Below, one piece after another: positions 1-64,000 of a stretch of 64,000 nucleotides of DNA. Location: contig OZ020526.1 of NCBI GenBank assembly GCA_963971425.1, positions 17,203,173 through 17,267,172 of the forward strand. Reading direction: 5' to 3'. Every line of letters begins with the position of its first letter. The first letter of the stretch is position 1. A program made the position numbers and the translations under genes. This stretch comes from Bryoerythrophyllum caledonicum. Taxonomy: Eukaryota; Streptophyta; Bryopsida; Pottiales; Pottiaceae. The notes beneath the pieces were generated by a model. It had not been told where the DNA came from. It was given only the letters and a program-made list of their open reading frames with translations, and did not search any database.

Positions 1-808
1 TGTAGAGGAGCTGCCCATTTTGCTTAGTTTTTTCTTTCCAGGCAGCGGTCTACAGTCATCCCACAGTGAAAATGAACGTGGACCTCCCGTATTTTCAATG
101 ATGTTGCACTCAGGCGTGACCACATTGTTACTGACGTTCTCCAAAACGTGTGTGTCCACGGTGACATCTGCGCATTTGTCTTTAGCAAGAACACGTTTCA
201 TCCAACGTCAAAAAAATTTCAAGTATTGTGGCCGGTGTCTGACAAACGTCAGACGTCTAAGAAAACACGACACGTAGCATTAGTCCCCCGCACATGAGCC
301 ACAACTGGGGCAGTGGTTCGCAGGATGAGGAATCTGGCGGGCCCCCACCGTCATAGACTTTTTAGAGCCCCAACGCCGCACATGCGCCTGACGCACATGG
401 TAATTCGCATGCCGCGTCACTACCACCTCATCCCTTTTCCAACATGCCCCATAACTTTTGTAATTTTAGAATTCCAACAGTTCGGCTAGGGGGGAAGTAT
501 TCGGTGCAGGTCCCGCATTGAAATCGGAGGGGCTTCAAAATGCCTTGTGCCTTGATTTAAGTAACTCTTGTGGTCACAGAGAAGAAGGGTTATCAAGTTT
601 ATGGTGATGCTTGTGAAGAGGGGCAAGTTTGGAATAACATAACTTTCATTTGGTAAGTTCTTTTTCAATGATTTTTGTTTTAAGTTGTAGTATATGCCGT
701 AGAGAATGCATGGGGTATTTTGGGTGTACTTTTTAGCCTTGTTTCGGGATATTTTTTTAATAGTTTGCGGATTGTTGGGGTTTTGAATCAAGTTTTGTTG
801 GACTTTCT

Positions 809-2114
809 TTGAATATAGGTGCATTGTATGCAACAATGGACCCGTCTTTCTATGGTATGGCAGTGCTTACGTGGATGTTCTTTTCCATGACAATGGGCAA
901 TTCTATCACTTATAAGTCAAGAGTGTGGACCGTGCTTGAGTCTATGAATGGATATTCGCTTCTTCCTCTTATGTGGTTGATTGGCACAAGGAAAAATCAT
1001 ATTGGAAGAGTGTGGTGGGTGGAGCCTAGGCAAGACACTCATTGGACTATTGTAGAATCCATTGTATGGAGGGCATCGGAGGAAATGCGCCATAAAAAAT
1101 ACATGCAGTTTTATAGAATGAACCCAAATGCCTTTGATGATTTAGTTCATATTCTGGCACCTTATTTGAGATCGCATTGCATAAACCCCGTTAGACCTCA
1201 ATTGGAGATCAGGAAAATAGTTGCTATAGTTCTCTATAGACTTGCGCATGGCTACTCTCCGGAACACATTGCTGATCGTCTAAAAGTTGGGGGATCTACC
1301 GTACGGAAGTATGTGGGAATAGTATGTGACATCCTTTGTGATAAAAACAAGTTATTTAGTACATGCATTAGCATTCCCACAGGTCATCGCTTGCAGAGCA
1401 TCATCGACGAGTTTGAGGACATTACCGGACTGCCAAATGTATGTGGTGCGATTGATGGAACGCACATTCCTCTTGCCGACCCTCCGAGTAGAAAAGTGAC
1501 TTTTTTAATAGAAAGAAGTTTCACTCTATAGTTTTACAAGCAGTTTGCGATGCAAACAAAATCTTTTGGAATGTGTATGCAAGTCAGCCGGGGGGTGTTC
1601 ACGACGGAGGACAATTTAAAGTCTCTAGTTTATATAGAGACTTGAGGAACCGTGATATTTTGCAGTCGCCGATTGTGAATGTTCGTGGAAAACAATGCAC
1701 TCCATATTTGATTGGTGATTCTGCAAATCCTATTCGTCCCTACTTGCAAAAAACTGGAGGTCTCCAGAAGATGAAGAGAAAAAGCGGTTTGACAGCGCTA
1801 TGAACTCCGGGAGAGTGGTCATAGAGAATGCATTTGGATCTTTGAAGAACAGATGGTGTCTTTTGAAGCATTTCAATTCTGGGATTGATAAAGCCGCAAC
1901 GATTACCGTTGCATGTTGTAGGTTGCACAATTTTTGTGAGCAGAGAAATTTGCCTGAGCCTAGTGGTTATAGAGCAAATTATATAGACCCGGTACAAGGA
2001 TTTGGTTATAAGAGACTCCCAGTTTACCGGGAACTAGATTGTGCCAAGGCAGAGGGTGAGGCTTTGCGTCAGAAGTTGTTTGAGCAATGGATCATTCAGA
2101 ATCCTGAAAATTAA
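809..2114 (+). pseudogene. PIF/Harbinger transposase (DDE_Tnp_4 type), frameshifted
   Basis: This would cut and reinsert the Harbinger element. It reads from MNIGALYATMD at 809. An N-terminal helix-turn-helix-like part (AHGYSPEHIADRLKVGGSTVRKY) precedes the DDE catalytic core. The first acidic residue is in GAIDGTHI near 1450, the second in LIGDSANP near 1720 and the glutamate in VIENAFGSLKNRW near 1830. Three reading frames are needed. One shift lies near 1510 after the first catalytic motif and another near 1755 between the second and third. The C-terminus (HNFCEQRNLPEP to QWIIQNPEN) is intact and ends at 2114. The Harbinger family call is firm; a working enzyme from this copy is unlikely. 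Confidence 0.85.
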
Positions 2115-2459
2115 TGTTAAATATTTTACCTTCTGTTCCCAGTTTCAAAAATTCATCTTGTGTATATTAAAAAAATACAGAAGTACAAAATCATGAATTT
2201 TTCTCTTTATACTTTAAAAAACCAAAGGCCGTCAATGACTTTCTATAAAACTGAGATACATTCTCGTGGTTGCAATATATTGCCACTCATTCATATTTTG
2301 TTAATAACTGCTAGAATACAATGAATACATGGTGACGTGATATATTTTTCTCTTGAAATGATTAATTTGAAGAAGAAAAATGTCATCTTTCAGAAGAACT
2401 TATAAATTGTAGAGACATTAAAAAACTCCGTAAACTTCTACTATGACACTATATTAAAT

Positions 2460-2720
2460 GTGAAATACAATTTTGATTGAAGATTCAATTAACATATTTT
2501 GTTTCGAGGTCATATCAATATGCCAACCGTATCATGCTCAATTACAACATCATACATGTAGAACACATAACCGTTTTGAAACTTTGGAAGCATGTAATAA
2601 ATGCTTTAAATATATATATGTGTAAAATGCCATATGTTATTTGATTGGGCTAAAATACAAATACAAACTTTTGTACATAAAGTATACATCAATTTTTACA
2701 CCATAGTACTCCTCTCTATT
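2460..2720. repeat. Dispersed AT-rich repeat, copy 1 of 3
   Basis: An AT-rich stretch in the non-coding middle of the Harbinger element, containing GAAGATTCAATTAACAT, TTCGAGGTCATATCAATATG and ACATCATACATGTAGAACAC. Closely similar sequence recurs in the same orientation at about 30860-31120 and, shorter, at about 53800-53960. The second copy lies near another Harbinger-type transposase and the third near none, so the segment may be a small independent element and not part of the Harbinger backbone. Ends were not resolved. The remainder of 2115-3031 has no recognisable gene. Confidence 0.5.
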
Positions 2721-3031
2721 TTATTTCAATTTGTACACCATATGTTGCATATCAAATGTGGTTTTCGATACTTATAAGGAATAATATGATGTTAATAATT
2801 GTAGTCTTTATGTGGTGCAAAAAATCCGCACTTTGTGAGGACATAGTCTACTCATACACTTAAATACAATACGAAAAATGTACTAGTTTTATACTCCAAA
2901 CACAACAAGCTTTGAAAATGTCCAAGTAAAATCCAAATTCATAATAACGTATTGAATACAATGTATTTTGAAAACTTCCATACAAATCACTCAACCACAC
3001 CCATACTAACATAAAACAACTATACAAAATC

Positions 3032-4016
3032 TCAAGGTGGGCCTTTTCCCTTCAATGCCTCTGGAAACAAAGCGGCCATCTGCAACTGACCATGTAGAAG
3101 CATTTCTCTACCTTGTTTTTCACTTTCTATAATCTCCTTACTCACTTGCAACTTCATCTTTTCAATCTCAAGGATGCCGTTAGAGAAAGTAGAGATGGCG
3201 GTTGCAATACCTTGATCACCGGCAGTCATCTTTCTCTTCCGCTTCTCGGCACTCTTGTTAAGTTGTCCACTGACTTGTGGTTGTTTCTCTGCTCTAGATC
3301 GTGGAGAAATGGGAGCACTAGAAGTGCCTGCAGTGGAAGTGGCAGCCGGTGTAGACTCTTGCTCGTCATCACTAGTCAAATCGTGGACCTCCTCATGTGC
3401 TAAGCGAGTTCCTTGATCCTGACCATTTGACACACCTACACAAAAAATGGAACCATATAGCATATGACAACATAGAAATGATTATTTAATATGGAGTGTA
3501 CAATTGAGACACGTATGTCTTTGACATTTAGACATCAAATAAGAAAGCATTGAAATACATAGCTCTCAACAGTAAAAAAAATTACAAAGCATGAAATTAT
3601 TTGAATCTTTACATACCTCGAATTTTGGCCGTTCCTCCATATATGTTGTCAAAGAACTCATAGTACTTCCATTTCGTGGGTGCCGCTCCAGTTGCTCCCT
3701 GCTACTCTTTCTCTTCTCTATACTTCTGCTTCATCCTCAACCACTTGTCTCTACAGTGCTTCCAAAATCGTTCTGGATCTTTGGGAAATTCCGCACACAT
3801 CTTCGTGGCAAAGGCCTTCCAATTATCCACTCTAAAAGGCTTCCGTCCATACTCCCAATATTTCTCTTCACACGTGTTCAAGAAATATGAAAGACTGCTC
3901 TCCTCCCACTCTCTATTGACCTTTCTTTTCACTCTGCCATCTTCTTGAATCACTTGAGAAAGCCCCCCTTCGGAGAGCATCAAGTTGAGAAGGCTTCCTA
4001 CGGGAAAATTTGCCAT
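3032..4016 (-). pseudogene. Myb/SANT-like (trihelix-type) protein of the Harbinger element, two exons
   Basis: This is the second Harbinger protein, which in PIF/Harbinger elements binds DNA and helps the transposase. Exon 1 (4016 to 3617) starts MANFPVGSLLNLML and contains a Myb/SANT-like domain with spaced tryptophans (NREWEES, KYWEYGRK, VDNWKAFATKM, FWKHCRDKW). Exon 2 (3435 to 3032) encodes an acidic, Ser/Thr-rich linker and a helical C-terminus (ILEIEKMKLQVSKEIIESEKQGREM) ending in KGKGPP. GTATGT donor and TTGTGTAG acceptor join the exons in frame. One in-frame TAG follows REEKE, at about residue 105 of roughly 267. Its orientation, convergent with the transposase, fits the superfamily. 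Confidence 0.75.
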
Positions 4017-4416
4017 GGTTATACAAGCACAAAACCCTAGAACACATCAAGAGAAAGAGGTGTGGAGGAATACAAAGAGCTCTTGATGGTGATACACATC
4101 TGGTCAGAGATTGAAAAAGGATGATGGTGGTGGTAGTGGATGGATGGATAGGTTTACACCAAAGGCTAAAAAGGTTCACTTTATGGGTAAAACAACCCCT
4201 CTTGCGAACTGTTGGGGTGCAAACCCAACAGTTTGTTGTGGCAGACTGTGGGGGCATGTTCTCAGCGAACCCAGGTCCGCAGGAGCGGGGATGAGCTGCG
4301 AACAGACCCCGTTGTGGCTCATGTGCGGGGGACTATTGATGCCACCTAAAACGCGGTTTTCTTATAGTGTGTGCTCAATATTCCAGCACCCTCGTTGCTT
4401 CAACTCTCCAACCAAC

Positions 4417-5154
4417 TCAGCATCCACCTAGAATACAAGCAATCACACCAAGAATCCCATCCTTCACAATACAAAACAAACCAAAATGGGACCCATCACC
4501 AACCTGGCAAACTCGACTGTAACCAACCATCTTCCGAGAACTATCGTACAACAAGTCTGGAGGCGACAACCTGAAAATTCTTTGTACGATATCGTTCCTG
4601 TAAGCCACCTCCGACGGTCCCTTCTCACCAAACACCATGCCATTTGCCTTCCGCAGCGCTCGAACAGCACCACTCCATTTTGCCACGTCGATCCTCGCGT
4701 CATCATCGGCGAGTTGTCTCCACATCGGCATCCAACGTTCCTCGATGGCCTTGTCATCCAGATCCTTCACGGACAACTTGTAGAAAAGTGGGAGCATGTT
4801 CATCCGTGGGTTTTCCGCTTGTCGTGCATCGTGAAACTCAGCAAGCTCTATCATGGGCCACTTCGAACATAAGAACTTCTCCGACAATACCATCACAGCA
4901 ACATCACAATGTCGGGCTGCCTCCTTGATGAGAGGCACGAAATCCTTGCCCTTGAGCAGACTGTGCTGTCTTTGGTCGAAGAATGGGCACATGAACCCAC
5001 GTCTTTCCAGATCTAGACAAAGCTGCTCTGCAAAATCCTTCTGTGCTCCAGAGTGGCTGATGAAAATTTTATGTTTCACCCCGTCAACCTGCAATGAACT
5101 GCAACATGATGTGGAGGAATCAGTGGAAGGAGAGATTGGGATGAGATTGCACAA
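4417..5154 (-). CDS. TIR-domain protein (TIR-only or first exon of a TIR-NLR)
   Basis: TIR domains of plant immune receptors cleave NAD+ and generate signalling nucleotides. The domain runs from about residue 28: HKIFISHSGAQKDFAEQLCLDLERRG (strand A and helix A), then the helix with the likely catalytic glutamate in SEKFLCSKWPMIELAEF, and ends near IVQRIFRLS. The start at 5154 gives a Ser-rich leader, MCNLIPISPSTDSSTS. The C-terminal residues after SRKMVGYS look unlike any domain and may be intronic, because GT dinucleotides suited as donors follow LSPPD and SRKM. No NB-ARC follows on the minus strand before the CACTA terminus at 4369, only 48 bp from the stop. It is therefore either a TIR-only protein or a TIR exon cut from its NLR. 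Confidence 0.8.
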   Translation of the reverse strand: MCNLIPISPSTDSSTSCCSSLQVDGVKHKIFISHSGAQKDFAEQLCLDLERRGFMCPFFDQRQHSLLKGKDFVPLIKEAARHCDVAVMVLSEKFLCSKWPMIELAEFHDARQAENPRMNMLPLFYKLSVKDLDDKAIEERWMPMWRQLADDDARIDVAKWSGAVRALRKANGMVFGEKGPSEVAYRNDIVQRIFRLSPPDLLYDSSRKMVGYSRVCQVGDGSHFGLFCIVKDGILGVIACILGGC

Positions 5155-5284
5155 AGCCCCCTACTTATAAGGAAAAGACGGAAGGTGTGTCATGCGGCGT
5201 GAGTCACTAGCCAACAATGCCGTAGCTGTTGCACACGTCTTCCTCGTCAACGTACGCATGATGTGAGACGTGCAAATTTGACCT

Positions 5285-6605
5285 TCAGTAATCGTGCCTG
5301 ATCTTCAGTAGCTGTGATAACTGAGCGGTGCTCCGTTCAAAGGTGCGGGATGTACCTGAGGCGCTGCACATTCGATCTGCCGCCGCAGCGATCCAAAATT
5401 CCAGTGCCCCCTGCTGTTTCTCTGGGGTGACCTGAGGAAGAAGGCATCCACGATTCCTGCTAATGTGTTGTTTCAGAGCAGAGCCACATGCACATTCATC
5501 AGTTGGAGAGAGAGTTAGACAACCCCTCCATATCATGAAGGATGGGTCCTATTTCTAGGCAATCAAAGCCGACGTCCATAACCTAGCTGCAAAGAGTGCT
5601 TGCATAAAATACTCTGTTTCACAAGAGAAACGATGTACGTACTGTGGCACCTACTTCAGACTAGAGCTCACCTCGCCCGAACTCTGGAATTGATGAACCC
5701 CACAAGCAACAGTGGCACCAGAACCACCCCCAGTGTTAGTATTCTTGCTCCGCTCCTCATCCCTGCCATCTATACCTCCCATGACACATGACATGTGCTT
5801 TAATATGACACGGTATATAGAACCACCACACTTATCAATCATGGAATCCGAAATTTACAAACTTCCGCATATCAGTTGGTTTCTCGATTGACTCATCAAT
5901 GCACATAGTCAACAGTGCACCTCACTGCACACCATCACCCGCACACTTCGAGAAGAAACATGATCTAGATTGCCATCCATTCAAAGACTAAATGAAGTCC
6001 AGGGAACTGGTACTTTACCGAGTAGAAAGTGCCTTAGCTTGTGAGGTCGCCCTGCTGCATGGCCAGCTGGGATAGTATCTAACGGATAGCTCAAAGACTC
6101 CACAATCGCCTACAACGACATTCAGATGTTAGCGCTAACCATATTGGCAAGCAAATCGTCACAGAGAGTCATATTGCACCTGCTTAGGTCGAAAGTCTAA
6201 CCTGCGCATCGTCTTGGGTCAAGTCACCAGCAGGTCCACGTGAACCTCCTTCCATGCGTGTTCGCTCAAAAGCTTCTTCCCGATCCATTTCCTCCATTGG
6301 CAGCTCTTGGGTGCTCAAACTTGACAAATAACATGCAAATCTGGGTTCTGTTAGTCTAAAACACTGTTGTACTGAGAGACGATCAAGAAGCATCATCACC
6401 CCTGCTTTTGCCATACGTGAAGCTGACATGAACCTCATCTGGTCCAAATGGACAACCATCACCTGCGCCACAGATGATGCTGGGTCGGTCGGTATACATG
6501 GAGACTACAAGCATCTGTGACAGTAGCTTATTGCTCTCAAATTGCCAGGCCAACGAGGAAATTCCAAGCTGTTAAAGCCTCGTCAGAGCCTTTTATAGAT
6601 CCATC
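5285..6605 (-). other. Possible spliced gene remnant, unrecognised
   Basis: Several minus-strand stretches have coding character and splice-like borders. One runs VVHLDQMRFMSASRMAKAG to DLTQDDAQ (about 6463-6202, followed by GTTAGA). One is AIVESLSYPLDTIPAGHAAGRPHKLRHFLL (about 6109-6015, after TTGTAG and before GTAAAG). One is Gly/Thr-rich (KNTNTGGGSGATVACGVHQFQSSGE, before GTGAGC at about 5670). One is DPSFMIWRGCLTLSPTDECACGS to RHDY with a stop at 5285. The phases of the first two agree. I recognise no domain. This could be a real but fast-evolving gene or chance open frames. Confidence 0.25.
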
Positions 6606-7340
6606 CTCACACGAGCAGATGGATCAAGACCTTCAGCCTCTTCCTTCGAGCACCCGTGTTCCATACTTCATACATTATGACTCATGACTTAGTGAACTTA
6701 CTCGCTGAATATGACTTCTAAATCAATATCAATTAGCCCTATCATTCAGATTGTGCTAGACTGGCTTTCTATTTATGAATTTCGGGAAGATGAGTCCGGT
6801 ATGAGCTTAAAACAATCGGGAAGAGGCTAATGAAAATGACGCAAGTGACCATGAGAGAGAAGAAATCGAACTGAGAATGGCCCATGACCAAACCAATAAA
6901 TCACAGCTCACTGTTAAGTGTCGATATTGACACTGAATCAACAGGAGTGCCCACAGCGATGTCAACAGCCCAAGAGACCGCCCGAGCATGGGTTCTAGAA
7001 TGGCAGTGCCATCACACAACTACCCAGAAAACAAAAACCACAACAACGATAGAGGAAACCAGCTCCCACACCATAGCACCAGGTCTACCGACTGGAGGAG
7101 AACCTGAAACAGATCCATTCACGAACACCCCAAATGGCAACACTCAAAGTCGCAAACAGAGTAGTGCATACCAGCAACGAAGATACCGTCAACCTGGAAA
7201 GAAGTAACTTGCAACCCCTTCAAAGCAATCGATGTCACCAACAACCTCGAAAGCCGACGCACGAGGGAAGAAAAGCGTGCGCCGCGTCCACCTCAACCAC
7301 CAAGTGTGCACAAGAGGGCCGCATGTCCTCACCCATCTGG

Positions 7341-7472
7341 TGTAGCCGTGCATCGCTATCCTACCATCTAGCTAGTCGGAGGCACGAGGCACGAAATCTG
7401 GTGCAGGTCGTCAAAATGTCGGCAGCCCTGGCAAGAAGGAAAGTGAGCTGTGCAGATGTGGTTGTCTATAAT
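7341..7472 (+). repeat. Repeat shared with 30006-30140, interrupted at a TTAA
   Basis: The segment GTGTAGCCGTGCATCGCTAT to GTGGTTGTCTATAATTAA is about 90% identical to 30006-30140. In the second copy the sequence after TTAA is GAGGGGACTG. Here TTAA is followed by CCCTTAAACGTCGGACC, which resembles a piggyBac terminus. The pair therefore looks like an occupied and an empty TTAA target. The right end of the inserted element was not found. The rest of 6610-8000 shows nothing else I can support. Confidence 0.5.
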
Positions 7473-8023
7473 TAACCCTTAAACGTCGGACCTACAGCCG
7501 TCCGTGTAATCAGAGTAATAGACCTTTCACCGTTGGCGTTGTTGCAAATATCTTTGGTAGTATAGATATCCAAGAAATTTCTAAAAGTATATCGTAACGC
7601 TATAGAAGGGAGAGTCAAGAATGTGAAAAGTGGTTCATTAGTAGAAAAGGACCCAACACAACGACGAAATTCATAATTTTAGTAAAGGAAGGCCATTTTA
7701 TGTACTACGGGCAGGTTATGAAGAAATGGAAAAGCATTTCCAAAAATTGTGACACGGTTTAGGGGAAGGTATCATTTTGAAGCACTGTAGTAAATTGATT
7801 GAATGAAATCATGGATTTGGAAGGAAACCCCAAGAATAGATAGAAACTAAGCTTGCAAACGAGTCTCTGTACACATGTCATGTTTGAGGAAGTCATGACA
7901 CTGTAGAGAGTCGGAAACCATGGAGCTGCCCGAAACCCGCCAGGCGCTTCCCCCGGGACTCACAAAACAGGTCAGCATTAAGTTCTAGGGAAATTCTTAA
8001 TTACACACAAGATGCTCATTGCC

Positions 8024-8150
8024 GCAATCTACAATCGATTTCGTGACAACCGCAATCTACAATCGACATGTCACGAAATCAGGACCTACAATCGACATGT
8101 CATGAATCAGAATCTACAATCGACAATCGACAATCAGAATGTCGATCGAA
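8024..8150 (+). repeat. Imperfect tandem repeat of AATCTACAATCGACA-like units
   Basis: The words CAATCTACAATCGA, ACCTACAATCGACATGTCA and AATCTACAATCGACAATCGA recur five or six times with short spacers holding GTCACGAAATCAG or GTCATGAATCAG. The unit length varies from about 8 to 35 bases. There is no open frame of note. From 8150 to 10013 open frames are short and show no recognisable domain. Confidence 0.6.
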
Positions 8151-9734
8151 TCCAGACGGACAATGAGAATTGACATTTCGCTGATATATTGATCGAATTC
8201 AGAATGAGTAATTCTGCGGTCTTCATCGATCTATCAATACGCTTCTTTTTGCTCGCTGAAGAACATCATGTAGAAGGCAGGCATTGCACAACAAGCTCCG
8301 CCTGGAACAAGTCCAGGCCCCTGCGATGCAGTCCTCTTGATCCACCTCCGGAGACGCCGTCGTCGTCAAGGTTACCACCGTCGACCGATTTAGCAACTGC
8401 AGCTACTTTGCCGCGCTTTGTTTTTAAACACAGTGCTATCTGCACACAGCGTCATCCTTGCATTGCACATGCTCAATAGCACATACTATTGGCATTTCAG
8501 TATCCGGAACTTCACTGACAAAACTTCATATACAGAACTTCACGTCGACGGCAAAAAACCACGAACTTCACATCACAATAGAAGGAGCAACAAGAACAAC
8601 ACGAATGATCACAGTTAAGGTTCCAAGAACACCGTATCTTGAAGACTTCACAACAAACTCAACAGATCACTCCAACAAAAACCATCAACCAAGCCATATC
8701 TGATAAAAATAAGTGGACTCTCGAGCCTCTCCAGCAAAAAAAACTTGTGTGCCACAGTACACGAGCTCTGCAGCGCATCCTTCCTTTTGAGGTCTGCGGG
8801 ACTGAAGTTACAATCCCACAGGGCCGCAAATGTTCAGCTCAGTTTGGTCTCAAAAACGCAATGGGTTCCCTGCAAACCAAACCTAACCTCGATTCAAACT
8901 TTAACTTCAGCAACTTAAACAAATCAAACAACTCAACAACATCCCCAGAATGTCAATCTAAAATCAAAACCACAGAATTTGACAGCCCACCTGAGGTTAT
9001 AGACAGCAGTGCCTGAACCGCCGCCACGACGCGAACTTGGAGCGCTCCGCAATCCATCAACAGGCTTGAACCACAGGATATTAGGATAAGGTGGCGAGTA
9101 CAGAAAGTGAGGTCCGGTGGGATTGCACAAGCTCGCCTTATGGTGCGCACTAGTTGCATCACTACGATAGATGTCGAAAGCGATTCCTAGTGATTAAGTG
9201 ACGATCTTTTACAGCCAGCATCCCACTCTAAATTAATGAGTGACCTGAGCCACTTGTAACCAAGCCGCAATGAAATATCAATGTGATATGCGAGCATCGC
9301 CGCGCGAGCAGGATGCGAGGCTCCGACCTGACTGTGCAGAATTAGAATGGATGAGTGCTCTGCTCCCGAGCTGACTGTGAAACTCTCATGTTTTATTGTG
9401 TGCAGGCTATTCCAGGACTTGGGCATGGTATTGACGCCAAAGAACTGTCCGTGCTTGAGCGTTGGATGTCACAGAAGCTGGAGATGAAGATCCTTCGCCG
9501 AACCCGGACGAAAACGGAGCCCTAGGGTCGAAATGGTGGTTCACAACGTCCGCACAAGCTGAGACTTGGCGCGGCATGGCATTTCTCCAAACCTCACTTA
9601 CTGTAAGTGGCATTAACGTTGCTTTCGCCAAGCGACTTGAAATAGCACATTGTGTTGGCAGTCCAATGTCCGGAGGTGGGCCTCACCTAATACAGCCCAA
9701 GATGGGTTCGGATGGGAATGCATGTGCACAATAT

Positions 9735-9865
9735 ATATAGTCCTAGGTCTGACATGCATGTGCAATAATTTCATCCCTGATCTTTCATGCATGAGCACGA
9801 TAATTCTATCCCTGGATCATACATGCATGTTGCACGATAAATTGCATCCCTGAATCTTACAATTT
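9735..9865 (+). repeat. Three diverged tandem units containing CATGCATG
   Basis: Three units of about 45 bases each hold a CATGCATG-like palindrome followed by GCACGATAATT-like sequence and ATCCCTGATC. The first unit is near 9750 (GACATGCATGTGCAATAATT), the second near 9786 and the third near 9822 (ACATGCATGTTGCACGATAA). CATGCA is the RY element bound by B3 factors, but a regulatory role here is only a guess. Confidence 0.45.
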
Positions 9866-10060
9866 TGTCACTGAGTTCCCAAAGATTTCCCATTGCTATT
9901 TCAACAAGTTTCCAAAACTGAATGTGCAAAGTTCATGTCTGTGTATTACTCGTCCTAACATCCATATGTATGGAGGGTATCTGAATAATATCACCCAAGT
10001 ATCACATCCAGTTTTAGCCCCTAAAGTTCCTGGTAAATTTCATACCAAAAACGTTGTTAA

Positions 10061-11004
10061 CCCCTAAGGTACCAAGACAGTTTTACACCAAAAACACTTC
10101 AATACTCTTGGATTCTAGTGCATTGAACAAAGAAGGTAACTAAAAATTTTATTTTTAGTTCTGACCGTAGGATCTCAATAAAGGCTTATTAAATAATACA
10201 TGTACAAAATTTCATAAACTTTGACCGCACCGATTGAAAGGTTATAGTGTTTGAAGTCAAGCAAATGGTTCATTTTCTTCCCTGCGTTCAGTGGATCAGC
10301 AGACTTTGACTTCAGTTGGTGTCAAAAAATTTCACTACACAAGGTCTAAATATATTACCATGTTGTTAAGCATGATGTTAGCTCCTTACACACCAATTTT
10401 TAGAGGTAGAGACAGGGTGTAGCATATTCAAAACAAGTGTGCAAGGAGTGGAGGCTCGAAATTTGTTAATTCACACTTTAATTTTTTTTGAACTTAATAT
10501 GTTTTCGATTGATAATCCGAATGGTTAATAAGAAGGTTTACATTACATATTGTTGTGGAAAAAATAAAAAGTGAATAATATGAAGATCTCTAGGTTTTAT
10601 GTGGAATAGAAGAAGTTTTTTTGGTACCTTGCCCGACAATGAGTGACAATGTGTGAAAATGTTTGACTTGGGTTGGTATGCTATTTTTCACTAAAGACAA
10701 GAACTTTTTTTGACAACATGAAGGGAAATAATATTATTTGCGAGTACTGAAAATTTCACTTTCAATAGAGTGTCCTATCAAAAGTTTTTGGAGGTGCCCG
10801 AGGTGCCCGCCCTCCCCATTTAAAATTCAAAACCCTATAACTTTTTCATCAAATGTCCAATTTAGGAAAAAATTGTTTTCCCACAAAGGTCTTGGTAATG
10901 CCTTTTTATGGTAAGAATTTCAAAGATGAATGTTTGAAATTGACAGCATAGAAACCTGACCGAACTTTCAAAAAGCCCATTTTTGACACTTGGTCCTTTA
11001 GGGG
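10061..11004 (+). mobile_element. piggyBac-type non-autonomous element (copy A), 944 bp, inserted into copy B
   Basis: Perfect TTAA flanks lie at 10057-10060 and 11005-11008. The left terminus CCCCTAAGGTACCAAG matches the reverse of the right terminus, CCCCTAAAGGACCAAG. The interior is AT-rich and non-coding and carries family landmarks, including CCTACGGTC/GGACCGTAGGATCTC-type sequence, the run GGTACCTTGCCCGACAATG and a G-rich GGAGGTGCCCGAGGTGCCCG near 10790. It sits at a TTAA 43 bp inside the same-family copy B, so it is the younger of the two. Confidence 0.85.
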
Positions 11005-11489
11005 TTAAACTGCCGTTTCTAGTGCAATTAGTAAAGAAGGAAAAAAACGCTTTTATTTCCAAATTTACCCTTAGGATCTCAAATAATACTTACCAAATAA
11101 CCTATTCACAAAATTTCATTGACATTGACAGCACGGATGGAAAGATTATAGTGTTTGAAGTAGGAAAAACGGTTTATTTTCTTCGGTGCGTTCAGTGGAT
11201 CAACAAACTTTGACTACACTTGGTGTTAAATATTTGCACTACACATGGTCAAAATACATTGCCATTATGTTTAGCTTGCTATTAGTTCCTTGTACACCAA
11301 TTTTTAGAGGTAAAGAAAGGGTGTAGTATATTCAAAAAAATTGTGCAAAGAGTGGAGGTTCAAAATAGGTCAATTCACGTTTTATGTTTTTGTGAACTAA
11401 ATATGTTTTAGAATGTTGATCCAGACGGTAAATAAGAAGGTTTACATCACATCTTGTAGTAGAAAAAATAAAAAGTGAAAAATATGAAG

Positions 11490-11739
11490 AAGAAGAACGC
11501 CGGTACCCTAAGGGGACCGGCGTGAATAAAGTGTCTGTTCGTTCCACTACTGAGACCATGCCCACCGGACAAGGAATTAGTAAGTTGGAACTACTTCCCC
11601 CTCTCGAGGGTAGACACTATGCAACAAGTAGCCAAGGAACCACAAGCCAACCAACTAGCCACAAACTAACCACAAATCAAGCAATTTAGTCAAGAAACCT
11701 CAGAACCAACTAGTCATGAAAATCAAGGCGGGGGAGAAT
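11490..11739 (-). repeat. LINE 3' UTR and tail, with a GC-rich terminal hairpin
   Basis: The terminal 120 bases (reverse of 11490-11610) recur at 17647-17764, 19394-19509 and 26190-26317. The last part folds into a stem, ACGCCGGT paired with ACCGGCGT (11497-11523), with a short loop. In the copy near 26285 the loop is CTTCG. A TTC repeat follows. A conserved structured 3' end is what stringent LINE reverse transcriptases recognise. TTGG-rich degenerate repeats (reverse of 11625-11700, GGTTGGTTTG-like) lie between the stop of ORF2 and this tail. Confidence 0.75.
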
Positions 11740-12215
11740 TTAAGGGGGGTCCTGTGTATCGGGGAGGGCTTGATTGTTTTGGATTTTGCGTTTATGTAGG
11801 AGAATGGACATGGCATATTGGGTAGCAATGGTGTTAATGTTTTTAAAGGAGGTTTTAATTGTTTCAATGGGTATTTTGAAGGTATCTTCCAGAGATTTCA
11901 TAGATGGGATAAAGGTGGTGGCACGAGCGCCGGATGTGATTACAATAAGGGGGTCGACTTTCCATCCGAGTGCGATGATGTCGTCAATAAGGGGTTGGTA
12001 TTTATCTATTTTATTTTGGATTGTTTCCGGAGATAATCTATCGTTGCAATATGTGAATTCAATGAATTGAATGGTGTATTCTTGGTTGATGTTATCGGGT
12101 GGTGGGTCATTATATGGTAAACCTTTAACGCAAAGGATGTCCGGTTTTAACCGAGCGTTGCATTGACATCTTAGGGTCATACATGAGCATGGGAGTAGCC
12201 AAGGGGGAGGGTATT
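11740..12215 (-). pseudogene. LINE ORF2: C-terminal restriction-like endonuclease domain
   Basis: The second endonuclease of the element reads CQCNARLKPDIL, then about 20 residues later IQFIEFTYCNDRL, then KIDKYQPLIDDI and DPLIVITSGARATTF. The pattern R-x-KPD, then hydrophobic strand with acidic residue, then K-x3-Y-x2-L, is that of the PD-(D/E)xK nuclease of R2-, CRE- and Dualen-type elements. It ends at QALPDTQDPP with the ORF2 stop at 11740. Cys-rich residues just upstream (CSCMTLRCQC) fit the zinc-binding part that precedes such nucleases. The frame shifts relative to the upstream CCHC segment near 12215. A truncated copy of the same domain is at 25639-26030. Confidence 0.7.
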
Positions 12216-12302
12216 TTCTTGTGGGTGATTATTAAAAGTGCCGGCGTTCATTAATATGAAACATCTCAATTTATTATAGGAGGTGATTAGTTTTCGGACT
12301 TC

Positions 12303-12659
12303 TCATACCGCTTTATTATGTCTTTTAACAATTAGAGAGTGTATGTGGTGGTTTTGGCATTTGAGTAGAACATGGAGCCATGTGTCGGGGTCCGTTGAGG
12401 GGCATATGGGGCATGTTATGGATGGGAATCTTTCTATGCCAAAGAAGAGTTGTTTGCGAGCGTTTCCCATATATTGACCAGTACGGAATTTGATGAGGCA
12501 TGTTATTTCTGAGTCTGAGATGATGGGGTTTTTCCAAAAGTTTGTAGAGAGTTCATTGTCTATGTTGTTATTGTTAGTCCATTTTTCTATGTTAGGAATA
12601 TTTTCTCTGATTGTGTCAAGGTTGTTGTAGAGGTCTAGTTTTTTGAGATATTTGCCCAA
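12303..12659 (-). pseudogene. LINE ORF2: CCHC-like zinc motif between RNase H and the restriction-like nuclease
   Basis: The segment reads FRTGQYMGNARKQLFFG and then CPICPSTDPDTWLHVLLKCQ followed by NHHIHSLIVKRHN. C-x2-C-x(9)-H-x4-C followed by basic residues is the zinc motif that sits before the restriction-like nuclease in R2-type and Dualen-type elements. Its presence supports reading 11740-12215 as that nuclease. A stop follows HNKAV at 12303, and the coding sense continues with EVRKLITSYNKLRCFILMNAGTF, which looks like the same protein. Confidence 0.65.
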
Positions 12660-12719
12660 AAATCTAATTGGGCCTTTGTCGGGGGTGTCTTCTTTGGAAG
12701 GCCAATCTTCTTTTTGAAA

Positions 12720-13358
12720 TTAGTATGGGGTGGCATGGGCATGTTTGTGTGGGTCTTTGGCATTTTTGTGTGTTTTTTCTCGGCCTTCTTTTGCTAATTT
12801 GTCTGCTTGTTCGTTGCCATCAATGTTGGCATGGGCTCTCACTTTGTGGAGGGTTGTAATTTGTGTACGGTTTTGTAACATTTGGACCATTGACATTAGT
12901 ATGGTTCGGTCAGGGTGGCTGTTGTGCAGGGTAGGGTGCGTTATTTGAGTGTTTAGTAGGTAAAGTGCATTTATACAGTCGGTGAATATATGTGCGGGTT
13001 CATTGGTGTATTTTGTTGTGATGATTTGTAGTGTTTTGTGAATGGCCATGAGTTCTGCTCTAAGGATATTTTGTAGTCCGTGGAGTCTTTTGGCTAGTTT
13101 AATTTCCTTAGTAAAATTATATATGCCATAGCCAGCTTTTTCTCTGCGTCAGGATCCTGGGCTAATTTGTTCTGGTGGTTTAAAGGAGCCATCGATGTAA
13201 TAACTATGTGCGGGGTTAAATTTTGGTGTGGTGTGAGTTGGGTAGTCAGGGAGAGGAGGAGGTGTGACGGAGTAGTTTAGTGTGTTGTTGACATATTTTA
13301 GTTTTGACCATTTTTTACTTTTGTTTAGGGGGGTTTGTATGGGTGTTGGTGGGGCCAA
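12720..13358 (-). pseudogene. LINE ORF2: RNase H domain
   Basis: This degrades the RNA of the RNA/DNA hybrid during reverse transcription. All four acidic residues of the DEDD active site are visible: the first in HSYYIDGSF, the glutamate in NILRAELMAIHK, the third in HIFTDCINAL and the last in GNEQADKLAKEG, with a conserved histidine-type context in VRAHANIDGN. One in-frame stop lies after ISPGS near 13149. RNase H domains occur in plant L1 elements as well as in RandI/Dualen, so this domain alone does not place the family. Confidence 0.85.
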
Positions 13359-13370
13359 TTTTGTGTATAT

Positions 13371-13907
13371 TCAGTGTATGTTTAAATTGTTTGTTATGGA
13401 GGTAAGTTCGGCAAGTTGTTCTAGGGAACCTAGGGTTTGATTTTGATGATGGACGCATAGTATTTGTAATGTTGATGGTTTGATTTGGGGTTTATTTAGT
13501 TCGGGTGGGATAGTAGGTTCTTCATATGGTATTGTGTCTGCCTCAAATATTGTAATGATATGGGAATCTGGAAATTGGTTTAGATGTTGGTTGTTGTTTT
13601 GGTACCAATTGTTGTTCGGTGTGATGATTATTGTATTTGTGTTATTTGGATCGTGTTTGGCGGCAAGTCGAGCCCAATGTATTGCTTGTTCTATATCTTT
13701 TTCGTTGTGGGGGTGAGCTATACCTTTACCGATCCATTTATAGTCAAAGGCCTTTCCTAGGGATCCAGATACTTTATCTCTTTCGCAAGGTGAGTAGAAT
13801 TTTTTTAGTTTGGTAGAACATGTGACCGGGGAAGAAAAGTATGCTTGTTCAATGTTAAAGGATGTGATTAATGAGTCTAAGATGGAGATTGTAATTGTAT
13901 ATTGCAT
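13371..13907 (-). pseudogene. LINE ORF2: unassigned domain between RT and RNase H
   Basis: About 178 residues lie between the RT thumb and the RNase H domain. The visible core is AFDYKWIGKGIAHPHNEKD, IEQAIHWARLAAKHDPNNTN, TIIITPNNNWYQNNNQHLNQ and SHIITIFEADTIPYEEP, then LQILCVHHQN. The alternation of predicted helix (WARLAAKH), strand (TIIITP) and strand (HIITIFEAD) looks like a folded alpha/beta unit, not a disordered linker. It faintly recalls methyltransferase-like domains found in some other retroelements, but no catalytic motif is seen, so I make no functional call. Confidence 0.5.
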
Positions 13908-14109
13908 ATTTTTGAGGGGGTCTGTTTTTGGTATTCCGTATTTATATCTTTGGTATAGCCAGATTATTTCGGTTTCAAAGGGTTGGGTCGTTGGTTCGAT
14001 GTTTGTAGGAGTTTGTAGTTTTATATTGTATTGATTCCATAACCATTGGAGTCTAGTGATGGGGATGGTGTGTAAATGTCGGCCATTTTCTTCGTATAGA
14101 TGTGCTTGA

Positions 14110-15360
14110 TTGTTATTTATTTGGATTGTGTTTGAGGATGTAAGGATATCATTTTCGGGGTTGCATACTGTTGTGTGGATGTTTAAGAGAGGGATAATTA
14201 TGGGTGGTGTTACGGATCTTGAGTCTGAGTATTGTTCTTCGGGGTGGTGTGCTAGGATGATATCCGTTATGTTTTGTTTTGAATTTTTTGGTAGTATTGT
14301 TTTAGTTTTTTTGTGTTATGTGTGGAGGTGTTGGTGTCATGTTGTGGAAATAGGTCTCTTTGGGGAAGCCATTTATTGTATGTGTTATCATTGTGTTGCC
14401 ATTGGCATAAATATTTTGTGTATGTGTTTTTTATATTATTTGTGTCTGTATGTTGGATATGTTTATGGTTTATGATATTTTTAATGGGATATGTAGTAGG
14501 GCTTTTAGGAATGTATGTTGGGGGGCGGGGGTGGTATGTATGTGGAGGGTTACGGAGATAGGTTGTTGTGGGAATATTTCTTGGGATGGATGTTATTGTT
14601 GAGGGTGATGAATGGATCTTTAAGTATATGAGAGTATGGGTGTATGTTGCAAGGAGTATGACATGTAGTGGGGCATGTTGGGTGGCAAAATAGTTGTTTA
14701 GCAACATTTAGGGCACTTTTTATTAGTTTGGATGGGGTGAAGTGGTGGGTTTTGAAATCCTCATTGTTCATGATGTGTGTGCCGTTAGGTAAAGTAATTT
14801 GATTTAGTTCAAAAATATTTTTTGAGAGGAGTTTTTGTAGGAGCTTTTGGGAGAGTTGGGCATTGAGTGTATTATGATTTGGTGTTTCTTGGCGCCATAG
14901 TATTTCTAGTATTGTAGGATTAATGAGGAAGTTTGGGAGCGTACTTTTAAGGTGGGCTTTAGCTATATGTTTTAATAAGAAGAATGTTCTTGTTATTGGT
15001 GACCTTATGCAGTCACTTTTTTTAATTCTTGGTATGTTTTCGGCGCCACCATATTGGGCAAGGACATAGTGAATTAATCCATTATAAATTTTTCCAAGTC
15101 TTCCTTTATCGTTTAGAGCATCTTGCAATTGTTCGCCTATACATCGGAGGTATGCGTTTTTGAAGGAGAAAGCTTCAAGTCCAAAAAAATTATGTGGTAG
15201 TTGGGTTATTGCGTTTGACATACATTTTGGTAATCCACATATGGTTTTTTGTATGGCCATTATTTTTTTATCAAGTTTTTTGATAGCTGGCATAGAGTAT
15301 GGCACACTGTAGAAACTGTATGCCACACCTGGGCGTAGTACGGTATCAATCATTTTTATT
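14110..15360 (-). pseudogene. LINE ORF2: region after the RT palm (thumb and connection)
   Basis: The frame continues from the RT core as MKQKIKMIDTVLRPGVAYSFYSVPYSMPAIKKLDKKIMAIQKTICGLPKCMSN (15380-15220). That is the usual LINE thumb motif, in which a conserved stretch ends in 'K.I..LP' before a helical region. The downstream part down to 14550 is open and helical, then turns Thr/Asn-rich (TYTHTLIYLKIHSSPSTITS, HTDTNNIKNTYTKY) with frame changes near 14550 and 14270. I see no catalytic site. Confidence 0.6.
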
Positions 15361-15367
15361 TTTTGTT

Positions 15368-16990
15368 TCATGTTAGTTCTTTGCATTGTTTGATGAGTTT
15401 CGTCGTTGTGGTGTGGATTTGGATTTTCCATTTTAGTGAGGGAACAAGGTTTGTGCCTAAGTATATGTATGGTTCATTTTGGTGTAGTATGGGGATCGGT
15501 TGATTGCGGTAATTGATGTTCGAGGCTTGCATTAGGGCTTTGAAAGTGGTAGGGTTCAATTTGGATTTGTTTAGGCATCCGGTAGCGGCACATTTTGGGA
15601 CACCTACGTCCATACCGGCCCATTTACAATATCTATCAATTTTGTTTAGTTGTATTTGTATATGTTTGATTTTGTTAGTTATGACGGCAAGGTCATCTGC
15701 ATATGCGGCAGAGTTTATTGTGACTTGTGATGTACCAAACGTATATCCGTTGTTGCCTCTTTCTAGCCATCTAAGTAGTGGTTCTATGAATATAATGAAT
15801 AGATATGGGCTAAGGGTGTCCCCTTGTATAGTTCCTCTTTGTATGGGTATAGATTTTGTTTTCCCAAAGTGTTCACCAATATAGTAGGTGGATGATTGGG
15901 AGTAGATGTTTCCTACAAGTGTAGTTGCATCTTTTGGGTAGCCAAGGTCCATCATTATTGTTAGTAGTCGCGGATGGTCTATTGAGCCAAAGGCGTTTTT
16001 AAAGTCAACGTATAATATGTATATATCTTGGTTAGTGAATTTTGCGTCTTCTAGTGCGGCTATTATGGTTTGTATTTGTCGGGCGGTACTTCTCTCTGCT
16101 CTAAATCCTTGATTATCCTGTAAGATTTTGAATTTTTCACCGTATGAGGATAGTATGGAGGTAAGTGTACTAGTGAAGAGTTTGTATATTGTGTTAGCTA
16201 GTGCAATTGGCCTATGGTTGGGTAGTATAGGTGGGTCACCTTTTTTGTATAGTAAAATTGTTGCACTTGATTTCCATGAGGTTGGTTTTTGTTTTTGTTT
16301 ATAGCAGTGGGAGAAGAATAAGAATAGTAATTTATGAAACCTTGGCGGCATGTTTTTGAGTATTGAATTTTGTATGCGGTCTGGGCCTGGGGCTTTGTTG
16401 TTACCAAGATTTTGAAGGCATGTGTCGTATGTGGTTCTATTAAGGTATTGATGTAGTGGAATTTCTGGTTCGCCTCTTTTGTCCAGGATGTATCCATCTA
16501 GGTCATGCCATGGATATTGGCGTACTGCACATTTACATTTGTTTTGATGTTGTGGTTGGTAATTACATGTTGGTACTATTGGTCTATTGGTTTTTGTTTG
16601 TTGGTTGAATATTTCATTTGCAATGTCTTCGGGGTTAGTTAGAATATTATTAAATTGGTCTGTGATACAATTTAGTGGTAGGGATTCTAGATTCTTAAAT
16701 ACTTTTCTGTTAATTTTCTTAGGGCTAATTTCATAGATGTGTCTATATTTTTAGATGTATTTTTTAATGTTATCTTTGGTGTGTTTTGAGGTTATTTTTC
16801 TGGCTTGTATGTTGGCATTTTTTGCAATTAGTGCGATCTCATTTATCCATGTATTGTGGGGCAGATCCGGGGGCGGTGGGGTAGGAATTTGGGTATGTTG
16901 TATAGTTAGTAGTTCATTGCATATAGGGTGGTTGCGCCATTGAGAATTATTTTTTACAAGTCTTATAGTTTTTTGTATAACATGGAATGT
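15368..16990 (-). pseudogene. LINE ORF2: reverse transcriptase domain
   Basis: This carries out target-primed reverse transcription. Motifs in order are SSATILLYKKGDPPILPNHR and PIALANTIYKLFTS, then FRAERSTARQIQTI, ILYVDFKNAFGSIDH (motif A aspartate), IQRGTIQGDTLSPYLF (motif B), AYADDLAVI (catalytic YADD) and KCAATGCLNKSK, followed by PYIYLGTNL. The frame from 16351 to 15368 is open. Further N-terminal RT sequence (NKAPGPDRIQNS-type, read as the reverse of 16360-16400) continues in another frame up to about 17000. The motif spelling is that of APE-type non-LTR elements, not of LTR elements. Confidence 0.9.
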
Positions 16991-17279
16991 AGTGAGATGT
17001 TGTTTCCAAGTTTTAGAGAGTTTTCGTGGTAGATATCCTCCTTGCTGAGATGTTCTGTTTGTTAACTAGGGTGTTGGATGGGCTCTACAAGTTTGTTCTA
17101 GTGTGTTGGAGATTTCTTTGATGAGTGTATCTAGGGTTTCACATGCTTCTTGCCATTGTACTTGTGATAGTTGATTGTTATTTTCAAGAGTATTTATGAG
17201 GGAGTCTATTAGCATGGATTGTTCTTCAAAGAATTTTGTGTTGAATTTTTCTAAGTTGCCTTTTGGAATGGGGTTGAGT

Positions 17280-18245
17280 ATGCGTATAGTGTCATTGTTT
17301 AGGATTGTGGGTATTCTTATTAATTAAGGTGTTATTTGGAATGTGTAAATGTATAGGTGTGTGGTCCGAGTTGAGAATAGCATCTTTGTTTGTTGTAGAG
17401 GTATATTGTGTATTGTTGTTGGTATTTATATAAAATCCATCTATTAGACTCCAATCGCTATAATTGTAACCGCCTTGTCTAGAGAATTGTGTATCGGTTT
17501 TTATGTAAGTGAGGTTTAAGTTTTATGTGAAGTGACGCCATTGGTAGTCTACAGTTTGGGGAGTGGTACTATGGTTTCCGTTTGGCATCCGATTAATGCT
17601 ATATCTCTATTAAAGTCTCCGCATAGTATATATGTGTGATTGGGGTAGGGAAGTAGTTCCAGCTCACTAATTCCTTGTCCTCTGGGCATGGTCTTAGTAG
17701 TGGAACGAACAGACACTTTATTCACGCCGGCCTCTTTCGGAGACCTGCGTTCTTCTTCTTCTTCTGTGTGATTGGGGTTGTTATTTATTTGAGATGTGAT
17801 AGTGTTTTGTATGTCATTAATGAATCTAGTATCTTCGGGGTGAGATGGCATATACATGTGGAGGACTAGCCACGGTTGTAGTGGATAATTAGTGATTTTG
17901 ATTATTTGGAGATAAGGGGATATGTGCATTGGGGTGGGGATTTTTTTGATGTTGCCCGGGAAAGAATATTTTTTATGTATTAGTGCAAGGAGACCACCGC
18001 GTCCCGGTGTATATGGTCTCCGTTGTTGAATACATCTTGTAAGTGCATGTGTATTGTTGAAAATGAGTTTATAGTCTTGAAATAAGTTTTGTATGTATTT
18101 TGTGGATTGTGTGGTGGATAGTTTTGTTTCTTGTATAACTATAATGGCTGGCGGTGTGTTTGTATGTGTGACCAAATTTTGTAAGCTGGGGAGGGCGGTG
18201 TTTAGAGAGGAGGCATTCCATGTGATTATATATGTATTTTCTTGG
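17280..18245 (-). pseudogene. LINE ORF2: APE-type endonuclease domain, carrying a 132-bp in-frame insertion
   Basis: The apurinic-type endonuclease nicks the target. It starts YIITWNASSLNTALPSLQNL (18240-18185), followed by IVIQETKLS with the catalytic glutamate, GRGGLLALIHKK, PLQPWLVLHMYMPSH, YILCGDFNRD (near 17600) and, in another frame, NYSDWSLIDGF and ILNSDHTPIHLH with the catalytic SDH histidine near 17360. Between NNNPNHT and a second PNHTYILCGDFN lies a short LINE-tail insertion. Its length plus the duplicated target is exactly 132 bases, so the frame stays open across it. Confidence 0.85.
17647..17764 (+). mobile_element. 118-bp 5'-truncated LINE tail inserted into the LINE's own endonuclease region
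   Basis: A perfect 14-bp duplication, TGTGTGATTGGGGT, flanks it (17633-17646 and 17765-17778). The insert is the last ~118 bases of the LINE 3' end in plus orientation (GGAAGTAGTTCCAGCTCACT to TTCTTCTTC), opposite to the host LINE. It is closer to the LINE tail at 11490-11610 than to the SINE tail at 19394-19509, so it is probably a severely truncated LINE copy. It encodes EEEEERRSPKEAGVNKVS-like sequence when read in the host frame. Confidence 0.85.
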
Positions 18246-18873
18246 TTTGATCTAATGTTTTGATTTTGAGGAGGGATGTAGGGAAGAGGTGGGGGTGGGT
18301 GGGTGTATTCTGGTATAGGGTCTAGACATTTTAGTGATTCATTTATGAGGTTGTTAGGGAGGTAAGGGAATTTTAGTTTTATTGTATCATTTGAGGGTGG
18401 TATGTCTTGACTATGTAAGAAGTCGTATAATCTTTTATGTATTGAATTCTCATGGGTTAAAATACTTTGGTTTTCTTCAAGGAATTTTGTATAGAGCTGT
18501 GGGGTATGAATGTGTCTTTCGGGTGGGTTTTGTAAGTTTGATAGGGTTTATAGGAGTGTGTCGGTCCATGATGTTATAGTCGGGTTTTGTGGGTTTAAAA
18601 GGCGATTGCATTCGTCTATGTTTGGATGGATAGTAATCACCAAGGCGTATAAGATGTATGGCGATGGATGTATATTTTGTTGTTGTATGTATTGGGCTAT
18701 GTTTGTGTGTGTGATGTTGTGTGTTAGGTGTAGTGTGTGTGTGGTTTTTAACAGGGGTGCAAATGTTTGGGCGATGTGTCTATATTCCGGTTGTAGTTTG
18801 ATAGTATTTGGTATAAAGTATAGTTTGGCATTTTTCTTATGTGGCGTAGGGTGTCTTTTTAGTATATTAGGCA

Positions 18874-18957
18874 TGGGTCCCGGGTTGGTTTCTATGTCAC
18901 CACCTAGAATTAGTAGTAGTTTATAGTGTTTAGGTTTTTGTGTTATTATTATTTTTT
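18874..18957 (-). other. 2A (ribosome-skipping) peptide motif in LINE ORF2
   Basis: The minus strand reads KPKHYKLLLILGGDIETNPGP followed at once by MPNILKRHPTP. D-I/V-E-x-N-P-G-P with a preceding hydrophobic helix is the 2A consensus of picornaviruses, also reported in several APE-type LINEs. It would release the N-terminal region of ORF2 from the nuclease/RT polyprotein at the G-P junction. The frame is open from 18957 to 18548. A stop lies just upstream (18958-18960), and the N-terminal coding sense sits in the next frame, so this copy has a break there. Confidence 0.8.
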
Positions 18958-18960
18958 AGG

Positions 18961-20465
18961 ATACTTATTTTTTGTGTGTATGTTAGTGTTAAATCTCGGT
19001 ATTGTGTGGTTTTATTTATCTTTTCGTATTTGGTTTTGTTTTGATTTTCTTCTAGGGGTGTTTTATAGTAGTGTGGGTTGTTGATGTGTTTTTTGGGAAG
19101 GTTGTGTAGTTTAGTGAATATATTGGATTTTGGGTTAGTCCATTGAGGGTCTATTGGTTTGTATATCTTTTGTAAGGCACCACGGCCTTGGTGTAGTGGT
19201 TTGAGTCATGGCACACCAGTGAGGTGGTTGTGAGTTCAAATCCCCATGCCGGCGTGGGACCTACCACCATAGTCCACCCAACTATGGTGGGGGTCTTGAG
19301 ACCTCGTTGTATGGGTACCCAAAAAGCCCTTGGGGGGGATGACATGTTGGTTGTCTTTAAGGCACTTAGTGTAGAAAAGTGTTTACCTTCGAAAGGAGGA
19401 AGTAGCTCTAGATTCACTATCCTTTGTCCGGTGGCCATCGGATTAGTGTATAGAATGAACAAACACTATATTCACGCCGGTCTCTTCGGGGGCCAGAGTT
19501 CTTCTTCTTTATATCTTTTGTGTATTTTGGTTTTTTTCCGTATATGTGCTTATGTGTGTAATTTGGTGTATGTGTTTGTGTGTGTTTTTATATGTAGTTG
19601 TGTTAGTATATATGTTGAGATTTATGCTAGTGTTTGTTATGATGTTTGTATTAGTGTGTATTTTGGTATCTATACTGGTGTTTATACTTGTATTTGTATT
19701 AGTATAACGGTCGGTATTTTGGTATTTTATTTTGTTCGTTTTTGGTTGTATATTATTATTATTATTATTTTAATTTTTAATTTTTATGTAGGTGTGTACG
19801 TATATGTTCTTATGATGGTGTGTAGTTGTTTTTATGTATGTGTGTAGTTGTATATGTGTCTTTGTATTTGGTTTTACATTAACATTTATACATATGTTTG
19901 CGGTGGTATGATCCTTATTTGTTTAAATATTTATTTTTGTATCCGTATTAGTATTCCAACCGATATTTGTGTAGGTGTTCGTGCTAGTATTTTTACCATT
20001 ATTTGTGTTAGTATTTGTATTATTTTTCGTGCCAGTATTTGTATTAGTATGCGTGTAGACTACAATATTTGTACCATCATCCGTATAGTATTTTGGACTA
20101 TATGTTATATAGTGTAGTATTATCTTGAATTCTTTGTAGGATTTTAGGAAAATGTATAATACAAGTTTATTTTGAATATGTATAACTTTTGTATAGTTTC
20201 TTGTGTAGAATGTATTTGGGTTTGTGTATGTATTGGTAAGTATGTTTGTACACCTTTGTATGTATAAGTATATAGGTTTGTATTTAGTTTTGCAAGAAAT
20301 ACAGTGGGTGTAGGTTTTGTGTATAAAGTAGTCTAATTTGCCATACTTATCACATACTATGATGAAAATACTAGTTACTTTGTAGTCTTTGATCTCTACA
20401 TGTTTGACGGTTGTCTTCCAAGCTTGGTTTGCCAATTGAGCTTGTGATGGCTTGCATTGTTGCAT
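18961..20465 (-). pseudogene. LINE ORF2: N-terminal region, Asn/Thr/Tyr-rich
   Basis: A frame starting MQQCKPSQAQLANQAWKTTV at 20465 overlaps the end of ORF1 by about 95 bases. It reads VEIKDYKVTSIFIIVCDKYGKLDYFIHKTYTHCISCKTKYK and then turns into low-complexity NTNTNTNT and TYTN repeats down to 19923. After several frame changes and the SINE, a further stretch (LQKIYKPIDPQWTNPKSNIF to KNNNNTKT) leads into the 2A motif. The order suggests that ORF2 began near 20465 with a region released by 2A. Dualen of Chlamydomonas has a protease upstream of its nuclease, but no protease motif is recognisable here. Confidence 0.45.
19174..19509 (+). mobile_element. tRNA-derived SINE, 336 bp, sharing the LINE 3' tail
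   Basis: The 12-bp duplication TATATCTTTTGT flanks it (19162-19173 and 19510-19521). An RNA polymerase III A box, TGGTGTAGTGG (19189-19199), and a B box, GTTCAAATC (19234-19242), stand 35 bp apart in tRNA-like sequence. A unique body follows, and the last ~115 bases match the LINE 3' end (AGGAAGTAGCTCTAGATTCA, the ATTCACGCCGG hairpin arm and a TTC repeat). This is the usual build of a SINE that borrows a LINE's reverse transcriptase through a common tail. It lies in the N-terminal part of LINE ORF2, in opposite orientation. Confidence 0.88.
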
Positions 20466-21963
20466 ATGCGGCTCCCATGGATTCTTGAATACTTAGCATT
20501 TGGACTCTTAGTTCTTCATTCTTTGCATCCACATACTCCTTCACTTCCAACCTCATCTTCTTGTTGCTTTCTTCCACAATTTCCACTATATCCTTCTTTG
20601 TCAAAGAGGGAGGTGTTTCTTTCATCCTGTATGTGGCCACCGTGTTGACCATGGCGGAGTTGATGTCGTCGAAGCCAAAGAGTTTGATTTGTTCTTGTGA
20701 GGGCGGCTCCTCTCCTTCCAAGCTCCTACGATGTGGTGCAAAGTCCACATAATTCCCTTCAATGGTGTATGTTTTCCCCACAAACTCACGGTAGACAATG
20801 GGGTTAGCACAATGTACGTTTACACTACCATTGTGTCTAGTTCCAATCACTTTGTGAAACCAAGTCTCTTTAATGTTGTTTGCACCTATAATTTTATGGA
20901 TTATGTTGGTAGTGTCAATGACACTCATACGGAGAGGTAGGGGAGAGAGGGTCAAGGTTAGAGCGTCTTTCTTAGCTTTGGAGGTATGCGTGGTTCGACC
21001 TCCGGAGATGTGCTTGGCATGAAGTACTTCATGTTGGGTTGTGATTTGGTGGAGGTTGATCTTTTTGGCTTGCTCCGGGGTCGTAGCAATGATGAACGCG
21101 TGTGAGTCCTCTTTGAGCTTGTGTACTCCCGTGACTTCGATCTCTTGTCCTCTTGTGAAGCTATTGTGTAGAATGTCCTTGAAGAATGCTTGTGCTGAAA
21201 TTCCTACAACGGAGAGGTTATAACTTACAATGTGATGGAAACTCTTGCAAACCTTGCCTATGGTATTATGGCCATCAATTTTGAGTATAAAGGGCCTAAT
21301 ACCTTTGAGCATCATAAGACCGTCAATTTCTGGTTTTAATAAATGCAATTTAATGATACCCGCCCATACTCCCTTCTTTCCACCTTTTTTAATACTAAGG
21401 CATTGTATAGAAATTGGATCAATGAGGTCCTCACCAAGTTCAATTTTCAAATATTCAAGTCTTTTAACAACCATGCTTCTAACTTCATCATGCATCATGG
21501 GGGAGGGAGGAGGTTCAAAATAAATGGCAACTTGGAAATCTAGTGCCAAACCTGAGGCATTATTGACAACAATGTCACGTAGAACCTCGGTTATGTTGAA
21601 GTATTGGCCGTCCACGCCGTTTCTTGTACTCGGATATAGTTGTTGGGGGATCCTTGGGAAGGCAACTTTGGAACTGCTTGCTTCCTCTGCCTCCTCCTTC
21701 TTGAGACCCCTGACCATCAAGTCTTGGGCTATCTCCTTTCTGGGGAGCTCCTCCATGTCCTCCTCTTGTGCGAGAGACTCCATTACCGCAAAACCAAACC
21801 AAAAGTTAAAGCCCATGTTCAAGGGTTCGAGTGTGAAGGACTTACCTCTTCCTTCTGGGGTGTTCTTGTATTTTTTGAAGCTGCTGGTCGCTTCCTCTGG
21901 TTTTCTTGCAAGCTTCTCCTTCATGATTGTGGTGGAGGTTGCTGCTGGGGACTCTACTTCCAT
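20371..21963 (-). CDS. LINE ORF1 protein, 530 residues, intact frame
   Basis: This is the presumed RNA-binding ORF1 product of the LINE. It starts MEVESPAATSTTIMKEKLAR and ends RDQRLQSN. The N-terminal ~100 residues are acidic and charged, and the middle has alternating strand/helix character (LALDFQVAIYFEPPP, AGIIKLHLLKPEIDG, GSVNVHCANPIVYREFVGK). The C-terminal part, LTKKDIVEIVEESNKKMRLEVKEYVDAKNEELRVQ, should form a coiled coil. There is no CCHC knuckle and I recognise no named domain. Base composition is less biased than in ORF2. The frame is fully open while ORF2 is broken, which fits a recent insertion or constraint on ORF1. Confidence 0.7.
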   Translation of the reverse strand: MEVESPAATSTTIMKEKLARKPEEATSSFKKYKNTPEGRGKSFTLEPLNMGFNFWFGFAVMESLAQEEDMEELPRKEIAQDLMVRGLKKEEAEEASSSKVAFPRIPQQLYPSTRNGVDGQYFNITEVLRDIVVNNASGLALDFQVAIYFEPPPSPMMHDEVRSMVVKRLEYLKIELGEDLIDPISIQCLSIKKGGKKGVWAGIIKLHLLKPEIDGLMMLKGIRPFILKIDGHNTIGKVCKSFHHIVSYNLSVVGISAQAFFKDILHNSFTRGQEIEVTGVHKLKEDSHAFIIATTPEQAKKINLHQITTQHEVLHAKHISGGRTTHTSKAKKDALTLTLSPLPLRMSVIDTTNIIHKIIGANNIKETWFHKVIGTRHNGSVNVHCANPIVYREFVGKTYTIEGNYVDFAPHRRSLEGEEPPSQEQIKLFGFDDINSAMVNTVATYRMKETPPSLTKKDIVEIVEESNKKMRLEVKEYVDAKNEELRVQMLSIQESMGAAYATMQAITSSIGKPSLEDNRQTCRDQRLQSN

Positions 21964-24229
21964 GTCTTACTCAAAGAATAAGTTTCTTTTGGGGTCCCCA
22001 TTGGACATTTTTGAAAAGGAGGAGGTGTTTTGATAGGAGGGACTATTAAGGAGGTTGCTACTGGTAATGTAGGGGGTTGCTGTGGATTCAGTGGGGTCAC
22101 TAAGGAAGGTGAGAAGGTCGCTGTTGGGGGGGAGGGGGGTCGCTACTGGTTTAGGGAGGTCGCTAAAAGTGTGGGGGGATCTCTTTGGGCTTGTGGGAGG
22201 TCGCTGTAGGCTAGTGGGAGGTCACTGTGGGCTTGTGGGAGGTCGTTGTGGGCTTGTGGGAGGGTCGTTACTAGTTTGAATGGGGATGTTGGGTCGCTAT
22301 GGTTCCTTGGTCGGGTTCTGGAGAGCGGGGAGGTGGGGTTTCGTGAGGCTGGGAGCTGGGGAGTTGAGGATGGGATCTGGTGAGTTGGGAGAGGAAGCTG
22401 GGGAGTTGGGGATGGACTCTGAATCAGGGGAGGAGCAAAGAGGCTGCGAGGGAGGGGAGTTGCAGGGAAACTGAGGGGGAGGGGAGGGGAGGAAAGAGGG
22501 GAGGTGAGGGTCCGGGGTGGGGTGGAGGTGGAGAGAGGATTGGGAGGGGAGAGTGGGGCGCAGCTCTGTGTGGGTAGGGGTAGATCAGGAGCAAGGGGGA
22601 GTGGGGTTCGCCTTGAGGTGGGGAGGGGGGATTCGGGGAGATGGGAGGGGGAGGTCTGTTGTAGGAGTCTCGGGTTCTCCGCCGACGAGTTTGTCTCCAG
22701 GGTCCTGTCGAGTGGTCGCTGAGTCGGTGGGGGAGAGCGCTGCAGAAGTCTCGGGTTCTCCGCCGACGAGCTTGTCTCGAGGGTCCTCTCGAGTGATCGC
22801 TGAGTCGGTTTGGGAGAGCGCTGGGTCCGCGGGTGAGAGCGCAAGATCCACCTCCGAGGAAGGTCGCGGAGGTCGCGGCGTCCACTCTACAGCGAGTCCT
22901 CCTTTGCTGGAACTTTGGTGAGTCTCCATGGTTCCTACTTCGTTTCTTCTGTGTGCGTGTCTTCTGTGATCTTGTGTGTTCTTGGTCTTCAATCTTCGTG
23001 TTCGTCCTTCTTGCGTCTGTCTCTGTCTGTGTGCTTCGTGTGCGTGGTGTCTTCGTTTGCAGCTGCGTTTCCTTCACGTTCTGGGATGTATAGGGGGTGT
23101 GGGAGGTTGTGGTAGTTCTGGGAGGGAGGGAATCTATGGAAAGAGAGGAAGGTCGTAGAGGAGAGAGGTTGTGTTGGTTTCTATAGAAAAGTTGGCAGCG
23201 CTTCCGCGTGGGGAGGGTAGATCTGGGCCGTGGGGTGTGGAGGAAGGTATACCAGTGTAATGTGGATCTAATTCTTGCGGTGGTGTGTCTGTCTAGTGAT
23301 GTGTTTGGAGGAGGGGAGGGGCATCCTAGGTTTTGTTTGAGTGGGGGAGAGGTAGAGGTAGGGGTTTGTAAGCTGAAGATAACTTTACTGTTACAACAAT
23401 AAAAGAGTGGGCTGGTGAGTAACTTACCTAGATCCGATAGAGCTGACTTTCTGAGTTGCTTGTGCAGATCTGATGTTGTGCTCGCTTGGGGCTCGGCCAG
23501 ATTCTTGGAAGATGCGCTCCACAACGTTCTGGGAGCTGCTGGTCCTTTGTTTTTGCAGTGGGCAGCTCTGCTACTGCTGCAGCTGGTCCATTTAATAAAA
23601 CACACTATTGTGTGTACAATTCTACATATTATGTTAGCACAATCTAATGTTACTAGCAAGTATTTGCAAGAGATGGAAGGGTGATATATTTTGTTAACAA
23701 GCTCTAATGTAAATAACAAACAGTTGCAAGAGATGGGAGGGTGAGGGGTAGCCTGTGATGGAGAGTTGAAGCTACGCTGCAGCAGTATCCGGTGATGTCC
23801 TTGTGCGATCTTGACGTTATGAGTTCCTAGGTTGGGGAAGTGGGGCCTTGATGGGGAGGTTTGCAGATCTAGTCCCAGTACTCCAGATCTGGTGTGGATC
23901 GTTGTCTATGGGAACTAAGTGTCTACAGATTTGGCACCAACACAAAGAACCCCCGCTTCAGAACAAACTTTGCACAGATCTGCAACTACTTAAGGCCTCT
24001 TCAAACTCTCCTCCCACAGATCTGGTGTTTGAGCCTTCCAACACATCAACTCTGCATCCCAAATCTCACCTTACTACCCTGATCTGCACACTACGAGGGC
24101 TCACAATAGGGCCAGCCAACTCCTATTGCACGAGGTTTGCAGTTCACAGGCTAAGTCTCCACCTCCCCTCACCAAGAAATACGGAGCTCACTCACAGGAC
24201 ATTCCTAATTTTTTCCGCCACCATTAACC
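21964..24229 (-). other. LINE 5' leader, C-rich with internal tandem repeats
   Basis: From ORF1 to the upstream target duplication the sense strand is strongly C- over G-biased between about 22100 and 22900, giving Pro/Ser-rich open frames (PLPTHQIPSSTPQLP-like) that I take as by-products. Tandem units of about 24 bases (plus strand GTGGGAGGTCGCTGTAGGCT type) lie at 22190-22265. Two units of about 67 bases (GTCTCGGGTTCTCCGCCGAC) lie at 22658-22805. A ~65-base duplication (CAAGAGATGGGAGGGTGA) lies at 23640-23745. Such repeats are common in LINE promoters. A second-element insertion in 23400-24229 cannot be excluded. Confidence 0.5.
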
Positions 24230-24643
24230 AAAAACATGAAGATCTATAAGTTTGATGAGGAAAAGAAGAAGTTTTTTGGTACCTTGCCCGAAATGTGTGA
24301 AAATGTTTCACTTGGGTTAAAATGGATTTTTAAAACCAAAGACAATAAAAAAAATTGCATTTTCAAAGAAGGTAATATTCTTATTATGTATGAAAAATCT
24401 CAATGTCAATAGAAACTTCTAGCAAAATTTTGGAGTTGCCCGGAGGCCCCATTTTTTACTTTGAGTGGTACTAACTTTCAAACCACAAATCCAAAAAAAT
24501 TATTAAAAATTACCTCCAAAACGTTCGTACCAGGGACGATCTAGTATAAAAGTTTAAAAAACAAATATTTTTTTTCCAAATTTTAGGTACGTGCCCAAAC
24601 TATATAAATCCCAACCAAGGAGATTTGGGCCTTTAGAGGTTAA

Positions 24644-25626
24644 TGGGAATGCAAGGCACTCAATTCCAACAATTTATGGATACAAGCACGGCGGGGCCGG
24701 TTTGTGTCAATGCGGGCCCTACGATCACGAGTTGCGTTCCAAATGCTTCTCATACGCATGCTTGTGCGCTTCCCTTGTAATTGGCACTGCTTCTGCCTAT
24801 ATAACAACACATAACCGGTTGACGTCAATCGCTTGCATTTTGGTAGATCCGGGGTAGGATTTGGTGGATTGGAATGATATGGCCATTGATTCGGGGTTGC
24901 TGGATGATGGTTGATGGATGCTGGTGGAATTTCTACATGAACATTGTAGTCGTGCCTAGCTGCCTCCTCAACCTTGTCCAGGCCTTTGTTCTGGCTCGCC
25001 TCTTATTGCTTCGTCCCCAAATTGTTCTTCATCCATGTCGTCAGGAGGATTTATTGATGGATTGAAGTTGGTTGGTGGCGTCTTGATGGTGGCAGTTTGC
25101 TGCTGGTTTTTTTTTCCAGGAGAGGCCTTACAACTCCAGCAATCCCAAAATCAATTTATGAATTTAAGACCAAGTTTTTAATCCTATCTTATTTGTATCC
25201 GTTATGATTTGTAAAGAACATTCAGATTTTAAATAAATTACAAATTACAAATTTGTTCAAAGAATTTTATTTTCATTTATTTTTCTTCATTGATAAATCT
25301 TTATTTATTTTATCAAGAGCCTCCATGAAGATTATAAAACAAGGAATGCTATTTTTTATTTTTTATTTCACTTTAGAGAGTTCATTTTACTTGAACCCAT
25401 TGACAATTAAAAACATGATGCTTTTTATTCTGTTGTTGTCTTGAAGAACCACTATTGGCCACAATATTCTACATGCATGGTGTTCTATCAAACATGATAA
25501 GGTTAGATATCGAAATAACCTCCAATTAGAAAATGTTTGTTTAACAAGTCTCCATCCAAATGTATAAGTGTTGCAAAAATCTATTATTTTTTTGTATTCT
25601 ACATGATTAACATCCATGCTTGTATA
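24644..25626. other. No supported gene
   Basis: DNA flanking the piggyBac-type element. Open frames are short and lack domains or convincing splice borders. Nothing repeated was recognised apart from A/T-rich runs near 25200-25400. Confidence 0.5.
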
Positions 25627-25638
25627 TTCGTTCCCAAC

Positions 25639-26317
25639 AGTTAAAGGATTACCATATAAGGACTCACCACCCGTTAATATCAACCAAGACTACACCATTC
25701 AATTCATTGAATTCACATATTGCAACGATAGATTTTACCTGGAAACAATCCAAAATAAAATAGATTAATACCAACCCCTTATTGACGACATCATCACCCT
25801 CGGATGGAATGTTGACCCCCTTATTGTTATCACATCCGGCGCTCGTGCCACCACCTTTATCCCATCTATGAAAACTCTAGAAGATACCTTCAAGATATCC
25901 ACTGAAACAATTAAAACCTCCTTTAAAAACATTAACACCATAGCTATTCAATATGCCATGTCCATTCTTCTACATAAACGCAAAATCGAAAACAACCAAG
26001 CCCTCCCCGATACACAAGACCCCCCTTAAATTCTCCCCCGCCTTGATTTATCATGACTAGTTGGTTTGTGGTTTTTGACTACTTGCTTGGTTGTGGTTGG
26101 TTCGTTGGCTAGTTGCTTGGTTAGTGATTGGTTGGTTGGTTGGTTGGTCTGTGGTTCTTTGGCTACTTGTTACATAGTGTCTACCCTCGAGAGAGGGAAG
26201 TAGTTCCAGCTTACTAGTTCCTTGTCCAGTGGGCATGGTCTTAGTAGTGGAATGAACAGACACTTTATTCACGCCGGCCTCCTTCGGAGACCGGCGTTCT
26301 TCTTCTTCTTCTACGTC
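25639..26317 (+). mobile_element. 5'-truncated copy of the LINE, 679 bp, with perfect target duplication
   Basis: A perfect 12-bp duplication, TTCGTTCCCAAC, flanks it (25627-25638 and 26318-26329). The content matches the reverse of 11490-12120: the restriction-like nuclease end (EFTYCNDR, TSGARATTFIPSMKTLEDTF, QALPDTQDPP), the GGTTGG-rich 3' UTR and the hairpin tail with TTC repeat. It has at least one stop in the nuclease frame. Truncation at the 5' side with an intact 3' end is the normal result of incomplete target-primed reverse transcription. Confidence 0.9.
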
Positions 26318-26439
26318 TTCGTTCCCAACTTACATTTAAAGATGCCGAAACAATATTTGATTTTTTATAAATTCATTTTTGTGAAACTAAAATGTCCAAA
26401 CAACATCACACAAGAAGTTTCATGCTTATTTTAAGTAGA

Positions 26440-26875
26440 CAAATCAAATGAGAAAAAACTACACACTTAGAATATGATGACTTAAAACATTTCCATTGCA
26501 GCTTGCCAAAACATACTAGGAAAATATTGACTTGTCTTGGAGCAATAATTTTTCAATATGGAAGGATACGTTTCTAACACTCTCAATTATAAAGCAATGC
26601 TACTTTCTTGTAATAAAAATCTTATATTATATAGAGGATCATAGCAAAGACTTTTGGAGGTGCCCGGCATACCTCTTCCTATATGAGTTTCTATGATTGC
26701 ATACATGCTTTTTAATTTTCCAATAGAGAATAAAGAAAACATTTCCAAGTCACTCTTAACTATTTCCATCTTTGTACAAAACTCAAAGGATTCAAGATAT
26801 AGATTGTAGTCATGCAATATTAGCCACGATTTAGAATATCACACCTTAACTCTTTTGATCTTTAGGGATTAAATT
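26440..26875. repeat. Probable decayed piggyBac-type element remnant
   Basis: It contains GACTTTTGGAGGTGCCCGGC at about 26652, a landmark of copies A and B (GTTTTTGGAGGTGCCCGAGG), and ends near 26870 with CTTTAGGGATTAA, which fits a terminus next to TTAA. The left end was not found. The remaining 26876-27980 is A/T-rich with no supported gene. Confidence 0.35.
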
Positions 26876-27982
26876 TCATGTGTGTTGTACCATATGCTCC
26901 AACTTTGTTTAATGCTTTCATTTGAGGTAATAAGACATAATATACTTTCTGATTTTTTCATATAGTAAACCACTTCAAAGTCCTGGGCTCTACTAAATAT
27001 GCAAATTAGCGTACATTTTTATGATTGGAATTTATATTGCCAATCCTTTATATCTTGTACAATATGCTAAAAGAGAAGACCTCTAGTAAAATGATTTATA
27101 TTCTTAATCTTTAGAAGAATGTTAAGCCATCTAGAAACAATATTGTCAAAGGCGGGCCCTTTGGAAAGCTTTGACTTTTTTGCTCCTGCCTTCTATTACA
27201 TATCACATTTGTCATACATGTATATAAAATTGTTGTATTTAAGATTGGAAAAAAAGCCTTCCGTATTGCAAGACATTAATTACAAAAAAAGTCAAACTTT
27301 GCAAACCTTTCTAAGATTATTTGCACATAACACATATTATATTTTCATATAAGTTAGAGATCTTCATTTTCCTTGTTTATTTTTTTGTCGTTGAATAATC
27401 ATGAATGATTGAAAAATGAAACTGTGCTTTAGTGACTTCTGAAGCTTTCTTTATTCCTTAATTTCTTTGAATATGCTTGACTTCTCCAAAATATATTTCA
27501 AGAAAGAAGTAGTGAATAAAAACCATTTCACATACATAGTATTGGTGTGAAATTTGGACTTCTATAGTGCAAAATTTTGGCACCTAGAAGTTTTTGTCAA
27601 AGTCTATAGATCATTTAAATACAAGGAAAAACAATATCCTTATCACATTCACTTTGTATTGTATAAAATTTAAATTCGTGCACTCAAAGGTTATGATCAT
27701 GAGTGAATATGTTGTTCTTATTGTGCATATTAAGATTTTTTAGTTAGAGTTGGAAATGATGAATTTATTTCTTTTCACTACTCTAAATAATTTAAAAGTA
27801 TTTTTTGTAAGAAGAAACAAGATAATGTAGAGGCTACTAAATAATACAATACTATTGATATTCCATTTTCATTTCGATCAACAGTAACAAAACATTGACA
27901 CCATTCTACTCCTCCTCTGATTCTCCAAAGGTACAAAGTATAATCTATGAATTTACATATGGCCCTATAATTTACAATCTTG

Positions 27983-29720
27983 TCAAAAGTGATTATCCCA
28001 ATAGCAGGGACTATTGCACATAAAAATGTGACCACAACCAGGACACATGTGATTGGTCCGTTTTCGACAAAATCTACACACTTTACGCATATTCCCCATG
28101 TTTTTGCTCCCATGCACGGTAGTTGTTTTTGACTTTACTCTCGAATAGCCGGTTTTTCTGCCTTTCCGCTTGGTAGATAACTCCTTTGCAAGTTGCAAAT
28201 GGAAATTAAAATGAGATATTCGTTCTAGTCTCATTTTAAAACTTACATCTTTGTGAATTATCCATGCATTCACTATAAGCATATCTAATAGGAAAAAAAA
28301 TAGCCTATGCCACCACTTGTGACCTTTTTTCAAACAAGAATAGTATCCCCTCAACTGATCAGCCACAACCACACCTCTCATATTCCTCGTGTATTGTAGA
28401 TGCATCGGACCTGTAGAATTTTTTTTCTTTTCTCCTCCAATCCTTCTGTACACATATAAATTTTCCCCACTTTGTGCAATTGGTTCCGCATGTGTTGATA
28501 ACAATAAAACAAGGTTTTTATCTTTCCATACCATACAACAGATTTCCCTACATTCATGTATCCTGTAATCCACCCAACTAATTTCTTTGTTCTTTGTAAT
28601 GCCATTTGCAGACATGGATTTTGGCAAATATTTCCTGTCCGATCTACATGTGCCAGTTGCCATGATGCCATTCTCCAAAAGCTCCATAAATAATGGCACA
28701 GATGTAAAAAAGTTGTCAGTTGTTACAATATGGCCTCTTCCTACTAAATCATACAACACATCAATCACCACGTTTTTGCCTTGAAACCCTTCACCTTTCC
28801 TTCACTTCACATCATATTGTACATCACCTCCTCTGCTTTAGCTCTCACATACTTCTATTTGAGTGATAGGTGCAACATTAGAAGAAATACCACCTTTTCC
28901 AATATATACTTGGAAGCTCCAAACGTATTTGGAAATTGAGTCTGAAACCTCCCATACTTTCGATTCAAACCAAACTGGTTTTTTAGGCATGTAAACTCGA
29001 ATCGGTGAGTATTTTTCCTGGAATCTGACCATTGTCTCATCAACCGTAACTTGCTGATTAGGATTCCACATTTCTTTACACCAATCCCTAACTTCATCCA
29101 ACATCCACCGTACTTTGAGAAGCTTGTTATAAGTTGGGCTCTTGCGGTTTGATAAGGTTGGTGCGGCATTTGCTACGTGTAAACACCTAGTGATAGATTC
29201 AAATCTTTCCCTAGTCATTATTTGAGATATGACAGGGCAATGCAAAAGTGGCTCATCCCTAGACCAATAAAGTCTTTTAGAAGGTAGAATTTTTAGTCCT
29301 ATGTATAAGCAGATTGATAAATAAGCTTGAAACTCTTCAATGCTTAAAGGAACCCAAAATAATCCCCCTCTTGTTTTTTGCAACTTGTCATCTATATTAT
29401 ATAACTTCATATGCATACCGATTAGTCTCAGCTACAATTTGCCTTTGTAACCTTTGAGACGAATTTTTTTCAAATATCCCCATAGGTGATGGAAGTCGTC
29501 CATATGGGTGCACACATCCTGGTTTGGGCCCAGTGAACGGCAATGGAGGATTTTTATAAGATTGTGTGTCTTTATTCCATGTTGATGTCCCATATTTTAC
29601 ATCCATATCATTCAATCTTTTCCCCTTTCTTTTGCGACTCTTCTCTTGATCTACACTAGAGTGTGTTTCTTTGCCTTGCGTTTCCTTTGCTTCTCTTTTG
29701 TTGCCCAGAAAGTCTTCCAT
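27983..29720 (-). pseudogene. piggyBac transposase (DDE_Tnp_1_7), broken
   Basis: This cuts and pastes DNA at TTAA. From MEDFLGNKREAKETQ at 29720 a charged N-terminus leads to the DDE_Tnp_1_7 core. The parts seen are YLSICLYIGLKILPSKRLYW and then VTVDETMVRFQEKYSP with the first aspartate (about 29030), RGHIVTTDNFFTSVPLF with the second (about 28720), and MRGVVVADQLRGYYS with the third, followed by HKWWHRLFFFLLDMLIVNAW. A cysteine-rich end, CRFCRKRTNHMCPGCGHIFMC, is the family's C-terminal zinc finger. Frames change near 29405 and again between 28840 and 28770. It is the likely source enzyme for the TTAA-flanked elements nearby. Its own ends were not identified. Confidence 0.85.
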
Positions 29721-29738
29721 GACCTTTGTTTATGCCCC

Positions 29739-29966
29739 TCAATTGACTATTACATATAGCATTTTCATTTGGGATATGGGAAGAGGGTGTGTACCAGGAA
29801 GTGGAGCTCTCTCCACGTTGTCTGAGATATGAAGTGTCAGCAACCTCTTGAGCGTGAACGCAATTTCTAGGCTCACGACGTTCTCCAGAATCTCCAAGCT
29901 CTTGAGGCTCTGGACGCTCATAACTCCGTAGATGCTTCCCATATTTGCTAGTATAGTTGGCAGCAA
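29739..29966 (-). pseudogene. Possible LRR fragment of an NLR gene
   Basis: The minus strand reads SIYGVMSVQSLKSLEILENVVSLEIAFTLKRLLTLHISDN, with leucine spacing like NLR-type LRRs. It lies 19 bp upstream of the piggyBac transposase start, with no full repeat array around it. It could be a residue of a resistance gene or a chance frame. Confidence 0.3.
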
Positions 29967-30005
29967 TTCTTGAACTAGCTAGAATTAGTTGAAAAGGTAC
30001 ATATG

Positions 30006-30140
30006 GTGTAGCCGTGCATCGCTATCCTACCATCTGGCTACTTGGAGGCACGAGGCATGAAATCTGGCGCAGGTCGTCAAATTGTTGGCAGCCCCTTGGC
30101 AAGAAGGAAAGTGAGCCGTGCAAATGTGGTTGTCTGTAAT
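30006..30140 (+). repeat. Repeat shared with 7341-7472, empty-site copy
   Basis: About 90% identical to 7341-7472 (GTGTAGCCGTGCATCGCTAT to GGTTGTCTGTAATTAA). Here TTAA runs on into GAGGGGACTG without a transposon terminus. The following 30140-30600 contains three GTGACGTCTTTGCAATTGTG-like units near 30225-30290 but no supported gene. Confidence 0.5.
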
Positions 30141-30746
30141 TAAGAGGGGACTGTGAACAACGATGAAACGAGATGCACACAACATTTTCCCGACGCCTTT
30201 GCAACGAATTATGTGGGATTTTGACGTCTTTACAATTGTGCTGTGACGTCTCCTCATCTAATTGTGACGTCTTTGCAATTGTGACGAGATTGCTCAACGC
30301 AATTCAAGTGTCGAATTTGCCCGACAACAGAAGTGGACAGTGTTCTCGTCGGACGAAGCCTTTGATGACAAAGAAGACCCCACCGAGGTTGGAGCATCTC
30401 CACTCGGAGGCCTGGAAACCGGGTAATATGGCCGCCAAATGAACCTGGAATGCAGGCCCGGGGTGACACAGTCGGTGCAATCATGCACCGCTAAACTGTA
30501 AATTTTTCTGAAACCTTGTAGAAGCCACCCATGCCTTGCCAAGGAATGCCGCATCATTCATTGCTGTCGGCCACGGAGGGCCGGAGCCGAGCGGGGACTG
30601 CATTCTTTTTTTTACTCAATTTTTGTTTTAATCAAGTTTTTGTTTACTCAATAAACTACAAAGTGGAATCCTCTTGTTTATTTCTTCTTTACTCTCGTTT
30701 ATTATTTTAAAAATTCAATATCTGTTTTGAACAGTATCGCACATGT

Positions 30747-31120
30747 TAACCCTCAAAGTGCCGCTAGGGGACCATATATATGGTTAGATAATTTACAATT
30801 AACACACCAAATGTACTAAGAATTTAGCCAGTGCATAGGTTTAGGGTGGAAGATTTTTCAACTAACATCTTGTATTTGGAGGTCATTTCAATATCTCAAC
30901 CTTATCATCCTCAACTACAACACCATACATGTTAAATACATGACCAATTTGCAACTCTTCAAGCATGTAGTAAGTGCAATAATCATCTAAATTTCAATTG
31001 TCATGTGTCATTGAATTGGGCTTAAATACGCAAATACAAACTTTTGTAACTATTGTAGACATCAATCCTTACATTTTCCATGTGAAATACATAGAAAACA
31101 TAATGTTGCAGCCCAAATGT
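30747..31120. repeat. Element end (TTAACCCTCAAAG) and dispersed repeat copy 2
   Basis: TTAACCCTCAAAGTGCCGCT at 30747 has the layout of a piggyBac terminus. From about 30860 the sequence (GAAGATTTTTCAACTAACAT, GGAGGTCATTTCAATATCTC, ACACCATACATGTTAAATAC) matches the repeats at 2460-2720 and 53800-53960. The right end was not found. 31121-31638 has no supported gene. Confidence 0.4.
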
Positions 31121-31638
31121 ATCTTCTCGGAACTTTGAGTGTTGAATTGCATCCTTGAGGCATATTATTCCATCGTCACAATATATTCAATCAATCCCTC
31201 AATGTCCAGTGTCCCCTTGGAGGATATAGATAGTTCGGATAGGGTACCACATTCCCAAATCTACGCATTAATTTCTGAGATTTTTTATTGAATGGGCTAC
31301 TATTTATTAGCTTGGCAAAAAAACCAATTCTGTAAAATTCCGACTTTAGATTCAAAGGTTCCAATTAGTTCATAGTAACATATACAAATAGTGGGGCCGT
31401 TTAATGTGAGCTATAACAAATATTGTCCCATGCATACCTTTCAAATTCTCTCTTGTACATGAGTTATTACAGAGAAACTCAAATGAATTATTCCCTTTTT
31501 CAACTATACACGCTATAATTTTATTTCTGTAAAAAACATACTACTCCCCGCGACAATATCCCATTTTTCTATTCTTTGTCAAAATAAGAAAATATTTGTG
31601 TTCACTTACATTGTTCAAAATTGCTCACGTGTTGCCCT

Positions 31639-32841
31639 TTAGCGTCCAAAGGTGTCACGAATTTGGTAGTGCTTCTCTTCATCTTGGATGTTGACCAACC
31701 CTCTTGCAAACCAATCAAACGATAAGGGTTTGTCCTGTTTTCCGTGTCCTCCGTGCTCTACGGACGCACTTGTAGACTCTAAGAGGTATTCCTGACTGAA
31801 CTCTGGATTTAATTCTTCATCCTCGATAATCATGTTGTGCAAAATTACACAACATGTCCATATGCTCTTCATTGTAGCCTTGTCCCATAATCGTGATGGG
31901 TTCTTAATGATTCCCATCGTGCTTGCAATACTCCAAAGGCTCGCTCAACATCCTTTCTTGCGGCCTCTTGTTGCTTTGCGTACCACTGCCTCTTTTCCCC
32001 TTCAGGATCATTTATGGTCTTTTGGAACATTGCCCAATATGGATAGATGTCATATGCTAGAAGGTAGCATGCGTTGTACTCATGTCCATTGATTATGAAT
32101 CTTGCATTTAGACCTTTCCCGCGCACATAATTGGTCATCAAAGGGCTTCTGTCTACAACATTGATGTCGATGTTTGACCCCGGCATTCCAATAAACACAT
32201 ACCAAAACCAAAGATTCCTAAAGGTGATTGCTTCCATAACTACCGATCTTGTTCCATCTTTGTTTTGGTACTGTCTGTGCCAACTAGTAGGACAATTCTT
32301 CCAAATCCAGTGTCTGCAATCAATAGAGCCGAACATTTCTGGAAAGCCCAGGAGCTCATTAAGTCACAATTGGTGCAGTGTGTCTACAGCCGTTGGATGT
32401 CTCAAGTATTATGCTCCAAAAATCTCGACTACGGCTACAACAATCCTCTTGAAGCACTCTGTGGTTGTTGTCTCAGCAATGCACACGTACTCATCAATAG
32501 AACCATAACTGAGGATGCGTAATGCGGCAGTTATTTTTTGAATAGAAGATAACCCTAGCCGCCCCACAACATCCTCTTTCTGCATGAAGTATAAATCATG
32601 ATTCACCACTGCGTCATGAATTTCTGCGAAACAAGGGCTTTTGCATGCAAAAGCGACACCAAAAAATATCAGGGTTGTGAACCATACTCTTTGCAAAGTA
32701 GTCGTTCCAAATTTGATTGTGCCTAAGTGCAAAGTTTTTGTCGATGTTAGGAGCTTTACCTCGCTTAGAACCACCATGCTCTCTCTCAAGGATATGTCTA
32801 CGTTCCTCTTCATATCCTTTCTTTAGTTCTTCATGCATCAT
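31639..32841 (-). pseudogene. Harbinger-type transposase (Pong-like, plant_tran family), broken
   Basis: It reads from MMHEELKKGYEEERRHILERE at 32841 through KNFALRHNQIWNDYF, then NHDLYFMQKEDVVGRLGLSS and ECFKRIVVAVVEIFG in another frame. The catalytic core is FGSIDCRHWIWKNCPTSW (first aspartate), ACYLLAYDIYPYWAMF (second) and KDVERAFGVLQARW (glutamate), followed by TCCVILHNMIIEDE and a C-terminus ending FGR. This is the PF04827-type transposase of the Harbinger superfamily. At least four breaks (frame changes near 32650, 32400 and 31900, and a stop between) make it inactive. It is a different subfamily from the copy at 809-2114, and no partner Myb-like gene was found. Confidence 0.8.
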
Positions 32842-33145
32842 GGTTACAATGTGAAGTTGTTATTCTTTGTCATCAGAGGCAAGACAATCTTCCACCCACA
32901 TTTGGAATTTCTCCATTTGATAAAAACCTTAGAAGCACTACATTGTGGAAGGTGCAGCTAAAAACAATATTAGAAACTATACCTTGCTAATCTTGGAGAA
33001 GAAAAAATAGAATCAAATACAACATTATTAAAGAAAACTATAGTGCCATGAGTTTTAAAGAAGCTGAGATGTTTATATAAAGCTGTAGATATTTTGTGCA
33101 AGTAAAATTTTGAGAAGATACAAGCCCGTTCTTGCTACACTAAAC

Positions 33146-33331
33146 ACTGAATATAGTGTAGAGGGATTATTGATGTAGATCATTCATACTAATTTCCATC
33201 AAAGCATGTGCATGCCAAGTTCTGATTGGGTATTTCTTCTCAAGCAAGTGTGTGTCGGTCAACAATTGCATGTAAATTTTCAATTAGTGTAGGAAATTTC
33301 AAATAGTCTGGTCTACACTATATTCACCGAA
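33146..33331. repeat. Short inverted repeat pair (possible MITE)
   Basis: GAATATAGTGTAG at about 33150 is repeated inverted as CTACACTATATTC at about 33312, bracketing about 165 bases of A/T-rich DNA. The size and layout suit a small MITE, but a target duplication was not resolved. The surrounding 32842-33480 has no supported gene. Confidence 0.4.
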
Positions 33332-33485
33332 CGGTGTAGTATTTTGGAACCAACATCTTAATATATGTCTGGAGTACAGTTATTCTAGAATTGTTCCTCC
33401 ACGAGGATGGTGAATGATTCTTCGTTCCATTGGTCTTGCAACATGTAGCCATGAGATGTCACAACATGATGCTTCTTTTTCACAG

Positions 33486-40839
<7,354 letters not shown>

Positions 40840-42230
40840 GACACCATAGCCTTCGCAATCATTTGGTAAGTTTCCTGGAGAGAATCCTCCGTTTGTCGCC
40901 TTCCAAATCTTGAGAGTTCTGTTTGATCTGACAGGGCTTCTTCTCGATTGTTTCTTGAAGGAGCTTCTGTGGGGTTCATAATCAGTCAGCACCCTTTCTC
41001 ATCTTTAGTTCTGAGACCCATGTAGTAGAGTGAGTTCAATTTGATTGTGTCAGTTTAGGATTTTCACATCAATGTATAGAGTGGTATGGATAGAGGGGGA
41101 GACTGGGATGAGTGTTGAGTGATGTGACTATGCTTTTTTCTGAAGTAGTAGATCACATGATCAGTTGGACATTGTCTTCTTTGAGCTCTCTTAATAAGGC
41201 CTTCGGGTGCAGATCATGTACAGGCCATCTCTACAGAGCCTCAGCCTTGTGCGTCCCTAGAAGATGTTGATGATTCAAATGGTAAGATTATGTTTTGGGA
41301 GATCCTGCTGCAAGTGGTGGTGCAATGCTTTTTCATTGGCAGGAGTCACTACTGCTTCTTGGCAGCTAAGTTGATTACACATTGCTTGTTTTTTTACACA
41401 TAGAAAAGGAACATCCCAATGGCTTGTATTATTTACCAATCAAGTGCACTATGAATGTAATTGCTTGAAATTTATCACATGAGCATGAAGTTTGTTCTCT
41501 CCGCTCATGGAATGAGGAGTTTTTTATTTTGAGAATCTACTTAAGAGTTGTTGGAATCCACAAATAATGTTAAATGGAGAAGTATTTATTTCAGTTTTTG
41601 AGTCCTCTTCAAGCACATTATCTTTGTTTCTACCTTCGCATTGACCATTGACAAATGTCAATAATTGGTTCTTCTTGAGGAATGTTTATTGCATTCATTC
41701 TAATGTATAGATTCTGTGTGTACATATTTTGGTAAAGTATAAATTGTGTTTTCAGTGTACTGTTGAAATATAATTTGAAGTAGAGAAGTTGGGCTAGACA
41801 TGTGTGTTTGGAATTAGGGTGGATTCATTCTTCTCAATCCTGTGAGGTGGAGATCCACCTGTGATAGATCTCAGCTGGGAATATTGCAGGTACTTCTTGA
41901 ATCACAAAATACAAAACGAGTTATGCGAGTAATTTAGTACGAGGTTGTATCATCGATGAAAAAGCTTGATACTCTAGTAACATCTTTCTTCATGCAAAAG
42001 ACTAATTACACATTAATCTACAACTTCCAAATATTCTTCTCCGTTCCTCCTCTCAACGGCTTCTAATTTGGTTTCCGGCTTTGCCCTGGGGATGATCACG
42101 TGAAGCCAAGAACCAGACATTTTGTTCGAGCATTCCAGTAGGCAGTTCTTTGGTTACTATCCTCGGTGCATTTTACACTTGACAAGCTTCTTGCGCACCT
42201 CCAACTCTCTTTTACGTCGTCCTGATCCAT

Positions 42231-42515
42231 GTAATGACACTTCCAAGCTCAACATGTAATGACACTTCCAAGCTCAACAAAGCAAAGAAGGTCATAAGAA
42301 GGGCACCGCAACCAACACCAAGCCTGGAAACCAGATTTTTTTTCTTAAATTTATTTTATTTTATTCAAATATCTTGCTTGTACCATAACATTTCCAAATT
42401 TCGTTAAAATCTCCAATTCCTCAATTAGCTATTGAAATTTTTGTAAGTGTAAGAAACATTTTGTGAGCCATTGTAATTTTTGTAAGTGTAAGAAACATTT
42501 TGTGAGCCATTGTAA
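42231..42515 (+). repeat. Two short tandem duplications
   Basis: CATGTAATGACACTTCCAAG plus CTCAA is repeated back to back at 42231-42279. A 37-base unit (TTTTTGTAAGTGTAAGAAAC then ATTTTGTGAGCCATTGTAA) is repeated at 42437-42511. Both pairs are nearly identical and so recent. Otherwise 40840-43100, downstream of SAC9, shows no supported gene. Confidence 0.7.
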
Positions 42516-43103
42516 GTTAGAGCATGCCTAGTACATGTAGTATGCCATTTTAGTGAGGTCCGCCATTTTCTAGATAAAAAAAAAGTGTACAATTAATGTA
42601 TAGATCCAATAAAATATTCTTTTAGATTTTGAAGAAAGTTGGAATTTTGTCATGGTTGGGAATTTAGCAGAAATTACTTTCTTTAACAAATGGTTCATTG
42701 GATTACCAACGTGGAGATTCTTTTATTTTGTAAACTAGGATGCTTGCAATTGGTTGAAAGACAAAATGGTGTGTTGAATGGTTGGGCAAAATAAGGCATT
42801 CAAACATGGAAGAGTAGACTTGGGATTTGTTGGCATGAAAAGTCATTGGGATTATCTGTTGACCATATTGACTCTTATTTTGTTCAGTATTTGAAATGGC
42901 TGTGAATGCAAATTATTTCCAAATTTTTGAGGTAGGCTATACATAGTACATATAGGCAGTTACTGCCTCACAAAAGAGGTGATACATCTTTTGGGTACAT
43001 AATACATAACTCCCATGTGAAGCGACATCAACCAACAAGCAAGCATCCCAAACCCACATCAGCCTGCAGTACTATGAGATAACATAATCTGATACAAAGG
43101 GGT

Positions 43104-43994
43104 TTAACGGCAGTAGGGGTCACTGTAGGCAGGGTTGGCCTCCTCCTGGACCTTGACAGCATGGCGGAAATGGCTGCCCTCAACCTTGCTAGTGCGGTCA
43201 TCAGTGTAGTGGTCATACACTCTACTCTGGCAATCGCCTTCTTTAATTCTGGCACCTAGATCCTCAATATTCTGCGAGACTTGCTGGAGCATAGCTATTA
43301 TGAGTTGGCGTTCCTGCTTTGCGTCGGCGTCGCAAGTATCTTTAAGTTGGCCTTTGGGGTCCTTCTGGAGGGTGTTGGTGATGTAAAATGAGCGGATCCC
43401 ACTCCCAATTTTCACGGAAAAACTCACAGCCTGGCCAGCAAGCACCAGCAGTGCCAGCTTGTTGCGGTTGGCACGGACCCGCTTTATGATGACTGAAATG
43501 ACGACTTTGATCTGGTGCCCTGAGATCGCCGCAGCTTTGTAGAGGCAGGGTTTAACACAACCATAGATGTATTCGCAAGTCCATTCACGGAGGTTATCAC
43601 CCACGTCGAGAGCCGAGTCGTTGTTGCCGTAGGGTACATTGTTGCGAAAATATGTGTCGTGAGGATTGTCGAGTTCGCTGTCGTCGCCGTCCACGATGCT
43701 AATCTCGAAGGGCTCAACCTCGCCTGTCATCCGGGAGCTTTGTCCGAGGTAATGCCACGTCATTCCTCGCCACCGGCCATCTGTGTGAGTGGACGAGACG
43801 GTGATGTCGAGAAGTTGCGGCCACTCGCCCAAGTAGACCGCATCCATCTCCGCTTGGGATAGGACGACAGGCTGAGAGTCCTTGAAATCGTCTTTCCGGA
43901 AGAACCCCCCGCTCATCGCCTCTTGCATTCCTGCACTTGTGACCATGAGCGCCAAGAGGATGCGCGTGAAGAGCAATTGGCGAACTCGGGCCAT
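43104..43994 (-). CDS. Predicted secreted protein, 296 residues, unrecognised
   Basis: This is a single-exon gene. It starts MARVRQLLFTRILLALMVTSAGMQEAMSG, a typical signal peptide with probable cleavage after about residue 29. The mature part is acidic at first (DDFKDSQPVV to DGDDSELDNPHDTYF), has Cys pairs in EWTCEYIYGCVKPC and DTCDADAK/EGDCQSR, and a basic-hydrophobic stretch, HQIKVVISVIIKRVRANRNKLALLVLAG, that could associate with membrane. A helix (QLIIAMLQQVSQNIEDLGARIKE) follows and it ends AYSDPYCR. Local G+C is clearly higher than in flanking DNA, as expected for a true gene. I do not recognise a family. No neighbour suggests a function. Confidence 0.7.
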   Translation of the reverse strand: MARVRQLLFTRILLALMVTSAGMQEAMSGGFFRKDDFKDSQPVVLSQAEMDAVYLGEWPQLLDITVSSTHTDGRWRGMTWHYLGQSSRMTGEVEPFEISIVDGDDSELDNPHDTYFRNNVPYGNNDSALDVGDNLREWTCEYIYGCVKPCLYKAAAISGHQIKVVISVIIKRVRANRNKLALLVLAGQAVSFSVKIGSGIRSFYITNTLQKDPKGQLKDTCDADAKQERQLIIAMLQQVSQNIEDLGARIKEGDCQSRVYDHYTDDRTSKVEGSHFRHAVKVQEEANPAYSDPYCR

Positions 43995-46466
43995 CGAAGC
44001 GCGCAGCAGCGAAGGAAAATGTTTAACACGACTGAGTTAATTCAAGCTAAGGTCGGCGACAGTAGTGTAACTGCACATACACAAAGATTGACAAAACAGA
44101 AAGTTGGACATACAGTCTTGAGAAACAGAGTCAAAATCTTGAATCAAAAAGCGCAGCTGCAGTGTACTGAACAATGAAAATACAGCAATCTGGTAATCAA
44201 AGCGTAACTAGCTTGCTCAAGAATTCAATCTTTAGAGAAGAATTCAGACAGTGGGCACACATCCTTTGCACTGCTCGGAAGCAGTTCGATCACCAATTGG
44301 CAAGGTCGCTCTCAATATATGCACGCATATGTAGGCTTTGGTCAGCTAGCAGAACCGACTCTGGTACTGCAGTACAGTACAGCGTTCATCACTGGGCTCA
44401 GATCTTACAGGCCTGTGCGGTCCAAGGCCAGAAAAATTGAAGGGCCTCTATCGATCCGCTAGAGGCTCATTAAGTACCGACGTCATGCTGGTGGTTGCAG
44501 TTTTGGAATCAAGCTCGTTGAGTGCAGGCGGCCAGCGGGCCAGACGCGGTGTTTTTCGAGGCTGATAGAATGGTGATGAATGTAAAGACAATAGTGACGT
44601 CAGGTAATGGTGTGTCTGCTACTGAGTAATCATTCTACGTTTCTTCCACCAATGCAAGATCCCGGCGTCTATTTTTGGAAAATGTATAAAACTCTAGCCC
44701 AGTAAGGAGTGGTTCGATGGATGACAGAGAATCCTTGCATGTATGCTGCTCCATTATTTATCTTTGGGATTTTGCGCAAAAAGGGCAGGTCTTGCACACT
44801 AGTTTGACCTCAAGTGAATATTTCTGCAGTTTTCTTAAAACCAAAAGTAATTCAGTCGAGATCAAAGTACTGTTAACCCTGAAACGTCGGGCCTATCACC
44901 GTGGTTTTGAGCATTGGATCAAAGAATAATTATGGTTCAAATGCTTCTTGGAGTTGTATCTTCTAAAGCCTTTTGCCAAAAATCATTTAAGATATTTTCA
45001 AGAAGTTGTGCTTATTTTATTATCGATGGGTGTCTTTGAAATTTAGAGTAGTACATATTCTTTCGTTCAACAAAATTTAGTAATAGAGATTAGAACCAAT
45101 CTAAGAAATTATCTAAGCCTTTGACAACTATATTTTTTAGTACATCAAGTAATAATATATCACATCAATAAAGACATGTGAGAGAAGGTGGAAAAAGAGT
45201 TAAGAAACATTAGTGTAAAAGTAGTCTTTACTCTTACGGATAGCATGCAGCACAACGTATAGGTTGATTTGAAGGCCAAGGGTGGCCAAACTAATTATTG
45301 ATTGTCTGGGCCAAAATTGTATCAATTTGTTGTCTTTAACGAAAGTAACATTTCTTGTTCCATTTGGATCCAATTCGTTTGTTCCAAACTTTAGCTTTCG
45401 TAGCCTATTATTATAGGCTATTAAAGAAAATAAGCGACACAAGTTAAAACATTAAAACCATTTTGACCATCATTTTATGTTTGAGTCCAGCCATCAACAT
45501 GTCCAAGTTTAAGTAAAAATATTTGCTAAAGGGAAGATTTAACTTATCTTTTGTACAATCACAAATTAATCTTGTCCGGAATCACATGTTCAGAAGGTCC
45601 AGGGTGAAGTCAGCTCATAGAGCAATAACCAGACCTAAACTCGAACCTAGGCCTTATTAGGGTTTTGTTTATGTGTTTAGATTAGGTTACATGTCAGAGA
45701 TCTGGTGTTGTTAGACCCGTTTCTCACCGTTTAGGCCACACACAAGTGCATTCCAAAATTCTACCACCCTAAACTCCCTTCACGGAATTCGGGCTAGATA
45801 GATTTTCTTGCATCTAGATTAGATCTAATAGAACGTGACCCGACCTACACGACCGAAACATCATTTACATCTAAAACAACACCCTAACCATGAGATTTAA
45901 CTTCTAGACATTCCGTCATGGCACAAAGTGACAAAACACACTTAGGGTTTAACAAAAGAGTTGGATTGCTCCACCAAACCTTTACAAAGCACTCAGCCTC
46001 CACTTCCTAATTTTAGCATCAAGATAACCACGACTATCTCCTTTCTAGCCACCCTACTTCTCCGAGACACCAGGAACTCTACAATACAAAAAGAGCGTGG
46101 GAGAGAGAGAGTGTGTCTGCCCTCATCTCCTTCAAACACCCTAACTTTCCTCATCTAGTGAAGTGGATCAAAATTGGCTGAATCGGATTTCCATCCATTT
46201 TTAGCCTTGATTTCATCCAGCAGCAGTTGTCATTAGCTTCTACCATAGTCAAAAATACTACCATAACCCCCTACAATTATCATCGCATTAATTCTCCAAT
46301 TAAACTTATTCCATATGGTGTTTCAAGTACGTAATAATATAGACATCAAAACTTTTAGTTGTATTAAACTTTATACATACATGTAACAACACTCAATAAC
46401 AACAATGAATGCAAACAAAAACAAAACAAAAACTCAATGCATTTAGACACAAGTGAATTGTAAACA
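43995..46466. other. No supported gene
   Basis: Upstream of the secreted-protein gene. One possible element end, TTAACCCTGAAACGTCGGGC at 44876, resembles the terminus at 7469 (TTAACCCTTAAACGTCGGAC), so a second TTAA-type family may be present. Its other end was not found. Short open frames here lack coding features. Confidence 0.4.
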
Positions 46467-46470
46467 TTAA

Positions 46471-47517
46471 CCCCTAAATTCCCAAATGTCCCCTTGAAGG
46501 ACTCTTAAAGGTTAGGGCAGGTTCCTACGGTGTCAATTTACATTATTCTCCTTTGGAATTATCTTTGTAGATGGTCATTACTAAAAGCTTTGTGTGAGTA
46601 TAATTTTCATCTCAATCCGACAATTCATAAAAAAGTTATGCCAACTTCAAGGAAAATGTCCCAAAAGCAGGCACATTGGGCAACTCCAATAACTTTTGCT
46701 AGAACACTATCAAATGTGAAAATTTCAATACTAGCGAGTAATATATTTCCTTTAATATTGGAAAAAAAATCTTTACTAGTATCGAGCATATTAACCCAAG
46801 TCAAACATTTTATCATGATGTCACACATTTGTCGGGCAAGGTACCAAAAAAACTTCTACTTTTCCAAATAAATCTTAGAGATCATATTTATACCATTCTT
46901 TTTATTTTTTATTACAAGATGTGGTGCAAACCTTCTTATTGACCATTTGGATTGTCATTCCAAAATTTATTTAGTTTACAAACACATAAAACATGAACTG
47001 GCAATTTTTGAACCTCCACTCCTCGCACAATTGTTTTGAATATGCTACATCCATTCTCTAACTCTAAACATTGGTGTACAAGGAACTAATATCATGCTTA
47101 ACATGAAGGTAATCAACTTAGACCTTGTGTAGTGAAAAAGTCTGACACCAAATGAATCACCCCTGCGGCAATACAATACCTTACAAAATAAAAGAATTTA
47201 CAAGATGGAGAGATTTTTTGCACAATGTCTCTTCTAAACCTCTCCCTCACAAAAACAAAGGACTCTATCTGCACACAAAACTTGCATACAGCTTTTCTAG
47301 AATGTCAATTCACAAGAAAAGACAAGCTGTATTCAAAAAAATACCTTACCATTATTCTTACTCACTCTGCAAACATGATAGCAAACCTTCGTGGTTAGAA
47401 GACTAAAGACACATCGCCCACGCTTTCCACCAAAACACTTTGATAGACCATTGTCAACCAAGTCCACTGCATCATCTCTTCAACTTTTTACGGCAACCAT
47501 GTCTTGGCCTTTAAGAG
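46471..47517 (-). mobile_element. piggyBac-type non-autonomous element (copy C), 1,047 bp
   Basis: It is flanked by TTAA at 46467-46470 and 47518-47521. The ends are CCCCTAAATTCCCAA and, inverted, CTCTTAAAGGCCAA. The interior is the reverse complement of copies A and B, including the segments read as GGTACCTTGCCCGACAAATG and TTGTAATAAAAAATAAAAAG. There is no coding sequence. It gives the uninterrupted sequence across the site where the LINE entered copy B. Confidence 0.85.
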
Positions 47518-47616
47518 TTAAAGGCTCTTGAAGGTTCAAAAAAGTTTGTGGTCATATGATTTCAATGGTAAAAAGTAATGAAAAGGCGATGCAATGAACC
47601 TTTTGCCATTGCGCCG

Positions 47617-50036
47617 TCAGTTGAAGGTACATCCAAACAAATTTAACTCCTCCACACTTGGGCTTGTCTTACGCCAATGAATGTAAAAGCTACAAAGACC
47701 AAGATTCGAATTGTTGATCACCCATTCCGTGTGTAGATACAGGACAATCTCCTCCACCACCCTCAAAAATGGCTTCTCAAGATCCCATAAGGTGACTCCT
47801 CCAAACACCTCCATATCAATCAAGACAACCAAGCAACGGGCTTCGACATAAAAATACTCTAAGGAAGGTAGGGCTTTGACATTTGGTAGCCTTGCCAATT
47901 GGTGCCCAACCAACCCAGAAAGCACCAACTTTATCAAGTGGGGGCACTCCACCTCGTCCATATTCGCCATGCTTGGGCAACTCGAGAAATTATACTCGAG
48001 CAAGGAGGTACACCACCTCACCTTCGGACCATGCACTAGCGATTTTAGACACGACAACCACACATTTCAATGCATCAAAAATGCCACCACTCTTCGCCGT
48101 GCCATCACTCCCACTCAAGGTCACCGCCTCCAAGCTTTTCATATTCATGATTGTCAAAAAACGTAGACTAACCAGCCCCTCAAGGTTCAATTCTTTCACG
48201 CCAGGGCATGAATCAAGGACCAACACCTCTACATTGTGCAACTCTTGCATCTTCTTGTTGGCCAATATGCTTGCACTTGCCAGACTTTCATCATCCATTC
48301 GTAGCCTCACTACGTCCGATGCCACATGATCCCCATTGGAAGTGGATCCCTCTGATTTAAGCACACAATATGCATTCTTCAACCATTCTACCCCATGGTT
48401 TTTCATATGCCACTCAGCAAATCTCATATAAATTTCATGCATACCAATTCTTAGACCATCATCATATCTATCCCATTTCAATGAGATCATGCCAGACCTT
48501 TTCAAATCTTGCAATTGCAACACATAGTCCATCACATCAGAAGCCATATACTACTCAGACACCATAAGTTCCACTCTCAAGCTCATCCAAGTATTATAGG
48601 TCAACAACGTAATTTCACTATACTAGGACCATCATGGAAGCTTGCAAAAAACCATCAAAAGGGTACTTACTCGTCTCTCCATATTTGGTTGCGTCTCCTC
48701 TTGCGAATTATAAAGCTTAGCCATTATGGAGCCGTCAAACACAGCATACTTTCTTCGATTATATAAGAAGATATCAAGAAACAGAAGTCGTTCGCTTGAT
48801 GGTAATGAATGAAACTGCAACCCAAAAATCCCTCCCATACCATGTGGTAATTTCCATACATCCCACAACGGATCCTTCTTCTCTTCCAAGTAACCCATCC
48901 ACCGCAACATGTCACCGTTGCCAAAATACCGGCGAAAGATATCGCCTAGCGCCGATAGTGCCATAGGATGATAACTCTTCTTCCATTTGTTGGCCACTTG
49001 GACCTCGGATAGAAGCCCAGCTTCATCATCGCCAATGAAACTTGCTTCACCACTTTGGTCCGGGTCACGATACATGCATTTCACAATGCACAGCCCAACA
49101 ATTCTTTGCTCTTTAGCACTGAGCCTAGAGATGGACATTGATGGAGCAGCACTTCTCAAAAACAATTCTCCAACTTCCAACACACTCAACCTTGGCATTG
49201 CCACACAAAATGGCATGTCAGGCACCAAGTCCCATACATTATGTTTGCTCCGTGATGTGATCACAATTTTGCTCTCCGGATGGAAGCCAACTTCCAAGTA
49301 ATCACGAGCTTCGTTCCACGACATGTTCTCGTTCGTGACATTGTCAATGGCTAGAAACACAGGTTCCCGCTTCATGCGCCTCAGCATTTCTGTCAACCCG
49401 TGCCAAACACCATTTCCCTACCACCACTCAACTACCACCTCTAACATCTTGCACACAAAACCACCGCTCGCAACAAACACCATGTGAACAATGAGCTTCT
49501 ACAAAACCACATCGTTATCACATACTATGCAAGCATTTGACGGAACTAAATCATGTCAAACGGCAATGCTCAACTCAAATTACCTCATCCACATCAGTGA
49601 TTCTATCCACCGCTTCCTTGTCAAGACCACACAACCTCTCCAACATCCGCTTCACCCGCGTCAATCTCAACGTCGCATGCAAGTCCTCATCCCAACCCTT
49701 ACCCATTCTTTGACCCTTGCCCAAGTCCACATGGCAAACTTTGCCCATATACTCTCTGCAAAACCTATCGCACAAGACCTTGGACACAGTTGTTTTCCCT
49801 CCTCTGCTTGTTCCATACAAGCCCACAAATGATGGGCCTCCGCTCGTGCCTCTCACAAATCGATCACACACCGTCTTCATGCCATAATGAAAATTCACGG
49901 GTTTACATGCAATCGGGGTCAAACACCTCAACTCATTCCAGATGACTACCGCACAACTTCCCTCACACCAATCATCTCCTACAAGCTTTTCAATGCCACC
50001 AGACTCATTACCACTGTATATACTTAATGGACACAC
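47617..50036 (-). pseudogene. NB-ARC-LRR resistance-type gene, N-terminus cut off by a CACTA end
   Basis: NLR proteins detect pathogen activity through an ATP-switch domain. The NB-ARC order is visible: P-loop GLYGTSRGGKTTVSKVLC near 49800, kinase-2 PVFLAIDNV near 49355, RNBS-B SKIVITSRS, a GLPLA-like YHPMALSALG near 48960 and a variant of the downstream RNBS-D region. LRRs follow (EVLVLDSCPGVKELNLEGLVSLRFLTI, then HLIKLVLSGLVGHQLARLPNVKALPSLEYF) to a stop at 47617. A GTAATT donor near 49582 and a GTAAGT donor near 48671 suggest introns. The LRR part changes frame near 48000 and a stop lies near 49430, so it is probably a pseudogene. A CACTA terminus begins 120 bp upstream, and no TIR or CC domain precedes the P-loop. 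Confidence 0.75.
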
Positions 50037-50156
50037 CTACGCCTACAATAACATTGTCTCCACCATTGGTGGTAATCTACCACCCTGCCTCATCAAACAT
50101 GCACATCATGCGTACGTTCCACGCTTCATCCGCAGTGGGGTCATCATGTTAGTTGT

Positions 50157-52600
50157 CACTATAAGAAACCCGCGTTTTATGTAATGCGTCGTCAAACATG
50201 TATGAATGTCAAAAAAAACATGCTCTAACGTTGTTGTTGGTGTCACCTAAAATCCGTCTACCTAGACAGGCAAAAAACATGCCAAATTTTACGTGACAGG
50301 GGCGATTTGGGGTTGTTAACATCATGACGTCCAAAAGAACGAGGTCTGAATTGCTTTGAGAAAGGCTCCACGTGGACGGATGTACATGTCCACATAAGCA
50401 ATGATTTCGTTAGGAATTGCCATGTGGGATTTTTTTTCATCCAACATCAATTTGACCGAGCAATGGCGTTAAATTTTGTACTTTCCTGACGTGGATCCCC
50501 TTGGCATGACGTGTATAGTCCATGTCAGCTGGCGTCATCAATTTTTGGGCATTTTATCTCCACTCAGGGTTGTTAGAATTGACGTTAAGTCGAAGATGTC
50601 CATGTTATGGAATACGTTTACCTTAATGATGGCGCGTTTCTTACGACACCACATTGAACATTGAGAGCTGCTGCTGAACGTCAAGAACCCGTCCAGCAAT
50701 ATGTTCACATTTACATTTGCCATGTTGGAGTCCATGTTCACTTGCGCATTCTCTTTGTTTATTTCAATGTTCACTGTAACATGCACAACAAGTATGGCTA
50801 AATATGTGGTGTCCGCTTTAACGAGGACTAAACATGAGTACAAACAAGGCAGGATGTTAGCGTGGATGTGAAAGATGAACATGCCATCAACATCGGCTGT
50901 TGGCTTTTACATTTCCAATGACATGCACGGTGGTGAACCCGACAACACCGTTGTTGTTTTTGTCGTCTATAACAATAAGAAGCAATACATCCTCATGTTC
51001 TACTAAATCCAACTATGACATGTTAAGCATGTCTCATCTAATGCAAAAGAAAATGGGAGATGTTTTTTCAAACATCCCAAAAAACACTGCCTCTACGCTG
51101 TGACGTCAATGAAGTCATGGAAGCAACGCCGCATCACTTCTTTTTGATGGCCTACGTTTTTGTGCTGCTCGGAGCCTGTACGATTATGTAGCCATTCTCA
51201 TAGGATTAGTTTCATAGAATGCGCTATTATATTCCAGAAGAGCACTGTGTATGTGAATTTAAACTTTAGCACATTTGACATTGACAAGCTTGCTTACATT
51301 TGTATTGAAAATAAAATAAAAACCCCTCCAAAAATAAGGAGACTTGTTAGCTTTAACAAAACCTGTGGACAGTGGAGGCTACAGTAGATTTGCTCACTTT
51401 GGTGTTGAGCCATTGCTTCTGCCCGCATAAACCCTCTAATTTGTTGTCTTCGTAGCATGTTGTGGGCGGGTTGATGGCTCACCTTGTGCTTCAGTCGCTT
51501 CCTACAAACAGATGTTAGGCTAGATGTCAATACCAATGTCAATACAACCGTTAGAGCAAATGTCAGGACAAACGTCAGACCACGGCTATTGCAAGGTGGG
51601 CAAGGGATTTGAGGTACTGAAGAGTAATTGAAGTTCTGCACCTGCTCACGGCCTGCACTATACATCAAATCCTAGTACTTGCAAAACATATACATATTTT
51701 TTAATATATTACTCAAGGAAAACAATTTCTTTTACATCTGTCGTCAACCCTAACAAAATACAAACGCCTTCGACATCATATGTAACGTAGACCTGTTTGA
51801 ATGAAAAAGTCATTTGCCCCTTGCCGTCATGGTGAACGACTACATCTCACAACAGACGTCACTTTAGACACCCTACTGATGTCAAATATAACACACATAT
51901 GCTAATTACAACAAGTCCTAAACTAACCAACATCAACATGCGTATCTTTCAAACACAATATTTACAGAGATGGACACTGAAAACCTACCTCCACGACTGT
52001 TCCCTAAGGTCCGCGCTACATTTGCCTTGCTTAGAGCAATTGATCTCATTGTCCTTGTCCTCGGAGACAAGCTCCATTGCTCTTCTTCTCTTCTGCTGAG
52101 ATGACTTTTGATGCGTGGGAGCCTTACCTTTTACTAGAGCCAATCGCTTGCGGTCCTCCCCAGTCTTTAATCTACGCTCTTCCGCTGCGGGCATGTGATT
52201 TCCCTAGAGCAAATCATGGTCTTCCTCATTGGAACTTCTACGAGCATGCAGCGGCACTTCTTTCCGCTTCCCGCTGTGAGACTGAGGTCGAGGCTTGTTG
52301 GATATTGGGTCTCTCCACTTTACAAACAGAACCTCTTCCACTCTGCAACACATGACACACAGCAACGACAAGTCAACCACGTTGGTTTCATGCGCAACAA
52401 CATTAAAACAAACCCAAGATGAAACGATGCTAACAATTTCAAGAATATCTAACAACGCTAAACAACTTCCCACAATCATCAACTCCAAATCGTTGAAATC
52501 CTACTACATTTGGGCGCACATGTCACACATGTTGTTGCACCTCATGGAGCAATGTTGACGACGCTAGGAGGAGCGTGTCCATGACAACAAACAGAGAATT
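50157..52600 (+). mobile_element. CACTA-type element, left end; right end not found
   Basis: CACTATAAGAAAcCCGCGTTTTA at 50157 is the inverted equivalent of the terminus at 4369, and TGT precedes it. The following 2.4 kb is dense in GACGT/ACGTC and TGTCAA/ATGTCA words, as in CACTA subterminal regions. Open frames such as the reverse of 51985-52194 (lysine/arginine-rich) do not resemble a transposase. The right limit is given only as the point where this word pattern fades. Confidence 0.5.
51494..51585 (-). repeat. 12-base tandem repeat inside the CACTA-type region
   Basis: Degenerate 12-base units of the type ATGTCAATACCA, AATGTCAGGACA and AACGTCAGACCA follow one another. Read on the minus strand they encode LTFVLTFALTVVLTLVLTSS, one L-T-x-x set per unit. 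This is most likely a transposase-binding subterminal array and not a protein. Confidence 0.5.
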
Positions 52601-52829
52601 GGCGGCTGGAAGACTGCGCCTTCAAGACGTGTACTATGTATAAGAGATTTCCTCATTATACCCTCGGGATATCCGCTTGTACCCTTGAGATACCCGCCCA
52701 TACCTTGTTAGCGCATCCGCACTGCAGCATATGCAATGCCATCAACAGAGTGATGCAGTCGCGGACCGCGATTCGTAGGGAACAAGTTGCTCGGGAGATC
52801 CACGGGTTACATTGTGGATGGATGGTATT

Positions 52830-53757
52830 GTCGTTGGATGCCATTCAAAGTTAGAAATGGGGACTTCGGGGAGCTTCAAAAAATTTCTAGAAGTTTCTAT
52901 TGACATTAAGATACATGTAAAGAATATTACCTTCTTAGAAGATGTCAAAAAAATTCTTGTCTTTACTGTGAAAAAATATTTTAACTCAAGTCAAACATTT
53001 CTACACATTTTAGGCAAGCGGGGAAAAAAACTTTATCATTTCTACATAAAACCTAGAGATCTTCATGTTTTTCACTTTTTATTTTTTCTACAATAATATG
53101 TGGTGTAAACCTCCTTATTGACTCCTAAGATTATCATTCTAAAACATATTATATTCTCAAAAAAAAATTGTGAATTAAAAAATTTTAACCTCCACTCTTT
53201 ACACACTTGTTTTGAATATGCTACACCCTTCTCTACCTCTAAAAATTGTTCTATATGGAACTAACATCATGCTCAACACAATGGTTAATGAATTAGACCT
53301 TGTGTAGAGCAAAAATTCAATACCAAGTGAAGTCAAAGTCTACTGATATACTGAGACAGGGTTAAAAATGAACCATTTTCTTGACTTCAAACACTATAAT
53401 CTTTCTATCCGTGCAGTCACAGTGTATAAAATTTTGTGAGTATGTTACTTTGTAAGTATTTATAGAGATCCTACGGTCAAAAGGATAAATTTAAGGTTTT
53501 GTTTCCTTCCTTCCTCATTGCACTAGAATCAACAATTTTTACAAAAAATGATCCATTTTCTCTACTTCAAATACTGTAATCTTTCAATCCATGCGGTCAA
53601 AGTGTATGAAATTTTCTGAGTATGTCACTTAAGAAGTCTTAACTAAGATCCTACGGTCAAAACTAAAAATTAAATTTTTTGTTTCATTCCCGACTTATTG
53701 CACAAAAATCAACAATTTTAATGTGTTTTTGTGGGAATTTGTCATAGAAATTTAGGG
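52830..53757 (-). mobile_element. piggyBac-type non-autonomous element (copy D) with internal duplication
   Basis: The reverse complement matches copies A-C, for example AGATCTCTAGGTTTTATGTA (from about 53060) and GGTCAATAAGGAGGTTTACA. The plus-strand right end TTTAGGG at 53757 is followed by TTGA, a decayed TTAA. The left end is not clear. A segment of about 190 bases containing CACTATAATCTTTCTATCC and GATCCTACGGTCAAAA is present twice in tandem, at about 53380-53545 and 53555-53725. No protein is encoded. Confidence 0.65.
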
Positions 53758-53799
53758 TTGAAGAAAAACCTGTGCTGGTCAAGGACCTTCTAAAACTTT

Positions 53800-53960
53800 A
53801 GATACAACACTATAGTAAATTTGTGATTTTCAATACTATATTAAAGATTCTTCAACTAACATCTTTCATTTAGAGGTCATTTCAATATCCCAACGTTATA
53901 ATTTTAGTTTGTAACAACAATATACATGTAGAATATTGTGGACACCAATTGCACGTTTTA
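53800..53960. repeat. Dispersed AT-rich repeat, copy 3
   Basis: It contains AAGATTCTTCAACTAACATC, TTAGAGGTCATTTCAATATC and AATATACATGTAGAATA, matching 30860-31120 and 2460-2720. The downstream 53961-55320 has only short open frames without recognisable features. Confidence 0.5.
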
Positions 53961-55334
53961 AATTAAAGTTCCATGGATTAATCACATTTACAAAATAGCA
54001 AAATGTTAGAAGACACATAACATCATCCAACGAATCCAACACACTTGATCCCCACAACAAAGAGATTTAAGCTTACAAACATTTCTGAGATAAATAAGAG
54101 TCACAATATTATTCACATGTGCTTTATCACCATACTCTACAAATTTAATTTCTTTTCTTTACGGGTAGTAAGAATAACCAGGAAAATGAATGATAGAGTC
54201 ATCATCATCATGAGGACCATTTTTAAGAAATCTCCAAAATAAACAAAAATATTCAAGAGATAATATATAAGAATATAGGGTTTGTGAAAAATATTATAAT
54301 TTCTAGGATCAAATTATTATTTCTTTTAAATCTTTGAAATGAATGTTTAGATAAGTCATAAAAGATATTGCCCGATGATAATTTCAGCAGGCCAATATTC
54401 CTTTAGAGAATTTATCAAAACTTTCATTTAGAAGACTTAAAAAGAAAAGGAGCAGATCTCGTACATGTGCACATGAGCAATCTCCACCGCATTAATCACA
54501 AAAGCAGGCCCGCTTCGCTAAATGTTTTGCATGGAAATAAACTAAAAAAGAAAAGGAGTAATCACAAAAGCGGAGATGAGAATGAGAACTACCAGACAGT
54601 CTCTTCTTGGACCTCCGATCCCGGATCCAAGAAAACTAGCATGCGGCATGCAATCTCAAAATACAGCTCTCCCGCCAAGCTTATTGTTGACTTCACTGCA
54701 CCTTTTCAACTTCCAATACGTGGCCCACGGCTGTGGCCACCAACTCGACATCCTCAACCCACATCTGCCTCATGTACAAGTCCAGTGCTAGTAAGGTACA
54801 AGTCCTGTCCTACCAGTATCCCCATGAGGACGGAAAGTAGTCCAGAATATTAAGTGCAAGCGAGAGTAGTGAAATCAAACAAAGTTTTGTAGTAGAGTTC
54901 AAGCATACCATGTAGAAATTTAGGATGGATCTAGATTAGGGATGATGGGAAGCTGCTATGGAACCGAAATCAATTTTGATCTCGAACCACGTCAAAGGAA
55001 TCAGTGCATGTCAATTCTCATTAAAACTAGTCTTGTCTGTTACAAGGTTGTAATCCTTGTGCTCCAGAATCTTGAGGTTTCGAGGCTCAAACAGGTCAAG
55101 AGCCACAAACCGTTGATTAGGAACTCATCCTATGATTGATCTTGGCACAAATACATACTGCAGTCTGAAACGGTACACTTTGTTTTTCAAGATACAGGCG
55201 CCATTTTTTGCCTGAAGAGGTTGAAAAAAGTTATGATGTCATTGTGCACAGTTCCATAGGTTCTGGCACCATGAAGTTCACTATCAGCTCAAGAAAGTTG
55301 TACCTGCAAGACCAGTTACAAACCAGTTACACAC

Positions 55335-55575
55335 CAGTGCACAACATGGTTGAAACACTACTACAAACACTATCCCAATAGTGTTTCAACCAGTCTCAAG
55401 CATTTTCATGGGCTGGTTGAAACACTATGGAAATAGTGTTTGAAATAGTGTTTCAAAGGTAGTGTTTCAACCATGTTGAAACACTACTATGTTGAAACAC
55501 TATAGCTGCGACAGTGTTCCAACATCTTGGAACACTTGTAGATGTAGCTGCGATAGTGTTTCAACATCTCCACAT
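55335..55575. repeat. Cluster of inverted GTGTTTCAAC/GTTGAAACAC words
   Basis: The 12-base word TAGTGTTTCAAC or its inverse GTTGAAACACTA occurs about ten times in 240 bases, in mixed orientation (for example near 55378, 55418, 55435, 55465, 55482, 55497 and 55553). Neighbouring opposite copies could form many alternative hairpins. No open frame explains it. It lies just 3' of the LRR exon series. Confidence 0.75.
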
Positions 55576-55930
55576 TCGTAGATATTGGACACCAAGGAAG
55601 AATCTCTAATTCAGTGGATTACAGTATCTAAAATCTGGAGATTCCAATGTCTCAAATCCCTAGATTTTAGTATTTCGGACCCGTAGATTGCATAGACAAA
55701 ATTCGTAAATCTCACTTGTCCAAACATAGATTATAGACCTGCAAACCGTAGATATTCAAGCATTCAATCTGTAGATATTCAAGCATTCAATCCATAGATT
55801 CAAAACATTTGAGAAGTGGAATTCAAACAATTGATCCATAGATTTCACAGTTATAATTTACATATTACGAACTTGTGATCCATAGATTACCTATCCCTCC
55901 ATCCAAATACCCGTAGATTTTCTAAAATCT
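55576..55930 (+). repeat. Scattered array of (C/G)NTAGATT words
   Basis: CGTAGATT, CATAGATT or close variants recur roughly every 20-40 bases, about a dozen times, often as CCGTAGATTT or CCATAGATTC. One unit, GTAGATATTCAAGCATTCAA, is repeated twice in tandem (55747-55792). This array directly follows the GTTTCAAC cluster, with no overlap of motifs. Confidence 0.6.
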
Positions 55931-56076
55931 ATTAATATGCCTTGTTCTTCCAGCATCCCGAGGGAGTTCTACATGCTAAATTCCGTAGTATTCCTGCAGT
56001 AGAAAAAACTTTATGTGAGATTCAAAGTCTACTGAATGTGAGATTGTAACCACGAGGATGCGATCGGTGAGCTTAC

Positions 56077-56954
56077 ACGAGCCACGAGGCTTCCAAGTCG
56101 AAACTTGGGGTAGCTTCCATTGAAGTAGTTGCAATATCTGCGAGATAACAGCCACAAATCAACACCTTCCAAGTAAAACCTCAAAACGACGCCAAATTCG
56201 ATACAAGTACTTACAAGCTCATATTGGCTTTCGTTGCCTTGACCAACGGAGGCGTCGCTATCAGATTAGGAAGCGAGTCTTGAAGCGAGTTCCTCGACAA
56301 GTCCCTGTGGACAGCAATCACATGAGCACGTATACAAACAATCATATCAATGTAACGATTCATGATCAGAACTTACAATAGCTCAATGGGGATATTCACC
56401 ACCCAATCCGGAAAGAAGCCAGAAAGAGTATTTTGACCCAAATGCCTGCGCACTGACCATGAACACGCGACGTCAAACTCCCACGTATTCGATAGGGTTT
56501 TGAACAAGCTTATATTTCAAAATGCGAGTAATGTGCTTACAACTGCTTTAAGGATGTCATCGCCTGCCAACTTGATGGAATGTATCCCGTGAGGTCGTTA
56601 TTGTATATCAGCCTGCATCGCATCGTAGAGAGTGAGAAAAGCTGGAGCAAAATCATTTAAAAACATGGTCGACTCGGAAGCTTAATTATATCGAACTTAC
56701 AGTCTGCTTATGTTCCTCATGTTTCCCCACGATGAAGGGAGCCCACCCCAAAGCGTGATCGAATGCATATTCCTGCAAATGATGAATCAACATGAACCTT
56801 AGCCAAATGCTCATGTTCAAATCATAACGTGATCGCAGTTTACAGCTTCACGGAATGGGTCTCTACGAAAGGATTCACTTCCAAGTATTGCAGGTTCACC
56901 AGACTGCCGAACTCAGGTGGAATTGGCGATTTATATTGACTGCCCCACAAAGTC
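56077..56954 (-). CDS. LRR receptor-type gene fragment, one repeat per exon
   Basis: A run of minus-strand exons each encodes about one leucine-rich repeat. They are 56954 to about 56883 (LWGSQYKSPIPPEFGSLVNL), 56772-56701 (72 bp, SITLWGGLPSSWGNMRNIS), 56612-56541 (72 bp, IYNNDLTGYIPSSWQAMTSL), 56445-56377 (NTLSGFFPDWVVNIPIE), 56304-56215 (SRNSLQDSLPNLIATPP) and 56137-56077 (YCNYFNGSYPKF). Most begin after CAG and end at GTAAG with the same phase, as in LRR receptor kinases of subfamily VIII. No malectin-like, membrane or kinase part was found on either side. The first exon lacks a clear donor, so this is a partial or decayed gene. Confidence 0.65.
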
Positions 56955-57558
56955 CTACAAGCATTAATGACGAACAGGCGTCGGTCAAAACTCTAAAGAC
57001 GGCCAACTGATTATGTTTCAGACTGCTCTAAATTCCAAGTACAGCTGCAGCGTCATTTACAACTGAAATCGCTCCACATGCATCATGTTTCCACTACATG
57101 AGCACATGCAGGCCGCTTCACCACTCGAGGATCTGATGGTCATTCTGCATCACAGCACAAGCCTATGATTAAGGAGATCACTTACTGGGGACAGGATCTC
57201 TACTCCATCACAACATATCTTGAGTATTCGTCCCATTCACCTGCAACCGGTGCTTCGTATCCTACGCACATGCCGACTTAAAAGATCAGCCAGCTTAGCC
57301 AAGTGAATCACAAAGTTTGAAGCATGAGACCTGCATGGTATTGACTCTAGTAGCCAGTCATAAGCTTTGGCTTGAGTGGATAGAATGTCGTGACAGTCAA
57401 CTAACAAACGCATATATCGTAAGAATCTGTTAAGAAATAGGTATCCGTGAAAACAGTGTCACAGCTTCGCCTATACTACCAATTTTCCATTCTCCTGCCA
57501 CTAGAGAGACACCATACTTCTAAATGTCAAGACATGGGGGATTGAGTCACCACCAACA

Positions 57559-59510
57559 TCATTCGATATTTATTTTCTTCTCCGCTGCACACATGACGAG
57601 CTCTTCCACTTCGCGATCAGTAGGATCGATATTGTCATGCTCTTGGCGCTGCAAGCAATCACAATTTTTTTGCAATAATTTTGTAACAATTAAATACTAC
57701 ATAAATACCGATAAACATCAGCAAATACTTACATATCTGTGTCGAATTTGAACTACGCCACCCCGTCCCGCGTGCGCTCGACATTTGATATGTTCTCTTG
57801 CTTTTTCCAATCTCTTGCACCTCATGAGAAACTTTTCATCTCTCATCATTCTCTTCACCTCATTTTGGTCTTTGCCTACTCTTGAATTTTTTTCTTTCGC
57901 AATTTTCATTATCCTTGTTTTTTTGTTCCTCAAAGTAGCATGCATCTTCTCAAATGCCCAAGCGGTGGACCAACCGCCTGAAAATTCTTTTCTTGCAGAC
58001 TCTACTATCAACTCTAGAGTTTTTACAGCCACAGTTTCCCGGTGACCCCCCAGAGGAAAAATTTCCCGAATTTTTGAAGAAAGAAAATTTAACAGCTCCC
58101 GATAACCTTTCCCATTCGGCCGTCCAAATGCTGTAGTTTCCACCACCCACTTCCCCTCTGAATCCTTCACTGGTTTCGCCTGATTTCGAAGACCCCCTAG
58201 TTTCTTTGCTCTCTCTTTCAACAACACATCCCTATGTGCTGGATTGAGTGGCGTAACCTGTAATAAAGCGACAGCCACAAATTTAGTACAAATTAATTGG
58301 TTCATTCACTTAAATATCATATTACAATCATTTAACATCACTTTCACTTGAACATGTACTTCTTATAAATAATTAAACATACAACCAAACGTACATAGTA
58401 CAGAACAATGAAAAACCAAATCAATACTCATACCTCAGTTGGTTCGTAAGAAGAGCATGGTTCAGTTGGTTCGTGAGAAGAGCATGGTTCAGTTGGTTCG
58501 TGAGAAGAGCATGGTTCCATGACAGGTAAGGATTCGATACGCTCCATCATGATAACATCATCATTCATGAGAAATGTTATCAATATCAATGTTTCTTTTC
58601 CATCCACCTCTCCCTATCCAATTCCATGTCAAACCAAAAAAATTAAAAACCACTTCAACAAACAATAAGCACTTGAGATCATATATTGAGACATATCAAA
58701 GTTTATAAGATTAAATGATTTTTACTCAGAAATAAAAATTGGTGAAATTGCTTTGAAATTGTAACCAAATGGATATAATGCAGAAATAAGTATATTTCAA
58801 TAAAAAAACAAACACTATACAATTTAAATTTCACCTGAATAATCTCCGCTACAATTCGGCCACACTCTCCTTTTGAAAATTCACTTTCGTCTTCAAAACG
58901 GTTCATCAAAGTTCCCAAGTTCTTGATGTCAGAACCGTACTCTGCCTCAAAAAACATCTCCATGTACATGAGCACATCACGCACGACCGCTTCAAAATTC
59001 ACTTCAATGCCCAAGAATGTTCCATAAGCGGTTGAAATGTTCCCTGCACAAATTCAACTTCATATTGAAATGAGACGCTAATTCACCAAAGGTAGTGTCA
59101 TTGAAGAAAGTAGCTCCTCAATATATTTTACTCACCCATTTGGGTAGCAAGGAAATCTTTGAGATGACAGGGTGATTTGCCATAAGCCCCTACAAGATAG
59201 ATTTTATAATTATTCCAAAAATCTCTAACACTGCAACATTCACATCACAAACAATAAAGTAATAAGTACATTAAAAGAGAAAAATATAAAATATAAAGAA
59301 TGATGAAGATGATATAAAATGACATGTAGTATACTTCAACTACGATCAACTAAACATACTTCAAAACATAATCACATAAGAGACGGTTGAACAAGTATAC
59401 CTGAAATTTAGCTCGTGAAGTGCTAAATTCTCAAAAGATTTGGGGGTCAACGGAATTTTCTTTGCTTCTGCAATTTCCTTCAATGTGGAAATCAGCACAT
59501 GCGGGTCCAT
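57559..59510 (-). CDS. Unrecognised six-exon gene, 402 residues
   Basis: Exons 59510-59401, 59230-59136, 59043-58835, 58613-58434, 58257-57733 and 57648-57559 are all bounded by AG/GT and stay in one frame (1,209 bases). The protein starts MDPHVLISTLKEIAEAKKIPL, continues VRDFWNNYKIYLVGAYGKSP, AVVRDVLMYMEMFFEAEYGSD and GECGRIVAEII. It then carries three EPCSSHEPT-type repeats, a basic helical domain (KIREIFPLGGHRETVAVKTL, GGWSTAWAFEKMHATLRNKKTR, RMMRDEKFLMRCKRLEKARE) and a short acidic end, CAAEKKINIE. ATG lies exactly at an acceptor (CTTGCAG), so an upstream exon is possible. I recognise no family. The ULP2 gene is upstream on the same strand. Confidence 0.65.
58436..58517 (-). repeat. 27-base tandem repeat in the coding sequence (three units)
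   Basis: Three copies of a 27-base unit (plus strand CAGTTGGTTCGTGAGAAGAG then CATGGTT) encode EPCSSHEPT, EPCSSHEPT and EPCSSYEPT within exon 4 of the unrecognised gene. A single base differs in one unit, so the expansion is recent. The unit keeps the frame. Confidence 0.8.
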
Positions 59511-61250
59511 CTGCAAGAATTCAAGTATAGGATTCAAAAAACACCAATCTCACGTTGTATAACTCATCACTCGTGAGGAAAATCCCTGACACAACCTGCA
59601 TCACAACTAAGTCACATCCAGGTAAGAATCTGCATAACTCCAACGTCAAATACACAACCAACTTGGAAAGCTCAAAGAGCAAAACGAGCAACCACCATTT
59701 GATATAAAGTCCACCAATTCGTTCAAGCGCTTGCAAAGCCAGACAGCGAATCCCAAGGCAACATGGTGGCGAAGGTAACCACGACCACAATGAGGCATGA
59801 ATCAATAAACAGTGGACTTCAAATGGAGCAACTCAAGGACAAGATATCAAACCTTCCACAATCCCCGTCAAACATACCCGGGCTCTAGTAGCCGTGTAAA
59901 CCAATGCTTGCTCAAACGGTTCTCGCTAGTCACAGCTCCAAGCGCTCGAACGACTGGATGCTTCAAAGTCTTTTTTTCTGTTTAGTACACTCAAAATATG
60001 AGCACTCACTTGTAAACGGAAAAGACAGGCCGATACGCATGATGCATTTCACCACGGTGCCAGCCCAACGCTCTAGCTACTTGCAAGCACAGGCGTCTAT
60101 TTCTACTGTTCCACAAAACTAAATACATGATTCCAAGGAGCTCCAACTGATGGCTGATCATCATCTTATCCATCTCCAGCTGCCAGATTGTAGAAGCTCC
60201 TTGTTATAAGCACACAAGAAGGCGGAAGATGGTCGTCAGTCAGCCACACTACAAGGATTCTCGAGAAAGAAGCCTCTCAACCTTGTATAGACCATCAACA
60301 GCATCACGCCTCCACGCTAATCACATCATCGCCAATTCCTCTGCCTTGTCGATATCACCAGCCTCAGTATAACCCACTCGGATTCTCGTCACACTGGACT
60401 GTACAACCATTTCATACACCACAGAAAACCTAATTTCCATCAAAAAGCATCAACACTAACTGAATCACGAATTTCCCTCGCTCAGTCCACATCTCCCAGA
60501 GCCGACTACACTTCAAGTCCTGTCCACACCAATTTGCAGTTAACTATTTGCCCCAGAAACCACACTTTCTTCATTTCCGTAACGCCAATCAATACCGTTA
60601 AAAGAAGATCACCACCACGACTCACGAAAACCGTAACAAACTGCAAACAACCTAAAACCATGCTCCCAAAACCCTGAAACCTGGATGCTACAACCACTCG
60701 CCTCAACCTCAAAAACCCACCATGAGAAATAGGACAGTCACACCAGATGCTCGAATTCCAATCCCCCCAAACACAAACCGGGCAAAATTGACGAAGTGAA
60801 CCACCGAACTCAACAAACTCGACCCATTAAACCATCCAAACCCTCCCGAATTCCACACTAACATAAACAACATATGCAAGTCCCACAAAGGAAAAAACCC
60901 ACCACCGCCACGAGTGAAAAAAAAGACGCCAACACATAACCAACAAACAAAGCTCAAAATCCAACAACAGAGCACCCACACGAAAGCCCAAGGTCACAAC
61001 CTCCCAAACCAGACCACCCCAAAAAAAACCCACTTGAGAGAAACATCCCCCAACCCATGTGAAACGGAAAATCCTTAAACCCCACCAAATGGAAATACAC
61101 ACCTGACCCAATCGTGCAAACTCCCCCCACAGCTGGTTAGGTCCGAGAGCGAGGCAAGCTCCAGATGGGGAGAGTCTGAAGGTCCTTCTCCTTGGCAGCA
61201 ACCCACTGACTCCCTCCTTGGTCTGCAATTCACTATGTTACTCTCCCCAA
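59511..61250. other. No supported gene; C/A-rich stretch
   Basis: Upstream of the 402-residue gene. Plus-strand 60400-61100 is rich in C and A (AACCCAC-like) and poor in G and T. It could hold a 5' UTR exon and intron of that gene, given the acceptor at its first coding exon. No domain was seen in either strand. Confidence 0.4.
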
Positions 61251-61304
61251 CTCTCTCTCTCTCTCTCTCTCTCTCGCTCTCTCTCTCGCTCTCTCTCTCT
61301 CTCT
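61251..61304 (+). repeat. (CT)n microsatellite
   Basis: About 54 bases of CT repeat with two CG interruptions. CT-rich repeats are common near plant promoters. DNA from 61305 to 62176 shows no supported gene. Confidence 0.95.
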
Positions 61305-62176
61305 TGTCTTTGTTACTAGGCCTATACATAATTCATTCAGAATTCATACAAAAAGCACTTTCTATAAAGCCAGGACTTGGACGCTATGAACCCCAGAACT
61401 CTATTTCCAACTCAAGTCCATATGATTCCTTAAGCCGTTCCTCCATGGACAATGCCACATGCTACTTAAATTTAGCAACAAATAATTCAATAGTGCTCAT
61501 TTGCTACCGGTCACGACTTAATTGCTCATGTAGAGCAAACTATGCAAGGACATTACTCGTCTGCACTACTACATAGAAGATGCATGCAGAAGAAAAACAC
61601 TTGAATCAGAAATTCTTTCCCTTTTTCTCTTTTGATATCCCAGATGGCCATTCAAAATCGAAAGCAACATCCATGCCAGTCCTGCTGCAACTGCCGTATG
61701 ACTTTAGATCTCTTATTCACGTATTTGTTGAAATTATCTTGGCAGTTTGGGGTTAAAACATAGTCTTCTGATTAATTGTATAAATACTACTAAGGTTGTA
61801 AAACACGGTACCCTATAATACCGCCTATGAACAAGTGCGATTTTTTCCTATCAATGTCACTAAGCAATTAAAATTAAAATTAAATATATGCAGTTGGAAA
61901 ATTTGGAAGTATCACGCAATATATCACAAGAACCGCAGTGGCTTGATGTATTGAGCTTTTTTAGATTTTTGTCAAACATTGTATATGCAATCAATTTCAT
62001 ACCAGGCATTGCAAACTCTTTTTTGAAAAGAATCATCAATAGTTGTGAAGAGGTTACATGACAAGAATTTTGATTTTATGCTTTGTACAATTATTAATAT
62101 GCAACATGAGCAATCAATCACATGTATAAATATAGAAAAAATATTCAAGAGACAAGAAAAACAATCCTCCATATAC

Positions 62177-63812
62177 TCAAACAATCTTGGTTTTTGCTTC
62201 TTCATGTAAATTGTGCAGCAACTTGAGGATGTGATCTCTCTTTGACTTTATTTCCAAATCTTGAAACCATGATTTGGTTGGCTGTTACATACATCCAACA
62301 TATACGCTCAATATAATTTATAACATAATTATTCAAATCAATTGACAACTGCATCTCATAGCATTATTCAAATATAATATATCTAATCATATAGAAATTC
62401 ATATTTAAATGTGATGCTAATCCACTTACATTTTTTGGGAACAATTCATTTTCTCGCCAATTAAAGATTGGAGGAGCTTGCTTTATGAACAATTCAGCGT
62501 ACTGTAACATGAATGGTCCACAGTCATATCCATTCTTTTGTTGTGGTACCTGCACATTACATGAATGAATGCATGTATCTAACCCTTTAAAGTCCCATTC
62601 TTGTGGAGAGCACTCAAACTACATTTGCATACACATTTCAACTCTCAAGATTTAGTGAAATTTACTTTTTATTATTTTTCATGTAGTTTGTAAAATAAAT
62701 ATAAATATAAAATGTACGTGTGTACCTCCAGTTCCAGAAATTCCATGCTCAAAAACTTTTTTCTCACGTTCTCATAAGTTTCTTCGAGATGCTCTTGTTT
62801 CCATGCAAATATTAAAAAACTGCATCACATGGTACACAATTTATTGAAGCCGAGGGTAAATAAAATACAGGAGAAAGGTTCACATCCATTAAAAGAACAA
62901 TAAATTTTTAGTCATAGTATATAATTTGAAGTTATTAATTTATTCTCTTCATGTATAGTCAAATAAAAATCATTAAAAAAAAAAAAACATTGGACATGAT
63001 GAAAATACTGTAAATACTCTGCACGTACTTCTTTATGTATTTCTCAACATTACAGTGATAACCCGCCATTGAATCAAGATGCAAAATGCACGGAGAAGGC
63101 ACAGTTGTTTCTGCATCAATGTGAAAATGGTAGTGCTGGGTTTAGAATATAAGCAATTGACATTCTACTTCATTGAGCTTAATTATAGTAGAAAACAATG
63201 TAGTAGAAATAAAGTCCTCTGATAAATCTTCCATTTTCTAAGGGAACGATGTTAGGCCACCTCCACCATCTCTGTACAACATTTTTTCAAATACACGAAA
63301 TTTGCATTTTATTCAAAAGCAATGGTTTAGCCTTTATATAAATATCATATTTACTACACATGAGATTATATGTTAGTTTTTAATACATATTGTGTGTACC
63401 TGAGTCATAATCGGTGACAGGACGAGGGTGGCATATCACAATAAGGCTCCAATGTGACCTGAATCAATTTGAACTTTAGAAGAAATAAAAAGGTCTGAAA
63501 GGCTTTGAAAAGGCATTCACTTTTTGCGGTTTGTATTTACAATGTAGAAGATCCAAAATGAGTGTTTAAAAACAACTAAAAGTCAGTTAGTGATTAACAT
63601 ACCCTTCATGTATAGGGACCATCAAATAATCCAGCTCAAAAATAGAAATTTGAGAAGTCCATTTTTTAACTGACTGAAATGCAGCTTTGTACTTTTTATG
63701 CTCTTGTCCCTTGGTAGTTTCATATTTTGATTGAAACCTCGTAAACCAAAAGGTGTTCAAACTATGAAACCTGTTCTGAGGCGCTTGCGAAACGAAGGTT
63801 TTTTTCAAGAAT
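62177..63812 (-). CDS. ULP2-type SUMO protease (C48 family), C-terminal catalytic part
   Basis: This would cleave SUMO from proteins or process SUMO chains. Six exons are read, 63812-63603, 63458-63400, 63110-63029, 62819-62726, 62549-62430 and 62281-62177, all AG/GT-bounded and in frame. They encode RFHSLNTFWFTRFQSKYE, KKWTSQISIFELDYLMVPIHEG, HWSLIVICHPRPVTDYDS with the catalytic histidine, PCILHLDSMAGYH with the aspartate, and VPQQKNGYDCGPFMLQYAELF with the catalytic cysteine, ending LHNLHEEAKTKIV. The wording and the VPQQ-DCG segment are those of the ULP2/SENP6-7 branch. The N-terminal exons lie beyond 64000. All three catalytic residues are intact, so a host gene is more likely than a transposon-captured protease, although the latter is possible. 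Confidence 0.88.
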
Positions 63813-64000
63813 CTACAATACAGTAGTATTTGTTACGGAATTTTTAAATTTCTATTTTAATCTTTGTTCTTTGTGAAATTATTCCCATGAAATCAGTATG
63901 CATTTTCTAACCACAATAGCGTAAATGAAAAATTCTTTTACCTCAACAATTGTTTCTCTTACATTTTTTCTTACCAAGTGAAGTTTATAATAAAAAACAA

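Follow-up and report, generated by a model that had tools for sequence, protein, structure and literature searches.

A probable Dualen/RandI-group LINE with two nucleases and a PCIF1/CAPAM-like domain in a plant genome

The stretch of DNA analysed here, a window of 64,000 nucleotides, encodes a SAC9 gene on its plus strand (33870-39544; Syja_N, WW and SAC9_GBDL_2nd, PF24789 with 8e-23). On the minus strand an ORF with a TIR domain (4420-5160) and remnants of piggyBac-like (DDE_Tnp_1_7) and Plant_tran transposases (27986-28801 and 31872-32363) could be identified. Due to the SAC9, TIR and Plant_tran matches the host is regarded as a plant. A sequence-only reading, made by a model without database searches, had named a land plant; its plant part is retained, and the narrower assignment is likely from the occurrence of TIR and SAC9. 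YABBY matches were absent both from this genome and from 14 control genomes and are therefore uninformative on the host, and a search with an unassigned ORF of the window had no result. The minus strand also carries a LINE copy (11486..24229), with its 5' end at 24229 and its 3' end, which bears a (TTC)n tail, at 11486. As already noticed in that reading it exceeds 12 kb; of its 12.7 kb, about 450 bp are due to two insertions that arrived later (17647-17763 and about 19174-19511). Its reading frames are no longer intact.

The copy is flanked by a target-site duplication, AAAAATATGAAGA on the 3' side (11478..11490, of which 5 bases also belong to the (GAA)n tail) and AAAAACATGAAGA on the 5' side (24230..24242), which agree in 12 of 13 bases. 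A duplication of 12 bp had been proposed; the duplication is present, but an exact 12-mer is absent, and the longest exact word common to both flanks in a script search comprises 9 bases inside the GAA repeat. For comparison 20 copies were taken from the same genome in stretches of 9.8 kb. One of these, L009 (C15:17151400-17161200), is 99.95% identical to positions 10501-20246, lies about 62 kb away and, over the part compared, contains the same inserts; because of this identity and these inserts it is a segmental duplication or an assembly duplicate of the window locus and not a second insertion, and it is left out wherever 19 other copies are counted. The blast matches of 15 of these 19 stop no more than 2 bases from 11486, those of L019, L020 and L022 continue for another 4-9 bases within the GAA repeat, and that of L012 ends early, at 11837. 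The 5' end is common to one close copy, L010 with its continuation L029, which matches up to 24208 at 93% identity and has its own clean 11-bp duplication TTGCTACGACA; on these grounds the 5' end was placed near 24229. The 5' region (21967..24229), 93% identical in L029, is partly GC-rich (0.54 at 22001-24000). A DNA search with the RT core in the same genome (437 Mb, 894 contigs) gave 2833 first-look candidates, and all 40 matches scored were 92-100% identical.

Both insertions lie antisense to the LINE, on the plus strand. The first (17647..17763) is a short copy of a 3' tail, from a truncated SINE or LINE, which interrupts the APE region and is bordered by the 12-bp duplication GTGTGATTGGGG; it is missing from the 19 other copies and shared with L009 from the duplicated locus. 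The second (about 19174..19511) is a tRNA-type SINE with the 11-bp duplication TATATCTTTTG, which is missing from L010, the one other copy with a match across the site. The B box of the SINE is assigned to 19234; scans for tRNA genes and Rfam families returned nothing in the window. Inverted-repeat pairs and blast show that the SINE and the short copy have in common the 3' tail region of the LINE (11486..11626). For Chlamydomonas RandI, passages of PMC3747384 describe SINE partners that have the 3' tail in common with it, as well as simple repeats at the 3' end.

ORF1 (20371..21966, minus strand) encodes 531 aa without any Pfam match, and no match was found among the 45 proteins of the first RT search and P0001. 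Counterparts of its C-terminal part, 36-98% identical, occur at 11 other loci (10 copies). Further downstream a 2A-like motif was read from the sequence, YKLLLILGGDIETNPGP (18875..18925, minus strand), which is also found in L028, L024 and L036 and is followed by about 210 residues before the APE. Within the element LLLILGGDIETNPGP fits the motif D[V/I]ExNPGP, which passages of PMC4981915 give for 2A-bearing non-LTR retrotransposons; in contrast to those, the motif of the window element precedes a dual-nuclease ORF2. Seven of the ten tabulated copies contain it (L026 with one change), while the pattern used detected none in L010, L013 and L022. Among 166 proteins, many of which are RT fragments without the 2A region, it occurs in P0001 and, as DVERNPGP, in P0003, and P0018 has the deviating GVEKNPGP. 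In L024 and L027 the frame of the 2A motif, followed upstream, stays open until it reaches the end of ORF1, to which it stands in a -1 relation; in L012, L018, L020, L021 and L026 it does not. The window copy has an open frame that overlaps the ORF1 end in a +1 relation, and frameshifting is not claimed.

All motifs named in the sequence-only reading could be located, and the element runs on the minus strand, as do all of the following domains. The APE endonuclease (17352..18226), split by the insertion, comprises ITWNASSLN (18200-18226), QETK (18122-18133), CGDFN (17609-17623) and SDH (within 17352-17378); its match to PF03372 (Exo_endo_phos) is barely at the Pfam cut-off in the window with 2.6e-5 and reaches 8.9e-7 in L028. 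The reverse transcriptase (15368..16750; PF00078, RVT_1, 8.2e-27, and RT tree) contains YADD at 15692-15703. For the RNase H (12720..13202; PF00075 2.1e-12), whose frame is broken in the window copy, the characteristic residues are within 13182-13202, 13038-13061, 12975-12989 and 12792-12818. It is followed, before the restriction-like endonuclease (RLE), by a CCHC knuckle (12357..12413, the end coordinate reckoned from the sequence) with CPICP at 12399-12413; in the family alignment C, C and H are invariant and the remaining C is nearly so. The RLE itself (11740..12228) has its KPD within 12130-12147 and its E within 12037-12063.

The assignment of the RLE is based on a family profile and on a fold match to R2, by both of which the proposed nuclease at 11740-12215 proves to be part of an R2-type nuclease domain. 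Pfam gave nothing relevant for the RLE region alone. Single-sequence PDB searches of the RLE piece and of the PCIF1 piece described below revealed no significant match (PCIF1 itself at 0.35), and therefore family profiles were needed. When ORF2 was compared with PDB, all five matches with E 0.01 or less were R2 proteins, R2 at 5e-30. The similarity to R2 includes the fold of the RLE with the CCHC and the RHN motif; in contrast to R2 the element has an APE, so that the RLE is not its sole endonuclease, and its sites are dispersed. R2 elements are not known to contain an APE, an RNase H or a PCIF1 domain.

Of the 20 copies taken for comparison, 11 have this nuclease domain without interruption, KPD included. 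APE and RLE belong to one element, as had been proposed, and in both L028 and L024 a single open frame encodes the two. The frame of L028 (P0001) runs through 2851 codons without a break, and all four Pfam families (RVT_1, RNase_H, Exo_endo_phos, PCIF1_WW) exceed their cut-offs in it; the frame of L024 comprises 2244 codons, which begin ahead of the APE and reach the RLE end, and another open frame lies upstream. The order of ORF2 is 2A, APE, RT, PCIF1-like domain, RNase H, CCHC and RLE, in one uninterrupted frame in sister copies. The domains listed in the sequence-only reading are thus all present, but the PCIF1-like domain, the 2A motif, ORF1, the SINE partner and a young subfamily were not part of it.

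That subfamily was recognized by a search of the same genome with PF12237, in which all 150 matches scored, of 2614 candidates, exceed the Pfam cut-off and 33 of the 150 share an open frame of 3087 codons with equal score. One of them, L036, comprises 2A, YADD, AHPH and KPD in this frame. The flanking sequences of 20 of these 33 copies were examined (L036-L056, L077-L096). These young copies have target duplications of 11-13 bp, in 17 of the 20 (L040 has 9 bp, L055 7 bp and L056 none), together with a (TTC)n 3' tail. On the element-sense strand the sites of insertion contain little C, and when 18 of the duplications were aligned, 17 began with T.

LINE sequence was found on both flanks of 13 of the 20 young copies, compared with none of 20 random stretches (E 1e-4, unfiltered; Fisher 1e-5), the control being 20 pieces of 400 bp from 12 contigs searched with the same settings. 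At E 1e-5 the number is 12 of 20 (10 antisense, 2 sense; p 0.039), and with a filter in addition 9 of 20 (8 and 1; p 0.039), the random stretches again giving 0 of 20 each. Since both flanks so often are LINE, insertion of young copies into older LINE copies is likely. At E 1e-4 the match is restricted to the 3' side in L055 and L040 (in L040 263 bases away) and to the 5' side in L042, and the 3' match starts 43, 140 and 74 bases off the junction in L038, L053 and L037, respectively. The excess is confined to the young set, because among the older copies a LINE is found in the 3' flank of only 4 of 19 (2 sense, 2 antisense). The 13 nested sites are antisense in 11 cases and sense in 2 (binomial p 0.022), a modest bias which could reflect the loss of direct-repeat nests. 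Nested insertion into own copies is also reported, in passages of PMC8226300, for Zepp and ZeppL of green algae, which are L1-type and centromere-clustered, whereas the copies of the present family are spread over many contigs. Two minor observations are that the flanks of L039 and L040, 10.9 kb apart, are almost the same, so that the two may represent one event, and that one random piece, L060, resembles ORF1 by eye, below the threshold.

What attracts the young copies is a separate matter. It is rather probable that they cluster in LINEs because of a preference for heterochromatin or for T/G-rich strand composition, and not because LINE DNA as such is recognized. The C-poor sites fit such a preference, and so do the A/C-rich sense strand of the element and the four sites which have no LINE flank at E 1e-4 (L039, L045, L048, L052). 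Against composition, the flanks of L037 and L042 are A/C-rich (T+G 0.16-0.33) and those of L048 and L052 balanced (0.44-0.53).

Between RT and RNase H the element encodes a PCIF1/CAPAM-like domain with a methyltransferase fold (13575..14015, minus strand), which was identified by Pfam, profile and fold. The PCIF1_WW match of the window copy is 4.3e-9, with 36.6 bits against a cut-off of 31.1, and the fold match spans the methyltransferase part of CAPAM. The domain shares with PCIF1/CAPAM the stretches 'F-A/S-S-P' and 'FGS/FGA'; different from PCIF1/CAPAM, it lacks the catalytic motif NPPF and is fused within a LINE polyprotein. It is present in 30 of 45 proteins compared, and in none of these 30 rows could NPPF be found. 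At its position P0019 has SPPF, P0006 and P0030 have NPP with another fourth letter, eight rows have NPEY, and the window element has HPHN (inside 13701-13724), a type whose AHPH is kept even in copies at 58-61% identity. Because NPPF is absent throughout, the most likely role of the domain is to bind the RNA of the element, probably close to the 5' cap, and not to methylate it. An active cap-adenosine (m6Am-type) methyltransferase with an altered motif, marking the element RNA as the host marks its own, appears unlikely to us; the fold, the clade-wide retention of the domain, and an Asn (10) or His (12) at the position of the catalytic Asn in 22 of the 30 rows, with Pro following this position in 28 of the 30, would agree with such an activity, but the sequences found in place of NPPF do not.

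The 45 proteins are P0001 and 44 relatives obtained by an RT-region search of long proteins, in which scoring was limited to the 7998 candidates with most words in common; when an RT piece of 460 residues was used as a further query, 578 proteins were obtained. In an RT tree of 51 rows, calculated by a quick search without bootstrap and containing no named Dualen sequence, 43 rows including the window group in one clade (SH-aLRT 99). This clade includes P0036, an element from Pleodorina starrii with Josephin, APE and RT, and many proteins with APE, RT, RNase H and RLE. The window lineage comprises eight rows (SH-aLRT 100) and is adjoined by P0002 and P0004 (92); P0037-P0042 and P0045 are on long branches and their placement is unsure. 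The RT thus stands apart from three plant L1-like rows, and the Tanacetum and Citrus rows are separate from its clade. It is highly improbable that the element is an ordinary plant L1-type LINE with an incidental RNase H, whose C-terminal 'nuclease' is a chance motif: an APE is common to L1, and a plant L1 with RNase H is mentioned in an excerpt of PMC4640811, but the RT lies outside the clade of the Tanacetum and Citrus rows, and R2 is matched both by the RLE, in profile and in fold, and by ORF2 in PDB.

The Dualen/RandI group is described in the same excerpt of PMC4640811 by the occurrence of APE and RLE together in one element. Both nucleases and an RNase H are found in the window element, and together with the RT clade they support the membership that had been deduced from domain order. 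Neither of the two outcomes which the sequence-only reading had named as refuting it was observed. The window element is therefore very probably a dead member of a family of Dualen/RandI-group non-LTR retrotransposons that has recently been active in a plant. It resembles that group also in its tail-sharing SINE partner, and differs from it in the plant host, in a (TTC)n instead of an (ATT)n or (CTATTT)n tail, in the 2A motif before the APE and in the lack of a detected cysteine protease. Dualen/RandI elements are restricted to green algae according to a passage of PMC4438587, and are placed in Chlamydomonas relatives in PMC8226300 and in cryptophytes in PMC12747079, the latter two likewise in passages. 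We found no report of them in land plants among the open-licence papers searched, nor of a PCIF1-like domain in LINEs, which does not prove absence from print in either case.

Iterated profiles detected the RT in all 45 proteins, the APE in 31, the PCIF1-like domain in 30, the RNase H in 29 and the RLE in 28. Wherever RT and RNase H both occur, the PCIF1-like domain, if present, is between them. The 15 proteins without it are eight remote rows (P0038-P0045) and seven clade members (P0007, P0012, P0014, P0017, P0027, P0035, P0036), whose ORFs, as read from the coordinates, end upstream of its position. That the domain is a nested insertion or a captured host exon of the window genome, foreign to the element family, might be suspected from its unusual position, but is practically incompatible with its presence in 30 of 45 proteins, including rows only 31-42% identical in the RT region, and in all 150 scored matches of the genome itself.

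The segment between RT and PCIF1-like domain (14270..14510, approximate, minus strand) is a lineage-specific linker found in 2 of the 45 proteins. A chromodomain was considered here and rejected, since PF00385 gives 0.0097 in the window and 2.4 in the intact L028, or 16.3 and 8.6 bits against a cut-off of 25.1. The structural model of the linker, when compared with the three-strand sheet and helix of a chromodomain, is mostly helical with low pLDDT; the alignment is shallow, for which reason the model is weak evidence either way.

From these features the following mechanism can be proposed. The element RNA would be capped and translated, and the 2A sequence would let the ribosome release the upstream product before APE and RT are synthesized. 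One or both nucleases may then cut an A/C-rich target strand, on which the RT would prime from the UUC tail, after which RNase H would remove the RNA. The PCIF1-derived domain would hold the element RNA, and the same LINE proteins would presumably mobilize the tail-sharing tRNA-type SINE. New copies would land mostly within older ones and more often antisense. Whether a captured mRNA-cap methyltransferase module serves Dualen-type LINEs, as a whole ancient group, to recognize or mark the 5' end of their own RNA, coupled in the plant lineage to 2A-controlled translation and to preferential landing in older copies of themselves, is an idea which we offer only tentatively and hold to be rather doubtful. 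LINEs with two nucleases bear on the question how nucleases were exchanged in the history of LINEs, and since the present plant genome contains dozens of open copies that are almost identical, it would be a natural system for asking which of the two cuts. The PCIF1-derived domain, which among the proteins compared is clade-wide, ties retrotransposons to cap modification and offers, for a part of these proteins so far unassigned, a concrete candidate function that can be tested.

Some minor features of the family may be added. The region between ORF1 and 2A (19550-20370 and its equivalents) is an A/C- and AT-rich linker of simple sequence, which in some copies (L024, L036) can be read through for hundreds of codons. 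In L028 and L036 the main 2A is preceded by another, degenerate stretch resembling it: DIENNLGP in L028 (within 1-1462), where it comes with part of a second pre-APE region, and DINTRPNT in L036 (before frame residue 742).

The element of the founding Dualen paper reportedly had a cysteine protease. Pfam detects none in P0001. Among the relatives, Pfam assigns Josephin domains to P0017 and P0036, a weak OTU match to P0003 and PF02902 to P0038; in P0010, P0020 and P0028 cysteine proteases were recognized by eye only. Since the relatives carry different cysteine proteases, repeated swapping of these domains among Dualen-type elements is suggested.
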